NCBI RefSeq assembly: GCF_021568905.1
Contig: NZ_JAKGSB010000001.1
Location: forward strand, 496,001 to 560,000
Origin: Zavarzinia marina
Lineage (GTDB): Bacteria; Pseudomonadota; Alphaproteobacteria; Zavarziniales; Zavarziniaceae
Length of the DNA stretch: 64,000 bases
Reading direction: 5' to 3'
The position numbers and the translations under genes were made by a program. The notes under the pieces are model-generated. The model saw nothing but the letters and a program-made list of their open reading frames with translations. It did no database searches and had not been told where the DNA came from. The first letter of the stretch is position 1, and every line of letters starts with the position of its first letter. Of this stretch, positions 1 to 64,000 are shown in pieces.

Positions 1-573
1 GCGCTGATCGGCGCGGCGCTGGACCTGATCGCCTCCAAGGGGCTGTCGGGCGTCACCTTCGCCGAGGCGGCGCGCGCCGCCGGCGTCTCCGCCGCCGCGC
101 CCTACCGGCATTTTCCCGACCGCGAGAGCCTTCTGGCCGAGGTGGCCAGGCGCGGCTTCGAGCATTTCGCGGAACGGCTGGAAGCCGCCTGGCAGGACGG
201 CCGGCCGGAACCCGTCGCCGCCTTCAACGCCGTCGGCCGGGCCTATCTCGCCTTCGCCCGGGCGGAACCCGCCTATTACACCGCCATGTTCGAGGCCGGC
301 CTCTCGCTCGACGACCACGCAGACCTGCGGGCGGCGGGGGATCGCGCCTTCGCGGTGCTGCGCGGCGCCGCCGAGCGTCTGGTCGGCGATCTCCCGCGCG
401 AGGGGCGGCCGCCGGCCCTGATGATGGCGCTGCACGTCTGGTCGATGTCCCACGGCATCGCGGCACTCTTCGCCCGCGCCGACGGCGGCCGGCGCCGCCT
501 GCCCATGAGCGCCGAGGACCTGCTGGAGGCCGAGGTGCTGATCTATCTGCGCGGCCTCGGCATCGCCGCCTGA
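1..573 (+). CDS. TetR/AcrR family transcriptional regulator (5' truncated)
   Basis: The frame is open from base 1, so the start lies outside the window. The first about 45 visible residues form a TetR-type helix-turn-helix: ALIGAALDLIASKGLSGVTF, then AEAARAAGVSAAAPYRHFPD, with the usual YRHF recognition helix end. The rest is an alpha-helical ligand-binding domain of the TetR C-terminal type, ending in YLRGLGIAA. About 190 codons are visible, so only the first few residues are missing. The ligand and target genes cannot be told from the sequence; such proteins usually repress a neighbouring promoter. The next gene downstream codes for an unrelated membrane protein. Confidence 0.85.
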   Translation, partial: ALIGAALDLIASKGLSGVTFAEAARAAGVSAAAPYRHFPDRESLLAEVARRGFEHFAERLEAAWQDGRPEPVAAFNAVGRAYLAFARAEPAYYTAMFEAGLSLDDHADLRAAGDRAFAVLRGAAERLVGDLPREGRPPALMMALHVWSMSHGIAALFARADGGRRRLPMSAEDLLEAEVLIYLRGLGIAA

Positions 574-718
574 CTCATGCCCGGCCCGAGCCGTGGCTCG
601 GCGAAAAATCGACACGGGCGGTCCTCGATCGTCTTGACAGTCGGCCCCGTGTCCCCATTTATGTAAATGTCATTAACATTGACATCGGCATCAACGGCAA
701 CGACAGGGAGTGTTCGAC

Positions 719-1177
719 GTGGGCATCGTGCAGAGACTCGACGACTACGGCAAACCGGCCTGGATCGCGACCATGGTCCTGGCTTTCATCGTGTTCTGGC
801 CGGTGGGACTCCTGGTCCTGGCCTATCTCTACAGGAGTGGACGCATGGCGGATTGGAACCTCGACGGTCGGCATTTCGGGGAACGGCGTTTCGGGCGCTG
901 GTACGGCCCTTGCGGCGGTGCGCGCCGCCATCATCGCTACCATGCGCGCAGCAGCGGCAACGGCGCCTTCGACGAATACCGCGAGGAGACGCTGCGCCGG
1001 CTCGAGGACGAACAGCGGGAATTCACCGAATTCCTCGAGCAACTCCGCAAGGCCAAGGACAAGGCGGAATTCGACCAGTTCATGGCTTCGCGCGGCAAGG
1101 CCAGGCGGCCTGACGACGATGATCGTTCCGAAGCAGGCGACTCGTTCGGCGGCGACATGGGCCCGCAGCCGGCGTGA
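719..1177 (+). CDS. DUF2852 family small membrane protein
   Basis: Reads MGIVQRLDDYGKPAWIATMV followed by a hydrophobic segment (LAFIVFWPVGLLVLAYLY), then a basic His/Arg-rich linker and an acidic coiled helix (about 85-125) with FDEYREETLRRLEDEQREF. This arrangement (short N-terminus, one membrane helix with FWPxG, charged helix) is that of the DUF2852 proteins common in Alphaproteobacteria; their function is unknown. The GTG at 719 is preferred because an AGGGAG ribosome-binding sequence (705-710) lies 8 bases upstream; an upstream GTG at 710 would sit inside that site. A factor-independent terminator follows the gene. Confidence 0.75.
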   Translation: MGIVQRLDDYGKPAWIATMVLAFIVFWPVGLLVLAYLYRSGRMADWNLDGRHFGERRFGRWYGPCGGARRHHRYHARSSGNGAFDEYREETLRRLEDEQREFTEFLEQLRKAKDKAEFDQFMASRGKARRPDDDDRSEAGDSFGGDMGPQPA

Positions 1178-1221
1178 CGCTGGCGCCGGGCGGCGCCGAA
1201 CCGCCCGGCCCCCCAGCCTCG

Positions 1222-1254
1222 AAAGGCCCGGAAGCCGCCGGTTTCCGGGCCTTT
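1222..1254 (+). terminator. Hairpin terminator after the DUF2852 gene
   Basis: A perfect 12-bp stem (1222-1233 with 1243-1254, AAAGGCCCGGAA) and a 9-base loop lie about 45 bases past the stop codon. The 3' arm ends in TTT but no longer T-run follows, so it may be a weak terminator. Confidence 0.55.
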
Positions 1255-1285
1255 CCCATGGCCTGAAAAATCTTGCGCCGCGCCA

Positions 1286-1314
1286 TTGCCGAAGCCAGGC
1301 GATGCCGTTATAGT
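1286..1314 (+). promoter_or_regulatory. Sigma70-type promoter of the tRNA-Pro gene
   Basis: TTGCCG at 1286-1291 and TATAGT at 1309-1314 are separated by 17 bases. This would start transcription near 1321, about 24 bases before the mature tRNA 5' end. The spacing and position fit a tRNA promoter. Confidence 0.55.
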
Positions 1315-1344
1315 CCGCCGCCTCGCGGCCGTTCAGCCGCCTGA

Positions 1345-1421
1345 CGGGCAGTAGCGCAGCCTGGTAGCGCATCAGTCTGGGGGACTGGGGGTCGTCGGTT
1401 CAAATCCGGCCTGCCCGACCA
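1345..1421 (+). tRNA. tRNA-Pro(GGG)
   Basis: A 77-base cloverleaf. The acceptor stem CGGGCAG (1345-1351) pairs with CTGCCCG (1411-1417), followed by A and an encoded CCA (1419-1421). The D-arm contains GCGCAGCCTGGTAGCGC. The anticodon stem TCAGT/ACTGG encloses the loop CTGGGGG with anticodon GGG. The T-arm carries GGTTCAAATCC. The C1 start and overall pattern match bacterial tRNA-Pro. No integrase or duplicated 3' end is visible next to it. Confidence 0.95.
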
Positions 1422-1440
1422 TCACGGTCGCAAGACCACG

Positions 1441-1474
1441 AAATTAGGCCGCCTTCGAGCGGCCTAATTTTTTG
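1441..1474. terminator. Bidirectional terminator between tRNA-Pro and the LysR gene
   Basis: A perfect 12-bp stem, AAATTAGGCCGC (1441-1452) with GCGGCCTAATTT (1459-1470), has a 6-base loop and is followed by Ts on the plus strand. The AAATT at the 5' side gives a U-rich tail on the minus strand too. It therefore ends both the tRNA transcript and the convergent LysR gene, whose stop is at 1480. Confidence 0.85.
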
Positions 1475-1479
1475 CCTGA

Positions 1480-2385
1480 TCACCGAACCACGTCATGCGC
1501 CTGCAGCACGTCCCTGATCCAGGTCTGGAACAGGCGGATGCGGGGCGGCAGGTGGCGCCGCCGGACGTAGAGCAGGGAAAGCTGCATGGGCGGCGGGCGG
1601 AAGTCGGGCATGATTTCGATCAGGGCGCCGGTGTCCAGCAGGTCGCGGACGTCGAAAGCCGGGATCTGGATGATGCCGAGACCGGCGCGGGCGGCGGCGA
1701 TATAGGCTTCCGCATTGTCGACGGTGATCGCGCTCCGCATGGTCAGCGTGCGCGGCGTTCCGTCCTCGACATGCTCCCACGCGGCATCGCCGGCCGGCAG
1801 ACGCGCCGCATAGTTCACGAGATCATGCGACGGCAGGTCGTCCGGCGTCGCCGGCGTGCCGCGCGCCGCGAGATAGGCGGGACTGGCGCAATTGATCAAC
1901 TCGACATCGCCCAGCCGGCTGCAGACGAGGTCGGAATTCTCGAGCGCGCCGACGCGGATCACGAAATCGACGCCTTCGGCGATCATGTCGACCAGGCGAT
2001 CGGTCATGCTCAAGGTCAGTTCGATGCCGGGATGGGCGGCGATGAAGTCGGGCAGGGCGGGGATCACGATGCGCCGCCCGATCCGGCTCGGCATGTCGAT
2101 GCGCAGGCGCCCGCGGATCCGCATCGGACCCTTGCCGAACATGTGTTCCGAAACCTCGACCGCGTCGACGATGTCGCGGGCGCTGGAAAAGAAGCGCAGC
2201 CCGTCGTCCGTCGGCATCACCCGGCGCGTCGTCCGTTGCAGAAGCTGGACCTGCAGCCGGTCCTCCAGCGCCTGGACCTCGGTGGAGACGGTCGAACGCG
2301 GCAGGTTCAGCGCCGCTGCCGCGCGGGTGAAACTGCCGCTCTCCATCACCTGGATGAAGATCTGCATCTGGCGGATTCGGTCCAT
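1480..2385 (-). CDS. LysR family transcriptional regulator
   Basis: 301 residues, the usual LysR length. The N-terminal winged HTH reads MDRIRQMQIFIQVMESGSFT, then RAAAALNLPRSTVSTEVQAL and ERLQ/LLQRTTRRVMPTDDG. The C-terminal LysR substrate domain runs from about residue 90 (GRLRIDMPSRIGRRIVIPAL) to VRRRHLPPRIRLFQTWI. The open frame extends upstream, but MDRIRQMQ at 2385 is the canonical family start. It is divergent from the SDR gene at 2513 with a palindrome between (2401-2425), so it probably controls that gene and itself. The effector is unknown. Confidence 0.9.
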   Translation of the reverse strand: MDRIRQMQIFIQVMESGSFTRAAAALNLPRSTVSTEVQALEDRLQVQLLQRTTRRVMPTDDGLRFFSSARDIVDAVEVSEHMFGKGPMRIRGRLRIDMPSRIGRRIVIPALPDFIAAHPGIELTLSMTDRLVDMIAEGVDFVIRVGALENSDLVCSRLGDVELINCASPAYLAARGTPATPDDLPSHDLVNYAARLPAGDAAWEHVEDGTPRTLTMRSAITVDNAEAYIAAARAGLGIIQIPAFDVRDLLDTGALIEIMPDFRPPPMQLSLLYVRRRHLPPRIRLFQTWIRDVLQAHDVVR

Positions 2386-2400
2386 GGGCCATTGTTCGCT

Positions 2401-2425
2401 ATTTTCGACGATACTGGTCGAGAAT
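2401..2425. promoter_or_regulatory. Probable LysR operator in the divergent LysR/SDR region
   Basis: ATTTTCGAC (2401-2409) and GTCGAGAAT (2417-2425) form an inverted repeat with one mismatch around a 7-base spacer. It starts 16 bases upstream of the LysR start codon and ends 88 bases before the SDR start. LysR proteins typically bind such dyads in divergent intergenic regions. The assignment is inferred from position and symmetry. Confidence 0.55.
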
Positions 2426-2512
2426 GCGCGATTTATACGTGTCTTTCTACCAATCAATCTGGGCCAGGAGGCATCGCGACGGGCGGTGCCGCATCGGAAC
2501 CGGGAGCCGGGC

Positions 2513-3286
2513 ATGTCCAGAAATTCGATCGAAGGCAAGGTGGTTTTGATCGCCGGTGGCGCGAAGAACCTGGGGGGCCTGCTGGCCCGGGAATTCGCCA
2601 CCCATGGCGCAAGGGCGGTCGCCATCCATTACAACAGCGCGGCGACGAAAGCGGCGGCCGAGGCGACGGTCGCGGCCGTCAAGGCGGCGGGGGCCGAGGC
2701 GGTGGCGTTCCAGGCCGATCTGACCTCGGCCGCGGCCATGGAAAAACTCTTCGCCGACACGATCGCCACGGTCGGCAGGCCCGACATCGCCATCAACACG
2801 GTCGGCATGGTGGTGAAGCGGCCGATGACGGAGGTCACCGAGGAGGTCTTCGACCAATCCTGTGCCGTTAATGTGAAATCGGCCTTCTTCTTCCTGAAGG
2901 AGGCGGGCAGGCACCTCAACGACAACGGCAAGGTCTGCACCATCGTCACCTCGCTGCTCGGCGCCTTTACGCCGTTCTATGCCGCCTACGAGGGCCTGAA
3001 GGCGCCGGTCGAGCATTTCACCCGCGCGGCCTCCAAGGAATTCGGCGCGCGCGGCATCTCGGTCACCGCGATCGGACCGGGGCCGATGGACACGCCCTTC
3101 TTCTATCCGGCCGAGGAGAAGGAGGCGGTGGAATACCACAAGTCGGCCGCCGCCCTCTCGCCCTTCTCGAAGACCGGCCTGACGGACATCACCGACATCG
3201 CGCCCTGGATCCTGTTCCTGGTCTCCGACGGTTGGTGGATGACCGGCCAGACGATCCTGGTGAACGGCGGCTATACCACGAAGTGA
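2513..3286 (+). CDS. SDR family NAD(P)-dependent oxidoreductase
   Basis: 257 residues, typical for a classical short-chain dehydrogenase. The nucleotide-binding loop near the N-terminus is GGAKNLGG (TGxxxGxG-like); the NNAG position reads NTVG. The catalytic Ser lies in SLLGAF and the YxxxK motif is YEGLK. After these come the usual GPGPMDTPF loop and the C-terminal DGWWMTGQTILVNGGY. ATG 2513 begins MSRNSIEGKVV, the usual short lead before the first strand. It is divergent from the LysR gene that probably regulates it. The substrate is not evident from the sequence. Confidence 0.88.
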   Translation: MSRNSIEGKVVLIAGGAKNLGGLLAREFATHGARAVAIHYNSAATKAAAEATVAAVKAAGAEAVAFQADLTSAAAMEKLFADTIATVGRPDIAINTVGMVVKRPMTEVTEEVFDQSCAVNVKSAFFFLKEAGRHLNDNGKVCTIVTSLLGAFTPFYAAYEGLKAPVEHFTRAASKEFGARGISVTAIGPGPMDTPFFYPAEEKEAVEYHKSAAALSPFSKTGLTDITDIAPWILFLVSDGWWMTGQTILVNGGYTTK

Positions 3287-3296
3287 TCCCGAAGGC

Positions 3297-3325
3297 GGGC
3301 GGCGGATCGGGATGATCCGCCGCCC
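3297..3325. terminator. Hairpin between convergent SDR and Crp/Fnr genes
   Basis: A perfect 12-bp stem, GGGCGGCGGATC (3297-3308) with GATCCGCCGCCC (3314-3325), and a 5-base loop lie between the two stop codons. There is no clear T-run, so termination strength is uncertain. Confidence 0.55.
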
Positions 3326-3330
3326 GTACC

Positions 3331-4056
3331 CTATTTGCCGGGTGTCACGGCGTCGCCGTCGTCGTCCCGCTCGAGCGGCATCAGAACCGTGCGGTCGGCC
3401 AGCCAGTCGGCGAGGCGGGCGCGGTCGGGAATTTCGATGCGGCCATAGCCGAGGTTCAGCAGGTCCTCCGCCACCAGGCGGCGCAGGGCCTTGCCGATCG
3501 AGACCCGCGAGACCCCGAACAGGGAGGCGAGATCGTCCTGCACCAGGCCGACGCTGCCGGGCCCGGTGCTGCCGCGCGTCATGGCCAGCAGATGCTTGGC
3601 CAGTTGGACGGGCAGGGGCAGGCGGCGCAGATCCTCGGCGAATTCGACCAGGGCGTGGATCCGCCGCGTCGCCAGACACAGCAGGGCCCAGCTCAGGTTG
3701 CGGTCCTCGTGATAGAGCGCCATGAAGCGCGGGCGCGGGATCTGGTCGATCACCACGTCGCCGATCGCCACCACGTCGTGGGTGCGGGGCAGATTGGCGA
3801 AGAGGGTGAATTCGCCGAAGCAATGACCCGGCCCCAGGATCGAGGTGGTGACATAGGAGCCGTCCGAGCCCGGATTGCCGATGCGCACGGTGCCGGAGCG
3901 CACCACCGAAAGCCCGGGCTTGCGGTCGCCCCGGGCATGAACCAGGGCACCGTCGCGGTAGTGGACGGGCGTGCCCGCCGCCAGCAGCGCCGCGCGCGTC
4001 GCCTCGGGCAGCAGGGGGAGCAGGGCGGGCGTGTCGAGATCGAAGAGATCGGGCAT
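3331..4056 (-). CDS. Crp/Fnr family transcriptional regulator
   Basis: 241 residues. Residues about 10-125 form a cyclic-nucleotide-binding-type beta barrel (HARGDRKPGLSVVRSGTVRI, then GPGHCFGEFTLFANLPRTHD). A dimerisation helix and a C-terminal winged HTH follow: VGLVQDDLASLFGVSRVSIG, KALRRLVAEDLLNLGYGRIEI. The N-terminal region lacks the Cys cluster of O2-sensing FNR, so it is a Crp/Fnr relative of unknown signal. The GEFTLFANLPRTHDVVA stretch resembles cNMP-binding members, but ligand binding is not certain. It is divergent from the sterol-desaturase-like gene. Confidence 0.88.
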   Translation of the reverse strand: MPDLFDLDTPALLPLLPEATRAALLAAGTPVHYRDGALVHARGDRKPGLSVVRSGTVRIGNPGSDGSYVTTSILGPGHCFGEFTLFANLPRTHDVVAIGDVVIDQIPRPRFMALYHEDRNLSWALLCLATRRIHALVEFAEDLRRLPLPVQLAKHLLAMTRGSTGPGSVGLVQDDLASLFGVSRVSIGKALRRLVAEDLLNLGYGRIEIPDRARLADWLADRTVLMPLERDDDGDAVTPGK

Positions 4057-4180
4057 GGGCCAGGCCTCGGGGGGCGACGATTTTCGCCGAATAGATAACT
4101 AGTTGGCATTCTAGCCCCGGTGATCGGCCTATCCCAAGCGCAGAACGATGACGGGCGCGCCGCCCCTCCTGGAGAAAGCC

Positions 4181-5017
4181 ATGGAAACCAAGGATATCGC
4201 CGTTTTCGGCATCTTCCTCGCCGTCGCCTTGCTCGAAGCCTGTTTCACCGGCCTGATCGCGAAGAAGGAACAGAAGCCGGGCGACCGCAGGGTCGAGGTG
4301 CTGAGCCTCGGCGCGATGATGTTGATTTCCATGCCGCTGGCACTGGCCGGCGGGGCTTTCCTGGCCAGCCAGTTCGCGCCCCGGGATGCCCTGATCGGCC
4401 TGCCCGTGATCGCGCAGATCGCGATCCTGCTGATCTTCGACGACATGTTCCAATATTGGTGGCACCGCCTGTCCCATTCGGTGTCCTGGCTCTACAAGCT
4501 GCATCGGCCCCATCACAACGCCGAATACATGTCGGTGCGCATCGTCTATCGGAACAATTTCTTCTACTACCTGCTCATGCCGTCGCTGTGGCTGTCCGGC
4601 GCCTTGATCTTCCTCGGCCTCGGCCATGTCTATGCCATCTATGTGGTGGTCAAGATGGCGGTGATCATCGGCGCGCATTCGGACTTGCGCTGGGATGCGC
4701 CGCTCTATCGCATCAAGTGGCTGTCGCCGGTGATGTGGGTCGTGGAACGCACGATCTCCACCCCCGCGACCCACGCCGCCCACCACGGCAAGCATGCGTC
4801 CGACGGCGTCACCAACTACAAGGGCAATTTCGGCAACCTGCTGTTCTTCTGGGACGTGCTGTTCGGTACCGCCAAGATCACCCGGCGCTATCCCGAACAG
4901 TTCGGCGTCGAGAACCTGCCGCCGACGACCGTGAGCGAACAGATGCTGTGGCCCCTGTTCCGGGCGCCGGAAGAAACGATTGAAGAGGAACCGGTCGCGG
5001 TCCGCGCCCGGGCCTGA
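4181..5017 (+). CDS. Sterol desaturase / fatty acid hydroxylase family protein
   Basis: 278 residues, an integral membrane di-iron oxygenase family member. Hydrophobic segments occupy about 5-25, 45-70 and 75-95, with a further pair around 125-165. The His clusters of the family are present: HRLSH, KLHRPHHN and, near the C-terminus, HAAHHGKH. ATG 4181 (METKDIAVFG) is preferred over an in-frame ATG at 4148 because GGAG (4171-4174) stands 6 bases before it. The substrate (sterol, hopanoid, carotenoid or fatty acyl lipid) cannot be told. The divergent Crp/Fnr gene may regulate it. Confidence 0.85.
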   Translation: METKDIAVFGIFLAVALLEACFTGLIAKKEQKPGDRRVEVLSLGAMMLISMPLALAGGAFLASQFAPRDALIGLPVIAQIAILLIFDDMFQYWWHRLSHSVSWLYKLHRPHHNAEYMSVRIVYRNNFFYYLLMPSLWLSGALIFLGLGHVYAIYVVVKMAVIIGAHSDLRWDAPLYRIKWLSPVMWVVERTISTPATHAAHHGKHASDGVTNYKGNFGNLLFFWDVLFGTAKITRRYPEQFGVENLPPTTVSEQMLWPLFRAPEETIEEEPVAVRARA

Positions 5018-5089
5018 CGATCCGGATATCGAGATCGAGGGCGCGGATCCCGCGATCCGCGCCTTTCTCGTTTGCCGGCCCAACAAGTT

Positions 5090-5175
5090 ATCGTCGTCCT
5101 GGCGAAGGCCGGGATCTCTCGAAAACGGGGCGGCTCGTCCCGATGCAGGCCCCGGCCTTCGCCGGGGCGACGGTG
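5090..5175. repeat. Dispersed palindromic intergenic repeat, copy 1
   Basis: TCGTCCTGGCGAAGGCCGGG near 5094 and GCCCCGGCCTTCGCCGGGGC near 5149 are imperfect inverted arms, so the unit could form a long hairpin. A related unit with the same left-arm core GGCGAAGGCCGGGATCT lies at 39362-39450. Both sit between genes. This is the form of alphaproteobacterial REP/BIME-like elements; no transposase is linked. Confidence 0.75.
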
Positions 5176-5182
5176 TGAGAGC

Positions 5183-5413
5183 CTACCGCCCCCGCGTGAA
5201 GTGGCGCGCCAGCGTAAGTCCCACACCCCAGGCGGCGAAGGGCGGGATGGAGGCGAGGGCGTAGATCGTCACCTGGCCGAGTTCGGGCCGGGTCTCGAAC
5301 AGATGCTGCATCAGGAAATAGCCGGCGATGACGCCGAGCAGGCCGGCCCAGAAGGCGATGCGGCGCGGGGTGTCGATGACGTCGCCGTCCGATGGCGGCT
5401 GAGGATTGGGCAT
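5183..5413 (-). CDS. Small membrane protein, function unknown
   Basis: 76 residues starting MPNPQPPSDGDVIDTPRRIA, with two hydrophobic segments (about 19-36, IAFWAGLLGVIAGYFLMQ, and about 49-68, TIYALASIPPFAAWGVGLTL) and a basic tail HFTRGR. The composition and hairpin topology look like a real small inner-membrane protein, but I do not recognise the family. No strong ribosome-binding site is seen; a GTG four codons upstream is an alternative start. It is convergent with the sterol-desaturase-like gene across the repeat. Confidence 0.55.
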   Translation of the reverse strand: MPNPQPPSDGDVIDTPRRIAFWAGLLGVIAGYFLMQHLFETRPELGQVTIYALASIPPFAAWGVGLTLARHFTRGR

Positions 5414-5543
5414 GGGCGATTCCACGGGGTGCGGCCCGTTCCGATTGCTTCTTTTCCATATTACCCCCCGAAAGGGGAGCGTGGCACCGCGCCATTGATC
5501 AGTCATGTTGATGACCATGGCAAGGGCGACATCATCGGCGGCT

Positions 5544-5577
5544 TTGTCTTCGGCGAAAATTAGGGTATAAACCCTAA
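5544..5577 (+). promoter_or_regulatory. CYP153 promoter with embedded palindromic operator
   Basis: TTGTCT (5544-5549), a 16-base spacer and TATAAA (5566-5571) form a sigma70-like promoter. The -10 element lies inside a perfect 7-bp inverted repeat, TTAGGGT-ATAA-ACCCTAA (5560-5577). A protein bound here would block RNA polymerase. The P450 start codon is 22 bases further on. The TetR regulator encoded after the P450 is the nearest candidate binder. Confidence 0.6.
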
Positions 5578-5599
5578 AAATAGCGAGAGGGAGGCACGA

Positions 5600-6904
5600 A
5601 TGGCACAGGCATCGGTTTCTACGACAGCGATTTCCCCCAATGCCGGTACCCCGAAGGCAGGCCCGGCGACGGCGGCGGTCCCCGATCCCTGGACCCTGCC
5701 CCTCGACAAGATCGACCCGAGCCGGCCGGAGCTCTATCTGAACAATGTCCACGGCGACTACTTCCGCCGCCTGCGTCAGGAAGACCCGGTGCATTTCACG
5801 GCCGAAAGCGCCTTCGGCCCGTTCTGGTCGCTGACCCGCTTCGACGACATCGTCGCGGCCGAAACCAACACCAAGGTGTTCTCGTCGGAGCCCTCGATCA
5901 TCATCGGCGATCCGACCGACGATTTCGTGCCGCCCATGTTCATCGCCATGGATCCGCCGATCCACGACGTGCAGCGTCGCGCCGCCTCGCCCGCGGTTGC
6001 CCCTCAGCGCCTGTCGGAATTGGAGGATCTGATCCGCCGCCGCGCCGGCGCCATCCTGGACAGCCTGCCGACCGACGAACCCTTCAACTGGGTCGACCGC
6101 GTCTCGCGCGAGCTGACCACCCAGATGCTGGCGACCCTGTTCGACGTGCCCTTCGAGGACCGCTACCTGCTGCCCTATTGGTCCGACGTCTCGACCGCGT
6201 CGGAAGCCGTGGGCGTGCCCGCCGACATGGCGGAGCGCCAGCGCATCCTCATGGAATGCCTCGCCTATTTCACCAGGCTGTGGCACGAGCGGGCGGCGGC
6301 CGAGCCGAAGTTCGACTTCATCTCGCTGATGGCCCACAACCCGGACACCAAGGACATGGTGAAGAACCCGCTGGAACTGGTGGGGAACCTGATGCTGCTG
6401 ATTGTCGGCGGCAACGACACGACCCGCAATTCGATCTCGGGGGGCGTCGTGTTCCTGAACCAGAACCCGGCCGAATACGACAAGCTGCGCGCCGACCCTG
6501 GTCTGATCACCAACATGGTCTCGGAGGTCATCCGCTATCAGACGCCGCTGTCCCACATGCGCCGCACGGTGAAGGAAGACGTCGTCTTCGGCGGCAAGCA
6601 GATCAAGAAGGGCGACAAGGTCGTGTTCTGGTACTGCTCCGGCAACCGCGACGAGACGGCGATCGACAATCCCGACGCCTTCCTGATCGACCGGCCGCGC
6701 GCGCGCCATCATATCTCCTTCGGCTTCGGCATCCACCGCTGCATGGGCAACCGCATGGCCGAAATGCAGCTCCGCGTGCTGTGGGAAGAGATCCTGAAGC
6801 GCTTCGACCGGGTCGAACTGGTGGCGGAGCCGAAGCGTGTGCTCTCCAATTTCGTCAACGGCTACGACGAAGTGATGGTGCGCCTGCACCCCAAGGCGGT
6901 CTGA
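5600..6904 (+). CDS. Cytochrome P450, CYP153-type alkane hydroxylase
   Basis: 434 residues, a soluble bacterial class I P450. The I-helix carries GGNDTTRNS near residue 270. The K-helix region reads EVIRYQTPLSHMRRT. The heme loop is FGFGIHRCMGNRMAE with the heme thiolate at Cys381, followed by LQLRVLWEEILKRF. The wording MFIAMDPPIHDVQRR and GIHRCMGNR is characteristic of CYP153 enzymes, which hydroxylate the terminal carbon of medium-chain alkanes using a ferredoxin and reductase. No ferredoxin/reductase partner lies next to it, so electrons must come from genes elsewhere. It has its own promoter with a palindrome and is followed by a TetR regulator. Confidence 0.9.
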   Translation: MAQASVSTTAISPNAGTPKAGPATAAVPDPWTLPLDKIDPSRPELYLNNVHGDYFRRLRQEDPVHFTAESAFGPFWSLTRFDDIVAAETNTKVFSSEPSIIIGDPTDDFVPPMFIAMDPPIHDVQRRAASPAVAPQRLSELEDLIRRRAGAILDSLPTDEPFNWVDRVSRELTTQMLATLFDVPFEDRYLLPYWSDVSTASEAVGVPADMAERQRILMECLAYFTRLWHERAAAEPKFDFISLMAHNPDTKDMVKNPLELVGNLMLLIVGGNDTTRNSISGGVVFLNQNPAEYDKLRADPGLITNMVSEVIRYQTPLSHMRRTVKEDVVFGGKQIKKGDKVVFWYCSGNRDETAIDNPDAFLIDRPRARHHISFGFGIHRCMGNRMAEMQLRVLWEEILKRFDRVELVAEPKRVLSNFVNGYDEVMVRLHPKAV

Positions 6905-7017
6905 CGCCGGCCACGGACGGGGGCGCCTTGGGCCGAAAACGGCCTGAGGCGCGACGCCGCGCCTTTCGCGCCCGCAACGAAGCTGACACGGCGGGCGCGA
7001 TGCGCTACTCGTGCGCC

Positions 7018-7698
7018 ATGGCCAAGAGGAACACGCGCCAGCGCATCATCGAAACCGCCCTGCGGCTGTTCAACGAAAGGCATTTCGGCAATGTCACGAC
7101 CGCCGCCCTGGCGGCCGAACTGGGCATGACCGAAGGCAACCTCTGGTACCATTTCAAGAGCAAGCGCGATCTTCTCGACGCGATCGCGGAACGCTATGTC
7201 GCCTTCGCCCGCGAGCGCCTGGCGATCGTGCCGGGCGAGGACGACGTGCTCGAGGATTACGCCCGCCTGCTCGCCGCTCTCTCGGACGAGGTGCGGAGCT
7301 TTCGCTGCATCTTCCGCGACCGTCCGGACTATGGCGAATTTCCCGCCAGCCTCCACGACGCGGCGGGGGCCATCTACGAAGCCTCCTGGGCACAGATGGG
7401 GCGCTTCTTCGCCGCCCTGAAGACGGCTGGCCATCTCGACATTCCCGACGCCTGGATTGGCCCCCTGGTGACCAATTCGATCGTCGTCATCCGCTTCGCG
7501 CCCGAATTGTTCCGCGAAATGAACATGAGCGACGAGGACATGACCCGCATGGCGGATTGGGGCATCGTCCATCACCTCGACTGTTTCGGAGACTGGCTTA
7601 AGCCCGAGGCCCGACGGCGCCTGGTGGCGCGCCTGAACCTCGACGAGGCGATCGCGACGGCGTCGAGTTTCCCGGGCGCCTTTTCGCGCCGCCCGTGA
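7018..7698 (+). CDS. TetR/AcrR family transcriptional regulator
   Basis: 226 residues. The N-terminal HTH is MAKRNTRQRIIETALRLFNE, then GNVTTAALAAELGMTEGNLW and YHFKSKRDLLDAI. A helical C-terminal domain follows. It sits 113 bases after CYP153 on the same strand and is the natural candidate for the palindrome at the P450 promoter; this link is inferred. ATG 7018 gives the standard short lead before the HTH; an in-frame ATG at 7000 would add six residues. The ligand is unknown, possibly an alkane-derived acid or acyl-CoA. Confidence 0.88.
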   Translation: MAKRNTRQRIIETALRLFNERHFGNVTTAALAAELGMTEGNLWYHFKSKRDLLDAIAERYVAFARERLAIVPGEDDVLEDYARLLAALSDEVRSFRCIFRDRPDYGEFPASLHDAAGAIYEASWAQMGRFFAALKTAGHLDIPDAWIGPLVTNSIVVIRFAPELFREMNMSDEDMTRMADWGIVHHLDCFGDWLKPEARRRLVARLNLDEAIATASSFPGAFSRRP

Positions 7699-7756
7699 TG
7701 ATCTATTTTCCGCGCCTGCGCCACGGGTTCCCCAGCCGTGGCGCGAACCACTGGAT

Positions 7757-8836
7757 ATGGAACCGAGCATGAGTGTCGCCGGCATGATGCAGAGCCAGTC
7801 GCAGGCCCGGAGCCTGCCGTCGCAACCCTCGCCGAACGAGCGGGCGGTGGCGCGCTGGCTGTTCGTCGTCTCCTTCCTGCTGCTGGCCATGGTGGTGCTG
7901 GGCGGGGTGACGCGGCTGACGGATTCGGGCCTCTCCATCACCGAATGGAAGCCGGTCAGCGGCGCGCTGCCGCCGCTCTCGGCCGAGGCGTGGGAGGCGG
8001 AATTCGCCAATTACCGCAAGATCCCGCAATACGAGCAGCTCAACTACGGCATGAGCCTTGGGGAATTCAAACGGATCTTCTGGTTCGAATGGTCCCACCG
8101 CCTGCTCGGGCGCCTGATCGGCTTCGCCTTCCTCGTGCCCTATCTGTGGTTCCTGCTGCGCGGCAAGCTGGACCGGCCCATGGCCTGGCGCCTGGGCGGG
8201 ATCCTGATCCTCGGCGGCACGCAGGGCGCGCTCGGCTGGTTCATGGTGGCGTCCGGCCTGACGGAACGGGTCTCGGTCTCGCAATACCGGTTGGCGGCCC
8301 ATCTCTCGCTCGCCTTCGTCATTCACGCGGCGGTGTTCTGGACCGCGCTCGATCTCTGGCGGGGCAGGGTGGTCCGGATACCGTCGCCCGGCCTGTCGCG
8401 GCTCGCCGCGCTCGGGCTGGCGCTGGTCTTCCTGCAGATCGTGCTCGGCGCCTTCGTCGCCGGGCTCGATGCCGGGCTTGCCTACAATACCTGGCCGCTG
8501 ATGGACGGGGACTGGATCCCGAACGGGCTGTTCACCCATGTGCCGGCATGGCTCGACCCGTTCGAGAACAATATCACCGCGCAGTTCCTGCACCGGCATT
8601 TCGCCATTCTGGTCGCGGTCCTTCTGGTCCTTCATGCGCTCGCGGTCCGTGCGCGGGCGCCCGCGGCCTCCGATGCCGCGCTGCTGGTCGCCTTCGGTGT
8701 CGTCCTGCAGGTGCTGCTCGGCATCTGGACCCTGATCGCCGTGGTGCCGGTCTGGCTCGGCGCCCTGCATCAGGCGGGGGCCTTCATCCTCTTCACCCTG
8801 GGGCTCAATCTGCTGCACCGGCTGCGCCGGGTTTGA
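7757..8836 (+). CDS. ctaA: Heme A synthase (CtaA/COX15 type)
   Basis: 359 residues. It oxidises the C8 methyl of heme O to the formyl group of heme A, needed for aa3-type cytochrome oxidase, in the inner membrane. About eight transmembrane helices are visible. The signature stretches are GGVTRLTDSGLSITEWKPVS, FEWSHRLLGRLIG, AAHLSLAFVIHA, the second-half FLHRHFAILVAV, and GALHQAGAF; the conserved His residues are heme ligands. The LTDSGLSI loop and length fit the alphaproteobacterial/mitochondrial COX15 class. Start alternatives are 7757 and 7769. No cytochrome oxidase genes are adjacent. Confidence 0.93.
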   Translation: MEPSMSVAGMMQSQSQARSLPSQPSPNERAVARWLFVVSFLLLAMVVLGGVTRLTDSGLSITEWKPVSGALPPLSAEAWEAEFANYRKIPQYEQLNYGMSLGEFKRIFWFEWSHRLLGRLIGFAFLVPYLWFLLRGKLDRPMAWRLGGILILGGTQGALGWFMVASGLTERVSVSQYRLAAHLSLAFVIHAAVFWTALDLWRGRVVRIPSPGLSRLAALGLALVFLQIVLGAFVAGLDAGLAYNTWPLMDGDWIPNGLFTHVPAWLDPFENNITAQFLHRHFAILVAVLLVLHALAVRARAPAASDAALLVAFGVVLQVLLGIWTLIAVVPVWLGALHQAGAFILFTLGLNLLHRLRRV

Positions 8837-8921
8837 CGGCCCATATTTTGACGGGCTCATGCAGGCGAGGTCTGCCGATCCGGCATGAGACAAGCCATGG
8901 CGCGCCGCGCAATATGGCGGG

Positions 8922-10145
8922 ATGACGACGACCGCTTCCGCCCGTTCAGCCAATCCCCGTTCCGCCAATCTGGGCCTCGGCTTTTCCAGCATCGCCCATA
9001 GTTTCTCCCATCTCTTCACCCTGCTCTATGCGACGGTGGTGCTGGCGGTGGAGAAGGACTGGGGCCTGCCCTACGACACATTGGCCTGGGCTTCGATCCC
9101 GCTCTTCGTGCTGTTCGGCGCGGGCGCCATTCCCGCCGGCTGGCTGGGCGACCGCTGGAGCGCGCCGGGCATGATCGCGGTCTTCTTCGTCGGCCTGGGC
9201 GGTGCCGCCATCGCGACGGGTTTCGCGGACAATCTGACCCAGCTCACCCTCGGCCTCGCGGCGATCGGGCTCTTCGCCTCGATCTATCACCCGGTCGGCA
9301 TCGCCTGGCTTGTGCGCAATGCCGCCAATCGGGGCCGCGCGCTCGGCATCAACGGCATCTTCGGTTCGCTGGGCACCGCGGGCGCCGCCGTGGTCGCCGG
9401 CTTCCTGGCCGATCGTTTCGGCTGGCGCACAGCCTTCTTCGTGCCCGGCGCGATCTCGCTCGCGATCGGCATCGCCTTCATCGTCCTGATACGCCGGGGC
9501 CGCATCTTCGACGTCGCCCATGACGTCGCGCCGACCGCGGCGCCGGGCCGGGGCGAGGTGCGCCGCGTGTTCTGGGTGCTGTCGGTCACCATGCTGATGA
9601 CCGGGCTGATCTATCAGGCGACCTCGGTCGGCCTGCCGAAGCTGTTCGAGGAACGCGCGGGGTCCCTGGTCGAGGGTACCTTCGGCATCGGTCTTCTGGT
9701 CTCGGGCGTCTATGTCTTCTCGGCGCTCAGCCAGTTCGTCGGCGGCGAGATGGCGGATCGGTTCCCGCCGCGCATGGTCTATATGGCGGCACAGCTCGCC
9801 CAGATCCCGGTGATCCTGATCGCGGTCATGCTCTCGGGCTCGGCCCTGGTGGGCATGGCGGCGCTGATGATCTCGTTCAACGTGGTCGGCCAGCCGGCGG
9901 AAAATACCCTGCTGGCGAAATATACCCCGCCGGCCTGGCGCGGCCGCGCCTTCGGCGCGAAATTCGTGCTGACCCTCGGCGTGTCGTCCCTCGGCGTCAG
10001 CCTCGTGCCCATCATTCACCGCCTGACCGGATCGCTGGACGGGCTGCTGGTGGTGCTGTCCGGCTTCGCGGCCATCGCGGCCGCGTTCTGCATCATGCTG
10101 CCGGTCGACCGCCCCGCGCGGGAGGCGGTCGCCCCGGCCGAATGA
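8922..10145 (+). CDS. MFS transporter
   Basis: 407 residues with about 12 hydrophobic segments in two halves and a central charged linker (around 190-215, GRIFDVAHDVAPTAAPGRGE). The loop after helix 2 reads GWLGDRWSAPGM, a GxLxDR-type MFS motif, and the corresponding second-half loop reads GEMADRFPPRM. Stretches such as FASIYHPVGIAWLVR resemble the fosmidomycin-resistance-like/Fsr branch of MFS, so it may export a small compound. The substrate is unknown. It is convergent with metY. Confidence 0.85.
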   Translation: MTTTASARSANPRSANLGLGFSSIAHSFSHLFTLLYATVVLAVEKDWGLPYDTLAWASIPLFVLFGAGAIPAGWLGDRWSAPGMIAVFFVGLGGAAIATGFADNLTQLTLGLAAIGLFASIYHPVGIAWLVRNAANRGRALGINGIFGSLGTAGAAVVAGFLADRFGWRTAFFVPGAISLAIGIAFIVLIRRGRIFDVAHDVAPTAAPGRGEVRRVFWVLSVTMLMTGLIYQATSVGLPKLFEERAGSLVEGTFGIGLLVSGVYVFSALSQFVGGEMADRFPPRMVYMAAQLAQIPVILIAVMLSGSALVGMAALMISFNVVGQPAENTLLAKYTPPAWRGRAFGAKFVLTLGVSSLGVSLVPIIHRLTGSLDGLLVVLSGFAAIAAAFCIMLPVDRPAREAVAPAE

Positions 10146-10152
10146 CGGTACC

Positions 10153-10174
10153 GGATCAGGCCAGTGCCTGATCC
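10153..10174. terminator. Hairpin between convergent MFS and metY genes
   Basis: A perfect 9-bp stem, GGATCAGGC (10153-10161) with GCCTGATCC (10166-10174), with loop CAGT. It overlaps the last codons of metY. There is no T-run, so it is only a possible terminator. Confidence 0.4.
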
Positions 10175-11433
10175 AGGTCGGCGATGATGTCCATCACGTT
10201 CTCGATGCCGATCGACAGGCGCACGACGTCGTCGCCGGCGCCGGCCGCCGCGCGCTGCTCCGGCGTAAGCTGCTTGTGGGTGGTCGAGGCCGGGTGGATG
10301 ACGAGGCTGCGCACGTCGCCGATATTGGCGAGGTGGGAGAACAGCTTCACGTTCTGGACCAGCTTCACGCCGGCGTCATAGCCGCCCTTCAGGCCGAAGG
10401 TGAAGACGGCGCCGGCGCCCTTGGGCGCGTATTTCTCCTGCAGCGCGTGGTACTTGTCGCCCTCGAGCCCGGCATAGGAAACCCAGGCGACCTTGTCGTG
10501 CTGGGCCAGATGGCGCGCGACGGCCAGCGTATTGGCGCATTGCCGTTCCATGCGCAGCGCCAGGGTCTCCATGCCGGTCAGGATCATGAAGGCGTTCATG
10601 GGCGCGAGCGCCGGCCCGAGATCGCGCAGCCCCAGCACGCGGGCGGCGATGGCGAAGGTGATGTTGCCGAAGGTCTTGCCCAGTTCGAGCCCGGCATAGG
10701 ACGGGTTGGGCTTCGAGATCAGCGGATATTTGTCGTCCGCCAGCCAGTCGAAATTGCCGCCGTCGACGATCAGGCCGCCGATCGAATTGCCGTGGCCGCC
10801 CAGAAACTTGGTCGCCGAATGGACGATCAGGTTGGCGCCGTGCTCGAACGGGCGGACCAGATAGGGCGTCGCCAGGGTGTTGTCGACGATCAGGGGCACA
10901 TGGTGCTTCCTGGCGATTTCGCCGATCGGGTCGAGATCGGTGATCACGCCGCCCGGATTGGCGATCGATTCGACGAAGATCGCTTTCACGCCCGGCACGA
11001 AGGCTCGGTCGAAATTCCGCGGATCCTCGGGATCGACCCAGATCACTTCCCAGCCGAAGGACTTGAAGCTTTCGCCGAACTGATTGATCGAGCCGCCGTA
11101 GAGCTTCCGCGAGGCGAGGAACTTGTCGCCCGGCGACAACAGGGTGTGGAACACGAGGAATTGCGCGGCATGGCCCGAGGCGACGGCGAGCGCGGCGGTG
11201 CCGCCCTCGAGATCTGCGATGCGCCCTTCGAGCACCGCATTGGTCGGGTTCATGATGCGCGAATAGATGTTGCCGAAGGCCTGAAGCCCGAACAGCGACG
11301 CCGCGTGATCGACATCGTCGAACACATAGGAGGCGGTCTGATAGATCGGCGTCACCCGGGCCTTGGTCGCCGGGTCCGGGGCGGCACCGGCGTGGACGGT
11401 GCGCGTTTCGAAGGCTGCCTTATGCTCGCTCAT
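10156..11433 (-). CDS. metY: O-acetylhomoserine sulfhydrylase (aminocarboxypropyltransferase)
   Basis: 425 residues of the Cys/Met-metabolism PLP family. It makes homocysteine from O-acetylhomoserine and sulfide, the direct sulfhydrylation route to methionine. Diagnostic parts are TRTVHAGAAPDPATKARVTP and PIYQTASYVF at the N-terminus, IYSRIMNPTNAVLEGRIA, the PLP lysine in SATKFLGGHGNSIGG, and VRLSIGIENVMDI near the end. The length of about 425 and the NITFAIAARVLGLRDLGPAL segment fit the acetylhomoserine rather than the cystathionine subgroup. An upstream palindrome (11522-11537) may be regulatory. It may share a transcript with the CoA-binding gene 140 bases upstream. Confidence 0.92.
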   Translation of the reverse strand: MSEHKAAFETRTVHAGAAPDPATKARVTPIYQTASYVFDDVDHAASLFGLQAFGNIYSRIMNPTNAVLEGRIADLEGGTAALAVASGHAAQFLVFHTLLSPGDKFLASRKLYGGSINQFGESFKSFGWEVIWVDPEDPRNFDRAFVPGVKAIFVESIANPGGVITDLDPIGEIARKHHVPLIVDNTLATPYLVRPFEHGANLIVHSATKFLGGHGNSIGGLIVDGGNFDWLADDKYPLISKPNPSYAGLELGKTFGNITFAIAARVLGLRDLGPALAPMNAFMILTGMETLALRMERQCANTLAVARHLAQHDKVAWVSYAGLEGDKYHALQEKYAPKGAGAVFTFGLKGGYDAGVKLVQNVKLFSHLANIGDVRSLVIHPASTTHKQLTPEQRAAAGAGDDVVRLSIGIENVMDIIADLDQALA

Positions 11434-11521
11434 TCCTGGTCTCCACCGATAGGACGGGTTTTCTTTTGGGAAGGGCTTCCTGAAGGACGGGCATTCTGGC
11501 GAGCCATCGCCGCACCGTCCA

Positions 11522-11537
11522 GCATTCGCGCGAATGC
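11522..11537. promoter_or_regulatory. Perfect 16-bp palindrome upstream of metY
   Basis: GCATTCGCGCGAATGC is a perfect dyad about 89 bases upstream of the metY start, in the 139-base gap after the CoA-binding gene. It could be an operator or a short RNA hairpin. I looked for SAM-riboswitch features in this gap and did not see them clearly. Confidence 0.35.
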
Positions 11538-11572
11538 CGTGCTCAGGAATTTCCTTTACGAAAATTCGGCGT

Positions 11573-11992
11573 TCAAAGACCGAGGCGGTAGATCTCGATC
11601 TTGGGGCAGCGGTCCATCACCACTTCGAGGCCGGCGGCCTCCGCCTTGGCCCGCGCGGCGTCGTCGGCGAGGCCGAGCTGCATCCAGACCGCCTTGGCCT
11701 TGATGGCGATCGCTTCGTCCACCACGCCCGCGACGGCGCTCTGCTCGCGGAAGATGTCGACGATGTCGACCGGTTCCGGGATGTCGGCCAGACTGGCATA
11801 GACCTTCTGGTCCAGGATGGTCTTGCCGGCCTGGCCCGGATTGACCGGGATCACCCGATAGCCGTGCCGCAGCATGAAGGCCATGACCTCGTTGGACGGA
11901 CGGTCCGGGTTGGTGCTGGCGCCGACCAGGGCGATGGTGCGCATCTCGGTCAGCAGGCGGCGGATGACGGCATCGTCGTTCGGATAGGGCAT
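11573..11992 (-). CDS. CoA-binding (Rossmann fold) protein, YccU-like
   Basis: 139 residues, a single CoA-binding domain like that of succinyl-CoA ligase alpha chains. The glycine-containing nucleotide loop is TIALVGASTNPDRPSNEVMA. Then come YRVIPVNPGQAGKTILDQKV and PVDIVDIFRE, and the end has VMDRCPKIEI, typical of the YccU family (conserved Cys and C-terminal IE). Its biological role is not established. Position directly upstream of metY is a recurrent neighbourhood in Alphaproteobacteria and suggests shared transcription. Confidence 0.85.
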   Translation of the reverse strand: MPYPNDDAVIRRLLTEMRTIALVGASTNPDRPSNEVMAFMLRHGYRVIPVNPGQAGKTILDQKVYASLADIPEPVDIVDIFREQSAVAGVVDEAIAIKAKAVWMQLGLADDAARAKAEAAGLEVVMDRCPKIEIYRLGL

Positions 11993-12005
11993 GGCGGTCT
12001 GGACC

Positions 12006-12761
12006 TCAGCAGGCGTCGGTGCAGGTCTTGCGGGCCTCGTCCACCAGCTTCTGGAGGGTGGCGAGGTCGACCACGCCGGGCACCAGCGTGTCGCCGATGA
12101 TGAAGCCGGGCGTGCCGTTGATGCCGAGATCCTGTGCCAGGGCCTTCACGTCGTCGATGTGGCCGGCGATGGCGGGCGAGGCCATGTCCTTCTTCAGACG
12201 ATCGGTGTCGAGACCGACGGATCCGGCGATGGCCATGATCTTGTCCTCGGGCAGGGCCCCGCGCGAGGCGATCAGCGCCTCGTGGAATTCGCGGTATTTG
12301 TCCTGGCCGACGGCGGCGAGGGCGGCATGGCTGGCGAGCACCGAATCCGGGCCGAGAATGGGGAATTCCTTGAGGACGACGCGGACCTTGGGATCGGCCT
12401 TGATCAGTTCCATGACGATCGGCTGGGCCTGTTTGCAATAGCCGCAGCGATAGTCGAAGAATTCGACCAGGGTGACGTCGCCGACCGGATTGCCGATCAC
12501 CGGATCGCGGGCGTCGCGCAGGATCTTGTCCCGCAGTTCGGCGATCTGGCCCTTGGCGTGTTCGGCCTCGGCCGCTTCCTGTCGATCCTGGAGGACCTGG
12601 ATCGCTTCGACGATCACTTCGGGATGTTCGAGCAGATAGGCGCGGACGATGTCCCGGATTTCCTGCTGCTGGCCGGCATCGAAGCTTTCCGCGTGGGCGG
12701 GGGCCAGACCCTGGATCATCATGGCGGCGGCCAGGCCGACGGCGGCGAGGGTGGAACGCAT
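12006..12761 (-). CDS. DsbA family thiol:disulfide protein, periplasmic
   Basis: 251 residues with a Sec signal peptide (MRSTLAAVGLAAAMMIQGLA, cleavage likely after PAHA). A helical pre-domain (about 30-85) precedes a thioredoxin fold with active site CGYC (Cys106/Cys109) in FFDYRCGYCKQAQP and the cis-Pro loop GINGTPGFIIG. It probably oxidises or isomerises disulfides in periplasmic proteins. ATG 12761 is chosen because GGAG lies 9 bases upstream; the longer open frame adds an unlikely leader. The gene is downstream of the M48 protease on the same strand, suggesting an envelope-quality-control operon. Confidence 0.9.
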   Translation of the reverse strand: MRSTLAAVGLAAAMMIQGLAPAHAESFDAGQQQEIRDIVRAYLLEHPEVIVEAIQVLQDRQEAAEAEHAKGQIAELRDKILRDARDPVIGNPVGDVTLVEFFDYRCGYCKQAQPIVMELIKADPKVRVVLKEFPILGPDSVLASHAALAAVGQDKYREFHEALIASRGALPEDKIMAIAGSVGLDTDRLKKDMASPAIAGHIDDVKALAQDLGINGTPGFIIGDTLVPGVVDLATLQKLVDEARKTCTDAC

Positions 12762-12804
12762 GGCTCGATACTCCATCGGAGGGGCCGCGCGGCGGCCCGT
12801 ATTC

Positions 12805-14223
12805 CTATTTCTGGTCGCGCCAGAGGCGCAGGGAGAGGTCGCGGATATCGGCGGCACGCAGCGCGCCGGGCGAGCCGACGGGCAGGGCCGCCTCCGCCCG
12901 CTGGGCCTGCTGATAGGCGTCCTCGAGCTTGCCGGTCAGCATGAAGCGCTCCGCCGAGGCCAGCGCCGCCATGCCGATATTGTCCTGCCGGCCATAGGCG
13001 ATGGCGAGCTGATACCAGGCCATGGAATTGTCCGGATCCTCGCGCGTGGCGATTTCGAGATCGCGGATGGCGGCCGCGGTCTGTTGCGGATCTTCCGTCG
13101 CGATCATGGCGCTGGCGAGGCCGACGCGGATCAGCGGTTCCTTCGGCGCCGCGCGGACCGCGAGGCGATAGGGTTCGATGGACTCGGCGATGCGGCCGTT
13201 CTCCAGCAGGCCCTGGCCCTTGAGCTCGAGGAAATAGGCATCGTTCGGATAGGACTGAAGCAGAAGATCGACCTCGTGGACGAAGCGCGGCACGTCCGGC
13301 TTGCGATAGAGCGCCACCACGCGGGCATAGCGGTCGGCGACGCTGGTCGAGGACGGGGGAATGGCGCGCAGCGTCGTCTCCGGATTGTCGATATAGCCGC
13401 GCAGCTTGCCCTGAATGCGCGCCAGCATCTCGACGAAGACGGGCGAGGCGGCGGAATCGCGATAGGGCGATTGTTCGACCCTGGTCGTCAGCGCCGAAAT
13501 GCGCTCCGGCGTCAGCGGGTGCGTATAGACATAGGGGTTCAGGTCGGAACGGATGCGGAGCGCGTCGCGCTCGATGATCGACAGGAATTCCGCCAGGCCG
13601 CGCGCCGTGATGTGGAGCTTGTCGAGAAAGGTGATGGCGGCCTGATCCGCCGCCGATTCCTGGGTCCGCGAATACTTCAGGAAGCTGCGCTGCGCGACCT
13701 GGGACCCGCCCATCATGATGGCGGCGCCGGCGTCGCCACCGCCGCCGATCACCGCGATGGCGCCGAGCACGGTCGCGATGATCTGCTGGATCGAGGCATT
13801 GCGCAGGGCCTCGGTGCTGCGCACCAGGTGGCCGCCGGCGATATGGCCGGTCTCGTGGGCGATGACGCCCAGCAATTGTTCGGGGGTTTCCACGGCGCGC
13901 AACAGGCCTGTGTTCAGGAACAGGTTCTGGCCGCCGGCGACGAAGGCGTTGAGGGTCGGATCCTGGATCAGGATCACGCGCACGGCCGAGGCGTCGAGTC
14001 CGGCGGCCTGGAAGATCGGTTCCGCCATGGCGCGGATATAGGCCTCGGTCTCGGCGTCGCGGATCAGGGACAGGGAACGGCCCTGGGCGGCGGCCGACAG
14101 CGGCCAGAATCCGGCTGCGGCGGTCGCCAGCGCAGCCATGAGTGCGATCGCGGTCCGCAGGGCCCGTGCGGCCCGAAAGATTCCCGCCCGACGGTCTCGG
14201 GTGGGGGCAGACATCGACGTCAA
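12805..14223 (-). CDS. M48 family metalloprotease with TPR repeats (BepA-like)
   Basis: 472 residues. A basic N-terminus and hydrophobic signal segment (about 23-46, ending AAAQG) precede the M48 catalytic domain with the zinc motif HETGH (His123, Glu124, His127) and a third-ligand region SRTQESAADQAA. The C-terminal half (about 290-465) is helical and TPR-like. BepA-type proteins degrade or help assemble outer-membrane proteins in the periplasm. The TTG start at 14223 has GGAG 9 bases upstream; ATG 14214 is the alternative. Next to it is a DsbA-like gene, whose family serves disulfide formation in the same compartment. Confidence 0.9.
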   Translation of the reverse strand: MTSMSAPTRDRRAGIFRAARALRTAIALMAALATAAAGFWPLSAAAQGRSLSLIRDAETEAYIRAMAEPIFQAAGLDASAVRVILIQDPTLNAFVAGGQNLFLNTGLLRAVETPEQLLGVIAHETGHIAGGHLVRSTEALRNASIQQIIATVLGAIAVIGGGGDAGAAIMMGGSQVAQRSFLKYSRTQESAADQAAITFLDKLHITARGLAEFLSIIERDALRIRSDLNPYVYTHPLTPERISALTTRVEQSPYRDSAASPVFVEMLARIQGKLRGYIDNPETTLRAIPPSSTSVADRYARVVALYRKPDVPRFVHEVDLLLQSYPNDAYFLELKGQGLLENGRIAESIEPYRLAVRAAPKEPLIRVGLASAMIATEDPQQTAAAIRDLEIATREDPDNSMAWYQLAIAYGRQDNIGMAALASAERFMLTGKLEDAYQQAQRAEAALPVGSPGALRAADIRDLSLRLWRDQK

Positions 14224-14271
14224 AATGCAGTTCTCCGAATTGTCCGCCCTAGCCCCGGGGGGAAGCTAGCA

Positions 14272-14321
14272 CAAAGAAAAGGGGCGGCCCATGGCGCAAT
14301 TATGACGCCCTGGACCGCCCC
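14272..14321 (-). terminator. Terminator of the rne transcript
   Basis: On the minus strand, GGGGCGG (14321-14315) pairs with CCGCCCC (14287-14281), with further partial pairing inside. It is followed by TTTTCTTT (complement of 14280-14273). It lies about 40 bases past the rne stop and before the M48 gene. Confidence 0.65.
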
Positions 14322-14358
14322 CGGATCGTTGCCGATCTGACGCCGCGCGGCGCCCGCC

Positions 14359-17300
14359 TCAGGAGTCGAAGCGGCGCTGCCACCAGCCCCGGCGCGGCGC
14401 GCGGGGGGCTTCCGTCGCCGGCGCGGTGCCGGCGACGATGGTCTCGACGGGCTTGTTCACAGGCTCTTCCTCGGCCGGCGCGGCGGCGCCATCCGCCTCG
14501 ACCTCGGGGCTGACGGTCTCGGGGAACAGCGTGTCGGCCGTGGCCGCCGGTTCGGGCGACGGCGATTCCTTGGCCATGGCCGGCTCCGCCGCCGGAATAT
14601 CCAGCGGGGGTTCCGCCGGCGCTTCCGGAACGGGTTCGGGGGCCGGGGCCTCGGCCACGGTTTCGGCCACGTCGACTTCGGCGGCGACGGCTTCCGCCGC
14701 CACCGGCGCGTCGTCCACCCGGGCGGCGGACAGGGCGGCCTCGATGGCGTCCGCGGTCAGGGCGTCGCCCTCGTCGATGATCGGGATATGGGTGACCAGG
14801 ACGGTCGGATCCTCGGCCTCGGCCTCGGCGTCCGCGTCGGTGCCGGAAGCCGCTGCCTCGTCGCCATCGGTCCGGCGGCGGCGGCCACCACGGCGGCCCC
14901 TGCGACGGCGGCGGCGGTTGCCGTCCTCGCCCGTCTCGCCATTGTCGGCGTCGGTCTCGGCGTCACCGTCCGAGCCGTCCTCGCCCTCGGCGCCGCCGGC
15001 TTCGCTCTCGCTCTCCGCGTCGCCTTCGGCCGCCTCCTGGGCGCCTTCACCGTTTTCCTTGTCCTTGCCGCGACGACGGCGGCGGCGACGGCGGCGCTTG
15101 CTGCCGTCGCCGTTCTCTGCATCGCCGCTGCCCTCGGTCGCGCCTTCGCTCTCGGCTTCGGCGTCCTCCGCCTCGACGTCGTCCTCGACCGGGTCCTCGT
15201 CCTCGAGGTCGGGCATGGGGAAGGTGCCGGAGCGGATCGCCAGCACCGCCTCGGGCACCGGGGTGCTGCGGTTGGCCAGGCGCTCGATGCGGAATTCGGG
15301 CGCGATCAGGCTCTCGTCGATCTCGATGTAGATCTTGAAGTCGTAGCGTTCCTCGAGGGAGCGCAGCGCCTCGCGCTTGTGGTTGAAGATGTAGAGGGCG
15401 ATCGCCTCCGGCACCTTGACCGCGATCTTCGAGGCGCGCTCGCGCATGCCTTCGTCCTCGATGCCGCGCAGCACGTGGAGCGCGGTCGATTCCGTCGACC
15501 GCACGAGGCCGATGCCCCGGCAATGCGGGCAGGTGACGGTCGAGGCTTCGAGCAGCGACGGGCGCAGGCGCTGGCGCGACATCTCGAGAAGGCCGAAGGG
15601 CGAGATGCGGCCGATCTGGATGCGGGCGCGATCCGACTTCAGGCAGTCCTTCATCTTGCGTTCGACCGCGCGGGCATTGCGCTGGTCTTCCATGTCGATG
15701 AAGTCGACGACGACGAGGCCGGCGAGATCGCGCAGGCGAAGCTGGCGGGCGATTTCCTCCGCCGCTTCCAGATTGGTCTTGGTCGCCGTCTCCTCGATGT
15801 TGTGCTCACGCGTGGCGCGGCCCGAGTTGACGTCGATCGAGACCAGCGCCTCGGTCGGGTTGATGACGATGTAGCCGCCCGAGCGCAGGTGCACCGTCGG
15901 GTTGAACATCTGGTCGAGCTGGTTCTCGATCTGGGCGCGGTGGAACAGGGGCACCCGGTCGCGATAGAGCTGCACGTGCTTGGCGTGGCTCGGGATCAGC
16001 ATGCGCATGAAATCCTTGGCCTGGCGGTAGCCTTCCTCGCCGTCGACCTGGATTTCGTCGATATCCTTCGAATAGAGATCGCGGATCGCGCGCTTGATCA
16101 GATTGCCTTCCTCGTAGACGAGGGCGGGGGCCGCCGACTTCAGGGTCAGCTCGCGCACCGAATCCCACATGCGCAGCAGATATTCGTAGTCGCGCTTGAT
16201 CTCGGGCTTGGAACGGTTCAGGCCGGCCGTGCGCATGATCACGCTCATGCCCTTCGGCACCTCGAGTTCCGAGGTGATCGACTTCAGGCGCTTGCGGTCG
16301 GCCGGGTTCTGGATCTTGCGCGAAATGCCGCCGCCGCGCGGCGAATTCGGCATCAGCACGCAATAGCGCCCGGCGAGCGAGAGATAGGTGGTCAGCGCGG
16401 CGCCCTTGTTGCCGCGCTCCTCCTTCACGACCTGCACCAGCATGATCTGCCGGCGCTTGATCACTTCCTGGATCTTGTAGGAGCGGCGCGGGCGGAAGCG
16501 CGGACGCGCCGGCTGTTCGGCCGCCGTCTCGTCGGCCGTGGCGCTCTCGCCATCCTCGTCGTCGCCGGCCGGGAACACGGGCATGGGATCGAAGGCGGTC
16601 GTCTCTTCGGTCTGCGCCGCGTCGTCGGTCCTGGCTTCGACCGGCTCGGCTTCGGCGGGCTCGGCTTCGGTCGTTTCGGCCTGGGGGGCCTCGGCCTGCG
16701 GTTCTTCGGCCTGGGCTGCGTCGGCCTGAGCTGTTTCGGCCTGAACTGCTTCGGGCGCCTCGGCGTCCGCCGGCATCTCGATCACGGCTTCGGCTTCCGT
16801 TTCGGCCGGGGCCTCGGCGGCGTCTTCCTTCGGCTTGGCGGCGGCGGGGGCAGGGGCCTCGGTGTCGGGCGCATCGCCGTCGGCGGGCATGCCTTCGAGG
16901 ATGGGGTCCTCGAATTCCGCGTCGGCGGCCATGCGGGAATCGTCGTCTTCGTCGTCGCCGCCGTTCTGATCGTCGTCGTCGTCATCGTCGGCGCCGACCA
17001 GCTCGGTCTCGGTGTCGACCTCGACTTCCTCGATCAGGCCATCGTCGTCGCCGTCCTCGTCGTCCGACGATGCTTCGGCGGCGCCTTCACCCTCGGCGCC
17101 TTCGTCCTCGTCGTCGTCCTCATCCTCGTCGGCATGGGCGGCGGCTTCCTCCTCGAGGAGGGCCTGCCGGTCCGCGACCGGGATCTGGTAGTAGTCCGGG
17201 TGGATTTCGGAGAAGGCCAGGAAGCCGTGGCGGTTGCCGCCATACTCGACGAAGGCCGCCTGGAGCGAGGGCTCCACGCGGGTGACCTTGGCCAGATAGA

Positions 17301-17424
17301 TATTGCCCTTGAGCTGCTTCTTGTTCGCGGACTCGAAGTCGAATTCTTCAAGCCGGTTGCCGCGCACCACGACGACCCGGGTTTCCTCCGGATGCGTGGC
17401 GTCGATGAGCATGCGGGTTGCCAT
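14359..17424 (-). CDS. rne: Ribonuclease E/G
   Basis: 1021 residues. It is the endonuclease of mRNA decay and rRNA/tRNA processing and the scaffold of the degradosome. The S1 RNA-binding domain begins near residue 39 (GNIYLAKVTRVEPSLQAAFV) but is split by an acidic, Ala/Glu-rich insertion of roughly 220 residues (about 92-312) before YKIQEVIKRRQIMLVQVVKE resumes. The catalytic region has VSIDVNSGRAT (Asp531) and VVVDFIDMEDQRNA (Asp574/577). The Zn-link is CPHC (632-635). The C-terminal third is low-complexity with arginine-rich patches (KRRRRRRRRRGK, RRRRRRGRRGGRRRR), the likely RNA/protein-binding scaffold. ATG 17424 has GAGGAG upstream; the longer frame adds 24 implausible residues. Confidence 0.95.
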   Translation of the reverse strand: MATRMLIDATHPEETRVVVVRGNRLEEFDFESANKKQLKGNIYLAKVTRVEPSLQAAFVEYGGNRHGFLAFSEIHPDYYQIPVADRQALLEEEAAAHADEDEDDDEDEGAEGEGAAEASSDDEDGDDDGLIEEVEVDTETELVGADDDDDDDQNGGDDEDDDSRMAADAEFEDPILEGMPADGDAPDTEAPAPAAAKPKEDAAEAPAETEAEAVIEMPADAEAPEAVQAETAQADAAQAEEPQAEAPQAETTEAEPAEAEPVEARTDDAAQTEETTAFDPMPVFPAGDDEDGESATADETAAEQPARPRFRPRRSYKIQEVIKRRQIMLVQVVKEERGNKGAALTTYLSLAGRYCVLMPNSPRGGGISRKIQNPADRKRLKSITSELEVPKGMSVIMRTAGLNRSKPEIKRDYEYLLRMWDSVRELTLKSAAPALVYEEGNLIKRAIRDLYSKDIDEIQVDGEEGYRQAKDFMRMLIPSHAKHVQLYRDRVPLFHRAQIENQLDQMFNPTVHLRSGGYIVINPTEALVSIDVNSGRATREHNIEETATKTNLEAAEEIARQLRLRDLAGLVVVDFIDMEDQRNARAVERKMKDCLKSDRARIQIGRISPFGLLEMSRQRLRPSLLEASTVTCPHCRGIGLVRSTESTALHVLRGIEDEGMRERASKIAVKVPEAIALYIFNHKREALRSLEERYDFKIYIEIDESLIAPEFRIERLANRSTPVPEAVLAIRSGTFPMPDLEDEDPVEDDVEAEDAEAESEGATEGSGDAENGDGSKRRRRRRRRRGKDKENGEGAQEAAEGDAESESEAGGAEGEDGSDGDAETDADNGETGEDGNRRRRRRGRRGGRRRRTDGDEAAASGTDADAEAEAEDPTVLVTHIPIIDEGDALTADAIEAALSAARVDDAPVAAEAVAAEVDVAETVAEAPAPEPVPEAPAEPPLDIPAAEPAMAKESPSPEPAATADTLFPETVSPEVEADGAAAPAEEEPVNKPVETIVAGTAPATEAPRAPRRGWWQRRFDS

Positions 17425-18152
17425 CAGGTGACTCTCCTCGACCCCGGACGGACGGCGGATGAGACGCCGGAACCTGTCGCGGGGCGGGTTGGGCACAGAC
17501 AGCCTTGCACGTGGTCGTCCCCGGGCACGTGGTCGTTCCCGGAACCCGGGCGTTGCGCACGGGTTCGGTCATGAAGCGCGGGGATCGGCAGCCACCGAAG
17601 CTACGGCGGCGGGCATGCACGATGCGCAGACCCTGGGCGCTACCGGCAACGGCCCGTCCGGCGGGAGCGCCGGGGCGATTTGCTTCGGAAAGGGCCAACT
17701 CTAGGTCTGACGACACGGGCGAAAACTTGTCTGTGCGGGTGAAATTTCGGGATTGAAAGAGCGTTGTCGTAAAGGCGCCTGCCGCCGTCGTTTCCCGACT
17801 TCGCCGATCCAGCCCCCCGGACTTCCCAGCCCCAGGGATGCTTTCGCGGTCGGTACGCGACGAATCTTGTCCACTGCGCCAACCGATGAACTGCGGAGTC
17901 CCGCGCGGCGGGACCTTACAAGACGGATTCGATTGGCGGATTTCGACCGGTGCCTTAATCGCGACGGCAACAATATGACGCGCGAAACAATACGGCAACG
18001 TTTATTCGCGCGCCGGCAGGCGCGCCGGGGCGGGTAAGAGGATAGGGGCGCGGTGCCTCGATGGTGATGCAGCCATGCCACAGCCCCGCCATATTCCTGG
18101 ACGAAGGTCCGCAATCATCATCAATGGGATATAAGACGGCGCAGACGGGTCC
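17425..18152. other. 728-bp intergenic control region between divergent rne and mrcA
   Basis: No convincing gene is seen on either strand. It must hold the promoters of rne (leftward) and mrcA (rightward); I could not pick out strong -35/-10 pairs. Next to rne lies an 18-bp tandem duplication followed by a small hairpin (AACCCG/CGGGTT). rne leaders are long and autoregulatory in some bacteria, so part of the region is probably a structured rne 5' leader. In many Alphaproteobacteria an N-acetylmuramoyl-L-alanine amidase gene sits here; it is absent. Confidence 0.6.
17507..17542. repeat. 18-bp tandem duplication in the rne leader
   Basis: GCACGTGGTCGTCCCCGG (17507-17524) is followed directly by GCACGTGGTCGTTCCCGG (17525-17542), 17 of 18 bases identical. 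It starts 83 bases upstream of the rne start codon. It may be a slippage product or a repeated RNA/protein-binding element. Confidence 0.8.
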
Positions 18153-20672
18153 ATGCAACGGCGATACATGCGCTTCCTCGGTCTGATTTTCGGAGCTTTC
18201 GCGATCCTCGCGGTGGTCGCTCTTCTGGGCGGCCTCTGGGTGGTCCACCACTATTCGCGCGATCTGCCCGACTATCGCCAGCTCGCGGTCTACGAACCGC
18301 CGGTCACGACCCGCCTCCACACGGGCGACGGCTCCCTGCTGGCCGAATACGCCCGCGAACGGCGCCTCTTCGTGCCCATTGCGCAGATCCCGCCCCGGGT
18401 CATCGGCGCCTTCCTCTCGGCCGAGGACAAGGACTTCTACAGCCACGGCGGCATCGACTTCACCGGCGTGATCCGGGCGATCTTCACCAATCTGCGCAAC
18501 ATCGGCAGCGACCGCCGCCCGGTCGGCGCCTCCACCATCACCCAGCAGGTGGCGAAGAACTTCCTCCTCGGCAATGAAGTCTCCTACGGCCGCAAGATCC
18601 GCGAGGCGATTCTGACCTTCCGGATCGAACGCGCCTTCTCCAAGGACCGGATCCTCGAGCTCTATCTGAACGAGATCTATCTCGGCATGGGCTCCTATGG
18701 CGTCGCCGCCGCCTCGCTGAATTATTTCGGCAAGGCGCTCGACGAATTGAGCGTGGCCGAGATCGCCTATCTGGCGGCGCTGCCCAAGGCGCCGTCGAAC
18801 TATCACCCCGTGCGCCGGCGCGAAGCCGCGACGGCCCGGCGCAACTGGGTTCTCGACCGCATGTACGAGGATGGCCGCATCACCCGCACCGAATGGGAAG
18901 AGGCGAAGGCGACCCCCCTCGAGACGACCGAGGGGCACCGAGGCAATACCACCAGTGCCGAATATTTCGCCGAGGAAGTGCGCCGCGAGATCGTCTCCCT
19001 CTATGGCGAGGACTCGCTCTATGAAGGCGGTCTCAGCGTCCGCACCAGTCTCGATCCCAAGATGCAGGCCATGGCCGACAAGGCCCTGCACGAGGGCATG
19101 ATCGACTACGACCGGCGCCATGGCTGGCGCGGCCCGATCACCCGCATCAAGCGCGCGGAAGGCACCGACTGGGCGACCGCCCTGGTCGAGGTGCCGGCGC
19201 CCGCCGGCCTATCGGCCCCCGGCATCGGGTCCTGGCGCCTCGCCGTCGTCACCGGCGTCGACGGCAATGCCGCCGCCATCACCCTCGCCGACGGCGAGAC
19301 GGGCCGCGTGCCCATGGCCGAAATGAAATGGGCCCGGGCCGCGACCACGGGCCAGCATGTCGGCCCCGCGCCGCAGAAACCCGCCGACGTGGTCCGCGCC
19401 GGCGACGTGATCGCGGTCGAGGCGCTCCAAAAGGCGGGCGACTACGGCCTGCGGCAGATTCCGAACGTCGGCGCCGCCCTTGTCGCCCTCGATCCCCATA
19501 CCGGCCGCGTGCTCGCCATGGCCGGCGGCTGGTCCTTCGGCGAAAGCCAGTTCAACCGCGCCACCCAGGCCAAGCGCCAGCCCGGTTCGACCTTCAAGTC
19601 CTTCGTCTTCGCGACGGCGCTCGAATCCGGCCTCACGCCCTCGACCCTGGTCATGGACGGGCCCTTCACCGCCGACCAGGGCCCCGGCCTGCCGCCGTGG
19701 CGCCCGTCGAACTATGCCCATGATTTCCTCGGCCCGATCACGCTCCGGGTCGCGCTCGAGAAGTCGCGCAACCTGGTGACCGCGCGGCTCGCCTACTACC
19801 TCGGCATGGACCGGGTGAAGGCGCTGGCCGAGCGTTTCGGCGTGGTCACCGACATGCCGCCCTATCTGGCCATGTCGCTCGGCGCGGGCGAGACCACCTT
19901 GCTGCGCATGACCGCCGCCTACGGCGAATTCGTGAACGGCGGCAAGAAGATCACGCCCAGCCTGATCGACCGCATCCAGGACCGGCGCGGCCGCACGATC
20001 TTCAAGCACGACATGCGGCCCTGCGACGGCTGCATCGCCGCCAGCTACAACGGCCAGCCGCCGCCGAGCATCCCCGATACGCGGCCCGAGGTGATCGATC
20101 CCGGCACCGCCTATCAGATGGTCTCCATCCTTCAGGGTGTCGTCGAGCGCGGCACGGGCGGGCGCGTGCGCGCCGTCGGCAAGCCCCTGGCGGGCAAGAC
20201 CGGCACGTCCAACGACTACAAGGATGCCTGGTTCATCGGCTTTTCGCCCGATCTCGTGGCCGGCGTCTTCTTCGGCTTCGACCAGCCCCGCTCCCTCGGC
20301 CGGGGCGAGGCGGGCGGTTCGGTCGCCGCGCCGGTGTTCCGCGATTTCATGAAACAGGCCCTGGCCGACAAGCCGGCCCTGCCGTTCCGCATTCCGCCGG
20401 GGTTGCGCCTTGTGCGCGTCAACCCCAGGACCGGCGCGCCGGCCGCACCCGGCGAGCGCGCCATCTTCGAAGCCTTCAAGCCGGGCACCGAACCCTTCGG
20501 CCCGCGCCCCGTGCTGGACGGTTCCGAGGAGGCGGGCTTCCACGGCGGCGGCCTGTTCGACGATCCGCTGGCGAACGACTACATGGGCGCGGGCGGTGTG
20601 CCGCCGGTGCTGCCGGGCGCCGTCTCCTCGCCCGCCTCGGCCGGCGATACCTCGACCGGCGGCCTCTATTGA
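18153..20672 (+). CDS. mrcA: Penicillin-binding protein 1A, bifunctional transglycosylase/transpeptidase
   Basis: 839 residues. One N-terminal membrane anchor (about 8-32) is followed by a GT51 glycosyltransferase domain with catalytic-loop EDKDFYSHGG (Glu91), GASTITQQVAKNF and RKIREAILTFRIERAFSKD. An OB-like insertion (about 320-430) precedes the transpeptidase domain: SxxK at Ser479 (PGSTFKSF), SRN in LEKSRNLVT, KTG at Lys682 (GKTGTSND). It polymerises and cross-links peptidoglycan on the periplasmic face. Length and motif order fit class A PBP1a. Start could be 18153 or the next Met at 18168. prfB follows on the same strand, the usual alphaproteobacterial order. Confidence 0.95.
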   Translation: MQRRYMRFLGLIFGAFAILAVVALLGGLWVVHHYSRDLPDYRQLAVYEPPVTTRLHTGDGSLLAEYARERRLFVPIAQIPPRVIGAFLSAEDKDFYSHGGIDFTGVIRAIFTNLRNIGSDRRPVGASTITQQVAKNFLLGNEVSYGRKIREAILTFRIERAFSKDRILELYLNEIYLGMGSYGVAAASLNYFGKALDELSVAEIAYLAALPKAPSNYHPVRRREAATARRNWVLDRMYEDGRITRTEWEEAKATPLETTEGHRGNTTSAEYFAEEVRREIVSLYGEDSLYEGGLSVRTSLDPKMQAMADKALHEGMIDYDRRHGWRGPITRIKRAEGTDWATALVEVPAPAGLSAPGIGSWRLAVVTGVDGNAAAITLADGETGRVPMAEMKWARAATTGQHVGPAPQKPADVVRAGDVIAVEALQKAGDYGLRQIPNVGAALVALDPHTGRVLAMAGGWSFGESQFNRATQAKRQPGSTFKSFVFATALESGLTPSTLVMDGPFTADQGPGLPPWRPSNYAHDFLGPITLRVALEKSRNLVTARLAYYLGMDRVKALAERFGVVTDMPPYLAMSLGAGETTLLRMTAAYGEFVNGGKKITPSLIDRIQDRRGRTIFKHDMRPCDGCIAASYNGQPPPSIPDTRPEVIDPGTAYQMVSILQGVVERGTGGRVRAVGKPLAGKTGTSNDYKDAWFIGFSPDLVAGVFFGFDQPRSLGRGEAGGSVAAPVFRDFMKQALADKPALPFRIPPGLRLVRVNPRTGAPAAPGERAIFEAFKPGTEPFGPRPVLDGSEEAGFHGGGLFDDPLANDYMGAGGVPPVLPGAVSSPASAGDTSTGGLY

Positions 20673-20742
20673 AGTCGGCCGGGTTGTCGGCCGGGGCATA
20701 AACCGCTATACCGGCCGCCTTCATTTTTCACGTGTTGGAACC

Positions 20743-21871
20743 ATGCGCGCCGACGTCGAATCCCTGAACGCCGAAATCAAGCAGTCCCTGGAACTGCTGA
20801 GGAGGCATCTTTGACTGGGACGTTGCCAACGTCCGTCTCGAAGAACTGAACGCCCGGGTCGAGGATCCGGATCTCTGGAACGATCCCGCGGAAGCGCAGA
20901 AGATCATGCGCGAACGCACCCGCCTGGACGACGCCATCGGCGCCTATCGCCGGCTGGAAGCCGAATTGGGCGACACCCTCGAACTCGCCGAAATGGCGGA
21001 GGGCGAGGGGGACGAAGCCCTGGTGGACGAAGCCGTCGCCAACCTGAAGCGACTCCGTGACGAGGCCGGCGAGGCCGAGGTCAAGGCCCTGCTCTCGGGC
21101 GAGGCGGACGGCAACGACACCTATCTCGAAGTGAACGCCGGCGCCGGCGGCACCGAAGCCCAGGACTGGGCCGAGATGCTGCTGCGCATGTACACCCGCT
21201 GGGCCGAGCGCCGAGGCTACAAGGTCGAACTGATCGAGGACAGCCCGGGCGAACAGGCTGGCCTGAAGAGCGCGACCATCCTGGTCAAGGGCCTGAACGC
21301 CTATGGCTGGATGAAGACGGAATCGGGCGTGCACCGCCTGGTCCGGATCTCGCCCTTCGATTCCAACGCAAGGCGCCAGACAAGCTTCGCCTCGGTCTGG
21401 GTCTATCCGGTCGTGGACGACACGATCGAGGTGGAGATCCTGGACAAGGATCTGCGGGTCGATACCTATCGCGCCTCGGGCGCGGGCGGCCAGCACGTCA
21501 ACAAGACGGATTCGGCCATCCGCATCACTCACATGCCGACCGGCATCGTCGTCGCCTGCCAGAACGACCGTTCGCAGCACAAGAACCGCTCGACCGCCAT
21601 GGCCATGCTGAAGGCGCGCCTCTACGAGCGCGAGCTGCAGATCCGCGAGGCGGCGGCACAGGCCCAGGAGGAGACCAAGACGGCGATCGGCTGGGGCCAC
21701 CAGATCCGCTCCTACGTCCTGCAGCCCTATCAGATGGTCAAGGACCTGCGTACCGGTGTCGAGACGTCGGACACCCAGGGCGTGCTGAACGGCGACCTCG
21801 ACCGTTACATGGCGGCAGCACTCGCCGCCCGCGTCGAAGGCGGCGGGGCGGAGATCAGCGACCTCGACTGA
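20743..21871 (+). CDS. prfB: Peptide chain release factor 2, with programmed +1 frameshift
   Basis: RF2 ends translation at UGA and UAA. The gene starts at ATG 20743 ([20 protein letters not shown]), meets an in-frame TGA at 20812-20814 and continues in the +1 frame from 20813 ([20 protein letters not shown]...). The product is about 375 residues, the normal RF2 length. The peptidyl-hydrolysis motif GGQ is at 248-250 ([11 protein letters not shown]), and the stop-codon-recognition motif is SPF (RISPFDS), which marks RF2 rather than RF1. The shift makes RF2 synthesis fall when RF2 is abundant. A strong terminator follows. Confidence 0.95.
20800..20815 (+). promoter_or_regulatory. prfB programmed frameshift site
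   Basis: AGG AGG CAT CTT TGA C: a Shine-Dalgarno-like AGGAGG (20800-20805) three bases before CTT, then the slow UGA stop followed by C. This is the classical RF2 arrangement (E. coli has AGG GGG TAT CTT TGA C). The ribosome slips from CTT to TTT and resumes at GAC. Confidence 0.95.
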
Positions 21872-21890
21872 TCGGGACCGTCGGAAAGAA

Positions 21891-21917
21891 GGCGCCGCCC
21901 GTGAGCGGCGCCTTTTT
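21891..21917. terminator. Strong terminator after prfB, also facing the bactofilin gene
   Basis: GGCGCCGC (21891-21898) and GCGGCGCC (21905-21912) form a perfect 8-bp stem with loop CCGTGA, followed by TTTTT (21913-21917). It is an intrinsic terminator for prfB and may also end the convergent bactofilin transcript. Confidence 0.85.
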
Positions 21918-21922
21918 CTGTT

Positions 21923-22390
21923 TCAGGGATTGCCGGTGACGACGAGGGCGGGTTTCGCGCCCTCAGGCGGCTTGGCCGCTTCCGTCTTCGGCTCGGCCGA
22001 CTGGTCCTTGGGGGCCGAGCGCGGCTTCAAGTGGCCGTCGATGCGGGCACCGGATTCGACGCCCAGGGTGTCGTGCAGGATGTCGCCGGTGATCACCGCC
22101 GTGGCGGCCAGTTCGACCACGGCGGCGACGATCCGGCCGTCGATCCGGCCACGGACGTGAACCGTCTCGGCCTTCACTTCGCCCTTCACCGTGCCGTCCT
22201 CGCCCAGCGTCAGGGTCCGGCAGGCGATGTCGCCCTTGACCGTGCCGTCGACCTGAAGGTCTCCGCTGGACGCGAGATTGCCTTCGATCGTCAGATTCTC
22301 CGCCAGGACGGAAGGCCGCTGCACCGCGTCAGGGCGCCGGTTCCGGCTTGGCTTCGACTGCTGCTTGCTGCTCTCGCTCTTCTTGAACAT
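21923..22390 (-). CDS. Bactofilin family cytoskeletal protein
   Basis: 155 residues. Disordered basic/Ser-rich N-terminus (MFKKSESSKQQSKPSRNRRP), then a central right-handed beta-helix (about 30-120) with repeating short strands: ENLTIEGNLASSGDLQVDGT, VKGDIACRTLTLGEDGTVKG, VRGRIDGRIVAAVVELAATA, GDILHDTLGVESGARIDGHL. A Pro/Lys-rich tail follows. Bactofilins polymerise without nucleotide at the membrane and organise cell-wall enzymes. ATG 22390 lies inside the end of the M23 peptidase gene (62-base overlap), the widespread peptidase-bactofilin pairing that shapes cells or stalks. A longer frame to 22423 is possible but less likely. Confidence 0.9.
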   Translation of the reverse strand: MFKKSESSKQQSKPSRNRRPDAVQRPSVLAENLTIEGNLASSGDLQVDGTVKGDIACRTLTLGEDGTVKGEVKAETVHVRGRIDGRIVAAVVELAATAVITGDILHDTLGVESGARIDGHLKPRSAPKDQSAEPKTEAAKPPEGAKPALVVTGNP

Positions 22391-23669
22391 GGCGGCCTGC
22401 CTCGATGAAGCGGAGGGGGTCACGGGGCACGTCGTCGAACCGTACCTCGTAGTGGAGATGCGGACCGGTGGAGCGGCCCGAATTGCCGAGCTTGCCGACG
22501 GTATCGCCGACCTCGACCTTGTCGCCCACCTTCACCGACACGCGGCTGAGATGGGCATAGGTGGTTTCGATGCCGAAGGCGTGGCGCACGCGTACCATGC
22601 GGCCATAGGCGCCGGCCCAGCCGGCGCGGATCACTTCGCCCGGCGCGGTGACATGGACCGGCGTGCCGACGGGGCCCCGGAAATCGGTGCCGGCGTGGAA
22701 GGCCAGGCGGCCGTTGATCGGGTCGCGGCGATTGCCGAAGCGCGAGCTGATGTCGACCTCGTCGACCGGCTCCGCCAGGGGCATGACCGGCAGGGCGGCG
22801 CGCAGCGCGTCGAGGCGCTGGATGCCGGTGGCGAGCGCGGTCAGGCGCGCGTCGACGATCGTCGGACGTTCGTTGTCGGTGAGCGCGATGAAGGGCCCGC
22901 CGACTTCCGCGTCGTCCCCGCTGACGAGACGTTCGATGTCGATGCCGATGGCGCCGAGGTGGCCTTCGAGCCGCGCGAGCTGATTGTTGGTGACCGGGGC
23001 AAGACGGGCCACGAGCTCGCCCTGGATGAGTTCGAGCGTGGCGATCCTGTCCTTGAGCACCGTCGCCTGACGGTCGCTCGACGCCGCCCTGTCGCGCAGC
23101 AGCCCGCCCTGTTCCTCGAGGGCGGCGATGCGGTCTTCCGCGACCTGCAGGCTTTCCTCGACGCGCCAGCGCTTGAGGTAGCTGGTCGCCAATTCGTTCT
23201 CCAGCGTCATCGCGACGTCCGAGGTGGCGATGCGGCTCTCCTCGCTGTTCTCGACGATGGTCTGGAGGCGGGACGCGGCGGCCAGGGCCTCGTCGCGTTC
23301 CCGCACCCGGCGGGTCAATTCCTTGTCGAGCGAATTGCGGGCGAGAATGGCGCGGTCACGCTCGTCCTGCAGGGCGGCGATGGTGCGCTCTAGGCGTTCC
23401 ACTTCATCCGACTGCGCGTCGTTGCGGGTCTCGAGGCGCGCGATGGTGGCGTCGCGCGCGGCGATAATGTCCTGTTCGGCGAGGGTGCGATAGGAGGCAT
23501 GGACGAACCAGCCGAAGGCTGCGAGTCCGACCGCGAGCACGGAGACCTGCGCCCCGCGCGAAACCCTGACCCATCTGACGCCCCAGGGATCGCGGACGGC
23601 GATGTCACGCGGCGCGAACCAACCGGTGCGTGAGGGAAGCGTCTTCGGAATCCTGGCGTCGTTCGACAT
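22329..23669 (-). CDS. M23 family metallopeptidase with coiled coil, inner-membrane anchored
   Basis: 446 residues. A single membrane helix (about 41-58, AQVSVLAVGLAAFGWFVHAS) follows a cytoplasmic lead. A long coiled coil (about 65-240) rich in Glu, Arg and Leu comes next. The C-terminal LytM domain has the zinc ligands HxxxD (FHAGTDFRGP), the YAHLS motif and HxH (GPHLHYEVR), so it is probably an active peptidoglycan endopeptidase. Its gene overlaps the bactofilin gene, and the bactofilin probably positions it. ATG 23669 (MSNDARIPK) is chosen; a GTG at 23696 is an alternative. Confidence 0.9.
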   Translation of the reverse strand: MSNDARIPKTLPSRTGWFAPRDIAVRDPWGVRWVRVSRGAQVSVLAVGLAAFGWFVHASYRTLAEQDIIAARDATIARLETRNDAQSDEVERLERTIAALQDERDRAILARNSLDKELTRRVRERDEALAAASRLQTIVENSEESRIATSDVAMTLENELATSYLKRWRVEESLQVAEDRIAALEEQGGLLRDRAASSDRQATVLKDRIATLELIQGELVARLAPVTNNQLARLEGHLGAIGIDIERLVSGDDAEVGGPFIALTDNERPTIVDARLTALATGIQRLDALRAALPVMPLAEPVDEVDISSRFGNRRDPINGRLAFHAGTDFRGPVGTPVHVTAPGEVIRAGWAGAYGRMVRVRHAFGIETTYAHLSRVSVKVGDKVEVGDTVGKLGNSGRSTGPHLHYEVRFDDVPRDPLRFIEAGRHVQEEREQQAAVEAKPEPAP

Positions 23670-23780
23670 CGACGTCTGTACCTGCCCCTTCTGCACGAGG
23701 GGACATAGGCAACAGATTACGTCGCGGATGTCAACGAATGCGGGATTTCTGACGCTAAAACAGGCCGGATTCGCCTGGAT

Positions 23781-24251
23781 TCAGAGGGCGCGGGCCGCCT
23801 CCAGCACGGCTTCGGCATGACCCTTCACCTTCACCTTGCGCCACACCCGGGCGATGCGACCCGTGGCATCGATCAGGAAAGTCGCGCGCTCGATGCCCAT
23901 GTAGGTCTTGCCGTAATTCATCTTCTCGACCCAGACGCCGTAAGCCTCGGTCACCGTGCCGTCGGTGTCGGCGCCGAGCACCACCGACAGCTCGTGTTTC
24001 CGGGTGAACTTGTCATGGGCGGCGATACTGTCGCGCGAGACGCCGACGACGGTGGTGCCGGCGGCCTCGAAGTCGGCGGCCATCGCGGTGAAATCCTTCG
24101 CCTCGGTGGTGCAGCCCGGCGTGTCGTCCTTCGGGTAGAAATAGAGGACGACCTTCCGGCCCGACAGTCCGGCCAGGGAGACCTCGCCGCCGCCGCCGGT
24201 CGGCAGGGTGAAGTCGGGCGCCATGTCGCCCGCGACGGGACCTGTGCTCAT
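23781..24251 (-). CDS. bcp: Thioredoxin-dependent peroxiredoxin, BCP/PrxQ type
   Basis: 156 residues. It reduces hydrogen peroxide and organic hydroperoxides in the cytoplasm. The peroxidatic Cys47 lies in YFYPKDDTPGCTTEAKDF; the position of the E. coli resolving cysteine five residues later is Lys, so it works as a 1-Cys or atypical form. Other family signs are GDMAPDFTLP at the N-terminus, VVGVSRDSIAAHDKF and YGVWVEKMNYGKTYMGIERA. The start is 2 bases after the glnE stop, so the two form an operon with glnE first. Confidence 0.93.
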   Translation of the reverse strand: MSTGPVAGDMAPDFTLPTGGGGEVSLAGLSGRKVVLYFYPKDDTPGCTTEAKDFTAMAADFEAAGTTVVGVSRDSIAAHDKFTRKHELSVVLGADTDGTVTEAYGVWVEKMNYGKTYMGIERATFLIDATGRIARVWRKVKVKGHAEAVLEAARAL

Positions 24252-24253
24252 GA

Positions 24254-27229
24254 TCAATTCTCCATCGGTCGAAGGCCGCCGGTGCCGGCGCCGCTGTTCG
24301 GAACATAGGCGGCGTCGGGATCGCCGACCAGGGCAATGAAACAGGCCCGGGTGCGCGCCTGCAGGTCGTCCAGCGCCGCTTCCAGGGCCGCGAAATCGGC
24401 GACCTGGGCGTGACGGACCAGAAGCGCCTGCAAGGGCGCCGGCGCGCCGTCGACGTCGGAGCCGTCGCCCGCCGTCAGGCGCAGCACGGCGGACAGGCCC
24501 GCCTGCAGGGCGAGGGCGCGGCGCAACAGGTCGCGCTCGCCGAGCGCCAGCAGGCCCTGCGCGGCCAGGAGTTCGATCATCGCCGCCGTCGCCGTCGGCA
24601 GGGGGGCGGGTCCGAGGTCGGGCGCGGCCGCCAGGAACAGGGTCTGGACGATGAATTCGATGTCGATCAGGCCGCCCGGACGCAGCTTCAGGTCCCATCG
24701 CCCGCGCGCCGGCCGGTCCTTTTCCATCCGCCCGCGCATCGCTGCCATGTCGAGGCGCAGCCGCTCGGGATCGCGGCGGCGGCGCTTCAGGCCGTCGATC
24801 ATGCTCTCCGCCTCGGCGGCGAAATCCGCACTGGTGGCGGCGATCAGGCGGGCCCGGCTGAGGGCCAGGTGTTCCCAGGTCCAGGCCTCGCCCTCGTAAT
24901 ATTGCGCGAAGGCGGAGAGACCGGCGACCAGCGGGCCGTGGCTGCCGGCCGGGCGTAGCGCGACGTCGACCTCGTAGAGGCTGCCTTCGGCGGTCAGGGC
25001 CGAGAGGGCCGAGATCAGGCGCTGGCCGAGGCGCGTGTAATAGATCCCGGGCGACAGCGGCTTCGGGCCGTCCGATCCCTGGGTGCCGGCCGGCACATGG
25101 CACAGGAAGACGAGGTCGAGGTCCGAGGTCAGGGTCATCTCCCGCCCGCCCAGCTTGCCGAAGCCGACGACGGCGAAACTGCCGCCCGGCACGACGCCAT
25201 GGGCCGCGGCGAACTGGAGGGCCGTGGCGGCGACGAGGCGCTCGATCACAAGATCGGCGACCAGGGAGAGGGCGGCGCCGGCCTCGTCCTGATTGGTCAG
25301 GCCGCGCAGCAACTGGATGCCGACGGCGAAGCGCTTGTCGGCGGTCCAGCGGCGCACGGAGTCCAGCAGGTCCTGGTAATCGAGGACATCGCAGAGTGCG
25401 GTATCGAAATCGCGGCGGAGATCCGCCGCCGCGTCGGTCAGGGGCCGCAGCGCCTCGCCGGCGGCGACGGAATCGAGCAGGCCGGGCCGGCGCGACAGCA
25501 CGTCGGCCAGATAGGGCGCCGCGCCCATGATTTCGGCCAGGAGGTCGAGGAGGGCGCGATTGGCGTCGAGCAGGGAGAAGAGCTGGACCCCGGCGGGCTG
25601 GCGCGACAGGAACTGATCGAAGCGCAGCAGCGCGAGATCGGGCTCGGCCGATTTTGCCAGCGCCTCGACGATGACCGGCGTCAGGCCGTCGGCCAGCGCC
25701 CGCGCCCGTTCGTGGCGGAAGCAGCGATAGCGCCCGACGCGCCAGCCGTGGACGAGGCCGGCGGCCTTCACCGGTTCGCGAAAGCCGAGGTCGGCGAGAT
25801 GGGCGGCCAGGGCCTCTTCCCCCGGCGGCAGAACCGCTTCCTCGGCGTCGCGGGCGGCATCGGCATCGCCGGCGAAGAGGGCGCCGAAACGGCTCTCGAT
25901 CGCCGCGAGATGGCCAAGCAGGGCGGCGCGGAAATCCGCCACGTCGTCATAGCCCATGAAACGCCCGATGCGGGCGATGCCGGCGGCGTCGGTCGGCATG
26001 CTGTGGGTCTGGGCGTCGTCCACCATCTGCAGGCGGTGTTCGAGGTGGCGCAGGAAGCAGTAGCCGGCGACCAGGACATCGTGATCCTCCGCCGTCAGGC
26101 GCTCCATCTCGCGCAGCCGGTCGAGCATGGCGAGTGTGCCGGCCTGGCGCAGTGCCGGCTCGCGCCCGCCGGAGATGAGCTGCTGGATCTGGACGAAGAA
26201 TTCGACCTCGCGGATGCCGCCGGGGCCGAGTTTCACGTCCTGGCCCTCGACCGCGATTTCGCCGTGGCCGTGGTGGTCGCGGATCCGCTCCTTCATGCGC
26301 TGGATGTCGCGGACGGCGGCGAAGTCGAGATGGCGGCGCCAGACGAAGGGGCGGATACCGGCGAGGAAGGCATGGCCGGCCGCCTTGTCGCCCGCGACCG
26401 GCTTCGCCTTGATCATGGCCGAACGTTCCCAGTTCTGGCCGAGGCTCTGGTAGTAGATCTCGGCGGCGTCGGTCGAGATCGCCACCGGCATGGCGCCGGG
26501 ATCGGGGCGGAGCGCCAGATCGACGCGGAAGACGTAGCCGTCCTTCGTGCGCTCCTGCAGGATCTTCACCATTGTCTTGGTGACGCGGACATAGGTTTCC
26601 GTCGGCCCGCGCTTCTGGGTGGGGCGCGCGACCTCGCTGTCGTAGAAGACGATGAGGTCGATGTCGGACGAATAATTCAACTCGCCCGCGCCCAGCTTGC
26701 CCATGCCGAGGATGACGAGGCCCGATTCCCGCTCCGGATCGTCGTCATGGGCGAGGGTCAGTTCGCCCAGCCGGGCGCCGAGGCGCAGGGCATGGGCGGC
26801 CGCGGCCGAAAGGGCCCGTTCGGCGAAGTCGGACAGCGCAATCGTGGTGCGCATCACCGGCCAGCCCTCGACCAGATCGCCATGGGCCGCCGCCAGGGCC
26901 AACCGGGCCTTGGCCCGGCGCAGATGGCGCATCAGCGATTCGATGTCGAGGGGGGCGGTCAGGGCGGGCGACATATCGTCCCGCACCCGCGCCAGCAGGG
27001 CGTCGGCGCCGCCGTCCGCCAGGATCGCCAGGGCTTCGGGATCGCGCCGCACGATCCCCGTCAGATAGGGGCTGTAGGCGCCGAAGAGGCGCAGAACCGC
27101 TTGGAGTCCGGGATGTCCGCCGAGGTCGGGGACGGCGCCTGTCGCGGCGAAATCATCGACCGGGCGGTCCGCCGCGGCGTCGCCCGGGGGCGGGGCGCAG
27201 GGCGGTCGGGCGGGCAGTCCGTAATTCAC
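24254..27229 (-). CDS. glnE: Glutamine synthetase adenylyltransferase/adenylyl-removing enzyme
   Basis: 991 residues, full length. It adds AMP to, or removes it from, a tyrosine of glutamine synthetase according to glutamine and PII state. It has two nucleotidyltransferase domains: the N-terminal removase with GMGKLGAGELNYSSDIDL (DxD at about 189-191), and the C-terminal transferase with VGFGKLGGREMTLTSDLDL (around residue 700). Linking PII-UTase-like helical regions contain RDIQRMKERIRDHHG, KLGPGGIREVEFFVQ and, in the C-terminal half, KLRPGGLIDIEFIVQ. It is divergent from the AsmA-like gene and co-transcribed with bcp. Confidence 0.95.
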   Translation of the reverse strand: MNYGLPARPPCAPPPGDAAADRPVDDFAATGAVPDLGGHPGLQAVLRLFGAYSPYLTGIVRRDPEALAILADGGADALLARVRDDMSPALTAPLDIESLMRHLRRAKARLALAAAHGDLVEGWPVMRTTIALSDFAERALSAAAAHALRLGARLGELTLAHDDDPERESGLVILGMGKLGAGELNYSSDIDLIVFYDSEVARPTQKRGPTETYVRVTKTMVKILQERTKDGYVFRVDLALRPDPGAMPVAISTDAAEIYYQSLGQNWERSAMIKAKPVAGDKAAGHAFLAGIRPFVWRRHLDFAAVRDIQRMKERIRDHHGHGEIAVEGQDVKLGPGGIREVEFFVQIQQLISGGREPALRQAGTLAMLDRLREMERLTAEDHDVLVAGYCFLRHLEHRLQMVDDAQTHSMPTDAAGIARIGRFMGYDDVADFRAALLGHLAAIESRFGALFAGDADAARDAEEAVLPPGEEALAAHLADLGFREPVKAAGLVHGWRVGRYRCFRHERARALADGLTPVIVEALAKSAEPDLALLRFDQFLSRQPAGVQLFSLLDANRALLDLLAEIMGAAPYLADVLSRRPGLLDSVAAGEALRPLTDAAADLRRDFDTALCDVLDYQDLLDSVRRWTADKRFAVGIQLLRGLTNQDEAGAALSLVADLVIERLVAATALQFAAAHGVVPGGSFAVVGFGKLGGREMTLTSDLDLVFLCHVPAGTQGSDGPKPLSPGIYYTRLGQRLISALSALTAEGSLYEVDVALRPAGSHGPLVAGLSAFAQYYEGEAWTWEHLALSRARLIAATSADFAAEAESMIDGLKRRRRDPERLRLDMAAMRGRMEKDRPARGRWDLKLRPGGLIDIEFIVQTLFLAAAPDLGPAPLPTATAAMIELLAAQGLLALGERDLLRRALALQAGLSAVLRLTAGDGSDVDGAPAPLQALLVRHAQVADFAALEAALDDLQARTRACFIALVGDPDAAYVPNSGAGTGGLRPMEN

Positions 27230-27371
27230 GCTCGCTAAACCTCTAACGTGCTAGGGTCGAACACGCTGCTGTCTTGGGCCATGCGCGTCAAGCGGCGGTG
27301 CCATCGTTTTCACCGCCTTCGTTTTCACCGGCATCCGTCATGGGGCCGTCATCCGTCACGGGGATTGGGAA

Positions 27372-30300
27372 TTGGTTCGCCGCGCGTCCCGTGTTGCCGC
27401 CCACGTCTTCGGCGCCTTTCTGACCGCCTTTCTGATCGCCGCCGTCGGCATCGCGCTGCGCCTTGCCATGGGGCCGATTTCCCTCGGCTTTCTGTCGCCG
27501 ATGGTGGAGGACGGTTTCGCCGGCAATCCCGACGGGCTGACGCTCTCGGTGGGCGACACCGTCCTGGCCTGGAACGGTATCGACAACGACATCGCGCTGC
27601 AGGTCGTCGGCCTCGAGTTGCGGGACAGGAACGACGCCCTGGTGGCCCGCCTGCCCAAGGCCGACATCAATCTCTCCGCCCGTGCCCTGCTGGAAGGCAC
27701 GCTGGCGCCGACCGGCGTGGCCGTGCCGGACGCGGAATTGCGCATCCACCGTACCCCGGACGGCGCGGTGCGGATGGGCTTCGGCGGCGGCATGGCGGCG
27801 ACGCCGCTGCCGATAGACGAACCGGCGGCCGACGTGGCGCCGCTGCGCCCGGTCATGGACCTGCTGCGGCGCGGGCCCGGCAATGCCCCGGCGCTGCGCT
27901 GGCTGGAGCGTCTGTCCCTGGAGCGCGCCCGCGTCGTCGTCGAGGACGAGGTGACGGCCCGGCGCTGGATCGCCGGCGATGCCAATGCCGAAGTCCGCCG
28001 GGACGCGGATGGCGCCGTCGAGATCGCCGTGCGGGCGGATCTCGCCAGCGCCGGCGAGACGGTGGCGATCCGTGCCCTGGGGCGCATGGCGGCGGGCGAC
28101 GGGGGCGGCCTTTCCCTCGACGTCGAATTCGCCGGCCTGGTGCCGGCCCTGTTCGATGCCGGCGGCGCCACGCTCGGCCCGGCGGCCGGCATCGTCATGC
28201 CGCTGTCCGGCAAGCTCGAAGCCACGGTCGGGGGCGACGGCGAAATCGCCACGGTCGGCTTTATGCTGGATGCCGGGGAAGGCGGCCTCGACCTGCCGCA
28301 ACTCTTTCCCGAAGGCCTGACCCTCGATTCGATCCGCCTGGCCGGGCGCTACGACGGGCCGGCGGCACTCGTCACCCTGGACGCGCTGGAGGTGACGCGC
28401 GGCGACTTTCGCCTGGAGGCGGCGGGCAGCGCCAGCCTCGGGCCCGAGGGCCTCGGTCTCGACATGGAGGTGCGCCTGCCCAATGCGCCGATCGACGATC
28501 TGGGCACGGTCTGGCCCGTCGCCATGTCGGTCAACGGCCGGCGCTGGGTGATGCAGAACGTGCGCGGCGGCGCGCTGACCGGCGGCGTCTTCACCGTGAA
28601 GCTGCCGCCCGGCGGCCTTGACGCCGAAGAGACGCCGGCGGACCTGCTGTCGGGCGATTTCCGGGTCAAGGGCGCGGCCACCACCTATATCGACGGCCTG
28701 CCGCCGGTCGCGGACATGAGCGTGAAGGGCCATGTCACCGCCGACGACCTCACCATGGCGATCGATGGCGGCCGGGTCGACATGGGCGAGGACGGTGTGG
28801 TCACCCTCACGGCCGGGGCGGCCAAGGTGACCGAATTCAACGCGCCGGACCAATATGCCGACATCTCCTTCACCGCGACCGGCCCCGTCCGTGCCGCCAT
28901 GGCGCTGATGAACCGGAAGCCCCTCGGCTATGCCGACAAGATCGGCATGACGCCGGCGGCACTCTCCGGCGTTCACGAGACGACGGCGCGCTTCGTCCTG
29001 CCCCTGGTCGCCGATCTCGATCTCGACAATCTGAAGTTCGATACCACCAGCAGGATCGACGGCCTCGGCATCGCCGGCGTCGTCGGTCCGCTCGATCTGA
29101 CGGCGGGCACGGTCGCCATCAAGGTCGATCAGACCCATGCGGAAGGCACGGGGCGCGCCCAGCTCGCCGGGGCACCGCTCGACCTCGACTGGCGGGAGAG
29201 TTTCCGTCCCGGCGCGGACGGCATCACCACGCGGCTTTCGGCGACCGGCACCTTCGACGAGGATCTGCGCCACAAGCTCGGCTTCGATGCCGGCACGCGT
29301 CTGACCGGCCCGGTGATGGGTCGGGTGACTCTGGAAGGGCGGGGCCAGAAGATCGCCGCCATCGAAGGCATGATCGATCTGACCAGGGCGGCGATCGCGC
29401 TGCCCGAGGCAGGCTACGCCAAGCCGGCCGGGGTGCCGGGCGACGTCTCCTTCCGGGTCGCGCCGGGCAAGGACATGATCCGGGTCGAGAATCTACGGGC
29501 CAAGGCGCCGGATCTCGACCTGGTCGGCGCCGCCACCCTGTCGTCCGCCGGCATTCCCCTGAATCTCGTGGTCAGCCGGGTGCGTTTCGGCCGGAACGAA
29601 TTCTCCCTGAACATGGCGCGGACGGCGGTCGGCCAGCGCTATCAGTTGAGCATGCGGGGCAAGACCCTGGACCTGTCGCCCTATCTGGCGCTGGACGCGC
29701 CCGAGCGCCTGCCGGAATCCGAGCGCCCGGACCCGAGCGCGCCGGACCGCATGCCGGACTTCGATTTCGAGTTGGCGCTGGACCGCGTGATCCTGGACGA
29801 AGGCACATCGATCACCGCGCTGGAGGCGACGGGCGATCACGGTGCCGGCCTCTGGCGCAGCATCACCGCCAGGGGCGCGCTGGGGCCGACGCGGGCACCG
29901 CTGCATTTCCGTCTGATCCCGGGGCAGGGGCGGCGCACCCTCGATGTCGCCGCGGGCGATTTCGGCGCCATCGCCCGCGCCCTGGGCCTCTATTCCGACT
30001 TCCTGGGCGGCGATCTCCGCTTCACCGGCGCCATCGACGACACCAGGCCCAACCGGCCTCTGACCGGCAGTCTCGAAGTGAAGAATTTCGAGATCGTGCG
30101 GGCGCCGGTGCTCGCCAAGATCCTGACCCTCGGCTCGCTCACCGGCATCGCCGAGACGATCGGCGGCGAAGGCATCAGTTTCGAGGCGCTGCGCGCCGAC
30201 GTCCGCATGGACAGCGACGTGCTGCGCATCGACAAGGCGCGGGCCTACGGCAATTCGATCGGCATGACGCTGGCCGGGACTTACGACACCTGGGGCCGGT

Positions 30301-30578
30301 CGGTCAGCGTCGGCGGCACCATCGTGCCGTCCTATGGCATCAACCGTTTCCTCGGCTCCATCCCGCTGGTCGGCGACATCCTGACCGGCGGTGACGGCGG
30401 CGGGCTGTTCGCCTTCAACTACAATGTCGTCGGCGCGGTGGAGGATCCGTCGGTCACGGTCAACCCGCTGTCGGCGCTGGCGCCCGGCATCCTGCGCGAC
30501 ATCGTCTCGGCCATCGACGGCACCGACAGCGCGGCGGACGCCGACGCGCCGCCGGTGATCGACGTTCCCCAGAAATAG
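27372..30578 (+). CDS. Large AsmA-like/DUF3971 envelope protein
   Basis: 1068 residues. The N-terminal signal-anchor (about 10-32, VFGAFLTAFLIAAVGIALRL) is followed by a very long, beta-rich, low-Cys region of repeating short strands. The end (LGGDLRFTGAIDDTRPNRPL, then LEVKNFEIVRAPVLAKILTL, GSLTGIAETI and SYGINRFLGSIPLVGDIL) matches the AsmA/YhdP (DUF3971) C-terminal pattern. Such bridge-like proteins are thought to carry or control phospholipid transfer between the two membranes. The open frame begins at a TTG (27372), the first plausible start before the anchor. Its stop is 4 bases from the nadC stop (convergent). Confidence 0.85.
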   Translation: MVRRASRVAAHVFGAFLTAFLIAAVGIALRLAMGPISLGFLSPMVEDGFAGNPDGLTLSVGDTVLAWNGIDNDIALQVVGLELRDRNDALVARLPKADINLSARALLEGTLAPTGVAVPDAELRIHRTPDGAVRMGFGGGMAATPLPIDEPAADVAPLRPVMDLLRRGPGNAPALRWLERLSLERARVVVEDEVTARRWIAGDANAEVRRDADGAVEIAVRADLASAGETVAIRALGRMAAGDGGGLSLDVEFAGLVPALFDAGGATLGPAAGIVMPLSGKLEATVGGDGEIATVGFMLDAGEGGLDLPQLFPEGLTLDSIRLAGRYDGPAALVTLDALEVTRGDFRLEAAGSASLGPEGLGLDMEVRLPNAPIDDLGTVWPVAMSVNGRRWVMQNVRGGALTGGVFTVKLPPGGLDAEETPADLLSGDFRVKGAATTYIDGLPPVADMSVKGHVTADDLTMAIDGGRVDMGEDGVVTLTAGAAKVTEFNAPDQYADISFTATGPVRAAMALMNRKPLGYADKIGMTPAALSGVHETTARFVLPLVADLDLDNLKFDTTSRIDGLGIAGVVGPLDLTAGTVAIKVDQTHAEGTGRAQLAGAPLDLDWRESFRPGADGITTRLSATGTFDEDLRHKLGFDAGTRLTGPVMGRVTLEGRGQKIAAIEGMIDLTRAAIALPEAGYAKPAGVPGDVSFRVAPGKDMIRVENLRAKAPDLDLVGAATLSSAGIPLNLVVSRVRFGRNEFSLNMARTAVGQRYQLSMRGKTLDLSPYLALDAPERLPESERPDPSAPDRMPDFDFELALDRVILDEGTSITALEATGDHGAGLWRSITARGALGPTRAPLHFRLIPGQGRRTLDVAAGDFGAIARALGLYSDFLGGDLRFTGAIDDTRPNRPLTGSLEVKNFEIVRAPVLAKILTLGSLTGIAETIGGEGISFEALRADVRMDSDVLRIDKARAYGNSIGMTLAGTYDTWGRSVSVGGTIVPSYGINRFLGSIPLVGDILTGGDGGGLFAFNYNVVGAVEDPSVTVNPLSALAPGILRDIVSAIDGTDSAADADAPPVIDVPQK

Positions 30579-30582
30579 GCGT

Positions 30583-31467
30583 TCAGGCGAAGCTGAAGTC
30601 GAGGCCGATGTCGAGGGACGGGGCCGAATGGGTCAGCCAGCCGAGCGACAGCATGTCGACGCCGCTGGCGGCATAATCCGCGACCATCTCGGGCCGGATA
30701 CCGCCCGAGGCTTCGGTGATCATGCGCCCGCCGACCATGGCGACCGCCTGGCGCAGCACCTCCGGGCCCATGTTGTCGAGGAGCACGGCATCGACCGGGC
30801 GTTTCATCAGGACCGCGAGCTGGTCGAGGCTGTCGACCTCCACCTGGACCTTCACCATATGGCCGACCCTTCCGCTCTTAAGCCGGTCGAGCACGGCGTC
30901 CAGCCCGCCGGCGGCGGCGATGTGGTTGTCCTTCACCAGGATGCCGTCGTCGAGGCCGAAGCGGTGATTGATGCCGCCGCCGACGCGGACGGCATATTTC
31001 TCGATCGCGCGAAGGCCCGGCGTGGTCTTTCTGGTGCAGGCGACGCGGGCACCATGGCGGGCGGCGGCCTCGGCGGCGCCGCGCGTCACCGTGGCGATGC
31101 CCGACAGGCGCTGCAGGATGTTGAGGGCGACGCGCTCCCCGGTCAGGACGGCGCGGGCCGGGCCCTCGACGACGGCGACGACGTCACCCGCCTTGGCGTC
31201 CGATCCATCCGGCAGGCGCACCTCGACCGCGATCTCGGGCGAGACCAGGCGGAAGGTCTCGACGGCCATGGGCAGGCCGGCGACGCGGCCGTCGTGACGG
31301 AAGCGAACTTCGGTCCGGGCCCGCGCCGTCGCCGGCACGGTCACTTCCGAAGTGAGGTCGCCGGCAAGGCCCAGATCCTCGGCCAGGGCTGCCTTCAGCA
31401 GCGATTCATAGACGAGGAACGGCGGCGGGCTGACGTCGAGCATGAGACTGGATCCGGAAGAGGTCAT
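30583..31467 (-). CDS. nadC: Nicotinate-nucleotide diphosphorylase (carboxylating)
   Basis: 294 residues. Converts quinolinate and PRPP to nicotinate mononucleotide, the third step of de novo NAD synthesis. Family marks: LKAALAEDLGLAGDLTSEVT, ERVALNILQRLSGIAT, CTRKTTPGLRAIEKYAVRVG, NHRFGLDDGILVKDNHIA, TEASGGIRPEMV and GVDMLSLGWLTHSAPSLDIG. ATG 31467 overlaps the nadB stop (ATGA), so nadB and nadC are translationally coupled. An internal Met at 31443 is a less likely start. Confidence 0.95.
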   Translation of the reverse strand: MTSSGSSLMLDVSPPPFLVYESLLKAALAEDLGLAGDLTSEVTVPATARARTEVRFRHDGRVAGLPMAVETFRLVSPEIAVEVRLPDGSDAKAGDVVAVVEGPARAVLTGERVALNILQRLSGIATVTRGAAEAAARHGARVACTRKTTPGLRAIEKYAVRVGGGINHRFGLDDGILVKDNHIAAAGGLDAVLDRLKSGRVGHMVKVQVEVDSLDQLAVLMKRPVDAVLLDNMGPEVLRQAVAMVGGRMITEASGGIRPEMVADYAASGVDMLSLGWLTHSAPSLDIGLDFSFA

Positions 31468-33092
31468 TCGGCGGCGAGGCGGCTGACCGCCGACAGGCCG
31501 ATGGTGTCGAGATGAGCGCCCGTCGCGTCGAGGGTCACGGTCTGGCGGCGCAGCCACAGGGGATCGGCCGCCGGATGGTCGATGCGGGCATGCGCGCCCC
31601 GGCTTTCGGTGCGCGACAGCGCCAGCAGGGCGACCAGCCGGCCCACGGTGACCAGATTGCGCAGCTCGACGGCGGCCCGGATGGCGGTCAGGTCACCGCC
31701 GTCCGTGGACGCGCGCGCCGCGGCGTCGATCTCGCGCGCCAGCCCGTCGAGCCCTTCGAGGGCGCGGCGCAGGCCCGCCTCGTCGCGCAGCATGCCGACG
31801 TCCGCCATCATCTGGCGGCGCAAGCGGGCGCGGAGCGGGGTCGCGACGGCGGGCGCGATCGAGGGCGCTTCGGCGACCGGCGGCAGGGTGCGGGCGACGC
31901 CCGCACCGTCGACCAGCATGGCAAGCGCGGTACGCCGGCCGGCGACGCAGGCTTCGAGCAGGGAATTGGAGGCGAGACGGTTGGCGCCGTGAACGCCGGT
32001 GCCCGAAACCTCGCCGCAGGCATAGAGGCCGGGCAGGGTACTGCGGCCTTCGCCGTCCACCATCACGCCGCCCATGTGGTAATGGGCCGCCGGGGTAACC
32101 GGCACGGGATCGGCGAAGGGATCGAGGCCGGCGGCGCGGCAGGTTTCGATCGCCTGCGGGAAATGGGCGGCGCCGTCACCGGCGAGCGCGGGGCGAAGGT
32201 CGAGATAGACGCGGCCGTTGGCGCGGATTTCGGCGTCGATGGCACGGGCCACGACGTCGCGCGGGGCGAGATCGCCCTGGGGATGCTTGCCGGCCAGCAG
32301 CGGGGTCTTGGCGTCGGCGGCCAGCAGGCGGGCGCCGGCGCCGCGCAGCGCCTCGGTCAGCAGGGGCAGGGGTTCCTGACCATCCGCCAGCAGGGCGGTC
32401 GGGTGGAACTGCATGAATTCCAGATCGACCAGGGTGGCGCCGGCGCGGGCGGCCAGGGCCAGGCCGTCGCCCGTCGCCTCCGGCGGATTGGTGGTATGGG
32501 CCCAGAGCCCGCCCAGACCGCCGGTCGCCAGCATGACCCGGCGGCAGCGGATCACCATGGCACCTTCGGCGTCCTGGACCGCGAGGCCGGCGACATGGCC
32601 GCCGTCGACCAGCAGGTCGGTGGCGATGGTCTCGGCCATGACCGTGATCGAGGGCGTGGCACGGACCCGCGCGGCCAGCGCGGTCACGACGGCACGGCCC
32701 GTGCGGTCGCCGTCGGCATGGGCGACGCGGGCGCAGGAATGGGCACCCTCGCGCCCCAGCAGCAGGTCGCCGGTGGCGGGGTCGACGTCGAAGGGCACGC
32801 CCAGGTCGCGCAGCACGGCGATGGCCTGGGGGCCGCCGTCGGTCAGGCGCGCGACGGCGACGGGATCGCACAAGCCGTCGCCCGCCGCCATGGTGTCGCG
32901 GGCGTGATCGGACGGGCGGTCGCCCGTACCGATCGCGGCCGCGATGCCGCCCTGGGCGTGCAGGCTGGAGCCGCCCTCGATGCCGGCGGTCTTGGTGACC
33001 AGCACCACGCGCCGGGGCGCGAGGCTCAGGGCCGCCGACAGGCCGGCGAGGCCGGAGCCGACGATGACGATATCCGCATCGAACTGGCGCAT
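31464..33092 (-). CDS. nadB: L-aspartate oxidase
   Basis: 542 residues. An FAD enzyme that oxidises aspartate to iminoaspartate, the substrate handed to NadA. The dinucleotide-binding loop is VGSGLAGLSAALSLAP. Other marks: GGSSLHAQGGIAAAI, the active-site region EFMQFHPTAL, HYHMGGVMVDGEGRSTLPGL and CGEVSGTGVHGANRLASNSL. The C-terminal helical domain ends near SRLAAE. ATG 33092 has GGGAG 8 bases upstream; the longer frame reads back through nadA and is not real. Order nadA-nadB-nadC on one transcript. Confidence 0.95.
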   Translation of the reverse strand: MRQFDADIVIVGSGLAGLSAALSLAPRRVVLVTKTAGIEGGSSLHAQGGIAAAIGTGDRPSDHARDTMAAGDGLCDPVAVARLTDGGPQAIAVLRDLGVPFDVDPATGDLLLGREGAHSCARVAHADGDRTGRAVVTALAARVRATPSITVMAETIATDLLVDGGHVAGLAVQDAEGAMVIRCRRVMLATGGLGGLWAHTTNPPEATGDGLALAARAGATLVDLEFMQFHPTALLADGQEPLPLLTEALRGAGARLLAADAKTPLLAGKHPQGDLAPRDVVARAIDAEIRANGRVYLDLRPALAGDGAAHFPQAIETCRAAGLDPFADPVPVTPAAHYHMGGVMVDGEGRSTLPGLYACGEVSGTGVHGANRLASNSLLEACVAGRRTALAMLVDGAGVARTLPPVAEAPSIAPAVATPLRARLRRQMMADVGMLRDEAGLRRALEGLDGLAREIDAAARASTDGGDLTAIRAAVELRNLVTVGRLVALLALSRTESRGAHARIDHPAADPLWLRRQTVTLDATGAHLDTIGLSAVSRLAAE

Positions 33093-33121
33093 CTCACGCA
33101 CTCCCGAGACGATGGGCCGGA

Positions 33122-34150
33122 TCAGCGCCGGCCGACAGCGATCATCCGTTCGACCGCCAGGCGGGCGCGATCGGCCACCTGGGGATCCACTTCCACCCGG
33201 GGTTCCAGGGTTTCGAGGGAATGCAGGATCTTGGGCAGGGTGATCTTCTTCATGTGCGGGCACATGATGCAGGGGCGGACGAATTCCGTCGTCGGCGAGG
33301 CGGCGGCGATATTGTCCGACATGGAGCATTCGGTGATCATGAGGACGCGCGGCGGCTTCTCGTCGCGGACATAGTCGATCATCTTGGCGGTGGAACCGGC
33401 GAAATCGGCTTCCGCGATCACCTCGGGCGGGCATTCCGGATGGGCGATGACGATCAGGTCGTCATAGGCGCGGCGGAAGCGGCGGATCTCGGCGGGCGTG
33501 AACCGCTCGTGAACCTCGCAATGGCCCTTCCAGGTCAGGATCTTCACCTTGGTCTGGGTCGCGATCCAATTGGCCAGATATTCGTCCGGCAGGCACAGCA
33601 CGCGCTCCGCCCCCAGGCTCTCGACCACTTCGACCGCATTGCCCGAGGTGCAGCAGATGTCGCTTTCCGCCTTCACCTCGGCCGAGGTGTTGACATAGGT
33701 GACCACCGGCGCATCCGGATAGGTTTCGCGCAGCAGGCGGATGTCGGCGGCCGTGATGGATTCCGCGAGCGAGCAGCCGGCGCCCATGTCGGGCATCAGC
33801 ACGATCTTCTCGGGGTTCAGCAGCTTCGCCGTCTCGGCCATGAAGTGGACGCCGGCCATGACGATCACATCCGCGTCCGTCTCGGCGGCGCGCTTGGCGA
33901 GCGCCAGGCTGTCGCCGACGATGTCGGCGACGCCGTGGAAGATCTCGGGCGTCTGGTAATTGTGGGCCAGGATGACCGCGTTCTTTTCCTTCTTCAGGCG
34001 GTTGATGCGCGCGATGAAGGGGGCGTGCTGGCGCCACTCGTCCTCCGGCAGGACCCGTTCCATCTTGGACCAGATGCCGGCGGTCGCGGCGGCCACTTCG
34101 GGGGTGAAGGGCAGGGCGGTGGCGAATTCGGCCTGAGCATTCATGTTCAT
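33122..34150 (-). CDS. nadA: Quinolinate synthase
   Basis: 342 residues. Condenses iminoaspartate with dihydroxyacetone phosphate to quinolinate using a [4Fe-4S] cluster. Cluster and substrate motifs: [36 protein letters not shown] (first Cys), HPECPPEV (second) and CIMCPHMKK (third). It depends on Fe-S assembly, which the isc operon in this same window can supply. It is the first gene of nadABC, read from a promoter about 80 bases upstream that carries two palindromic operator-like boxes (34201-34243). Confidence 0.96.
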
Positions 34151-34200
34151 GGCGTTCCTCGTCGGAGGGGGCGCTCTTGTCGGGGGCGCAGAGGCGTTTA

Positions 34201-34258
34201 ATGCTCAACTTGAGCATATTCTAGATATGCTCATATCGAGCATAATCAAGCCTGTCAA
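34201..34258 (-). promoter_or_regulatory. nadABC promoter with two palindromic repressor boxes
   Basis: On the minus strand, TTGACA (34258-34253), 17 bases, then TATGAG (34235-34230) form a near-consensus promoter. Box 2 (34227-34243, ATGCTCATATCGAGCAT) covers the spacer end and the -10. Box 1 (34201-34217, ATGCTCAACTTGAGCAT, a perfect dyad) lies just past the expected start of transcription. The centres are 26 bp apart. This layout suits repression by a dimer. A NadQ-type regulator encoded at 36895-37977 is the likely binder. Confidence 0.75.
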
Positions 34259-34328
34259 GAAAATGTCGTCTTGTGGGATGGGCCGCCGGTCAGGGTTTCC
34301 GCGGGTGCAGGGCTGAAACGGGAAGGGT

Positions 34329-34355
34329 GCACCGCACCCCGTCAGGGTGCGGTGC
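34329..34355 (-). terminator. Hairpin after the BVMO-like gene
   Basis: A perfect 11-bp stem (GCACCGCACCC, 34329-34339, with 34345-34355) lies just past the monooxygenase stop on the minus strand. The following bases are only partly T-rich (CCCTTCCCGTTTC), so it is a moderate terminator candidate. Confidence 0.5.
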
Positions 34356-34362
34356 CGAAGAT

Positions 34363-35868
34363 TCAGCTGTAGACGAATTCCGCGCCGTCGAGGTCGATGG
34401 CGGGCAGGGTCTTGCGTTCGGTCCAATAGTCCTGGGTGTGCTGCCATTCGGGCTTGTCGCCGCGCTTCGGCAGCAGATGCATGGAGCGCATCAGATAGCC
34501 CGGATTGAAATTCTCGTCGTCCATCCACGGCAGCAGCGGCATGTTGGAATCCTGGGGCCGCAGCCTGACCTCGACCTTATGCGCGCCCTTTTCCTTCATG
34601 TGGTTCAGCAGCCGGCAGACGAAATCGCCGATCAGATCGGCCCTGAGCGTCCAGGAGGCGCGAAAATAGCCGAAGATCCAGACGAGGTTCGGCAGGCCCG
34701 TGAACATCATGCCGCGATAGGTGACGCTCTCGGCGAAATTCAGCGGCGCGCCGTCCACCGTGAAGGCGATGTCGCCGAGGACGCTGAGGTTGAAGCCGGT
34801 CGCGGTGACGATGATGTCCGCCTTCAGGTCCTTGCCGGATTTGGTGCGGATGCCGGTCTCGGTGAAGGTTTCGATCTCGTCGGTGACGACGCTGGCCTTG
34901 CCCGACTTGATGCCCTGGAACAGGTCGCCGTCGGGCACGAAGGCGACGCGCTGCTGCCATGGCCGGTAGCGGGGCGTGAAGTGCTCCTTCACCGTTTCGT
35001 CGTCGAGATAGCCGCGCACGCCGTTGATCAGGAATTCCTTCATGGTGTCCGGCTGTTCAAGGCACAGCCGGGTCAGTTCCGCCTGATCGTGCAGGATCTT
35101 GCGCCTCGTGATCTCGTGGATCCAGGCATCATCGACCTCGAGCGCGCGGAGCTGTTCCGCCATGTCGTTGATGTTCTGCGCCGGCACGAAATAGGTGGGG
35201 GATCGTTGAAGCAGGGTGACATGCTTCGTCTTGCCGGCGATCGCCGGCACCAGGGTCGCGGCCGTGGCGCCGGAGCCGATGACCAGCACCTCCTTGTCGG
35301 CGTAGTCCAGATCTTCCGGCCAGGTCTGGGGATGGACGATGGTGCCCTTGTAGCGGTCCATGCCCGGCCAGTCCGGGGTGTAACCCTTTTCGTGGCGGTA
35401 GTAGCCTTGGCACATCCACAGGAACGGCGTGGTGAACCGCAGGCTCTCGCCCGTGTCGCCGCGCGTAACCTCCAGGGTCCAGAGATTGTCGGCGCTCGAC
35501 CAGCTTGCAGATTTGATCCTGTGGCGATAGCGGATATGGGCGTCGATGGCGTTTTCCTCGATCACCTCGCCCATGTATTTCAGGATTTCCTCGGCGGTGG
35601 CGATGGGGGCGCCGGTCCAGGGCTTGAAACGATAGCCGAAGGTGAAGAGATCGCTGTCGGAGCGGATGCCGGGATAGCGGTGCGTGGTCCAGGTGCCGCC
35701 GAAGGTGTCGAGACCCTCCAGGATCACGAAACTGGTGCCCGGGCATTGGCTCTTCAGATGATAGGCGCCGCCCACGCCCGAAATGCCCGCGCCGACGATG
35801 ATGACGTCGAAATGTTCGGCCGGCGCGGTCTCTCGATCGACCGTCCGGGCGAGTGCTGCCGTTGCCAT
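34363..35868 (-). CDS. Flavin-containing monooxygenase, Baeyer-Villiger type
   Basis: 501 residues. FAD-binding GxGxxG loop near the N-terminus (VIIVGAGISGVGGAYHL), NADPH-binding loop VLVIGSGATAATLVP near residue 195, and the Baeyer-Villiger fingerprint YKGTIVHPQTWPED (F/YxGxxxHxxxWP) just before it. Such enzymes insert an oxygen atom into ketones or oxidise N/S centres with NADPH and O2. The close match to EthA-like proteins (GGTWTTHRYPGIRSDSDLFT, FGYRFKPW) is by recall only. ATG 35868 has GAGGGAGG upstream. A palindrome 40 bases upstream may be an operator. It could extend the hydrocarbon oxidation capacity begun by CYP153. Confidence 0.88.
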   Translation of the reverse strand: MATAALARTVDRETAPAEHFDVIIVGAGISGVGGAYHLKSQCPGTSFVILEGLDTFGGTWTTHRYPGIRSDSDLFTFGYRFKPWTGAPIATAEEILKYMGEVIEENAIDAHIRYRHRIKSASWSSADNLWTLEVTRGDTGESLRFTTPFLWMCQGYYRHEKGYTPDWPGMDRYKGTIVHPQTWPEDLDYADKEVLVIGSGATAATLVPAIAGKTKHVTLLQRSPTYFVPAQNINDMAEQLRALEVDDAWIHEITRRKILHDQAELTRLCLEQPDTMKEFLINGVRGYLDDETVKEHFTPRYRPWQQRVAFVPDGDLFQGIKSGKASVVTDEIETFTETGIRTKSGKDLKADIIVTATGFNLSVLGDIAFTVDGAPLNFAESVTYRGMMFTGLPNLVWIFGYFRASWTLRADLIGDFVCRLLNHMKEKGAHKVEVRLRPQDSNMPLLPWMDDENFNPGYLMRSMHLLPKRGDKPEWQHTQDYWTERKTLPAIDLDGAEFVYS

Positions 35869-35908
35869 GATCTGGCCCTCCCTCGATATTCTTGTGCGGC
35901 GACAAAGG

Positions 35909-35922
35909 TGACGCCTGCGTCA
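35909..35922. promoter_or_regulatory. Palindrome upstream of the BVMO-like gene
   Basis: TGACGC-CT-GCGTCA is a perfect 6-bp inverted repeat, 41 bases upstream of the monooxygenase start codon and next to an A/T-rich tract. Position suits an operator; the binder is unknown. Confidence 0.35.
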
Positions 35923-35950
35923 TTTTTATCGGCCGAGCCTAACAGGGGCC

Positions 35951-35964
35951 ATGATCGAGATCAA
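35951..35964. promoter_or_regulatory. FNR/FixK-like box between BVMO and transglutaminase genes
   Basis: ATGAT-CGAG-ATCAA (minus strand TTGAT-CTCG-ATCAT) matches the TTGAT-N4-ATCAA anaerobox with one mismatch. It is 83 bases from the monooxygenase start and 100 from the transglutaminase start. A chance match is possible. Confidence 0.35.
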
Positions 35965-36063
35965 TCGGCGCGGGCGGAGCATGGGCTGGCGGCAAACGCG
36001 CACTGGTCATCGGCGCCCGGCTTTGCGGTAATCGGAAGGCCGGTTTCGGTTGGAGAGTCCTCG

Positions 36064-36891
36064 ATGCGTTTTTCCGTCAGCCATGAGACGCGCTACCGCT
36101 ATTCGGTGCCGGTCGGTTTCGCGCCCCATGTCATCCGTCTGTCGCCGCGCCCCGACAGCGGTACGGTGCTGTTCCAGGCGATCGAGGTCGAGCCATTGCC
36201 CCTCGTGCGCGACGATCTGCTGGACCGCTACGGCAATCCCTTCACCCAGGTCAGTTTCGCGGGGCTGGCCGACCTGCTTCGGATCGAAAGCCGCTTCGAG
36301 GTGTTGACCGGCCTGTCGCGTCCGCCCGTCGGCCTGCTGCCACCCTTGCCCTGGCCGATCGATTTCGAGGGCGATCTGGCGCCCTATCTGGCGGGCGACG
36401 GGATCGAGCATACGGTGCGCCACTTCGCGGCCGAGCTGGCCGGCGCCGCCGGCTGGGACGCCCTCGGCTTCCTGAACCGCCTGACCGAGACCCTGTTCGC
36501 CCGGACCGACCGCCACGTCAGGATCGACGGCAACGCCCAGACCCCGGCCCATACGCTGGCGAGCGCGCGGGGCGCCTGCCGCGACCTGACGGTACTGTTC
36601 ATGGCGGCCTGCCGCAGCCTCGGCATGCCGGCGCGCTTCGTCAGCGGCTATCAGTCGGAGGCGGAGAGTGTCGATGGCCAGCGCCATCTCCATGCCTGGC
36701 CCGAGGTACATCTGCCGGGCAGCGGCTGGTACGGCTTCGACCCGACCCATGGCCGCGCGGTCGGCGACGGCTATGTGGCACTCGCCGCCGCCCCGGACCA
36801 GGCCGCCACCATGCCGGTCGAGGGCGGCTTCTACGCCAATGGCGTCACCGTCACCCTGGATTACCGGGTGACGATCTCGACCAGCGCCTGA
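36064..36891 (+). CDS. Transglutaminase-like cysteine peptidase family protein
   Basis: 275 residues. N-terminal beta-rich bacterial transglutaminase-like domain (MRFSVSHETRYRYSVPVGFA through SRFEVLTG), then the papain-like core with catalytic Cys172 (ARGACRDLTVLFMAACRSLG), His210 (RHLHAWPEVHL) and Asp226 (YGFDPTHG). The full triad suggests an active peptidase or amidase. GGAGAG (36053-36058) precedes ATG 36064. Proteins of this kind often accompany Anbu peptidase with ATP-grasp and alpha-E proteins; here the Anbu gene is 16 kb away. Its stop is 3 bases from the NadQ stop (convergent). Confidence 0.87.
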   Translation: MRFSVSHETRYRYSVPVGFAPHVIRLSPRPDSGTVLFQAIEVEPLPLVRDDLLDRYGNPFTQVSFAGLADLLRIESRFEVLTGLSRPPVGLLPPLPWPIDFEGDLAPYLAGDGIEHTVRHFAAELAGAAGWDALGFLNRLTETLFARTDRHVRIDGNAQTPAHTLASARGACRDLTVLFMAACRSLGMPARFVSGYQSEAESVDGQRHLHAWPEVHLPGSGWYGFDPTHGRAVGDGYVALAAAPDQAATMPVEGGFYANGVTVTLDYRVTISTSA

Positions 36892-36894
36892 GGC

Positions 36895-37977
36895 TCAGCC
36901 GCTGATCTTGGGCAGGGGCAGGGGGATGCCGACGTCGTGCTTCTCCTGCATGACGTCGCGGCGGAAGCGGTAGGTTTCGGCCGGGCGGCCCCGGCCGGAG
37001 GTCTCCAGCTGGCCGGTCGCCTCGACCAATTCGCCGGCGATCACGGTGCGGCGGAAATTCTGCTTGTGGACTTCGATGCCCGACAGCGCCTCCACGACTT
37101 TCTGGAGCCGCAGCAGGGTGAATTCGGGGGGCAGCAGGTCGAAGACCACGGGGCGATAGTCGATCTTGCCGCGCAGCCGGCCGAGTGCCGAGGCCAGCAC
37201 CCGGCGATTGTCCAGCGCCATGGAATGGCCGAGTGCGCGGGCGGCGGCGAGCTGTTCCGGCGGGGTCACGGGCACCGGCGTGCCCTTGGCCTGGGCGACC
37301 ACCACGCCGTCGCGGATCGCTTCCTTCACGAGGCCTGCGGAATAGAGCAATTCGTAGCGATCGAGGCAGCGCAACAGGTCGAAATGGGCGGTGCCGGCGA
37401 CCGGGCCGAAGGCGATCGCCGCCCGTTCCATGCGGGCGCGGGCCGTGCGGGCGTCGGGGGCGGCGTCGATCCAGCGGGTCAGGGCCGGGCGGATCACGCC
37501 GTCGATGACGTCGGGCCGGCCCTTCCGCCAATCTTCCCACGGCAGGAAGGAATACCACGAGCGCCATTCCGCCTCGCCGCTGCCGGCCAGCGGCATTTCC
37601 TGGCCGAGCGCCAGATAGGCGACGGAGACCACGCGGGGGCCGCCCAGCAACTCGCGGGGATCGCGGTTCTCGTTGGCGAAGGTATAGAGCTGTTCGACAT
37701 AGCGAAGGCCGATACCGGTCTGTTCCGCCACCCATTGCCGAAGCCCGAGTTCGAGGGTGCGGTGGTGTTCCGGCACGAAGGGGCCGAAGGGCAGGGTCTC
37801 GGGCGTGTCGAAGGTCGGCGGCAGCAGGCCCTGCTGCGCCGGGGTCGCGAGATCATGGGTCATGCGCCGGGCGACCAGCACGCGCGGATCCTCCTCCGTC
37901 ACCGCGACGATGACGGCGGTCAGGCCGATGCTGACCCCGCGCTGATTGTGGTCCCCGACAGGGGATTGTTCGACCAT
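36895..37977 (-). CDS. nadQ: Nudix-like domain/winged-helix regulator, probable NadQ
   Basis: 360 residues. Residues about 15-60 and onward look like a degenerate Nudix domain (GLTAVIVAVTEEDPRVLVAR, then PFVPEHHRTLELGLRQWVAE, QTGIGLRYVEQLYTF). It lacks a full Nudix box (Gx5Ex7REUxEE), so hydrolase activity is unlikely. The C-terminal part (about 235-345, LGRLRGKIDYRPVVFDLLPP, EFTLLRLQKVVEAL, HKQNFRRTVI) is the winged-helix found in NrtR/NadQ-like regulators. NadQ was predicted by comparative genomics to repress nadABC in Alphaproteobacteria. Its position 2.7 kb from the nadA promoter with paired palindromes supports the call. GAGGGGAG precedes ATG 37977. Confidence 0.75.
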   Translation of the reverse strand: MVEQSPVGDHNQRGVSIGLTAVIVAVTEEDPRVLVARRMTHDLATPAQQGLLPPTFDTPETLPFGPFVPEHHRTLELGLRQWVAEQTGIGLRYVEQLYTFANENRDPRELLGGPRVVSVAYLALGQEMPLAGSGEAEWRSWYSFLPWEDWRKGRPDVIDGVIRPALTRWIDAAPDARTARARMERAAIAFGPVAGTAHFDLLRCLDRYELLYSAGLVKEAIRDGVVVAQAKGTPVPVTPPEQLAAARALGHSMALDNRRVLASALGRLRGKIDYRPVVFDLLPPEFTLLRLQKVVEALSGIEVHKQNFRRTVIAGELVEATGQLETSGRGRPAETYRFRRDVMQEKHDVGIPLPLPKISG

Positions 37978-38019
37978 GACGAAGCTCCCCTCGACGGAGG
38001 GAAGATAGGCGATGGGGCG

Positions 38020-38048
38020 AAAAAGGAAAGGCGGGTGTCCGCCTTTCC
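38020..38048 (-). terminator. Terminator of tyrS
   Basis: On the minus strand a perfect 10-bp stem (GGAAAGGCGG, 38025-38034/38039-38048) with a GTGT loop, followed by TTTTT (complement of 38024-38020), starts 3 bases past the tyrS stop. Confidence 0.85.
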
Positions 38049-38050
38049 GA

Positions 38051-39298
38051 TCAGCCCGCCACGATCAGGGCGTGGCGCTTCTTGCCGGCCGAAAGTTTCA
38101 CGCCGGCGCCCGAAACCTCGGTCAGCTTGGCGAACTCGTCGGTCACGGTGACGTCGTCCAGCTTCACGCCCTTGCCCTTGATCAGGCGCCGCGCCTCGCC
38201 GTTCGACGATGCCATGCCGGCCTGGACCAGAAGCTCATAGACGTTGATGCCGGCGGCGATCGTGTCCCGCGCCACTTCGACCTTGGGCAGGCTGTCGGCG
38301 GCGGCGCCTTCCTCGAAGGTCCGGCGCGCGGTTTCCGCCGCCGCCTCGGCCTCGTCGCGGCCATGGGCCAGCGCCGTCGCCTCGGTCGCCAGGATCTTCT
38401 TGGCGTCGTTCAATTCGGCGCCTTCGAGGGTTTCGAGGCGGGCGACCTCGGCTTCCGGCACTTCGGTGAAGAGACGCAGGAAGCGGCCCACGTCGCCGTC
38501 CTCGGTGTTGCGCCAGAACTGCCAATAGTCATAGGGGCTGCGGGCGTCCGCGTTCAGCCAGACGGCGCCCGAGGCGGTCTTGCCCATCTTGGCGCCCGAC
38601 GCCGTGGTGATCAGGGGCGAGGTCAGGCCATAGAGCTGCACGTCGGCGGTGCGCCGGCCGAGATCGACACCCTGAACGATGTTGCCCCATTGATCGGAGC
38701 CGCCCATCTGCAGGCGCACGCCATGGTTCCGCGCCAGTTCGACGAAGTCGTAAGCCTGGAGGATCATGTAGTTGAATTCCAGGAACGACAGATTCTGCTC
38801 GCGGTCCAGGCGGATCTTCACACTGTCCTGCGACAGCATGCGGTTGACCGAGAAGTGACGGCCATAGTCGCGCAGGAAGGCGATGTAATTCAGCTTCGAC
38901 AGCCATTCGTCGTTGTCGACCATGACCGCGTCGGTCGGCCCGTCGCCGAAGGTCAGGAACTTGGCGAAGACGCGCTTGATACCGGCCAGATTCTCGGCGA
39001 TCCGGGCTTCGTCCAGCAGGGGACGGGACTCGTCACGGAACGAGGGATCGCCGATCTTGGTGGTGCCGCCGCCCATCAGGACGATCGGCTTGTGCCCGGC
39101 CTGCTGCATCCGGCGCAGCATCATGATCTGCACCAGCGAACCGACATGGAGCGACGGCGCCGTCGCATCGAAGCCGATATAGGCCGCGAAGGGCGTGCGC
39201 TCGGCGGCGAGCGCATCCAGCCCTTCGAGGTCGGTGCATTGGTGGATGTAGCGGCGTTCCGTCAGGACCCGCAGGAATTCGGATTTCAAGCTCGTCAT
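38051..39298 (-). CDS. tyrS: Tyrosyl-tRNA synthetase
   Basis: 415 residues. Charges tRNA-Tyr with tyrosine. Class I motifs: HIGH-like [20 protein letters not shown] and KMSKS-like [15 protein letters not shown]. Substrate-pocket signatures are [10 protein letters not shown] and [17 protein letters not shown]-terminal S4-like RNA-binding domain (about 345-410) contains [20 protein letters not shown] and [11 protein letters not shown] 39298 gives the canonical [20 protein letters not shown]; the frame upstream has no family similarity. It is divergent from anmK with a dispersed repeat between. Confidence 0.96.
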
Positions 39299-39361
39299 GG
39301 CGCAGGCGATGTAGCATGAAGGGACGGCGAAGGACAATCGCCCTGGGGGCTTCATTCCAAT

Positions 39362-39450
39362 GCGTCATCCCGGCGAAGGCCGGGATCTTTCGACGCCTTG
39401 GAGCGGCGCTTTTCCGTTGGGAGGTCCCGGCCTGCGCCGGGACGACGAGA
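39362..39450. repeat. Dispersed palindromic intergenic repeat, copy 2
   Basis: CGTCATCCCGGCGAAGGCCG near 39363 and GGTCCCGGCCTGCGCCGGGA near 39423 form imperfect inverted arms. The left-arm core GGCGAAGGCCGGGATCT is identical to that of copy 1 (5090-5175). It occupies most of the tyrS/anmK intergenic space, so any promoter must lie at its edges or inside it. Confidence 0.75.
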
Positions 39451-39481
39451 GGTTTCGGGATCGGAGGAGACTGCTACGGCC

Positions 39482-40579
39482 ATGAAGGCACTCGGGTTGA
39501 TGAGCGGGACGTCCCTCGACGGGATCGACCTTGCGGTGATCGAGACCGATGGCGAGCGGGTGGTGGCGCTGGGGCCGGTGACCACGGTGGCGCATCTGCC
39601 GGCGACGCGCGCGGCCTGTCGCGAGGCGAGCCGGCTGGCGGCGGATTGGCGTAACGGGGATCCGGTGCCGGCTGCGGTCGCGGATGCCGAGGCGCGGATC
39701 ACGGAAGCCCATCGCCTCGCCATCCATCACTTTCTCGATCAGGCCGGGGCCGGGATCGACGTCATCGGTTTTCACGGCCAGACCATCATGCATCGTCCGG
39801 GCGCGGGCCTGACCTGGCAGATCGGCGACGGTCAGGCGCTGGCCGATGAGTTCGGCATCGACGTCGTCGGCCAGATGCGCCTTGCCGATGTCGGCGCGGG
39901 CGGGCAGGGCGCGCCCCTGGCACCGCTTTATCACCGCGCTCTGGCGCGCGATCTCGCGGGGCCGGTCGCCGTGCTCAATCTCGGCGGGGTCGGCAACGTC
40001 ACCTGGATCGGCGAGGGCGAGGCGGAGCCCGTGGCTTTCGATACCGGGCCCGGCAATGCCTTGATCGACGATTGGGCGCTCCAGCACACGGGCGTGCCGG
40101 TCGATCGTGACGGGGCACTGGCCGCCGCCGGGCGCGTCCATCACGACGTGCTTTCGGCGATGATGGATCATCCCTTCTTCGATCAGCCGGCGCCCAAGTC
40201 GCTGGACCGGGACGATTTCACGCCGGCACCGGCGCGCGGCCTGTCGGCGGCGGATGGCGCGGCGACCCTGACCGCCTTCACGGTGGAGACGGTGGCGATG
40301 GCCGGACGGCATTTTCCGGCGCCGGTGACGCGGATGCTGGTCACCGGGGGCGGACGGCTGAACCCTGTCCTGATGGCGATGCTGGAAAGGCGCCTCGGTG
40401 TGCCGGTGGAACCGGTGGAGGCGGTGGGCTGGCGCGGCGACAGTCTGGAGGCGGAGGCCTTCGGCTTTCTCGCGGTGCGCAGCCGGATGGGCTTGCCGCT
40501 CAGCGTGCCGGGGACGACGGGCGTGCCCCGGCCGCTGACCGGCGGTCAGCTCTTCAGGCCGAGGCGCATGTCGAGATAG
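39482..40579 (+). CDS. anmK: Anhydro-N-acetylmuramic acid kinase
   Basis: 365 residues. Phosphorylates and opens 1,6-anhydro-MurNAc from recycled peptidoglycan to MurNAc-6-phosphate. Diagnostic: MKALGLMSGTSLDGIDLAVI at the start, GFHGQTIMHRPG, WQIGDGQALADE, AVLNLGGVGNVTWI, AFDTGPGNALIDDW and VTGGGRLNPVLMAML. ATG 39482 is the family start. The gene is divergent from tyrS, a frequent alphaproteobacterial arrangement. Its last 34 bases overlap the end of the convergent hydrolase gene; the final about 20 residues run past the usual family end. Confidence 0.95.
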   Translation: MKALGLMSGTSLDGIDLAVIETDGERVVALGPVTTVAHLPATRAACREASRLAADWRNGDPVPAAVADAEARITEAHRLAIHHFLDQAGAGIDVIGFHGQTIMHRPGAGLTWQIGDGQALADEFGIDVVGQMRLADVGAGGQGAPLAPLYHRALARDLAGPVAVLNLGGVGNVTWIGEGEAEPVAFDTGPGNALIDDWALQHTGVPVDRDGALAAAGRVHHDVLSAMMDHPFFDQPAPKSLDRDDFTPAPARGLSAADGAATLTAFTVETVAMAGRHFPAPVTRMLVTGGGRLNPVLMAMLERRLGVPVEPVEAVGWRGDSLEAEAFGFLAVRSRMGLPLSVPGTTGVPRPLTGGQLFRPRRMSR

Positions 40580-41190
40580 GCGCCGACGTGGCCGGTCATC
40601 TGGTCCATCTCGTTCTCGAAGAAATGGCCGGCGCCTTCGATCGTCTCGTATTTCACCTTGATGCCGCGCTGGTTGGACAGGCGGGTGGCGAGCTTCGCGA
40701 CATCCGGTTCCGAAACCACCTGATCGGCGGTGCCCTGGACGATCAACCCGTCGGACGGGCAGGGCGCCAGGAAGGTGAAGTCGTATTTGCTGGCGGGCGG
40801 CGAGATCGAGATGAAGCCGTTGATCTCCGGCCGGCGCATCAGGAGCTGCATGCCGATCCAGGCGCCGAAGGAAAAGCCGGCCACCCAGCATTCCGCCGCC
40901 GACGGGTTGTAGCTCTGCATCCAGTCCAGCGCCGAGGCGGCGTCCGACAATTCGCCGGCGCCATTGTCGAAGGTGCCCTGGCTGCGCCCGACGCCCCGGA
41001 AATTGAAGCGCATCACCGAGAAGCCGCGCGACACGAAGGTGTGGAACAGGTTGTAGACCACCTTGTTGTTCATGGTCCCGCCGAACTGCGGGTGGGGGTG
41101 CAGGACGAGCGCGATGGGCGCGCCGGTGCCGGCATGGTGGTAGCGGCCTTCGAGTCGGCCGGCCGGACCGTTGAAGATGATCTCAGGCAT
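40546..41190 (-). CDS. Alpha/beta hydrolase (DUF/YfiE-like small serine hydrolase)
   Basis: 214 residues. The fold is read from LVLHPHPQFGGTMNNKVVYN (oxyanion strand and loop), FNFRGVGRSQGTFDNGAGEL, the nucleophile elbow GFSFGAWIG, PSDGLIVQGTADQVV with the acid, and EGAGHFFENEMDQM with the His. This is the pattern of short bacterial hydrolases related to the dienelactone hydrolase/esterase family; the substrate is unknown. ATG 41190 follows AAGGAA by about 5 bases; the extended frame is not supported. Confidence 0.85.
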   Translation of the reverse strand: MPEIIFNGPAGRLEGRYHHAGTGAPIALVLHPHPQFGGTMNNKVVYNLFHTFVSRGFSVMRFNFRGVGRSQGTFDNGAGELSDAASALDWMQSYNPSAAECWVAGFSFGAWIGMQLLMRRPEINGFISISPPASKYDFTFLAPCPSDGLIVQGTADQVVSEPDVAKLATRLSNQRGIKVKYETIEGAGHFFENEMDQMTGHVGAYLDMRLGLKS

Positions 41191-41285
41191 TCCGGTTCCT
41201 TTGCACCATACCCGATCTCTGCACTCGGTTTTTAAGCGGACCGGAAGGGCCATCGCATTGAGACATGGCCCCAATGTCCGCTCAA

Positions 41286-41318
41286 ATACTTGACTAGCAC
41301 AGTCGGACAACCTAAATC
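41286..41318 (+). promoter_or_regulatory. IscR-type operator and promoter of the cysE-isc operon
   Basis: The stretch 41286-41310 contains TTGACTAGCACAGTCGGA and agrees with most fixed positions of the E. coli type 1 IscR site (ATASYYGACTRWWWYAGTCRRSTAT, from memory). A -35-like TTGACT (41290-41295) and TAAATC (41313-41318), 17 bases apart, place the site on the promoter. [2Fe-2S]-IscR would therefore repress the operon when Fe-S supply is sufficient. The first gene, cysE, starts about 147 bases downstream. Confidence 0.7.
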
Positions 41319-41464
41319 TGACCTCGGAAGTCGGGCTTTGCGGAACCCGGCGCCGAAAGGCTTGGCGGGGCGGGTTTATACACGGCCGGCTTTCGCCGAT
41401 GCAAGAAAACTCGCGATTCGAGGCGCCTGGCGCGCCCGGAATGCGGTCGAACAGGAGGATGCGG

Positions 41465-42226
41465 ATGTTCGCACGCCTGAAGGACGAGATCGACAGCTAC
41501 ATCGCGCGCGACCCGGCGGCCCGGTCGCGCGTCGAGGTTCTGCTGTCCTACCCGAGTTTTCATGCGATCGCCCTGCATCGCGTGTCCCACTGGCTGTGGC
41601 TGCGGCGCTGGCGCCTGACAGCGCGCTGGCTGTCCTATGTCGCGCGGCTGTTCACGGGGATCGAGATTCACCCGGGCGCCAGGATCGGCCGGCGGTTCTT
41701 CATCGATCACGGCCTGGGTGTCGTCATCGGCGAGACGGCGGAGATCGGGGACGACGTCACCCTCTATCACGACGTCACCCTGGGCGGCCTGCTGCCCTCC
41801 GTGAATTCCCGCTCCCAGGTCGGGGTGAAGCGCCATCCGACGCTGCGTGACAGGGTCATCGTCGGCTCCGGCGCCCAGATCCTGGGCCCGATCACGGTTG
41901 GCGAGGATGCCCGCGTCGGCGCCAATGCGGTCGTCGTCACGGATGTCGTGCCGGGGACCACGGTGGTCGGCATTCCGGCGAAGGCGACGGGCGCGCCGCG
42001 TCTCGTCGATCGGGCGCTGGACTTCTGCGCCTATGGCACGGAAGGCGGGCGCATGCCCGACCCGACCGAGGAAGAGATCGAGAATCTGGTGGCCCGCATG
42101 CAGGCCCTGTCCGCCCGCGTGGCGGAACTGGAGGCGCGCCTCGACGGCGGCGCCGAAAGTCGCGGCGAAGTGGTGGAGGGCCCGCGTGCCGCCACCCGGA
42201 ACCCGCCCGCCAGAAGCCGGAATTGA
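41465..42226 (+). CDS. cysE: Serine O-acetyltransferase
   Basis: 253 residues. Makes O-acetylserine, the carbon acceptor for sulfide in cysteine synthesis. N-terminal helical part, then a left-handed beta-helix of hexapeptide repeats: [60 protein letters not shown]. The catalytic region is [19 protein letters not shown] (41453-41458) lies 6 bases before ATG 41465, deciding between this and ATGs at 41399 and 41459. Leading the isc operon, it links cysteine production to the desulfurases that consume it. Confidence 0.93.
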
Positions 42227-42238
42227 GGAGGCGGTTCG

Positions 42239-42706
42239 ATGAAACTATCCACGCGCGGTCGCTACGCCGTCATGGCGATGGTCGATCTCGCCGCCCATGC
42301 CGAGGACGGCAAGCCGGTCTCGCTGGCCGATATCGCCGAGCGGCAGGAAATCTCGCTGTCCTATCTCGAGCAATTGTTCGGCAAGCTGCGCCGTGGCGGC
42401 CTGGTGAAGAGCGTGCGCGGGCCGGGCGGCGGCTATGTCCTCGGCCGCGTGGCGGAAGAGACACGGATCGCCGACATCGTGCTGGCCGTCGACGAGCCGA
42501 TCACCGCGACCCGCTGCCAGCTCGGGACCTCGGTCGGCTGCCGGGGCAACCGCAGCCGCTGCGCGACCCATGATCTCTGGGAAGAGCTGAGCCATCAGAT
42601 CCATCTCTATCTGTCCAGCGTGTCGCTGGCCGACGTGGTGGCCCGCCGGGTTCTGGGCGGCCTGCGCAAGGCGCCGGCCCAGGACACGGTCGAATGGGTC
42701 GCCTGA
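42239..42706 (+). CDS. iscR: Fe-S cluster-sensing Rrf2 family regulator IscR
   Basis: 155 residues. Rrf2-type winged HTH at the N-terminus (MKLSTRGRYAVMAMVDLAAH, LADIAERQEISLSYLEQLFG, VRGPGGGYVLGR). The cluster-binding Cys93, Cys101 and Cys108 lie in TRCQLGTSVGCRGNRSRCAT, followed by HDLWEEL, as in IscR. The first spacing (7 residues between Cys) is wider than in E. coli. It senses [2Fe-2S] status and should bind the operator at 41286. A strong GGAGG stands before the ATG. Confidence 0.95.
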   Translation: MKLSTRGRYAVMAMVDLAAHAEDGKPVSLADIAERQEISLSYLEQLFGKLRRGGLVKSVRGPGGGYVLGRVAEETRIADIVLAVDEPITATRCQLGTSVGCRGNRSRCATHDLWEELSHQIHLYLSSVSLADVVARRVLGGLRKAPAQDTVEWVA

Positions 42707-42745
42707 GCGACCACCCTGAGAGACCTCAAGGAGTAGACGAACGCC

Positions 42746-43903
42746 ATGACCAATGTCGCCACCTATCTCGACTACAACGCGGGCGCCCCGGCGCGCCCGG
42801 CGGTGGTCGATGCCGTGGTGGCGGCGCTGGCGATCGGCGGCAATCCCTCCTCGGTCCATCGCGCCGGACGGCTGGCGCGCCGCGCGATCGAGGATGCGCG
42901 CGAGACGGTGGCGGAAACGGTCGGCGCCGAGGCGTCGGAAGTGATCTTCACATCGGGCGGCACGGAAGCGAACAACCTCGCCCTGCTGGGCGCCGTGCGC
43001 CGGGGCCTGGCGGCGCGCCTGATCGTCTCGGCGATCGAACATGATTCCATCCGCGCGGCGGCGGAAGGGGCGGGCGTTCCCGTCGCCCTCGTGCCGGTCG
43101 ATCGCGACGGTGTCGTCGACCTCGATGCCCTGGACCGCCTGCTGGCGGACGGGCAGGGGCCGGCGCTGGTCTCCGTCATGCTGGCGAACAACGAGACCGG
43201 CGTGATCCAGCCGGTGGCCGAGGTCGCGCGCATCGCCCGCGGCCACGGCGCCCTGGTCCACAGCGACGCGGTGCAGGCGCTGGGCAAGGGCGCGGTCGAT
43301 TTCTCGGCGCTGGACGTCGACATGATGACGGTCTCCGCACACAAGATCGGCGGGCCGGCCGGTGTCGGCGCCCTGGTGAAGCGCGCCGGGATCGACCTTT
43401 TGCCGCTGTCGCTGGGCGGTGGCCAGGATTATGGCCGTCGGCCGGGAACCGAGAATCTGGCGGGTATCGCCGGCTTCGCGGCGGCGGCGAAATGCCTCGG
43501 CGGTGACGCGGACGTGACGGCGCTGCGCGACCGGCTGGAGCGCGAAGTGCTGGCCCAGGTGCCCGGCACGCGGATCTTCGGGGCGGGGGCCGCGCGGGTC
43601 GGCAATACCGCCTGCATCGGTCTTTCGAACGTCAAGGCGGAAACCCAGGTCATGGCGCTCGATCTTGCCGGCGTGCTGGTCGGCGCGGGATCGGCCTGTT
43701 CGTCGGGCAAGGTCCGGCCGAGCCCGGTTCTGACCGCCATGGGGGAAAGCGAAGCGGTGGCGCGCAGCGCCATTCGCGTCAGTCTCGGCTGGGCTTCGGT
43801 CGCGGGGGATGTCGACCGCTTCCTGGCCGCCTATATCGAGTTCGCGGGCCGCGCCTTGCAGGCACGGGCCGCCGTTGTGCAAAAGGAAAGCAATCATGGC
43901 TGA
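42746..43903 (+). CDS. Cysteine desulfurase, NifS-like (first of two)
   Basis: 385 residues, aminotransferase class V. PLP Lys200 in [12 protein letters not shown]; catalytic Cys318 in [21 protein letters not shown]-terminal [20 protein letters not shown]. Compared with the neighbouring IscS it is shorter in the Cys loop and diverged (NAG in place of the QAT usual in Isc[11 protein letters not shown] in place of ERGMRSGT). Similar extra desulfurases precede iscS in some Alphaproteobacteria. It could feed sulfur to another acceptor. Its end overlaps iscS by 8 bases, so both are translated together. Confidence 0.9.
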
Positions 43904-45155
43904 TGGAAACGGCGCGCGGGGCACGGCGGATGTCCGCCCCAACATCCAGCTTCCCATCTATCTGGATTATCAGGCGACCACGCCGCTGGACCCGCGCGTG
44001 CTCGACGCCATGATGCCCTATTTCACCACCAAGTTCGGCAACCCCCACAGCCGCAGCCACAAGTTCGGCTGGGAAGCCGAGGAAGGGGTGGAAGAAGCAA
44101 GGGGCGAAGTGGCGAAGCTGATCGGCGCCGACCCGCGCGAGGTGATCTTCACCTCGGGCGCGACGGAGTCCAACAATCTCGCGATCAAGGGCGTCGCCCT
44201 GTTCAACAAGGACAGGAAGAACGAGATCGTGACCGTGGTGACCGAGCATAAATGCGTGCTCGACACCTGCCGCCACCTGGAACAGGAAGGCTTCAAGGTC
44301 ACCTATCTGCCGGTCGGCGAGAACGGCCTGATCGATCTCGACCAGCTCCGCGCGGCGGTGACGGACAAGACCGCTCTGGTCTCGATCATGGCCGTCAACA
44401 ACGAGATCGGCGTCATCCAGCCGATCGCCGAGGCGGCCGCGATCGCCCATGAGAAGGGCGCCCTGTTCCATACCGACGCCGCGCAGGCCGCCGGCAAGAT
44501 CCCGCTGGACGTGAACGCCATGGGCATCGACCTGATGTCCATCTCCGGCCACAAGCTCTATGGGCCGAAGGGCGTGGGCGCGCTCTATGTCCGGCGGAAG
44601 CCCCGCGTGCGCCTGGTCGCCCAGATGAACGGCGGCGGGCAGGAGCGCGGCATGCGTTCAGGCACCCTGGCGCCGCCGCTCTGCGTCGGTCTGGGTGAAG
44701 CGTGCCGCATCGCCCGCGAAGAAATGATCAAGGACAATGCGCGCATCAAGGCGCTGTCCGAGAAATTCTATGAGACCGTGAAGGCCAAGCTGCCGGACGT
44801 CTTCCTGAACGGCGACAAGGACCGGCGCTATCCCGGCAACCTGAACCTGTCCTTCGCCTATGTGGAAGGCGAATCCCTGATCATGGGGATCAAGGATCTG
44901 GCGGTCTCGTCCGGTTCCGCCTGCACCTCGGCATCGCTGGAGCCGTCCTATGTGCTCCGTGCGCTCGGCGTCGAGGAAGAGCTGGCGCATACCTCCATCC
45001 GGTTCGGCTTCGGTCGCTTCACGACCGAGGCGGAAATCGACTACGCCGCCGACACGATCGTCAATCGTGTCAGCAAGCTGCGGGAAATGAGCCCGCTCTG
45101 GGAAATGGTCCAGGATGGTATCGACCTCAAGTCGATCCAGTGGTCCGATCACTGA
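43896..45155 (+). CDS. iscS: Cysteine desulfurase IscS
   Basis: 419 residues. Takes sulfur from cysteine and passes it as a persulfide to IscU. PLP Lys220 ([12 protein letters not shown]), catalytic Cys343 on the flexible loop ([20 protein letters not shown]), and the IscS-type C-terminus ending [10 protein letters not shown]-terminal [20 protein letters not shown]. The ATG at 43896 overlaps the previous gene by 8 bases and has AAAGGAAAG upstream; the frame open from 43809 is not used. The long IscS-specific C-terminal tail that contacts IscU is present. Confidence 0.96.
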
Positions 45156-45180
45156 GCGGCAGAACACAGGAGATTACACC

Positions 45181-45567
45181 ATGGCCTATAGCGACAAGCT
45201 GGTCGATCACTACGAGAACCCCCGCAACGTCGGCTCCTTCGCCAAGGGCGACGAGGGCGTGGGCACCGGTCTGGTCGGCGCGCCGGCCTGCGGCGACGTC
45301 ATGAAGCTGCAGATCAAGGTCAGCCCCGAGGGCCTGATCGAGGACGCCAAGTTCAAGACCTTCGGCTGCGGCTCGGCGATCGCGTCGTCCAGCCTCGTCA
45401 CCGAATGGGTGAAGGGTAAGAGCCTGGATGAAGCGGCGACGATCAGGAACACCGACATCGCCAAGCACCTGGCCCTGCCGCCGGTGAAGATCCATTGCTC
45501 CGTGCTGGCCGAAGACGCGATCAAGGCCGCCATCGCCGACTACAAGGCGAAGCACGAGAAGGCGTAA
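45181..45567 (+). CDS. iscU: Fe-S cluster assembly scaffold IscU
   Basis: 128 residues. Builds [2Fe-2S] clusters with sulfur from IscS. The three conserved cysteines are Cys37 (APACGDVM), Cys63 (FGCGSAIASS) and Cys106 (KIHCSVLAED). The LPPVK motif (99-103), recognised by the chaperone HscA, directly precedes the third Cys. N-terminal MAYSDKLVDHYENPRNVGSF is typical. It starts 25 bases after iscS with AGGAG upstream. Confidence 0.97.
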   Translation: MAYSDKLVDHYENPRNVGSFAKGDEGVGTGLVGAPACGDVMKLQIKVSPEGLIEDAKFKTFGCGSAIASSSLVTEWVKGKSLDEAATIRNTDIAKHLALPPVKIHCSVLAEDAIKAAIADYKAKHEKA

Positions 45568-45578
45568 GGAGTAAGGCG

Positions 45579-45923
45579 ATGGCAGCCCTCGCGCGCCAGA
45601 TCATGGAAGTGACCGAGCCGGCGGCGGCCCGGGTGAAGGAATTGCTGGAAAAGCGCGGCAAGCCTTCGGTCGGGGTGCGCATCGGCGTGCGCACCGCCGG
45701 CTGTTCGGGGATGCAGTACACGCTCGAATACGCCGACGAGAAGGGCAAGTTCGACGAGGTGGTGGAGGACAAGGGCGTCACCATCCTGGTCGAACCCAAG
45801 GCGGTGATGTTCCTGATCGGCACCAAGATGGATTTCGAGCAGGACAAGCTGAAATCCGGTTTCACCTTCATCAACCCGAACGAGAAGGCCCGCTGCGGCT
45901 GCGGCGAATCCTTCCACGTCTGA
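45579..45923 (+). CDS. iscA: A-type Fe-S carrier protein IscA
   Basis: 114 residues. Accepts clusters or iron and delivers to apo-proteins. A-type cysteines: Cys42 (RTAGCSGMQYTLEYAD) and the C-terminal pair Cys106/Cys108 (CGCGESFHV). The DFEQDKLKSGFTFINPNEK region is family-typical. It starts 11 bases after the iscU stop, with GTAAGG upstream. Confidence 0.95.
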   Translation: MAALARQIMEVTEPAAARVKELLEKRGKPSVGVRIGVRTAGCSGMQYTLEYADEKGKFDEVVEDKGVTILVEPKAVMFLIGTKMDFEQDKLKSGFTFINPNEKARCGCGESFHV

Positions 45924-45927
45924 TGTG

Positions 45928-46545
45928 ATGATGGTGGAGCCGGCCGAACGCCCGATTTCCTGCGCGTCCTGCGGCGGCGAGGTGGCGGATGCGATCTGCG
46001 CCGCCTGCAATGCGTTGCAACCGCCGGGCCAGATCGACCATTTCGCGCGCCTCGGTGTCGACCGCTCCTATGCCGTCGATCCGGCGGCGCTGGAACGGGC
46101 CTATTTCGCGGCTCAGCGCCGCTTTCACCCCGATCGCTTCGCCGGGCGCGGGGCGAAGGAGAAGACTTTCTCCCTTCAGCACGCGACCCTGATCAACGAA
46201 GCCTATGAGACGCTGCGCGACCCTTTGGCGCGCGCGCGTTACCTCCTCGAACTCGAAGGGCGGCCCCTGCCGGGCGGTGACGGCCAGACCATCGCCGATC
46301 CCGAATTGCTGATGGCGGCCATGGAATGGCGCGAGGCGCTGGAAGAGGCGGAGACGCCGGACCAGATCGCCGACATCGCCAGACGGCTTGTCGCCGAGAC
46401 GGGCGAGGTCGAAGCCGCCCTCGGCACGGCTTTCGCCGCCCATGACCTGGACAGCGCGATCCATGAGGCCCTGCGCCTGTCCTATCTCGTCAAACTAGGG
46501 AGCGAGTTGAAGCGCCGCCGCGCGCCCGGACTCGCAAGGATCTGA
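45928..46545 (+). CDS. hscB: Co-chaperone HscB with N-terminal zinc ribbon
   Basis: 205 residues. J-protein partner of HscA. The J-domain has HPD in [16 protein letters not shown]-like context ([15 protein letters not shown]), with [20 protein letters not shown] and a C-terminal three-helix bundle that binds IscU. N-terminal [20 protein letters not shown] forms a CxxC...CxxC zinc ribbon, as in eukaryotic HscB and some alphaproteobacterial ones; it is absent from E. coli HscB. A GTG at 45925 also starts this frame. Its stop overlaps the hscA start. Confidence 0.92.
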
Positions 46546-48443
46546 TGCTTCTCGACATTCACGAACCCGGACAGACCCCGCTGCCCCACGCGGGCGAGTC
46601 CGATACCGCGGCCGTCGGCATCGACCTCGGCACCACCAATTCCCTCGTCGCCCTGTCCCTGGACGGCAAGCCGGAGATCCTGCGCGATGCGCTGGGCGAC
46701 GGCATCGTGCCTTCCGTCGTCGCCTATCTGGAAGGCGAGGACGAGCCGGTGGTCGGCCGCGTCGCCATGCGGATCATGGAGGCCGAGCCCGAGGCCGTCG
46801 TCGCCTCGGTGAAGCGCCTCATGGGTCGTGGCACCGGCGATGTCGCCGTATTGGGCGGCCATCTGGCGCAGAAGATCCATGATGACGGCCCCGGCGATGG
46901 AACCGAAGGCGGCATGGTGAAGCTGGACGTCGGCGGGCGCGTGGTCTCGCCGGTCGAGGTTTCGGCGGAAATTCTGCGCACGCTGCGCCAGCGCGCCGAA
47001 ATGGCGCTGGGCAAGGGCGTGGACCGGGCCGTGATCACGGTGCCGGCCTATTTCGACGACAGTGCGCGCACCGCGACGCGGGATGCCGCGCGTCTCGCCG
47101 GTCTCGAGGTGCTGCGCCTCGTCAACGAGCCGACGGCGGCGGCGCTGGCCTATGGTCTCGATCGCGGGGCGGAGGGGCTCTATGCCGTCTATGATCTCGG
47201 CGGCGGTACCTTCGACGTCTCGCTCCTGAAGCTGGAAAAAGGCGTGTTCCAGGTTCTCGCCACGGGCGGCGACGCGGCGCTTGGCGGCGACGATCTCGAC
47301 CGGGCGCTGGCCCAGCATCTGATCGACGCACGCGGCGATGCCATCGCGGCCGGGGACGTGAAGCCGGTATTGGCCACGGCACGGCGGGCCAAGGAAATGC
47401 TGACCGATGCGGAGAAGGTCGAGGTCGACCTCGACTTCGGCGGCAAGGCCACGCGCCATGTGGTGACGCGGGCCGAATTCGAGGCGCTGATCGCGCCCCT
47501 GGTGGCGCGCACGACCGAGGCGGCGGGGGCGGTGCTGCACGACGCGGGTGTCGAGGCCGGGGCGCTTTCGGGCGTGGTGCTGGTCGGCGGCTCCACCCGG
47601 GTGCCCCTGGTGCGGGCGGAAGTCGCGCGCGTCTTCGGGCGCGCGCCCCTGGGGGACATCGACCCGGACGAGGTGGTGGCGCTGGGGGCCGCGCTTCAGG
47701 CGGAGGCGTTGACGCGGGGTTCGGACACGTTGCTGCTGGACGTGGTGCCCCTGTCGCTGGGGCTGGAGACCATGGGCGGATTGATCGAGAAGGTGATTCC
47801 GCGCAATACGCCGATCCCGGTCTCCCGCGCCCAGGATTTCACCACCTATCAGGACGGCCAGAGCGCCATGGCGATCCATGTCGTTCAGGGCGAACGCGAG
47901 ATGGTCGATCAGAATCGCTCGCTGGCGCGCTTCGTGCTGGCCGGGATTCCGCCCATGGTGGCGGGGGCCGCGCGTATCCGCGTCACCTTCACCGTCGATG
48001 CCGACGGCCTGCTGACCGTCACCGCGAGGGAGGCGGGGACGGGCGTGGAAGCCCATGTCGAAGTGAAACCATCCTATGGTCTTTCGGAAGAGGAGATGGG
48101 CGACATGCTGCGCGCCTCCCTCGAAAACGCCCGGGCGGACGTCACCACGCGCCTGTTGGCGGAAGCCCGTGTGGATGCAAGGCGCTTGATCCTGGCCCTC
48201 GAATCGGCACTGGCGGTCGACGGCGACCTGTTGTCCGCCGAGGAACGGGGCGGGATTGATGATGCCCGCGCGGCATTGGAAACCGCCATGGCGGGCGAGG
48301 ACCGGGAGACGGTGATCGCCGCGACCGAGGCGCTGGAAACCGCCGGCCGGCCCTTCGCCGAGCGGCGCATGGACCGCAACATTCGCCGCGCGCTTTCGGG
48401 TGTGGAGGTCAGCCGGCTTGAATCGCGGCTGCAGGCGGGCTAA
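46545..48443 (+). CDS. hscA: Fe-S assembly Hsp70 chaperone HscA
   Basis: 632 residues. Nucleotide-binding domain: [67 protein letters not shown]. Substrate-binding domain from about 395 ([28 protein letters not shown]) with a short lid. It is an Hsp70 of the HscA class rather than DnaK: length about 630 and isc context. Uses ATP to release clusters from IscU at the LPPVK motif. Its ATG overlaps the hscB stop (TGATG). Confidence 0.95.
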
Positions 48444-48474
48444 AGCCTGCGATCGGATTTCTGGAGTTATGCAT

Positions 48475-48813
48475 ATGCCCAAGATGGTCTTCATCAGCCC
48501 CGACGGCAAGACACGGACCGAGGTCGACGCCCCGGTCGGCCTTTCGGTGCTGGAGATCGCCCACCGCAACAAGATCGACCTCGAGGGCGCCTGCGAAGGC
48601 TCGCTCGCCTGTTCGACCTGCCATGTGATCGTGGACCCTGAATATTTCGGGGCCCTGCCCGAGGCGACGGAAGAGGAAGAGGACATGCTGGACCTGGCCT
48701 TCGGTCTGTCCCATACCTCGCGCCTCGGCTGCCAGATCATCATGTCCGAGGATCTGGACGGTCTGGTGGTGTCGCTGCCGGCGGCCACCCGCAACATGAT
48801 GGTCGACAAATAG
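48475..48813 (+). CDS. fdx: [2Fe-2S] ferredoxin, Isc type
   Basis: 112 residues. Adrenodoxin-like ferredoxin that supplies electrons during cluster assembly. Cluster cysteines Cys40, Cys46, Cys49 ([18 protein letters not shown]) and Cys86 ([15 protein letters not shown]). ATG 48475 (MPKMVF) has GGAG 8 bases upstream; an ATG at 48469 is too close to that site. Start and context match isc fdx. It might in principle also serve the CYP153, but this is not shown. Confidence 0.95.
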
Positions 48814-48822
48814 GGCACGCTC

Positions 48823-49017
48823 ATGCGCTGGACCGACGTCTATGATATCGCCGCCGGGCTCGAGGATGCGCACCCGGACGTGGACGTCGTGAATCTGCGC
48901 TTTACCGACCTGCACAAATGGGTACTGGCGCTGGACGGCTTCTCGGACGATCCCGAGCGTTCGAACGAGAAGATTCTCGAAGCCATTCAGGCCGCCTGGA
49001 TCGAGGAACGCGAATGA
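48823..49017 (+). CDS. iscX: IscX (YfhJ) Fe-S cluster assembly protein
   Basis: 64 residues, MRWTDVYDIAAGLEDAHPDV, then the conserved LRFTDLHKWVLALDGFSDDP and ERSNEKILEAIQAAWIEE. A small acidic protein that binds IscS and modulates its activity, possibly with iron. It is the usual last gene of isc operons; here its stop overlaps the tenA start by 3 bases. Confidence 0.95.
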   Translation: MRWTDVYDIAAGLEDAHPDVDVVNLRFTDLHKWVLALDGFSDDPERSNEKILEAIQAAWIEERE

Positions 49018-49730
49018 CCACCCTGTTCGACCGGCTGCGCGATGGCGCGGCCGAGGATTGGCACGCCTATTTCGCCCATCCCTTCGTGGACGGCTTGGCC
49101 CATGGCACGCTGCCCGAGGCGGCCTTTCGCCATTATCTGGTGCAGGACTATCTGTTCCTGATCCATTTCGCGCGGGCCTATGGGCTGGCCGTCGTCAAGG
49201 CCGACGATCTGGCCGCCATGCGCGCCGCGACGGCGACGCTGGATGCCCTGATCAATCATGAAATGAAGCTGCACGTTGATTTCGCGGCGGGCTGGGGCAT
49301 TTCGCCGGAAGAGATGGAACAGGCCCCCGAGGCGCCGGAATGCATGGCCTATACCCGCTATGTCCTGGACCGGGGGCTGGCCGGGGACGTGCTGGACCTC
49401 AAGGTGGCGCTGGCGCCCTGCGTCGTCGGCTATCGCGAGATCGCGCAGGCGATCGCGGCGCGGCCCGATTATGTCGCCGACGGCAATCCCTATGCCCCCT
49501 GGGTGGCGATGTATGCCGGCGCCGAATATGCCGCTGTCGCCGATGCCGCCGTCGCCGAACTCGACCGTCTGGCCGCGGCCCGGCTGACCGAGGCGCGCCT
49601 GCCCGCGCTGACCCGCACCTTCGCCGAAGCCTGCCGCCTCGAAGCCGGCTTCTGGGAGATGGGCTGGCAGGCCGGGCAGGGGGACAAGCCACCCCGCTTC
49701 TGGTCCAAGCTGTTCCGCAAGCGCGGGTGA
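49014..49730 (+). CDS. tenA: TenA family aminopyrimidine aminohydrolase/thiaminase II
   Basis: 238 residues, all-helical. Hydrolyses degraded thiamine (aminopyrimidine) for salvage. Family marks: FRHYLVQDYLFLIHFARAYG, the catalytic Cys136 in LAPCVVGYREIAQAI, NPYAPWVAMYAGAEY and the C-terminal glutamate region EACRLEAGFWEMGWQ. ATG 49014 overlaps the iscX stop and GTGA overlaps the next gene, so it is translated within the isc transcript. Joining to iscX is unusual: no thi genes are near. Confidence 0.92.
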   Translation: MTTLFDRLRDGAAEDWHAYFAHPFVDGLAHGTLPEAAFRHYLVQDYLFLIHFARAYGLAVVKADDLAAMRAATATLDALINHEMKLHVDFAAGWGISPEEMEQAPEAPECMAYTRYVLDRGLAGDVLDLKVALAPCVVGYREIAQAIAARPDYVADGNPYAPWVAMYAGAEYAAVADAAVAELDRLAAARLTEARLPALTRTFAEACRLEAGFWEMGWQAGQGDKPPRFWSKLFRKRG

Positions 49731-50524
49731 CCGGCTCCGCCCTTTATTCCGATCCGGCGCTCGCCCGGTTCTACGACCTCGAAAATGGCTGGGGCGCGGA
49801 CTTCGATTTCATTCGCGCGACGGCCCGGCCCGGCTCTTCCGTGCTGGATCTCGGCTGCGGCACCGGCGAACTGGCGGCCGGGCTCGCCGAGACCTGCCGG
49901 GTCACGGCCGTCGATCCGGCCCCGGCCATGCTGGACATCGCCCGGGCGCGGGACGGGGGCAGGGCGCGGGGCGGAGGTGGGGCGGTCGACTGGCGCCTGG
50001 GCGATGCCCGCGTGCTCGACCTCGACCAGAGGTTCGATCTCGTGGTGCTGACCGGGCACGCCTTCCAGGTGTTCCTGACGCCGGGCGATCAGGCCGCCGT
50101 GCTCGCCACCATCGCCCGTCATCTGGCGCCCGGCGGACGTTTCCTCTTCGACAGCCGCAATCCGAAGGTCGCCGCCTGGCGGCGCTGGACACCCGAAGCC
50201 TCGCGCCGGACGATCGTGGACCCGGTACTGGGCGAACTCGTGGCCTGGAACGACGTGCGTCAGGATCCGGCAACCGGGGTGGTCACTTACGAGACATTCT
50301 ACCAGGCAGGCGACCGGCGTCTCGCCGCCAGCGCCGATCTCCGCTTCTCGACCCAGGCGGAACTGGCCGATCTGATCGCGGCGGCGGGCCTCGGCGTCGA
50401 ACGCTGGCTCGGAAACTGGACGGGCGCGCCCTTCACGCCGGACGCGCCCGAAATCATCCCGATCGGCGCTGCCCCTCACCCCAGCCCTCTCCCCAAAGGG
50501 GCGAGGGGGCAGAGCGAGCCCTGA
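49727..50524 (+). CDS. Class I SAM-dependent methyltransferase
   Basis: 265 residues. Motif I VLDLGCGTGELAAGLAETC, acidic loop VTAVDPAPAMLDIARA, then RLGDARVLDLDQRFDLVVLT and LAPGGRFLFDSRNPKV. The GTG at 49727 overlaps the tenA stop by 4 bases. The substrate is unknown. The last about 17 residues, APHPSPLPKGARGQSEP, are encoded by a dispersed palindromic repeat starting near 50472, so the original C-terminus probably ended about here before the repeat inserted or expanded. Confidence 0.87.
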   Translation: MTGSALYSDPALARFYDLENGWGADFDFIRATARPGSSVLDLGCGTGELAAGLAETCRVTAVDPAPAMLDIARARDGGRARGGGGAVDWRLGDARVLDLDQRFDLVVLTGHAFQVFLTPGDQAAVLATIARHLAPGGRFLFDSRNPKVAAWRRWTPEASRRTIVDPVLGELVAWNDVRQDPATGVVTYETFYQAGDRRLAASADLRFSTQAELADLIAAAGLGVERWLGNWTGAPFTPDAPEIIPIGAAPHPSPLPKGARGQSEP

Positions 50525-50570
50525 CCGGACTCCCTCGCCCCGTAAGCGGGGGGAGGGTTGGGGTGAGGGG
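50472..50570. repeat. Second type of dispersed palindromic repeat, overlapping the methyltransferase end
   Basis: CCCCTCACCCCAGCCCTCTC (from 50472) is inverted at the other end as GGGAGGGTTGGGGTGAGGGG (50551-50570), with inner complementary tracts CCCCAAAGGGGCGAGG and CTCGCCCCGTAAGCGGGG. The outer arms could form a long stem. Related CCTCACCCCAACCCTCTCCC units are widespread intergenic repeats in Proteobacteria. It also stands 15 bases from the convergent hydratase stop. Confidence 0.75.
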
Positions 50571-50584
50571 TGAGACGCTGCCTT

Positions 50585-51385
50585 TTACTTCCCGGCGAAA
50601 TGCGCCGGGCGCTTCTGCAGGAAGGCGGCGACGCCTTCCTGGAAGTCGGCGGTCTGGCCGGCGGCACGCTGGAGCTGGCGTTCGAGGTCGAGCTGCTGGT
50701 CGTAGCTGCTCTCCAGGCTCGCCTGCATCATCTTGCGGATCATGCCCAGCGTCTTGGTCGGGCCCTTGGCCAGCCTGCCAGCGATCTCCATCGCCGTCGG
50801 CATCAGGTCGGCGTCCTCGACCACGCGGTTGATCAGGCCCCATTCGAGCGCCTTCTCGGCCGGCAGCTTCTCGGCCATCAGGGCAAGCTCGATGGCCCGC
50901 GCGCGTCCCACGAGGCGCGGCAGCAGCCAGGACGAGCCGCCGTCCGGCACCAGGCCGATCTTGGCGAAGGCCTGGAGGAAGCTGGCGGATTTCGCCGCGA
51001 TGACCATGTCGCCCATCAACGCGAAGCTCATGCCGACACCGGCGGCGGCGCCATTGACGGCGGTGACGATGGGCACGCGCAGGTCGCGCAGGCGCTTGAA
51101 CAGCGGATTGTAGAATTCCTCCAGCACCCTGCCGACGTCGGGCACGCCGTCGCCGAGCAGGGCGCCGGGGTCGGACAGATTGGCGCCGGCGCAGAAGCCC
51201 CGGCCCGTGCCGGTGATCACCAGGGCGCGCACGCCCTGGGCCGCATCCTCGACAATGGCGATGGCGGCGCCCAGCTCGCGCACCATCGACGTGGTGACCG
51301 CATTCATGGCGGCGGGATCATTGAAGGCGATGACCATCACGCCGTCTTCGATGGTGACGGTGATCTTCTCGAACGCATGGGCCAT
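50585..51385 (-). CDS. Enoyl-CoA hydratase/isomerase family protein
   Basis: 266 residues of the crotonase fold. The substrate/oxyanion loop is ITGTGRGFCAGANLSDPG and the second glycine-rich loop is AAAGVGMSFALMGDMVIAAK. The PDGGSSWLLPRLVGRARAIE segment is typical of PaaG/PaaF-like and 2,3-dehydratase branches. The usual second Glu of crotonase (in GxxPxxG) is replaced by Asp in VPDGGSSW, so hydratase activity is plausible but not certain. ATG 51385 begins MAHAFEKI. It is a tandem paralogue of the next upstream gene, with 4 bases between. Confidence 0.88.
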   Translation of the reverse strand: MAHAFEKITVTIEDGVMVIAFNDPAAMNAVTTSMVRELGAAIAIVEDAAQGVRALVITGTGRGFCAGANLSDPGALLGDGVPDVGRVLEEFYNPLFKRLRDLRVPIVTAVNGAAAGVGMSFALMGDMVIAAKSASFLQAFAKIGLVPDGGSSWLLPRLVGRARAIELALMAEKLPAEKALEWGLINRVVEDADLMPTAMEIAGRLAKGPTKTLGMIRKMMQASLESSYDQQLDLERQLQRAAGQTADFQEGVAAFLQKRPAHFAGK

Positions 51386-51389
51386 GGCG

Positions 51390-52190
51390 TCAGGCTCCGG
51401 TAAAGACGGGTTTGCGTTTCTGGAGGAAGGCGGCCACCCCCTCCATCGTGTCGTTTGTGTTGAAGGCGATGCGCTGGCTCTCGGCCTCGAGGGCGAGCTG
51501 GGCCGCGAAGTCATTGCCCTCGGAAGCCGTCAGTGCCTTCTTGATCAGGCCGAAGCCGGTGGTGGGGCCGGCGGCCAGGCGATCGGCCAGGGCACTGGCG
51601 GTCGCCATCAATTCGGCGTCCTCGACCGCCTGCCAGATCAGGCCCCAGTCGGCGGCCTTGTCGGCCGGCAATTTCTCGCCGAGGAGGGCAAGTCCCATGG
51701 CCCGCGCCCGGCCGACCAGGCGCGGCACCAGCCACGTGCAGCCGATGTCCGGCACGATGCCGAGATTGGGTCCGAAGACTTGGATGAAACTCGCGGATTT
51801 CGCTGCGACGACGATGTCGCAGGCGAGCGCGACGCCGACACCGCCGCCGGCGACGACACCGTTCACGGCGCAGACCACCGGCTTTGGCAGGGCCGCGATG
51901 CGGGCCACCATCGGGTTGATCAGGGCGTGCATCGTGTCGGCCACGGCATCGCCGAGGGTGCCGCCCTCGGGGATCGGGCGGGGGCGCGCCAGATCGGCGC
52001 CGGAACAGAAGGCGCGCCCGGCGCCGGTCAGCAGGACGGCGCGGATCCCGGGATCCGCCGCCGCGTCGTCGAACACGAGGGTGAGTTCACGATACATCGG
52101 CTCGTTGAGGGCGTTCAGCACCTCCGGCCGGTTCAGCGTGATCTGGGCAACTCCCCCCCGGCGCTCGTACAGGAGCGTTTCGTATGTCAT
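51390..52190 (-). CDS. Enoyl-CoA hydratase/isomerase family protein, tandem paralogue
   Basis: 266 residues, the same length as its neighbour, with loops LTGAGRAFCSGADLARP and VVAGGGVGVALACDIVVAAK and the PDIGCTWLVPRLVGRARAMG segment. The region around TLNRPEVLNALNEPMYRELT is standard for the family. Loop positions match the downstream copy closely, so the pair arose by duplication or belongs to one operon of beta-oxidation/ring-cleavage steps. ATG 52190 is the family start. The product is cytoplasmic; the acyl-CoA substrate is unknown. Confidence 0.88.
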   Translation of the reverse strand: MTYETLLYERRGGVAQITLNRPEVLNALNEPMYRELTLVFDDAAADPGIRAVLLTGAGRAFCSGADLARPRPIPEGGTLGDAVADTMHALINPMVARIAALPKPVVCAVNGVVAGGGVGVALACDIVVAAKSASFIQVFGPNLGIVPDIGCTWLVPRLVGRARAMGLALLGEKLPADKAADWGLIWQAVEDAELMATASALADRLAAGPTTGFGLIKKALTASEGNDFAAQLALEAESQRIAFNTNDTMEGVAAFLQKRKPVFTGA

Positions 52191-52281
52191 GCGGTCCTCG
52201 TTGGCTGGGACCGTATGATTATGACCGTGACGGAACGGAAGTGAACCCCGTTCACTTAAGCCGAGGATGCCGCGACGGCAA

Positions 52282-53085
52282 TCACCCCTTGCGGCGCTTG
52301 CGCGGGCGCCGGGAATCGCCGGATTCGACCGGCCAGTCGGGATCGGGCAGGGCTTCGAAGGCACTGCGGATCCCCTTCGACCAGCCTTCCGAGAGGGCCT
52401 GCATATAGGGATCGTTGCGCGGGATGCGGCGGTAGAAGCCGGCCTTCAGGCTGTCGCGCTCGTAGAGCATGACGTCGAGCGGCATGGCCACCGAGACGTT
52501 GGAGCGCATGGTCGAGTCAAAGGAGATCAGGGTGCATTTGGCGGCGACGGAGAGCGACGTCTCGGGCCGCACGATGCGGTCGATGATCGGCTTGCCGTAT
52601 TTCGTCTCGCCGATCTGGAAATAGGGCGTGTCGACGCCCGCCTCGATGAAATTGCCGGCGGCATAGACCTGGAACAGGCGCGGGGCCTCGCCGCCGATCT
52701 GGCCGCCCAGGATGAACATGGCGTTGAAGTCGGCGCCGTGGGCGGTCAGATGCTCGCCATCCAGGGCGTGGACCTCGCGCAGCGCCGCGCCGACGATGCG
52801 CGCCGCCTCGAACATGGTCTCGGCGCGCAGGATGGCGCGGTTGGCGCGCACCGCGCGGCCGCCGCGCGTCTTCGGCTGGGCCGCGTTCCAGGCGTGGAGC
52901 TGGCTGACCACCGATTGGGTGATGGCGAGATTGCCGGAGCCCATGAGCACGATCATCCGCTCCCCCGGGACCTCGAACACGGTCATCTTCTTGAAGGTGG
53001 AGACATGGTCGACACCGGCATTGGTGCGGGTGTCGGACGCGAAGACGATTCCGGCGTCGAGGAGCAGGCCGACGGCATAGGTCAT
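52282..53085 (-). CDS. Anbu/proteasome-type peptidase (COG3484)
   Basis: 267 residues. An Ntn-hydrolase-fold beta-subunit with MTYAVGLLLDAGIVFASDTR at the N-terminus, so Thr2 would be the nucleophile after Met removal. The proteasome-like segment continues NAGVDHVSTFKKMTVFEV, MIVLMGSGNLAITQSVV and ISFDSTMRSNVSVAMPLDVM. These are features of Anbu, a ring-forming relative of HslV/proteasome beta. Anbu genes usually cluster with transglutaminase, alpha-E and ATP-grasp genes; none is adjacent here. The C-terminal basic tail RRPRKRRKG is unusual. Confidence 0.88.
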   Translation of the reverse strand: MTYAVGLLLDAGIVFASDTRTNAGVDHVSTFKKMTVFEVPGERMIVLMGSGNLAITQSVVSQLHAWNAAQPKTRGGRAVRANRAILRAETMFEAARIVGAALREVHALDGEHLTAHGADFNAMFILGGQIGGEAPRLFQVYAAGNFIEAGVDTPYFQIGETKYGKPIIDRIVRPETSLSVAAKCTLISFDSTMRSNVSVAMPLDVMLYERDSLKAGFYRRIPRNDPYMQALSEGWSKGIRSAFEALPDPDWPVESGDSRRPRKRRKG

Positions 53086-53131
53086 GGAGGCGGGATCCGG
53101 GGGTAGGGGCGGAACGGGACGTGGACCCCCA

Positions 53132-53161
53132 AAGCAAAAGGGGGCGGTGAAAACCGCCCCC
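53132..53161 (-). terminator. Terminator of the phasin gene
   Basis: On the minus strand GGGGGCGGT-TTTC-ACCGCCCCC (53161-53140) is followed by TTTTGCTTT (complement of 53139-53131). A perfect 9-bp stem starts about 25 bases past the phasin stop. Confidence 0.8.
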
Positions 53162-53185
53162 TGATACCACGCCTGATGGCGTAAA

Positions 53186-53836
53186 TTAAGCGGCCGTGCG
53201 GCGCTTCTCGATTTCGGTCGCCAGGGCCGCGAAGCGGCTGTGCAGCGGCTCGATGGTCGAGCGGACGGCCGAAGCGGTGGTCTCGGCGATCTTCTGGGTA
53301 TGGGCCAGATAGAGGTCGAGGGCGGTCTTGGTGTACTTGTCCTGGAGCTCGACGGCCTCGCCCAGGGATTTCACGGCCCACAGCTTCTTGGCGGTCTCGA
53401 CATTCTCCTCGGCGGCGATCTTCACCGCTTCCGCGACGGCTTCGCCGACCGACTTCAGGCCTTCGGCGGCAGCCTTGCCCGAGGCGACGACGTCGGTGGC
53501 CGAAGCCTTGCCGAACTCGGTCACTTCGGCGTAGTCGGCCTTCAGCTTCTCGTAGCGGCTGCGGGTCCAGTCCTGCGCCTTGGTGAGGTTGCTCTTCGCC
53601 TCGGCGACGGCCTTCTTCGCGTTCTCTTCGACCTTGGAGGTCACTTCGGTCATCTGCTCACGGCCCCAGGCAACGGCCTTCTCGAGCTGGCTGGACGCGT
53701 CGTCCAGGGCGCTCTCGACGGCTTCGCCGGCCTTGGCGGTGGCTTCTTCAACGGTCTCGACGGACTCGACGACGGTTTCCATCACCTCACCGGCCACGTC
53801 TTCGGCGGCGGTGGTCGTCTTCTTCCTGGGGGCCAT
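53186..53836 (-). CDS. Phasin family protein
   Basis: 216 residues, Ala/Lys/Glu-rich and almost wholly helical. Stretches such as YEKLKADYAEVTEFGKASAT, VASGKAAAEGLKSVGEAVAE and KYTKTALDLYLAHTQKIAET match the alphaproteobacterial Phasin_2 family that coats polyhydroxyalkanoate granules. AGGAG is 6 bases before ATG 53836; an adjacent ATG at 53839 is possible. Presence implies PHA storage, though no phaC/phaA/phaB is in the window. Two PhaR-like motifs lie upstream at 53918-53988. Confidence 0.85.
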   Translation of the reverse strand: MAPRKKTTTAAEDVAGEVMETVVESVETVEEATAKAGEAVESALDDASSQLEKAVAWGREQMTEVTSKVEENAKKAVAEAKSNLTKAQDWTRSRYEKLKADYAEVTEFGKASATDVVASGKAAAEGLKSVGEAVAEAVKIAAEENVETAKKLWAVKSLGEAVELQDKYTKTALDLYLAHTQKIAETTASAVRSTIEPLHSRFAALATEIEKRRTAA

Positions 53837-53917
53837 CATACTCTCCTGATCATGCGCATTTGCGTAAGAGGGTTGGTCCGATACGCTTGTACCTAGCGGC
53901 TGGCCAACGTTCGATTG

Positions 53918-53988
53918 TGCGCCGCAACATGAAGCGTAGATACGGCGAGTCCGGCTCGCCGTCAACAGGGTTTTTCCGCACTGCACAA
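53918..53988. promoter_or_regulatory. Two PhaR-like motifs between phasin and aldehyde dehydrogenase genes
   Basis: TGCGCCGCAACA (53918-53929) and CGCACTGCACAA (53977-53988) each differ by one base from a PhaR motif TGCRNYGCASMA as I recall it for Bradyrhizobium. They lie 82 and 141 bases upstream of the phasin start, as expected for PHA-granule-released repressor control. Confidence 0.4.
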
Positions 53989-54092
53989 AAACGTCATGTT
54001 GCACTGGCGGTGAAAACATTGCGGGGAGGCGTGCCCCGTCGCATAATCTTTCGATCAATCGGCGAAAACGCCCGCGTTCGAGGAGAGGGAAC

Positions 54093-55544
54093 ATGAGTTT
54101 GGCGGAAAATCGATTCGAGCCCGAAGGCGCGGCCGACATCGACACCGCGTTGCGTGACGTTCTGGACCGTCAGCGGCGCGACTTCATCAAGGCCGGCCCC
54201 CCCGATGCCGCGCTGCGGCGCGATCGCCTCGCACGCCTGAAGAAGGCGCTGATGGACAATAAGGACGCTTTCCTCGAGGCGGTCTCGGCCGACTTCGGCC
54301 ATCGCTCGAAACACGAGACCCTGCTGACCGACTTCGTCGTCACGGCCGAGGGCATCAAGCACATGGCCAAGCATGTGGCCAAGTGGATGAAGCCGGAAAA
54401 GCGCCCGACCTCGATCAATTATTTCCCGGCGTCCAACCGCATCGTCTTCCAGCCGCTCGGCGTGGTCGGCATCATCTCGCCCTGGAACTATCCGATCCAG
54501 CTCGCCTTCGGTCCGGCGGCGGCGGCGCTGGCGGCGGGCAACCGGGTCATGCTGAAGCCGTCGGAATTCACGCCGCGAACCTCGGAACTGATGGCCAAGG
54601 TGATCGCGCAGAATTTCTCGGAGCTGGAATTCGCCGTCTTCACCGGCGGGCCGGAAGTGGGCGTCGCCTTCTCGCGCGTGCCCTATGACCATCTGATGTT
54701 CACGGGCGCGACCTCCATCGGCCGCCACGTGATGCGGGCGGCGGCGGAGAATCTGGTGCCCGTCACCCTGGAACTGGGCGGCAAGTCGCCGACCATCGTC
54801 GACCGCAACATGCGCATGGACGCGGCCGTCGGCAGCATCGTGCAGGGCAAGTGGCTGAATGCCGGCCAGACCTGCGTGGCGCCCGACTATGTCTTCGTGC
54901 CGGACGACAAGCGCGACGAATTCGTCGGCAAGCTCCAGAAGCAGGTGGCGAAGTCCTATCCGACCCTGAAGAACAATGACGATTACACCTCTGTCGTCAA
55001 TCAGCGCCACTACGACCGCCTGCGCGGCCTGATCGCCGATGCCGAGGCCAAGGGCGCCAAGGTGATCGAGGTCAATCCGGGCAAGGAGAATTTCGATCAG
55101 CAGCCGGCCCACAAGATCCCGCCGACCCTGCTGATGGACGTCACCGACGACATGAAGGTGATGCAGGACGAGATCTTCGGCCCGCTGCTGCCGATCAAGA
55201 CCTATCGCCAGATCGACGAGGCGATCGACTACGTCAACGATCATCCGCGGCCCCTGGCGCTCTACATCTTCTCGGACGACAAGGCGACCCAGGACAAGGT
55301 GATGAACCGCACCACCTCGGGCGGGGCCTGCATCAACGAGACGGTGATGCATGTCGCCCAGGAAGACCTGCCGTTCGGCGGCGTCGGCCCCTCGGGCATG
55401 GGCGCCTATCACGGCCACGACGGTTTCCTCGCCTTCTCCCACAAGAAGGCGGTGATGCATCAGGCGAAGTTCAATCTTCTGTCCATGATGCGTCCGCCCT
55501 ATGGCAAGACCATCGACCGGATGCTCGGCTTCCTGCTGAAGTAA
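54093..55544 (+). CDS. Aldehyde dehydrogenase, coniferyl-aldehyde-dehydrogenase-like
   Basis: 483 residues. NAD(P)-dependent oxidation of an aldehyde to the acid. Active sites: Glu227 (TLELGGKSPTIV) and Cys261 (NAGQTCVAPDYVFV). Other parts: GIISPWNYPIQLAFGPAAAA, FTGATSIGRHVMRAA, EIFGPLLPIKTY and the C-terminal LPFGGVGPSGMGAYHGHDGF. The extended N-terminal helix and C-terminal hydrophobic tail (FNLLSMMRPPYGKTIDRML) fit the CALDH/long-chain aldehyde class. In an alkane-using cell it could oxidise fatty aldehydes made after CYP153 and an alcohol dehydrogenase; this is inferred. A GAGGAGAGGGA precedes ATG 54093. Confidence 0.88.
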   Translation: MSLAENRFEPEGAADIDTALRDVLDRQRRDFIKAGPPDAALRRDRLARLKKALMDNKDAFLEAVSADFGHRSKHETLLTDFVVTAEGIKHMAKHVAKWMKPEKRPTSINYFPASNRIVFQPLGVVGIISPWNYPIQLAFGPAAAALAAGNRVMLKPSEFTPRTSELMAKVIAQNFSELEFAVFTGGPEVGVAFSRVPYDHLMFTGATSIGRHVMRAAAENLVPVTLELGGKSPTIVDRNMRMDAAVGSIVQGKWLNAGQTCVAPDYVFVPDDKRDEFVGKLQKQVAKSYPTLKNNDDYTSVVNQRHYDRLRGLIADAEAKGAKVIEVNPGKENFDQQPAHKIPPTLLMDVTDDMKVMQDEIFGPLLPIKTYRQIDEAIDYVNDHPRPLALYIFSDDKATQDKVMNRTTSGGACINETVMHVAQEDLPFGGVGPSGMGAYHGHDGFLAFSHKKAVMHQAKFNLLSMMRPPYGKTIDRMLGFLLK

Positions 55545-55563
55545 CCGCTTCGAGACGGGCCCG

Positions 55564-55600
55564 AAAGAAAACGCGCCGCGGGATCCGCGGCGCGTTTTTT
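55564..55600. terminator. Bidirectional terminator between aldehyde dehydrogenase and helicase genes
   Basis: ACGCGCCGCGG (55571-55581) pairs perfectly with CCGCGGCGCGT (55585-55595), then TTTTTT to 55600. GAAAGAAAA at the 5' side gives a U-rich tail on the minus strand as well, suiting the convergent helicase gene. Confidence 0.85.
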
Positions 55601-55643
55601 GATGGGAAAGGGGGCGAGAGGAGGGAGGCGAGGGGAGGGAGGC

Positions 55644-57176
55644 TCAGGCCTCCGCCACCATCCGCTCCTTCTGGGGATAGACCGGGCGCAGGATGAAGGC
55701 CGGCACATGGTCGCCGAAGCCGATCACGCTGGGGCCCAGATCGTCGTCGCGCCGGCCCCGGCGGTCGCGGCCGCGCTGTTCGTCGCGCGGGCGGTCATCA
55801 CGCGACCGATCATCACGGGAGCGATCGTCGCGGAAGGACGGGGGCGCGGACGGCTGGGCCTCGCGGGGGGCGCCGTCGTCGCTCCTGCGCTTGCCGCGGG
55901 GGCTGCGCTGGCGGGTGTCCTCGGCGGCGGGAGCGTCACCCTCGGCGGGTTTGCCCTTGCCGAGCTTCACGCCCTTCAGGGTCGCCGCCGGCTTGCCGCG
56001 ACCGCGGCCCCGGCGCTTCGCCTTGGCTTCGGCGTCGGACAGGAGTTCGCAGGGCTCGAAACCGTCGATGGTCAGGCGATCGATCGAATGTTTGGTCAAT
56101 TCCTCGATCGCCTTGACGAATTTGGTGTCATAGGGGCTGGCCAGGGTGAAGGCCTTGCCCTCGCGACCGGCGCGGCCGGTGCGGCCGATGCGGTGGACGT
56201 AGTCTTCCGCGTGGATCGGCACGTCGAAATTGAAGACATGGCTGATCTCGGCGACGTCGAGGCCGCGCGCGGCGACGTCGGACGCGACGAGGATCGGCAC
56301 TTCGCCGGCCTTGAAACGCTCGAGGACCACGATGCGCTCGCTCTGCGCCATGTCGCCGTGCAGGGCGGCGGCATTGAAGCCGTGCCTCTTCAGCGACTTG
56401 CCGACGATGTCGACATCACGCTTGCGGTTGCAGAAGACGATGGCGTTGCGGATCTCTTCCGAGCGCAGGAGCTGGCGCAGCGCCTCGCGCTTGTCCTCTT
56501 CCTCGACCACGGTCAAGGCCTGGGTGATGGTCGTCGCGGTGGAGGAGGGACGGGCGACCGAGATCTCGACCGGCAGGGTCAGGAACTTGTCGGCCAGGCG
56601 CTTCACCTCGGGCAGCATGGTCGCGGAGAAGAACAGGGTCTGGCGGTTCGCCGGCAGCAGGCCGCAGATCCGCTCCAGATCCGGAATGAAGCCCATGTCG
56701 AGCATGCGGTCGGCTTCGTCCACCACCAGGACCTTGATGCCCTGCATCATGATGCGGCCGCGCTCGAAATGGTCGAGCAGGCGGCCCGGGGTGGCGATCA
56801 GCACGTCGACGCCGCGATCCAGCTTCTTGGTCTGTTCGTCCATCGAGGTGCCGCCGATCAGCAGCGCCATGGAGAGCTTGTGATACTTGCCGTATTTCTC
56901 GAAATTCTCGGCGACCTGGGCGGCGAGTTCGCGCGTCGGCTCCAGGATCAGGGAGCGCGGCATGCGCGCCTTGGCGCGGCCGGCGGCCAGGATGTCGATC
57001 ATCGGAAGGGTGAAGGAGGCCGTCTTGCCGGTCCCGGTCTGGGCGATGCCCATGACGTCCCGGCCCTGCAGCACCTGAGGAATGGCCTGGGCCTGAATCG
57101 GCGTGGGTTCGGCATATCCGGCCTCGGCCACTGCCCGCAGCACCTCGGTGCCGAGGCCCAGTTCTTCAAAACTCAT
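55644..57176 (-). CDS. DEAD-box ATP-dependent RNA helicase (RhlE-like)
   Basis: 510 residues. Motifs in order: Q-motif GYAEPTPIQAQAIPQVLQGR, I AQTGTGKTASFTL, Ia PTRELAAQ, II VVDEADRMLDMG, III FFSATMLPEV, IV ALHGDMAQSERI, V SDVAARGLDVAEI, VI HRIGRTGRAGREG. The C-terminus (about 400-490) is disordered, with RGRGRGKPAATLKGVK and repeated RSRDD units that bind RNA. It unwinds RNA structures in ribosome assembly or degradosome action, possibly with the RNase E encoded upstream. ATG 57176 (MSFEELGLG) is the family start; a 217-base gap upstream may be a long leader. Confidence 0.93.
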   Translation of the reverse strand: MSFEELGLGTEVLRAVAEAGYAEPTPIQAQAIPQVLQGRDVMGIAQTGTGKTASFTLPMIDILAAGRAKARMPRSLILEPTRELAAQVAENFEKYGKYHKLSMALLIGGTSMDEQTKKLDRGVDVLIATPGRLLDHFERGRIMMQGIKVLVVDEADRMLDMGFIPDLERICGLLPANRQTLFFSATMLPEVKRLADKFLTLPVEISVARPSSTATTITQALTVVEEEDKREALRQLLRSEEIRNAIVFCNRKRDVDIVGKSLKRHGFNAAALHGDMAQSERIVVLERFKAGEVPILVASDVAARGLDVAEISHVFNFDVPIHAEDYVHRIGRTGRAGREGKAFTLASPYDTKFVKAIEELTKHSIDRLTIDGFEPCELLSDAEAKAKRRGRGRGKPAATLKGVKLGKGKPAEGDAPAAEDTRQRSPRGKRRSDDGAPREAQPSAPPSFRDDRSRDDRSRDDRPRDEQRGRDRRGRRDDDLGPSVIGFGDHVPAFILRPVYPQKERMVAEA

Positions 57177-57393
57177 CGACCCCTGTTCCGCTTCCTGTGG
57201 CATCGGCATCGCCCGACCATCGGGCTCCGGCGGGCCCTGGGATCCTTGCGATCCGTCGGGCATTTCTCGCTGCGATGCACAAAATATAGTCGGCGAGACG
57301 ATAGCCGAATGAACGATCAAGTCAACCGCCGCCCGGGCAGGGCCGGCATGCGCCGGGCCATCCGTGGCAATTCAGTCACCCTCGGGGCGCCGG

Positions 57394-57948
57394 TCAGAGC
57401 AGGGGCAGGTCGATCGGCACGGTCAGCGGCATGACCACGAGAAGGAGCTGCTGGACCATGTCGGCATAGGCCGGATCGCCGGTGCCGGCCGGCGCCGGCC
57501 CCCGCCCGAGGGCGGAGGACAATTGCGTCGACCCCCGGCACAGAATGGCCTGTACCGAAAGACCCTCGCCGCCGGCCGGGCCGGCCAGGGCGGCGAGTGG
57601 CGGGGTCGGGCCGCACATCTCGCCGCTGGATGCCGGCCGCGCCGGATGGAACAGCAGGACGAGGCGGGTGCCGCCGGCGCCTTCGGGCGCGGGCGACAGG
57701 TGGTCGGCGGCGACCGACGAAGGCGGCTTCAGGGGCGCGAGGGCGGCTTCCGGCCCGACGTCCGGGAACGGCGCGCCGACCACCACGGTCGGTACGCCGC
57801 CGTCGACCACGGCGGCGTTGATGGCGCCCGGACGGTAGAAGTCCTCGGCCAGATATTCATGGGTGATCACCATCGGCGTCAGGGCGCAGGCCCCGCCGAG
57901 CAGCGCGAGGGCGATCGCCGGCAGAATCTTGGGCACGAAGGACGTCAT
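57394..57948 (-). CDS. Putative lipoprotein of unknown function
   Basis: 184 residues. N-terminal signal-like segment MTSFVPKILPAIALALLGGA ending at Cys (GGAC); the -3 position is Gly rather than Leu, so it is an imperfect lipobox. The body has Pro/Gly-rich loops, a VLLFHPARPASSGEMCG segment and a C-terminal hydrophobic run LLLVVMPLTVPIDLPLL. I recognise no family. It lies 13 bases after the parE stop on the same strand, so it may be co-transcribed. The minus-strand frame is fully open and has a good start. Confidence 0.65.
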   Translation of the reverse strand: MTSFVPKILPAIALALLGGACALTPMVITHEYLAEDFYRPGAINAAVVDGGVPTVVVGAPFPDVGPEAALAPLKPPSSVAADHLSPAPEGAGGTRLVLLFHPARPASSGEMCGPTPPLAALAGPAGGEGLSVQAILCRGSTQLSSALGRGPAPAGTGDPAYADMVQQLLLVVMPLTVPIDLPLL

Positions 57949-57961
57949 GGCTTCACCTCGT

Positions 57962-59938
57962 TCAGATGTCGAGATCCGTGGCGCGGGCGGCGTTTTCCTG
58001 GATGAAGGCGAAACGGGTCTCGGCCTTCTTGCCCATCAGGCGCTCGACGAGACCGCCGGTGTCGCCTTCCTCGCCCTCCATCACGGTGACGCGCAGCAGT
58101 GTACGCTTGTTCCGGTCCATCGTGGTCTCCCGCAATTGCGCGGGAGGCATCTCGCCGAGGCCCTTGAAGCGGCTGACCTCGATCTTGCCGCTGCCCTTGA
58201 AGTCAGCCTTCAGGCGGCGCTCCTTGTCCTCGTCGTCCATGGCATAGACGGTCTTGGCGCCCTGGGCGATCCGATAGAGCGGCGGCATGGCGAGGTAGAG
58301 ATGGCCGGAGCGGATCAGCCCAGGCATCTCGCGCCAGAAGAAGGTCATCAGCAGCGAGGCGATATGGGCGCCGTCCACATCGGCATCGGTCATGATGATG
58401 ATGCGCTCGTAGCGCAGGTCCGTTTCCCGAAACCGGCTGCCCATGCCGCAGCCGAGGGCCAGGGCGATGTCGGACAGTTCCTGGTTCGCCTCCATCTTGC
58501 CGGCGGCGGCGGAGGCGACGTTCAGGATCTTGCCGCGCAGCGGCAGGATCGCCTGGGTGGCGCGGTCGCGCGCCTGCTTGGCGGAGCCGCCGGCGGAATC
58601 GCCCTCGACCAGGAAGATCTCGGTTCCCGAAGACTGATCGCGCGAGCAGTCGGACAATTTGCCGGGCAGGCGGAGCTTCCGCGTCGCGGTCTTGCGGCTG
58701 GTCTCCTTGTCCGCCTTCTTCTTCAGCCGCTCCTCGGCCCGCGCCACGACATGATCGAGCAACGCGCCGGCGGCCGCGGGATCGGAGGTCAGCCAATGTT
58801 CGAAGCGGTCCTTGATCGCCGCCTCGACGAGGCGCGAGGCTTCGGGGTTCGAGAGCTTTTCCTTGGTCTGGCCCTGGAACTGCGGTTCCGGGATGAACAG
58901 GGAGAGCAGGATGGTGGCGCCGCCGATCACGTCGTCCGCCGTGATCTGGCCGGCCTTGCGATTGTTGGTCAACTCGCCGAAGCCCTTGAGGGCGCGGGCG
59001 AGGGCCGCCCGCAGGCCCGCCTCGTGGGTGCCGCCTTCGGGCGTCGGGATGGTGTTGCAATAGGAATGGACGAAGGCGTCGCCGTCGAGCGACCAGGCGA
59101 TGGCCCATTCGACCTCGCCCGCCTCGCTGCCTGGCAGGCGGGCCTGGCCGGTGAAGGGCAGGGGCGTGACCGTCGGCTGGCCGTCGATCGAGGCCGCCAG
59201 GAAATCCGCCAGACCGCCCGGGAAATGCAGCACGTCCTGCGCCGGCGTGGGATCGCCCACGGGGATCAGTTCCGGCGCGCAGGACCAGCGGATCTCGACT
59301 CCCCGGAACAGATAGGCCTTGGAGCGCGCCATGCGATAGAGGCGCGCGGCCTTGAAATGCAGATGAGTGCCGAAGATCACCGGGTCGGGCTTGAAGGTGA
59401 TGGCGGTGCCGCGCCGGTTGTGCACCGGTCCGAGAGACTGGAGCGGGGTCTGCGGTTTGCCCTGGGCATAGGTCTGGCGCCAGAGCTTGCGGTCGCGGGC
59501 GACTTCGATGGTCAGTCGTTCCGACAGGGCGTTCACCGCCGAGGAGCCGACGCCGTGCAGGCCGCCGGAGGTGGTATAGGCCTTGCCCTTGAATTTGCCG
59601 CCCGAATGCAGCGTCGTCAGAATGACCTCGAGGGCGGATTTGTCGGCGAACTTGGGATGCGGATCGACGGGGATGCCGCGCCCGTTGTCGCGCACCGTCA
59701 GGCTGCCGTCGGCGGCGAGCTCCATCTCGATGCGGCTGGCGTGTCCCGCCACCGCCTCGTCCATGGAATTGTCCAGAATCTCGGCCGCAAGATGGTGATA
59801 GGCGCGCTCGTCCGTGCCGCCGATATACATGCCCGGGCGCAGGCGCACCGGCTCCAGCCCCTCCAGTACCTCGATGTCCTTGGCGGAGTACTCGTCGTTG
59901 GGTTCGGGCGAATCGAACAGGTCGGCAGATTTGCTCAT
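57962..59938 (-). CDS. parE: DNA topoisomerase IV subunit B
   Basis: 658 residues. ATPase subunit of the type II enzyme that decatenates daughter chromosomes. GHKL ATP site: LAAEILDNSMDEAVAGH (Asn/Glu), DNGRGIPVDPHPKF, TTSGGLHGVGSSAVNALSER (glycine lid). The TOPRIM domain has EIFLVEGDSAGGSAKQARDR and IIMTDADVDGAHIASLLMTF. C-terminal RFKGLGEMPPAQLRETTMDR. The length near 660 and GLHGVGSS fit ParE rather than GyrB. ATG 59938 (MSKSADLFD); a GTG at 59944 is an alternative. The partner parC is not in the window. Confidence 0.95.
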   Translation of the reverse strand: MSKSADLFDSPEPNDEYSAKDIEVLEGLEPVRLRPGMYIGGTDERAYHHLAAEILDNSMDEAVAGHASRIEMELAADGSLTVRDNGRGIPVDPHPKFADKSALEVILTTLHSGGKFKGKAYTTSGGLHGVGSSAVNALSERLTIEVARDRKLWRQTYAQGKPQTPLQSLGPVHNRRGTAITFKPDPVIFGTHLHFKAARLYRMARSKAYLFRGVEIRWSCAPELIPVGDPTPAQDVLHFPGGLADFLAASIDGQPTVTPLPFTGQARLPGSEAGEVEWAIAWSLDGDAFVHSYCNTIPTPEGGTHEAGLRAALARALKGFGELTNNRKAGQITADDVIGGATILLSLFIPEPQFQGQTKEKLSNPEASRLVEAAIKDRFEHWLTSDPAAAGALLDHVVARAEERLKKKADKETSRKTATRKLRLPGKLSDCSRDQSSGTEIFLVEGDSAGGSAKQARDRATQAILPLRGKILNVASAAAGKMEANQELSDIALALGCGMGSRFRETDLRYERIIIMTDADVDGAHIASLLMTFFWREMPGLIRSGHLYLAMPPLYRIAQGAKTVYAMDDEDKERRLKADFKGSGKIEVSRFKGLGEMPPAQLRETTMDRNKRTLLRVTVMEGEEGDTGGLVERLMGKKAETRFAFIQENAARATDLDI

Positions 59939-59969
59939 CGTCACGCTTTGGCTGATGGTTACCGCAGTA

Positions 59970-59988
59970 TAGGGTATCGATCACCCTA
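59970..59988. promoter_or_regulatory. Dyad in the parE/thioesterase divergent region
   Basis: TAGGGT-ATCGATC-ACCCTA is an inverted repeat with a 7-base spacer, 32 bases upstream of parE and about 28 upstream of the thioesterase gene. Half-sites match those of the CYP153 palindrome, but the spacing differs (7 versus 4). The function is unknown. Confidence 0.3.
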
Positions 59989-60016
59989 CGGCTAACCTAC
60001 ATCTTGGGGCCTGTCC

Positions 60017-60445
60017 ATGAGCAAGGAAAACCCGCCACCCGTCCATCCGGCCGAACGCGGACTGGTTCCCGTCATCCGCACGGTGCCGCTGTCGAAGGAC
60101 GTGAACGGCAACGGCGACATCTTCGGCGGCTGGATCCTGAGCCATATGGACATCGCCGCCGGCGTCGTCGCGGCTCAGCGTGCCCAGGGCCGGGTGGCCA
60201 CCGTGGCCATCGACGCCATGACCTTTCACCGGGCCGTCTTCATCGGCGATCTGGTGTCGATCTATGGCGAAATCGCGAGCGTCGGCCGGACCTCGATCCG
60301 CGTCAAGCTGGAGACCTGGGTCGAGCGCCACCGCAAGCGGAACGGCGAACCGGCCCCGCCCGAGAGCGTGCATGTGACCGAAGGAACCTTCGTCATGGTC
60401 GCCATCGACGGCGAGGGACGTCCCCGTCCGGTCCCGGCGGGATAA
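60017..60445 (+). CDS. Acyl-CoA thioesterase, YciA-like hotdog fold
   Basis: 142 residues. Hydrolyses acyl-CoA to free acid and CoA. Hotdog motifs: NGNGDIFGGWILSHMDIAAG (helix with the conserved Asp), then VATVAIDAMTFHRAVFIGDL, VSIYGEIASVGRTSIRVKLE and VTEGTFVMVAIDGEGRPRPV. This is the YciA/cytosolic acyl-CoA thioesterase pattern. It probably acts on medium/long-chain or ring-derived acyl-CoAs, consistent with the fatty-acid chemistry elsewhere in the window. Confidence 0.92.
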   Translation: MSKENPPPVHPAERGLVPVIRTVPLSKDVNGNGDIFGGWILSHMDIAAGVVAAQRAQGRVATVAIDAMTFHRAVFIGDLVSIYGEIASVGRTSIRVKLETWVERHRKRNGEPAPPESVHVTEGTFVMVAIDGEGRPRPVPAG

Positions 60446-60746
60446 CAGGCGACCGTGTCCCGGTGCCCGCCGGCGGGGGGAGGCCGGCGGGCGTAGACGG
60501 CATATGGGGGGACCATGCCGTCCGGCGGGAGGTGTGGGGTCCTCCCGTCGCTTAGATAGACCATTTGAAACCGGATTGCGCGGGCCGCAGCCTGTCGTCG
60601 CGCACATTGTTGGTGTGCAATTTGACGATGGCTGTTTCGTGAAGGAAATATGACATTGAAACTAATGACTTAGCGCAAGGCACCGTCGCGCGGCAGCGTA
60701 TCAAATGACCTTGATCCGGGGCGTATCGCCCGGAGGAGGATGTGAC
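60446..60746. other. 301-bp intergenic region upstream of the PhoU-like gene
   Basis: No supported gene. A perfect 9-bp hairpin (GCCCGCCGG 60465-60473/60484-60492) after the thioesterase may end its transcript, without a T-run. GCACA-N7-TGTGC (60602-60618) is a small dyad near the expected promoter of the next gene, beside a TTGACG at 60622. I could not place a good -10 element. A GGAGGAGGA ribosome site ends the region. Confidence 0.5.
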
Positions 60747-62684
60747 GTGACGGCAAAATTGGAAATCGTGGAGCGCCTTGGCGAGCATGCCGTGCTGCTG
60801 CCCGGGCTGATCGCCAAGGGACTCGCGGCGAACGACCGGCTGAAGCTGCGCCTCAGCCTGCTGCAGGAAGCCGCCATGCAGGCGCGGGCGCCATCGATCG
60901 CGCCGCGCCGCTTCGAGGAGGAGCGCCGCAGCGCCGGTCTCGACGATCCGGCGTTCGACCGCCTGGTCGCCGACGCGCGCGCGATCGAACCGGGGCGAAT
61001 CCACCTGCCGGGTGTCAGCGCCCTGCTGGCGGGCGTGGCGGGCGATCTGGAGGCCATGCTGGAGCCGCTGTCGGCGGGCGGTAGCGGCACGGCCGACGAA
61101 TTGGCCGCGCGCCTGGCGCGCCTCGTCGCCGACCTGCCGGACGGCGGGGACGACATGCTGGCGCCCGCCGCCATCGAGGCCCTGGCCGCCGCCAGCCGCG
61201 ACGGACGCGATACGGTCCACCTGCTGGTCATGGACCTGCACAAGGCGCTGAACCGCCTGGCCGCCGAGACGGCGGCGGAGGAATTGGACGGTGCCCGCGT
61301 CCACGGCCTCGACGACGAGAGCCGGGGGGCGGTGCGTGCCTTCATGCGCGGCCTGAACCGTACCAAGCCGCTCGCCTTTGGCCATCCCGGCCTCGACACC
61401 ACGGCGGTGAAGGCGGGCGAGCGCCTGACCATCCAGAACGACATCGGTACCACCGACGCCCATGTCCTGGTCGTGCATGTCGATCCCGGCAGCGTCACCG
61501 TCACCTATACCGACATCCACCGCCAGCGCGCGAAATTCTTCATGTCGCTGTTCGAGGGGCGGGGCGTCACCTGGTCGCCGATGGCGGAACAGCGCGGCGA
61601 CGGCCTGTCGGAAGACGTGTTCTATCTGATGACCGGCCGCCATGGCGCGGCCGATGCCGTGGATCGCGACACGTTCCTCGAATTCCTCGGCTCGCGCATC
61701 GTTTTCCTGATCGACTGGAACAAGGCCCGGAAGGCGTTGCAGGCTTTCGTCGGCCGCGCGGTCGCCATCGACCTGCTGACCTATGGCGCGCGCGAGGATT
61801 TCGGCCATCGCGCCTTTCTCGAACTCGGCGGCGGCAGTCTGATCCACGAGGCGGTGCACCGCATCGCCGCCGGCCGGATCCCTTACGGCGTCCGCCTCGA
61901 CAGCGCGCTGGGAGAGGAGGCCTGCGCCGAATTCCTGCGCAACGTGCTGCGCGACACCGCTCAGGGGCTTTCGGCCGGCCGCACCTCGCGCCTCATCCGC
62001 GACGAGATACAGGCCGATCTGTCGCGCCGATTCGAGACGGCGGAAGGCGCGGTGCTCACGGTCCTGGTGCGCCATCTGGGCCTGACCCGGATGCTGGCGT
62101 CCTCGATCGCCGACGTCGTCGCCGCGCCCGGTCTCGGCACCGCCGGCGAACGTCGCGATCTCGCGCTGCGCGGCAAGCGGCTGGAGGAAAAGGCGGACGG
62201 CCTGACCGTCGCCGCGCGCGAAGTGGCATCGCGCCTTCGCGAGGCGGATGCGCTCCGCCCCGTGATCGACCAGATCGAGGATGCCACCGACTGCCTGGAG
62301 GACGGCGCCTTCCTGATCGGTCTGGTGCCGCCGGATCTCGCCGCCGCGCTGGCTTCGCCGGCGCTGGCCCGGCTCGCCGACATCGTGACCGACAGTTGCG
62401 GCCAGATGGTGCGGGCGGTCGAGGCGGCGACGCGGCTGCCCCAGGGCCAGCGCGCGGATGCCCTGGCGGCGCTTCAGGCGATCGACGCCGTCGCCATGGC
62501 GGAGCGCGCCGCCGACGTCGCGGAACGGGAATGTTACGCCAGCCTGGTTTCGGTGCCGTCCGGCGATGCCCGCGTCCTGCTGCTGGGGCGCGATGTCGCC
62601 CGCGCGCTCGAAACCGCGACCGACCAATTGCTGCATGCCGCGCTTGCGCTCCGCGACCGCGTGCTCGAGGAGCTTTCGGCATGA
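60747..62684 (+). CDS. Large protein with PhoU/DUF47-like C-terminal domain, function unknown
   Basis: 645 residues. Begins MTAKLEIVERLGEHAVLLPG; the GTG at 60747 is chosen because GGAGGAGGA (60732-60740) is 6 bases upstream. The N-terminal half (about 1-200) is helical. The centre (about 215-385) is mixed, with EGRGVTWSPMAEQRGDGLSE and the segment FLGSRIVFLIDWNKARKALQ, and HEAVHRIAAGRIPYGVRLDS. The C-terminal about 200 residues are long heptad-like helices (KRLEEKADGLTVAAREVASR, DQIEDATDCLEDGAFLIGLV) resembling PhoU/DUF47 bundles. Its stop overlaps the start of a PPDK-like gene (ATGA), so the two products probably act together. I do not recognise the full-length family. Confidence 0.7.
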   Translation: MTAKLEIVERLGEHAVLLPGLIAKGLAANDRLKLRLSLLQEAAMQARAPSIAPRRFEEERRSAGLDDPAFDRLVADARAIEPGRIHLPGVSALLAGVAGDLEAMLEPLSAGGSGTADELAARLARLVADLPDGGDDMLAPAAIEALAAASRDGRDTVHLLVMDLHKALNRLAAETAAEELDGARVHGLDDESRGAVRAFMRGLNRTKPLAFGHPGLDTTAVKAGERLTIQNDIGTTDAHVLVVHVDPGSVTVTYTDIHRQRAKFFMSLFEGRGVTWSPMAEQRGDGLSEDVFYLMTGRHGAADAVDRDTFLEFLGSRIVFLIDWNKARKALQAFVGRAVAIDLLTYGAREDFGHRAFLELGGGSLIHEAVHRIAAGRIPYGVRLDSALGEEACAEFLRNVLRDTAQGLSAGRTSRLIRDEIQADLSRRFETAEGAVLTVLVRHLGLTRMLASSIADVVAAPGLGTAGERRDLALRGKRLEEKADGLTVAAREVASRLREADALRPVIDQIEDATDCLEDGAFLIGLVPPDLAAALASPALARLADIVTDSCGQMVRAVEAATRLPQGQRADALAALQAIDAVAMAERAADVAERECYASLVSVPSGDARVLLLGRDVARALETATDQLLHAALALRDRVLEELSA

Positions 62685-64000
62685 ACGCCTATGCCCCCCT
62701 CTATATCGGCACCGCCGGGGCCGACGTCGAACTGACGCCCGAGGCGGCCGGCGGCAAGGCCGCGCTGCTGTGGCGCATGAGCCGTCTCGGCCTCGACGTG
62801 CCGCCCGCCTTCGTCCTGCCGACCACCCTGTGCCGCGCCGTCAACGCCGGCGACGCGGAAGCGATCGCGGCCATGGAGCGGGGTCTCGCCGAGGGCATCG
62901 CCCGCCTGGAGGCGGCGGTGGAGCGGCGTTTCGGCGATGCCCGGGCGCCGCTGCTGGTCTCCGTCCGCTCCGGCGCCGCGAAATCCATGCCGGGCATGAT
63001 GGAGACCATCCTCGACGTCGGCCTGAATGGCGAGAGCCTGCGCGGCCTGATCGCCCTGACCGGCAATCCGCGCCTCGCCTTCGACAGCTACCGCCGCCTG
63101 ATCCAATTGTTCGGCGAAGTGGTGGAGGGCGTGCCCGCCGCCGCCTTCGAGGAACGGCTCGGCGCCATGCTGCTGTCCGAACAGGTCACGGGGGAGGCGG
63201 ACCTCGATCCCGAGGCGCTGGAGCGTCTGGCCCACGACTATCTCGCGGTCTTTTCGCGTTTGACCGGCCATGCCATGCCGGTGGATCCCATGCGCCAGCT
63301 GCTTTCGGCGACACGGGCCGTGTTCCGGTCCTGGGACGGCGACAAGGCGCGCGAATACCGGCGTCTGAACGGGCTGGAAAGCCTGGAGGGCACGGCCGTG
63401 ACGGTCCAGGTCATGGTCTTCGGCAATGCCGGCGGGCGTTCGGGGGCCGGGGTCGCCTTCTCGCGCAATCCGGCGACCGGCATGCCCGGGCTCTATGCCG
63501 ATTTTCTGTTCGATGCCCAGGGCGAGGATGTGGTGGCCGGACGCCGCGTGCCCGGCAACGTCGACTTGCTGACGCGCCGTCTGCCCGATCAGGCGGCGGC
63601 GCTGCGCCGGGGCGCGGAGCGCCTGGAGCGCGCCTTCGCCGACATGCAGGACATCGAATTCACCATCGAGGAGGGACGCTTGTGGTTTCTCCAGACGCGG
63701 TCCGCCAAAAGGACGCCGCGCGCCGCGCTGCGCATGGCCGTCGATGCCGTTAGCGAGGGCCTGATCGACGAGGCGACGGCGCTCGAGCGGGTGGCGGGGA
63801 TCGACCTCGCCGCCGCCGCCGTCGGCCGTTTCGCCGAACCGGCCGAAGCGGTGGCGACGGCGGTGCCGGCATCGCCGGGCGTCGCCTGCGGACGCGTCGC
63901 CTTCGACAGTGCGAAGGCTGCCGCCATGGCCGAGGCGGGGGGACCGGTGATCCTGGTCCGCCACGACACCTCGACCGACGATGTCGCGGGTTTCGCCGTT
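62681..64000 (+). CDS. PPDK-like PEP/pyruvate-binding protein (3' truncated)
   Basis: The frame is open from ATG 62681 to the window end (440 codons visible). The ATP-grasp-like nucleotide-binding domain of pyruvate phosphate dikinase is recognisable: LTPEAAGGKAALLWRMSRLG, LGLDVPPAFVLPTT, VSVRSGAAKSMPGMMETILD, NPRLAFDSYRRLIQLFGEVV, GRSGAGVAFSRNPATGMPGL and DIEFTIEEGRLWFLQTRSAK. It then enters the phosphohistidine-type domain (SPGVACGRVAFDSAKAA, VILVRHDTSTDDVAGFAV). The catalytic His and PEP-barrel would lie beyond the end. The N-terminal part is shorter than in standard PPDK, so it may be a PPDK relative with a changed substrate. It is coupled to the PhoU-like gene. Confidence 0.85.
   Translation, partial: MNAYAPLYIGTAGADVELTPEAAGGKAALLWRMSRLGLDVPPAFVLPTTLCRAVNAGDAEAIAAMERGLAEGIARLEAAVERRFGDARAPLLVSVRSGAAKSMPGMMETILDVGLNGESLRGLIALTGNPRLAFDSYRRLIQLFGEVVEGVPAAAFEERLGAMLLSEQVTGEADLDPEALERLAHDYLAVFSRLTGHAMPVDPMRQLLSATRAVFRSWDGDKAREYRRLNGLESLEGTAVTVQVMVFGNAGGRSGAGVAFSRNPATGMPGLYADFLFDAQGEDVVAGRRVPGNVDLLTRRLPDQAAALRRGAERLERAFADMQDIEFTIEEGRLWFLQTRSAKRTPRAALRMAVDAVSEGLIDEATALERVAGIDLAAAAVGRFAEPAEAVATAVPASPGVACGRVAFDSAKAAAMAEAGGPVILVRHDTSTDDVAGFAV

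Follow-up and report, generated by a model that had tools for sequence, protein, structure and literature searches.

The window, a stretch of 64,000 nucleotides from the genome of Zavarzinia marina, harbors the genes nadABC, a pair of palindromic sequences (dyads) in front of them and the gene for a Nudix-like winged-helix regulator. All features lie on the minus strand:

30583..31467, minus strand: nadC, quinolinate phosphoribosyltransferase (TIGR00078, 294.8 bits, cut-off 198.4); its start overlaps the nadB stop
31464..33092, minus strand: nadB, L-aspartate oxidase (NCBIfam NF005701, 560.5 bits, cut-off 528)
33122..34150, minus strand: nadA, quinolinate synthase (Pfam NadA, 3.3e-116; NCBIfam NF006878 and TIGR00550, both above cut-off)
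34201..34217, minus strand: putative operator O2, the gene-side NadQ dyad, exact; coding-strand reading ATGCTCAAGTTGAGCAT
34227..34243, minus strand: putative operator O1, the promoter-side NadQ dyad, exact, overlying the -10-like element; coding-strand reading ATGCTCGATATGAGCAT
34230..34235, minus strand: -10-like element TATGAG within O1, read from the sequence and found as part of O1 in 7/7 family upstreams; putative activity
34253..34258, minus strand: -35 element TTGACA of the putative nadABC promoter, read from the sequence and found in 7/7 family upstreams
36895..37977, minus strand: nadQ, Nudix-like winged-helix regulator, 360 aa (Pfam NrtR_WHD; PDB 7q91 match; predicted fold)

The starts of nadB (33092, profile scan from 33074) and nadC (profile scan from 31470) were placed by eye from the sequence. 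nadQ lies 2.7 kb upstream of nadABC and two unrelated genes intervene.

By sequence and predicted fold, the protein encoded at 37977-36895 is NadQ (COG4111). It matches the NadQ structure 7q91 over residues 60-221 and 249-356 of 360 (phmmer E 2.9e-66) and carries a C-terminal winged helix (Pfam NrtR_WHD, PF21906, 6.4e-20). The predicted model (pLDDT 81.9) resembles NadQ and Nudix proteins, and in the fold search ranks 1-14 were taken by chains of 7q91-7q94, with NadQ ahead of AraR and NrtR. A preliminary description had read this gene as a degenerate Nudix/winged-helix protein. That reading holds, the winged helix by Pfam and the Nudix likeness by predicted structure alone, as a Pfam search at E 0.001 returned no Nudix domain. 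The NrtR family (3gz5, 3gz6) shares a homologous winged-helix domain and the Nudix-like fold with NadQ, but identity in the fold search is about 20%, the N-terminal domain differs from the NrtR one, and with the NrtR model NF050029, whose cut-off is 400, our protein scores 66.6 bits. PDB entries 7q91-7q94, released in 2022, hold the Agrobacterium protein with ATP, NAD and DNA. Agrobacterium NadQ is reportedly ATP-responsive, to judge from the titles of Minazzato et al. 2022, J Struct Biol 214:107917, and of PDB 7q92. By analogy the effector here would most likely be ATP, although an NAD complex (7q93) exists too.

Both 17-bp dyads are perfect (ATGCTCAACTTGAGCAT at 34201-34217 and ATGCTCATATCGAGCAT at 34227-34243), and their centres, 34209 and 34235, are exactly 26 bp apart, just as first described from the sequence. 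The promoter-like site on the minus strand comprises TTGACA (34258-34253), a 17-bp spacer and TATGAG (34235-34230). It had been called near-consensus, which is true of the perfect -35 element; for the -10 element the term is too strong, since TATGAG agrees with TATAAT at four of six positions and lacks the final T. Allowing one mismatch, the window holds two dyad matches where 0.17 are expected, and 1 of 100 shuffles reached two.

Pattern searches of the whole 3.95 Mb genome found the exact motif ATGCTCN5GAGCAT, and likewise the wider ATRCTCN5GAGYAT, at the two nadA dyads only. With up to two mismatches 155 places match, compared with 43 for the reversed pattern and 56 for the pattern with its halves swapped; loose matches exceed both controls, and weaker NadQ sites may therefore exist elsewhere. 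Six dyads with one mismatch lie away from nadA (L003-L008), five of them within long open frames. The one at L004 is situated between a DUF1302 gene and an SMP-30-like gene, neither of which is a nad gene. The gene contexts of these six dyads yielded no second nad target. Autoregulation of nadQ is unsupported, because no exact dyad is found at nadQ in the own genome. A scan for known riboswitches and leader RNAs gave no Rfam match at gathering score in 12 loci (75,189 bases), namely two close-pair loci, the own one among them, and 10 differently spaced relatives.

NadQ control of nad genes is already described. In the regulon passages of PMC5343134 (2016) the NadQ consensus dyad is given as ttATRCTCannntGAGYATaa, with nadABC as targets and nadQ near nadABC. 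The window shows the same regulator family (COG4111), the same dyad consensus, the same nadABC targets and nadQ nearby. The preliminary description had cited only the prediction that NadQ controls nad genes in Alphaproteobacteria; crystal structures have been available since 2022. The passages of PMC5343134 that bear on NadQ offer a single consensus and the regulon content, without spacing classes for paired sites and without a terminator between sites.

The dyads are also conserved. Each of the six genus genomes (the own genome included) holds two exact dyads, and all 12 copies lie at nadA. The dyad pair at nadA, with its 26-bp spacing and TTGACA promoter, is kept in 7/7 family upstreams, so that a loss of the dyad in close relatives, which would have spoken against the operator assignment, is not what we see. 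O1 is identical in all seven, including its non-palindromic centre GATAT; O2 keeps its position relative to O1 while its centre letters vary.

Presence of the dyad follows presence of the regulator. A dyad with at most one mismatch occurs at nadA in 16/16 upstreams from genomes with NadQ vs 0/12 from genomes without. In further genomes the figures for the nadA loci listed are 69/72 vs 1/46, still with nine upstreams whose identity to a discovery upstream is 90% or more; this set consists of 100 of the 103 nadA places and 18 other loci, among the matches listed. Three of these 72 have NadQ and no nadA dyad; the same holds for L103 and, over the 400 bp at its aligned start, for L142. The single NadQ-negative assembly with a nadA dyad, G342, is 83% complete. 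In G009 NadQ was found and nadA was not, and a dyad with a T-run sits at the end of a contig, so nadA may just be unassembled there; in G022 NadQ is present and nadA was likewise not found.

Could the dyads serve another regulator, for example one of the NrtR type, with nadQ a neighbour by chance? The 2.7 kb and the two unrelated genes in between would fit such a scenario, as would an NrtR-like winged helix in one genus member (the second match in G004). It is nevertheless very improbable, because the dyad tracks NadQ across genomes and fits the published NadQ motif, and because nadQ stands directly beside nadA both in a genome of the sister genus, G006 (end of the nadQ match 5577, start of the nadA match 5729), and in many distant loci. 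Consensus fit, conservation and co-occurrence together point to the dyads as NadQ operators, as had been proposed. The feature in the window is, with high confidence, a control region through which NadQ regulates nadABC, an operon of de novo NAD synthesis; comparative genomics and a solved homologue provide the link between regulator and operators. One NadQ dimer would occupy each dyad. On O1 it would cover the -10 region; on O2, assuming a transcription start near 34223, it would sit on the first bases of the transcript, roughly +6 to +22. With NadQ on both dyads RNA polymerase could then neither bind nor leave the promoter and nadABC would be off. Filling of the Nudix-like domain by the effector, most likely ATP, would make NadQ leave, and the operon would be transcribed.

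Comparison across genomes reveals that the NadQ sites at nadA, as read from sequence, fall into two architectures, a close pair and a long-spaced arrangement with a terminator-like hairpin. In the close pair the dyad centres are 22-28 bp apart and no terminator is present; the window belongs here, with no terminator between the operators of its nadA upstream. A search of 385 genomes of the class recovered 10 exact close pairs with centres 24-28 bp apart (22-52 allowed), and the five outside the family are likewise at nadA. In the NadQ tree the own protein groups in a clade that contains 21 of the 22 close-pair rows (support 81/93). Given this support, a tree drawn open and some long branches, a single origin is likely, but not more than that; the labels of copy rows were transferred by hand.

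The long-spaced architecture is itself well supported. In many other NadQ lineages the order is promoter and operator 1, a terminator-like hairpin with a T-run, and then operator 2, some 18 bp past the point where the T-run starts. One discovery upstream was kept per identical 60-base stretch (95 kept). The terminator detector was built after the discovery set had been looked at by eye and was applied unchanged to a held-out set, from which the nine upstreams of 90% or higher identity to the discovery set and every upstream without a dyad had been removed. A hairpin with a T-run beginning 15-21 bp before the gene-side site was detected in 61 of 142 dyad-bearing nadA upstreams; the scan of 110 bp gave 67 detections on the sense strand in all, and only six of them lay elsewhere. 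The same detector scored 4/142 on the opposite strand and 2/135 downstream of O2. Among 46 two-site cases the distance from T-run start to O2 has an SD of 1.0, which the 15-21 bp class limit itself bounds, and all 67 distances were therefore listed separately. The distance from O1 to the T-run start, taken first from the outermost site and then redone from the nearest, is loose (SD 11.5, or 6.8 minus one outlier). The held-out long-spaced pairs show a terminator in 17/25, every one at 16-20 bp, whereas their shuffles gave 102/1250 anywhere and 7/1250 at 15-20 bp. A detector-free search of the 385 genomes placed the nearest TTTTT in nadA sense 9-15 bp before an exact dyad in 28/30 cases (0-30 allowed); the opposite strand gave three cases, and dyads elsewhere gave 19, spread out. 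The detector reported no terminator in 38 upstreams with a single site and in 10 pairs with long spacing. In some of these 10 pairs (e.g. L207) a terminator is seen by eye, with a loop beyond the detector's limit.

The two sites of a long-spaced leader differ in kind. A second half-site of the TAGCAT/TAGTAT type occurs in O1 in 36/46 cases and in O2 in 0/61, and a TTGA-like -35 element lies within 20 bp of O1 in 41/46 (394/4600 in shuffles); O1 is therefore likely the promoter. This bears on another explanation, in which the hairpin does no more than end transcription of the gene upstream and the true nadA promoter lies at O2. Intergenic terminators are common, nadQ is frequently upstream and co-directional, and such terminators would produce the sense-strand bias equally well. 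They would account less easily for a hairpin downstream of promoter-like O1 in 46 two-site cases, at a fixed distance from O2, or for an O2 devoid of TAG-type halves. In eight loci (L092, L110, L111, L116, L123, L131, L138, L145) the nadQ match moreover ends at least 0.6 kb before O1, and the hairpin is thus not simply the nadQ terminator, nadQ alone having been checked. We consider this explanation unlikely.

In the scenario we would rather propose, NadQ at operator 2 of the long-spaced relatives would couple a roadblock to intrinsic termination, and NadQ at operator 1 would in addition block initiation. The bound repressor would halt RNA polymerase with the RNA end in or just past the T-run, and the hairpin would release the polymerase. 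This scenario extends the best explanation to the relatives; the window has no terminator, and the scenario is thus not a rival there. It draws on the fixed T-run to O2 distance beside the loose O1 distance, on the hairpin placement in both sets, on the TTTTT placement and on the promoter-like O1. It would also offer an answer to the leakage of roadblocks close to a promoter. In E. coli, LacI roadblocks placed 30 bp from the start leaked far more than those placed at 102 bp, and with weaker promoters those at 60 bp leaked slightly more (PMC4132739); the authors suggest that retained sigma70 may be the cause. Against it stands that a terminator working without NadQ would cut expression also when NadQ is off, that the detector gave no terminator for the 10 pairs and 38 single-site cases noted above, and that in PMC4132739 the better fit for 30 bp came from a repressor that is more easily displaced and not from polymerase being removed less. 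Overall we give it not quite an even chance. That the nadA leader in many NadQ lineages is a repressor-gated terminator with operator 1 around the -10 box is a possibility we hold with some more reserve.

In known roadblocks (LacI, CodY, CcpA, PurR, GalR; parts of PMC4132739 and PMC10310618) a downstream-bound repressor stops RNA polymerase as proposed here. Passages of the roadblock review have stalled polymerase removed by Mfd, possibly by Rho, and the word "intrinsic" is absent from the review. Unlike these roadblocks, and unlike the window, the long-spaced relatives carry a terminator-like element whose distance to the operator behind it is fixed. H-NS (PMC4337669) is likewise a DNA-bound bacterial protein that helps termination; in contrast to a metabolite-responsive repressor on a single operator, it forms filaments that pause RNA polymerase and is linked to Rho-dependent sites. 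Our literature search, which covered few subscription papers, turned up neither a terminator in a nadA leader nor a case in which a bacterial repressor works together with an intrinsic terminator; H-NS was the nearest case. The Reb1 and TTF-I terminators of RNA polymerase I also place a protein on the DNA shortly, and at a constant distance, after a T-rich stretch; unlike the nadA leaders, they are eukaryotic and stand at the end of a transcription unit.

For the window, our analysis provides a confident assignment of regulator, operators and operon for NAD supply in this lineage. The split of nadA NadQ sites into two architectures appears to be new here. If the proposed mechanism is true, it would be one route to a tight promoter-proximal roadblock, in a position where a LacI roadblock near the start leaks (PMC4132739). 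NadQ bound about 18 bp past the start of the T-run would then decide the fate of a terminator, and the NAD genes of several phyla would be under a form of control between repression and attenuation.

The nadA, nadB and nadC genes of the window are tightly packed in the same orientation on the minus strand, and we infer that they form one operon. Upstream of nadA lie two dyads with the core ATGCTCN5GAGCAT, here called O1 (promoter side) and O2 (gene side).

nadA: 34150-33122, minus strand, clear family match
nadB: 33092-31464, minus strand, clear family match
nadC: 31467-30583, minus strand, clear family match
O2: 34201-34217, upstream of nadA, exact 17-bp dyad
O1: 34227-34243, upstream of nadA, exact 17-bp dyad
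Promoter-like site TTGACA-17-TATGAG: 34258-34253 and 34235-34230, -10 inside O1
nadQ: 37977-36895, same direction as nadABC

The preliminary description had placed paired dyads over a near-consensus promoter upstream of nadABC. Both dyads are present with the claimed centre distance of 26 bp; of the promoter the -35 is perfect, but the -10 matches at only 4/6 positions. Transcription of nadABC probably starts near 34223, in which case O2 would span about +6 to +22. A flavin monooxygenase-like and a transglutaminase-like gene (34363-36891) separate nadQ from nadA. Since the nadQ-nadA gap varies among relatives (about 1.5 to 6.7 kb across the genus, shrinking to about 150 bp for its sister genus), these genes are not a fixed component and probably lie outside the NadQ module.

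The assignment of the regulator as NadQ-like is borne out by its match to PDB 7q91 (“NADQ transcription factor”; 2.9e-66, phmmer). An AlphaFold2 model (pLDDT 81.9, pTM 0.85, 18-row alignment) was used for Foldseek, which ranked 14 Agrobacterium NadQ chains first (36-40% identity), covering native, ATP, NAD and DNA complexes, followed by AraR and then NrtR. Against the NCBIfam NrtR model the protein scored 66.6, below the cut-off of 400. DNA binding of NadQ is reportedly suppressed by ATP, according to Minazzato et al.

Two dyad matches at ≤1 mismatch were found in the window (expected 0.17; 1/100 shuffles reached two), and O1 and O2 are the only exact matches to the pattern in the whole genome. 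All six genus genomes searched carry the pair at nadA, with exactly two exact dyads apiece (12/12 at nadA). The -35, O1 including its centre GATAT, and the O1-O2 spacing are retained in 7/7 family upstreams; the centre letters of O2 are variable. The six 1-mismatch dyads of the own genome include none found at a nad gene, and five lie within long open frames. Allowing ≤2 mismatches raises the count to 155, whereas reversing the pattern gives 43 and swapping its halves 56; this surplus of about threefold over both controls blurs an otherwise clean picture.

That the dyads are NadQ sites is supported by co-occurrence. Among 28 nadA upstreams from 60 genomes (own included), a dyad at ≤1 mismatch within 600 bp was present in 16/16 with NadQ and 0/12 without; among 118 upstreams from other class-sample genomes (≤1 mismatch, 400 bp) it was present in 69/72 and 1/46, the single exception being an assembly 83% complete. 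The 385 class genomes include 96 with a NadQ match (for G050, G293 and G338 in the winged helix only) and 157 with a nadA match at E 1e-40. Passages of PMC5343134 already predict NadQ (family COG4111), the consensus ttATRCTCannntGAGYATaa and a nadABC core regulon. The proposed control by NadQ is thus right and known in kind, and the window feature belongs to an already known regulon. An excerpt of PMC11452294 cites Minazzato et al.; our literature searches, which did not reach Minazzato et al. 2022, found mention of neither two architectures nor a fixed T-run distance, the new parts described here.

At least one dyad occurs in 81/95 distinct nadA upstreams. Paired sites come in two architectures: close pairs (centres 22-28 bp apart), including the window, and long pairs (mostly 52-77 bp). 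A search of the 385 genomes for exact close pairs (22-52 bp allowed) returned ten, spaced 24-28 bp and all at nadA. In nine close-pair loci (L093, L095, L097, L100, L106, L120, L130, L143, L167) nadQ and nadA are divergent and have a common operator pair, which would allow autoregulation there; the window differs in lacking this divergent layout. On a 79-row NadQ tree the close-pair label requires three changes (shuffled mean 19.3; 0/500 shuffles as low), and 21/22 close-pair rows, including the window's NadQ, fall into a single group of 23 rows (drawn open, support 81/93). A terminator occurs in 40/56 rows outside this group, some of which come from records titled Acidobacteriota, Gemmatimonadetes and Marinimicrobia; as these are metagenome assemblies, their placement needs care.

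Most long pairs hold a GC-rich hairpin and T-run between O1 and O2. In the discovery set these were detected in 29/31 long-spaced upstreams, the first T (T-start) lying 15-20 bp from O2 in 29/29, in 12/24 single-site upstreams (11 at 15-20 bp, one at 79) and in 1/26 close pairs (at 65 bp, outside the inter-site stretch); shuffles gave 64/620, 40/480 and 18/520 at any distance. With the detector unchanged, the held-out set yielded 17/25 long-spaced (every one at 16-20 bp), 8/29 single-site (three at 15-20 bp, one at 21, four farther) and 0/7 close pairs; shuffles gave 102/1250, 104/1450 and 11/350 at any distance and 7, 5 and 0 at 15-20 bp. By these counts, the feature is little evident in held-out single-site upstreams. 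Pooled, 67/142 upstreams were positive: in 61 the T-start preceded the gene-side site by 15-21 bp (by 18 bp in 28), and six detections lay elsewhere; the detector was negative in 10 long-spaced and 38 single-site upstreams, and controls gave 4/142 (opposite strand) and 2/135 (downstream of O2). Across the 46 cases with both sites, the SD is 1.0 for the distance from T-start to O2 and 11.5 for that from O1 to T-start (6.8 minus one outlier).

A second search, independent of detector and nadA, for exact dyads with TTTTT 0-30 bp upstream was positive in 46/385 genomes (reversed pattern: 2). Thirty distinct dyads at nadA are in sense orientation; in 28 of these the gap measures 9-15 bp, and a few of the thirty belong to close pairs or three-site upstreams. 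A further three are on the opposite strand and 19 lie elsewhere, spread. Three dyads precede nadA in L098, L104 and L238 (two Kiloniella records and another genome), where sequence downstream of the T-run is potentially complementary to sequence upstream of it, so that an alternative RNA structure is possible. Class member G017 has two exact dyads, one at L296:4190-4206, by eye shortly upstream of an ABC-transporter solute-binding protein gene, and one at L296:10127-10143; a T-run precedes both by 11-12 bp. Searches of this 77% complete genome detected no NadQ and no nadA, and the dyads may reflect another target, another regulator or chance.

In long pairs the second half-site reads TAGCAT/TAGTAT in 36/46 O1 versus 0/61 O2 (3/33 close pairs), a change converting half an operator into a -10 box, and 41/46 have a TTGA-like -35 no more than 20 bp from O1 (shuffled 394/4600). 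By these motifs, O1 is likely the promoter. In PMC4132739 polymerase covers no more than 25 of the 30 bp that separate it from LacI, which leaves it about 5 bp from the operator edge. Were NadQ to cover the whole 21-bp consensus (the 17-bp core plus 2 bp per side), NadQ on O2 would halt polymerase once its RNA had reached about 11 nt beyond T-start. That position lies within the T-run or immediately after it, and the hairpin could release polymerase there. The same study found more readthrough when promoter and roadblock were 30 bp apart and, with weaker promoters, slightly more at 60 bp; its authors considered sigma70 retention a possible cause, but easier repressor dislodgement fitted their data better. 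In the window, where a terminator is absent, control is most likely a block of initiation and early escape. For long pairs, the geometry suggests a possible coupling of a roadblock to an intrinsic terminator. A roadblock review credits Mfd, and possibly Rho, with release and lacks the word “intrinsic”, so this coupling would, if true, be a new way to tighten a promoter-proximal block.
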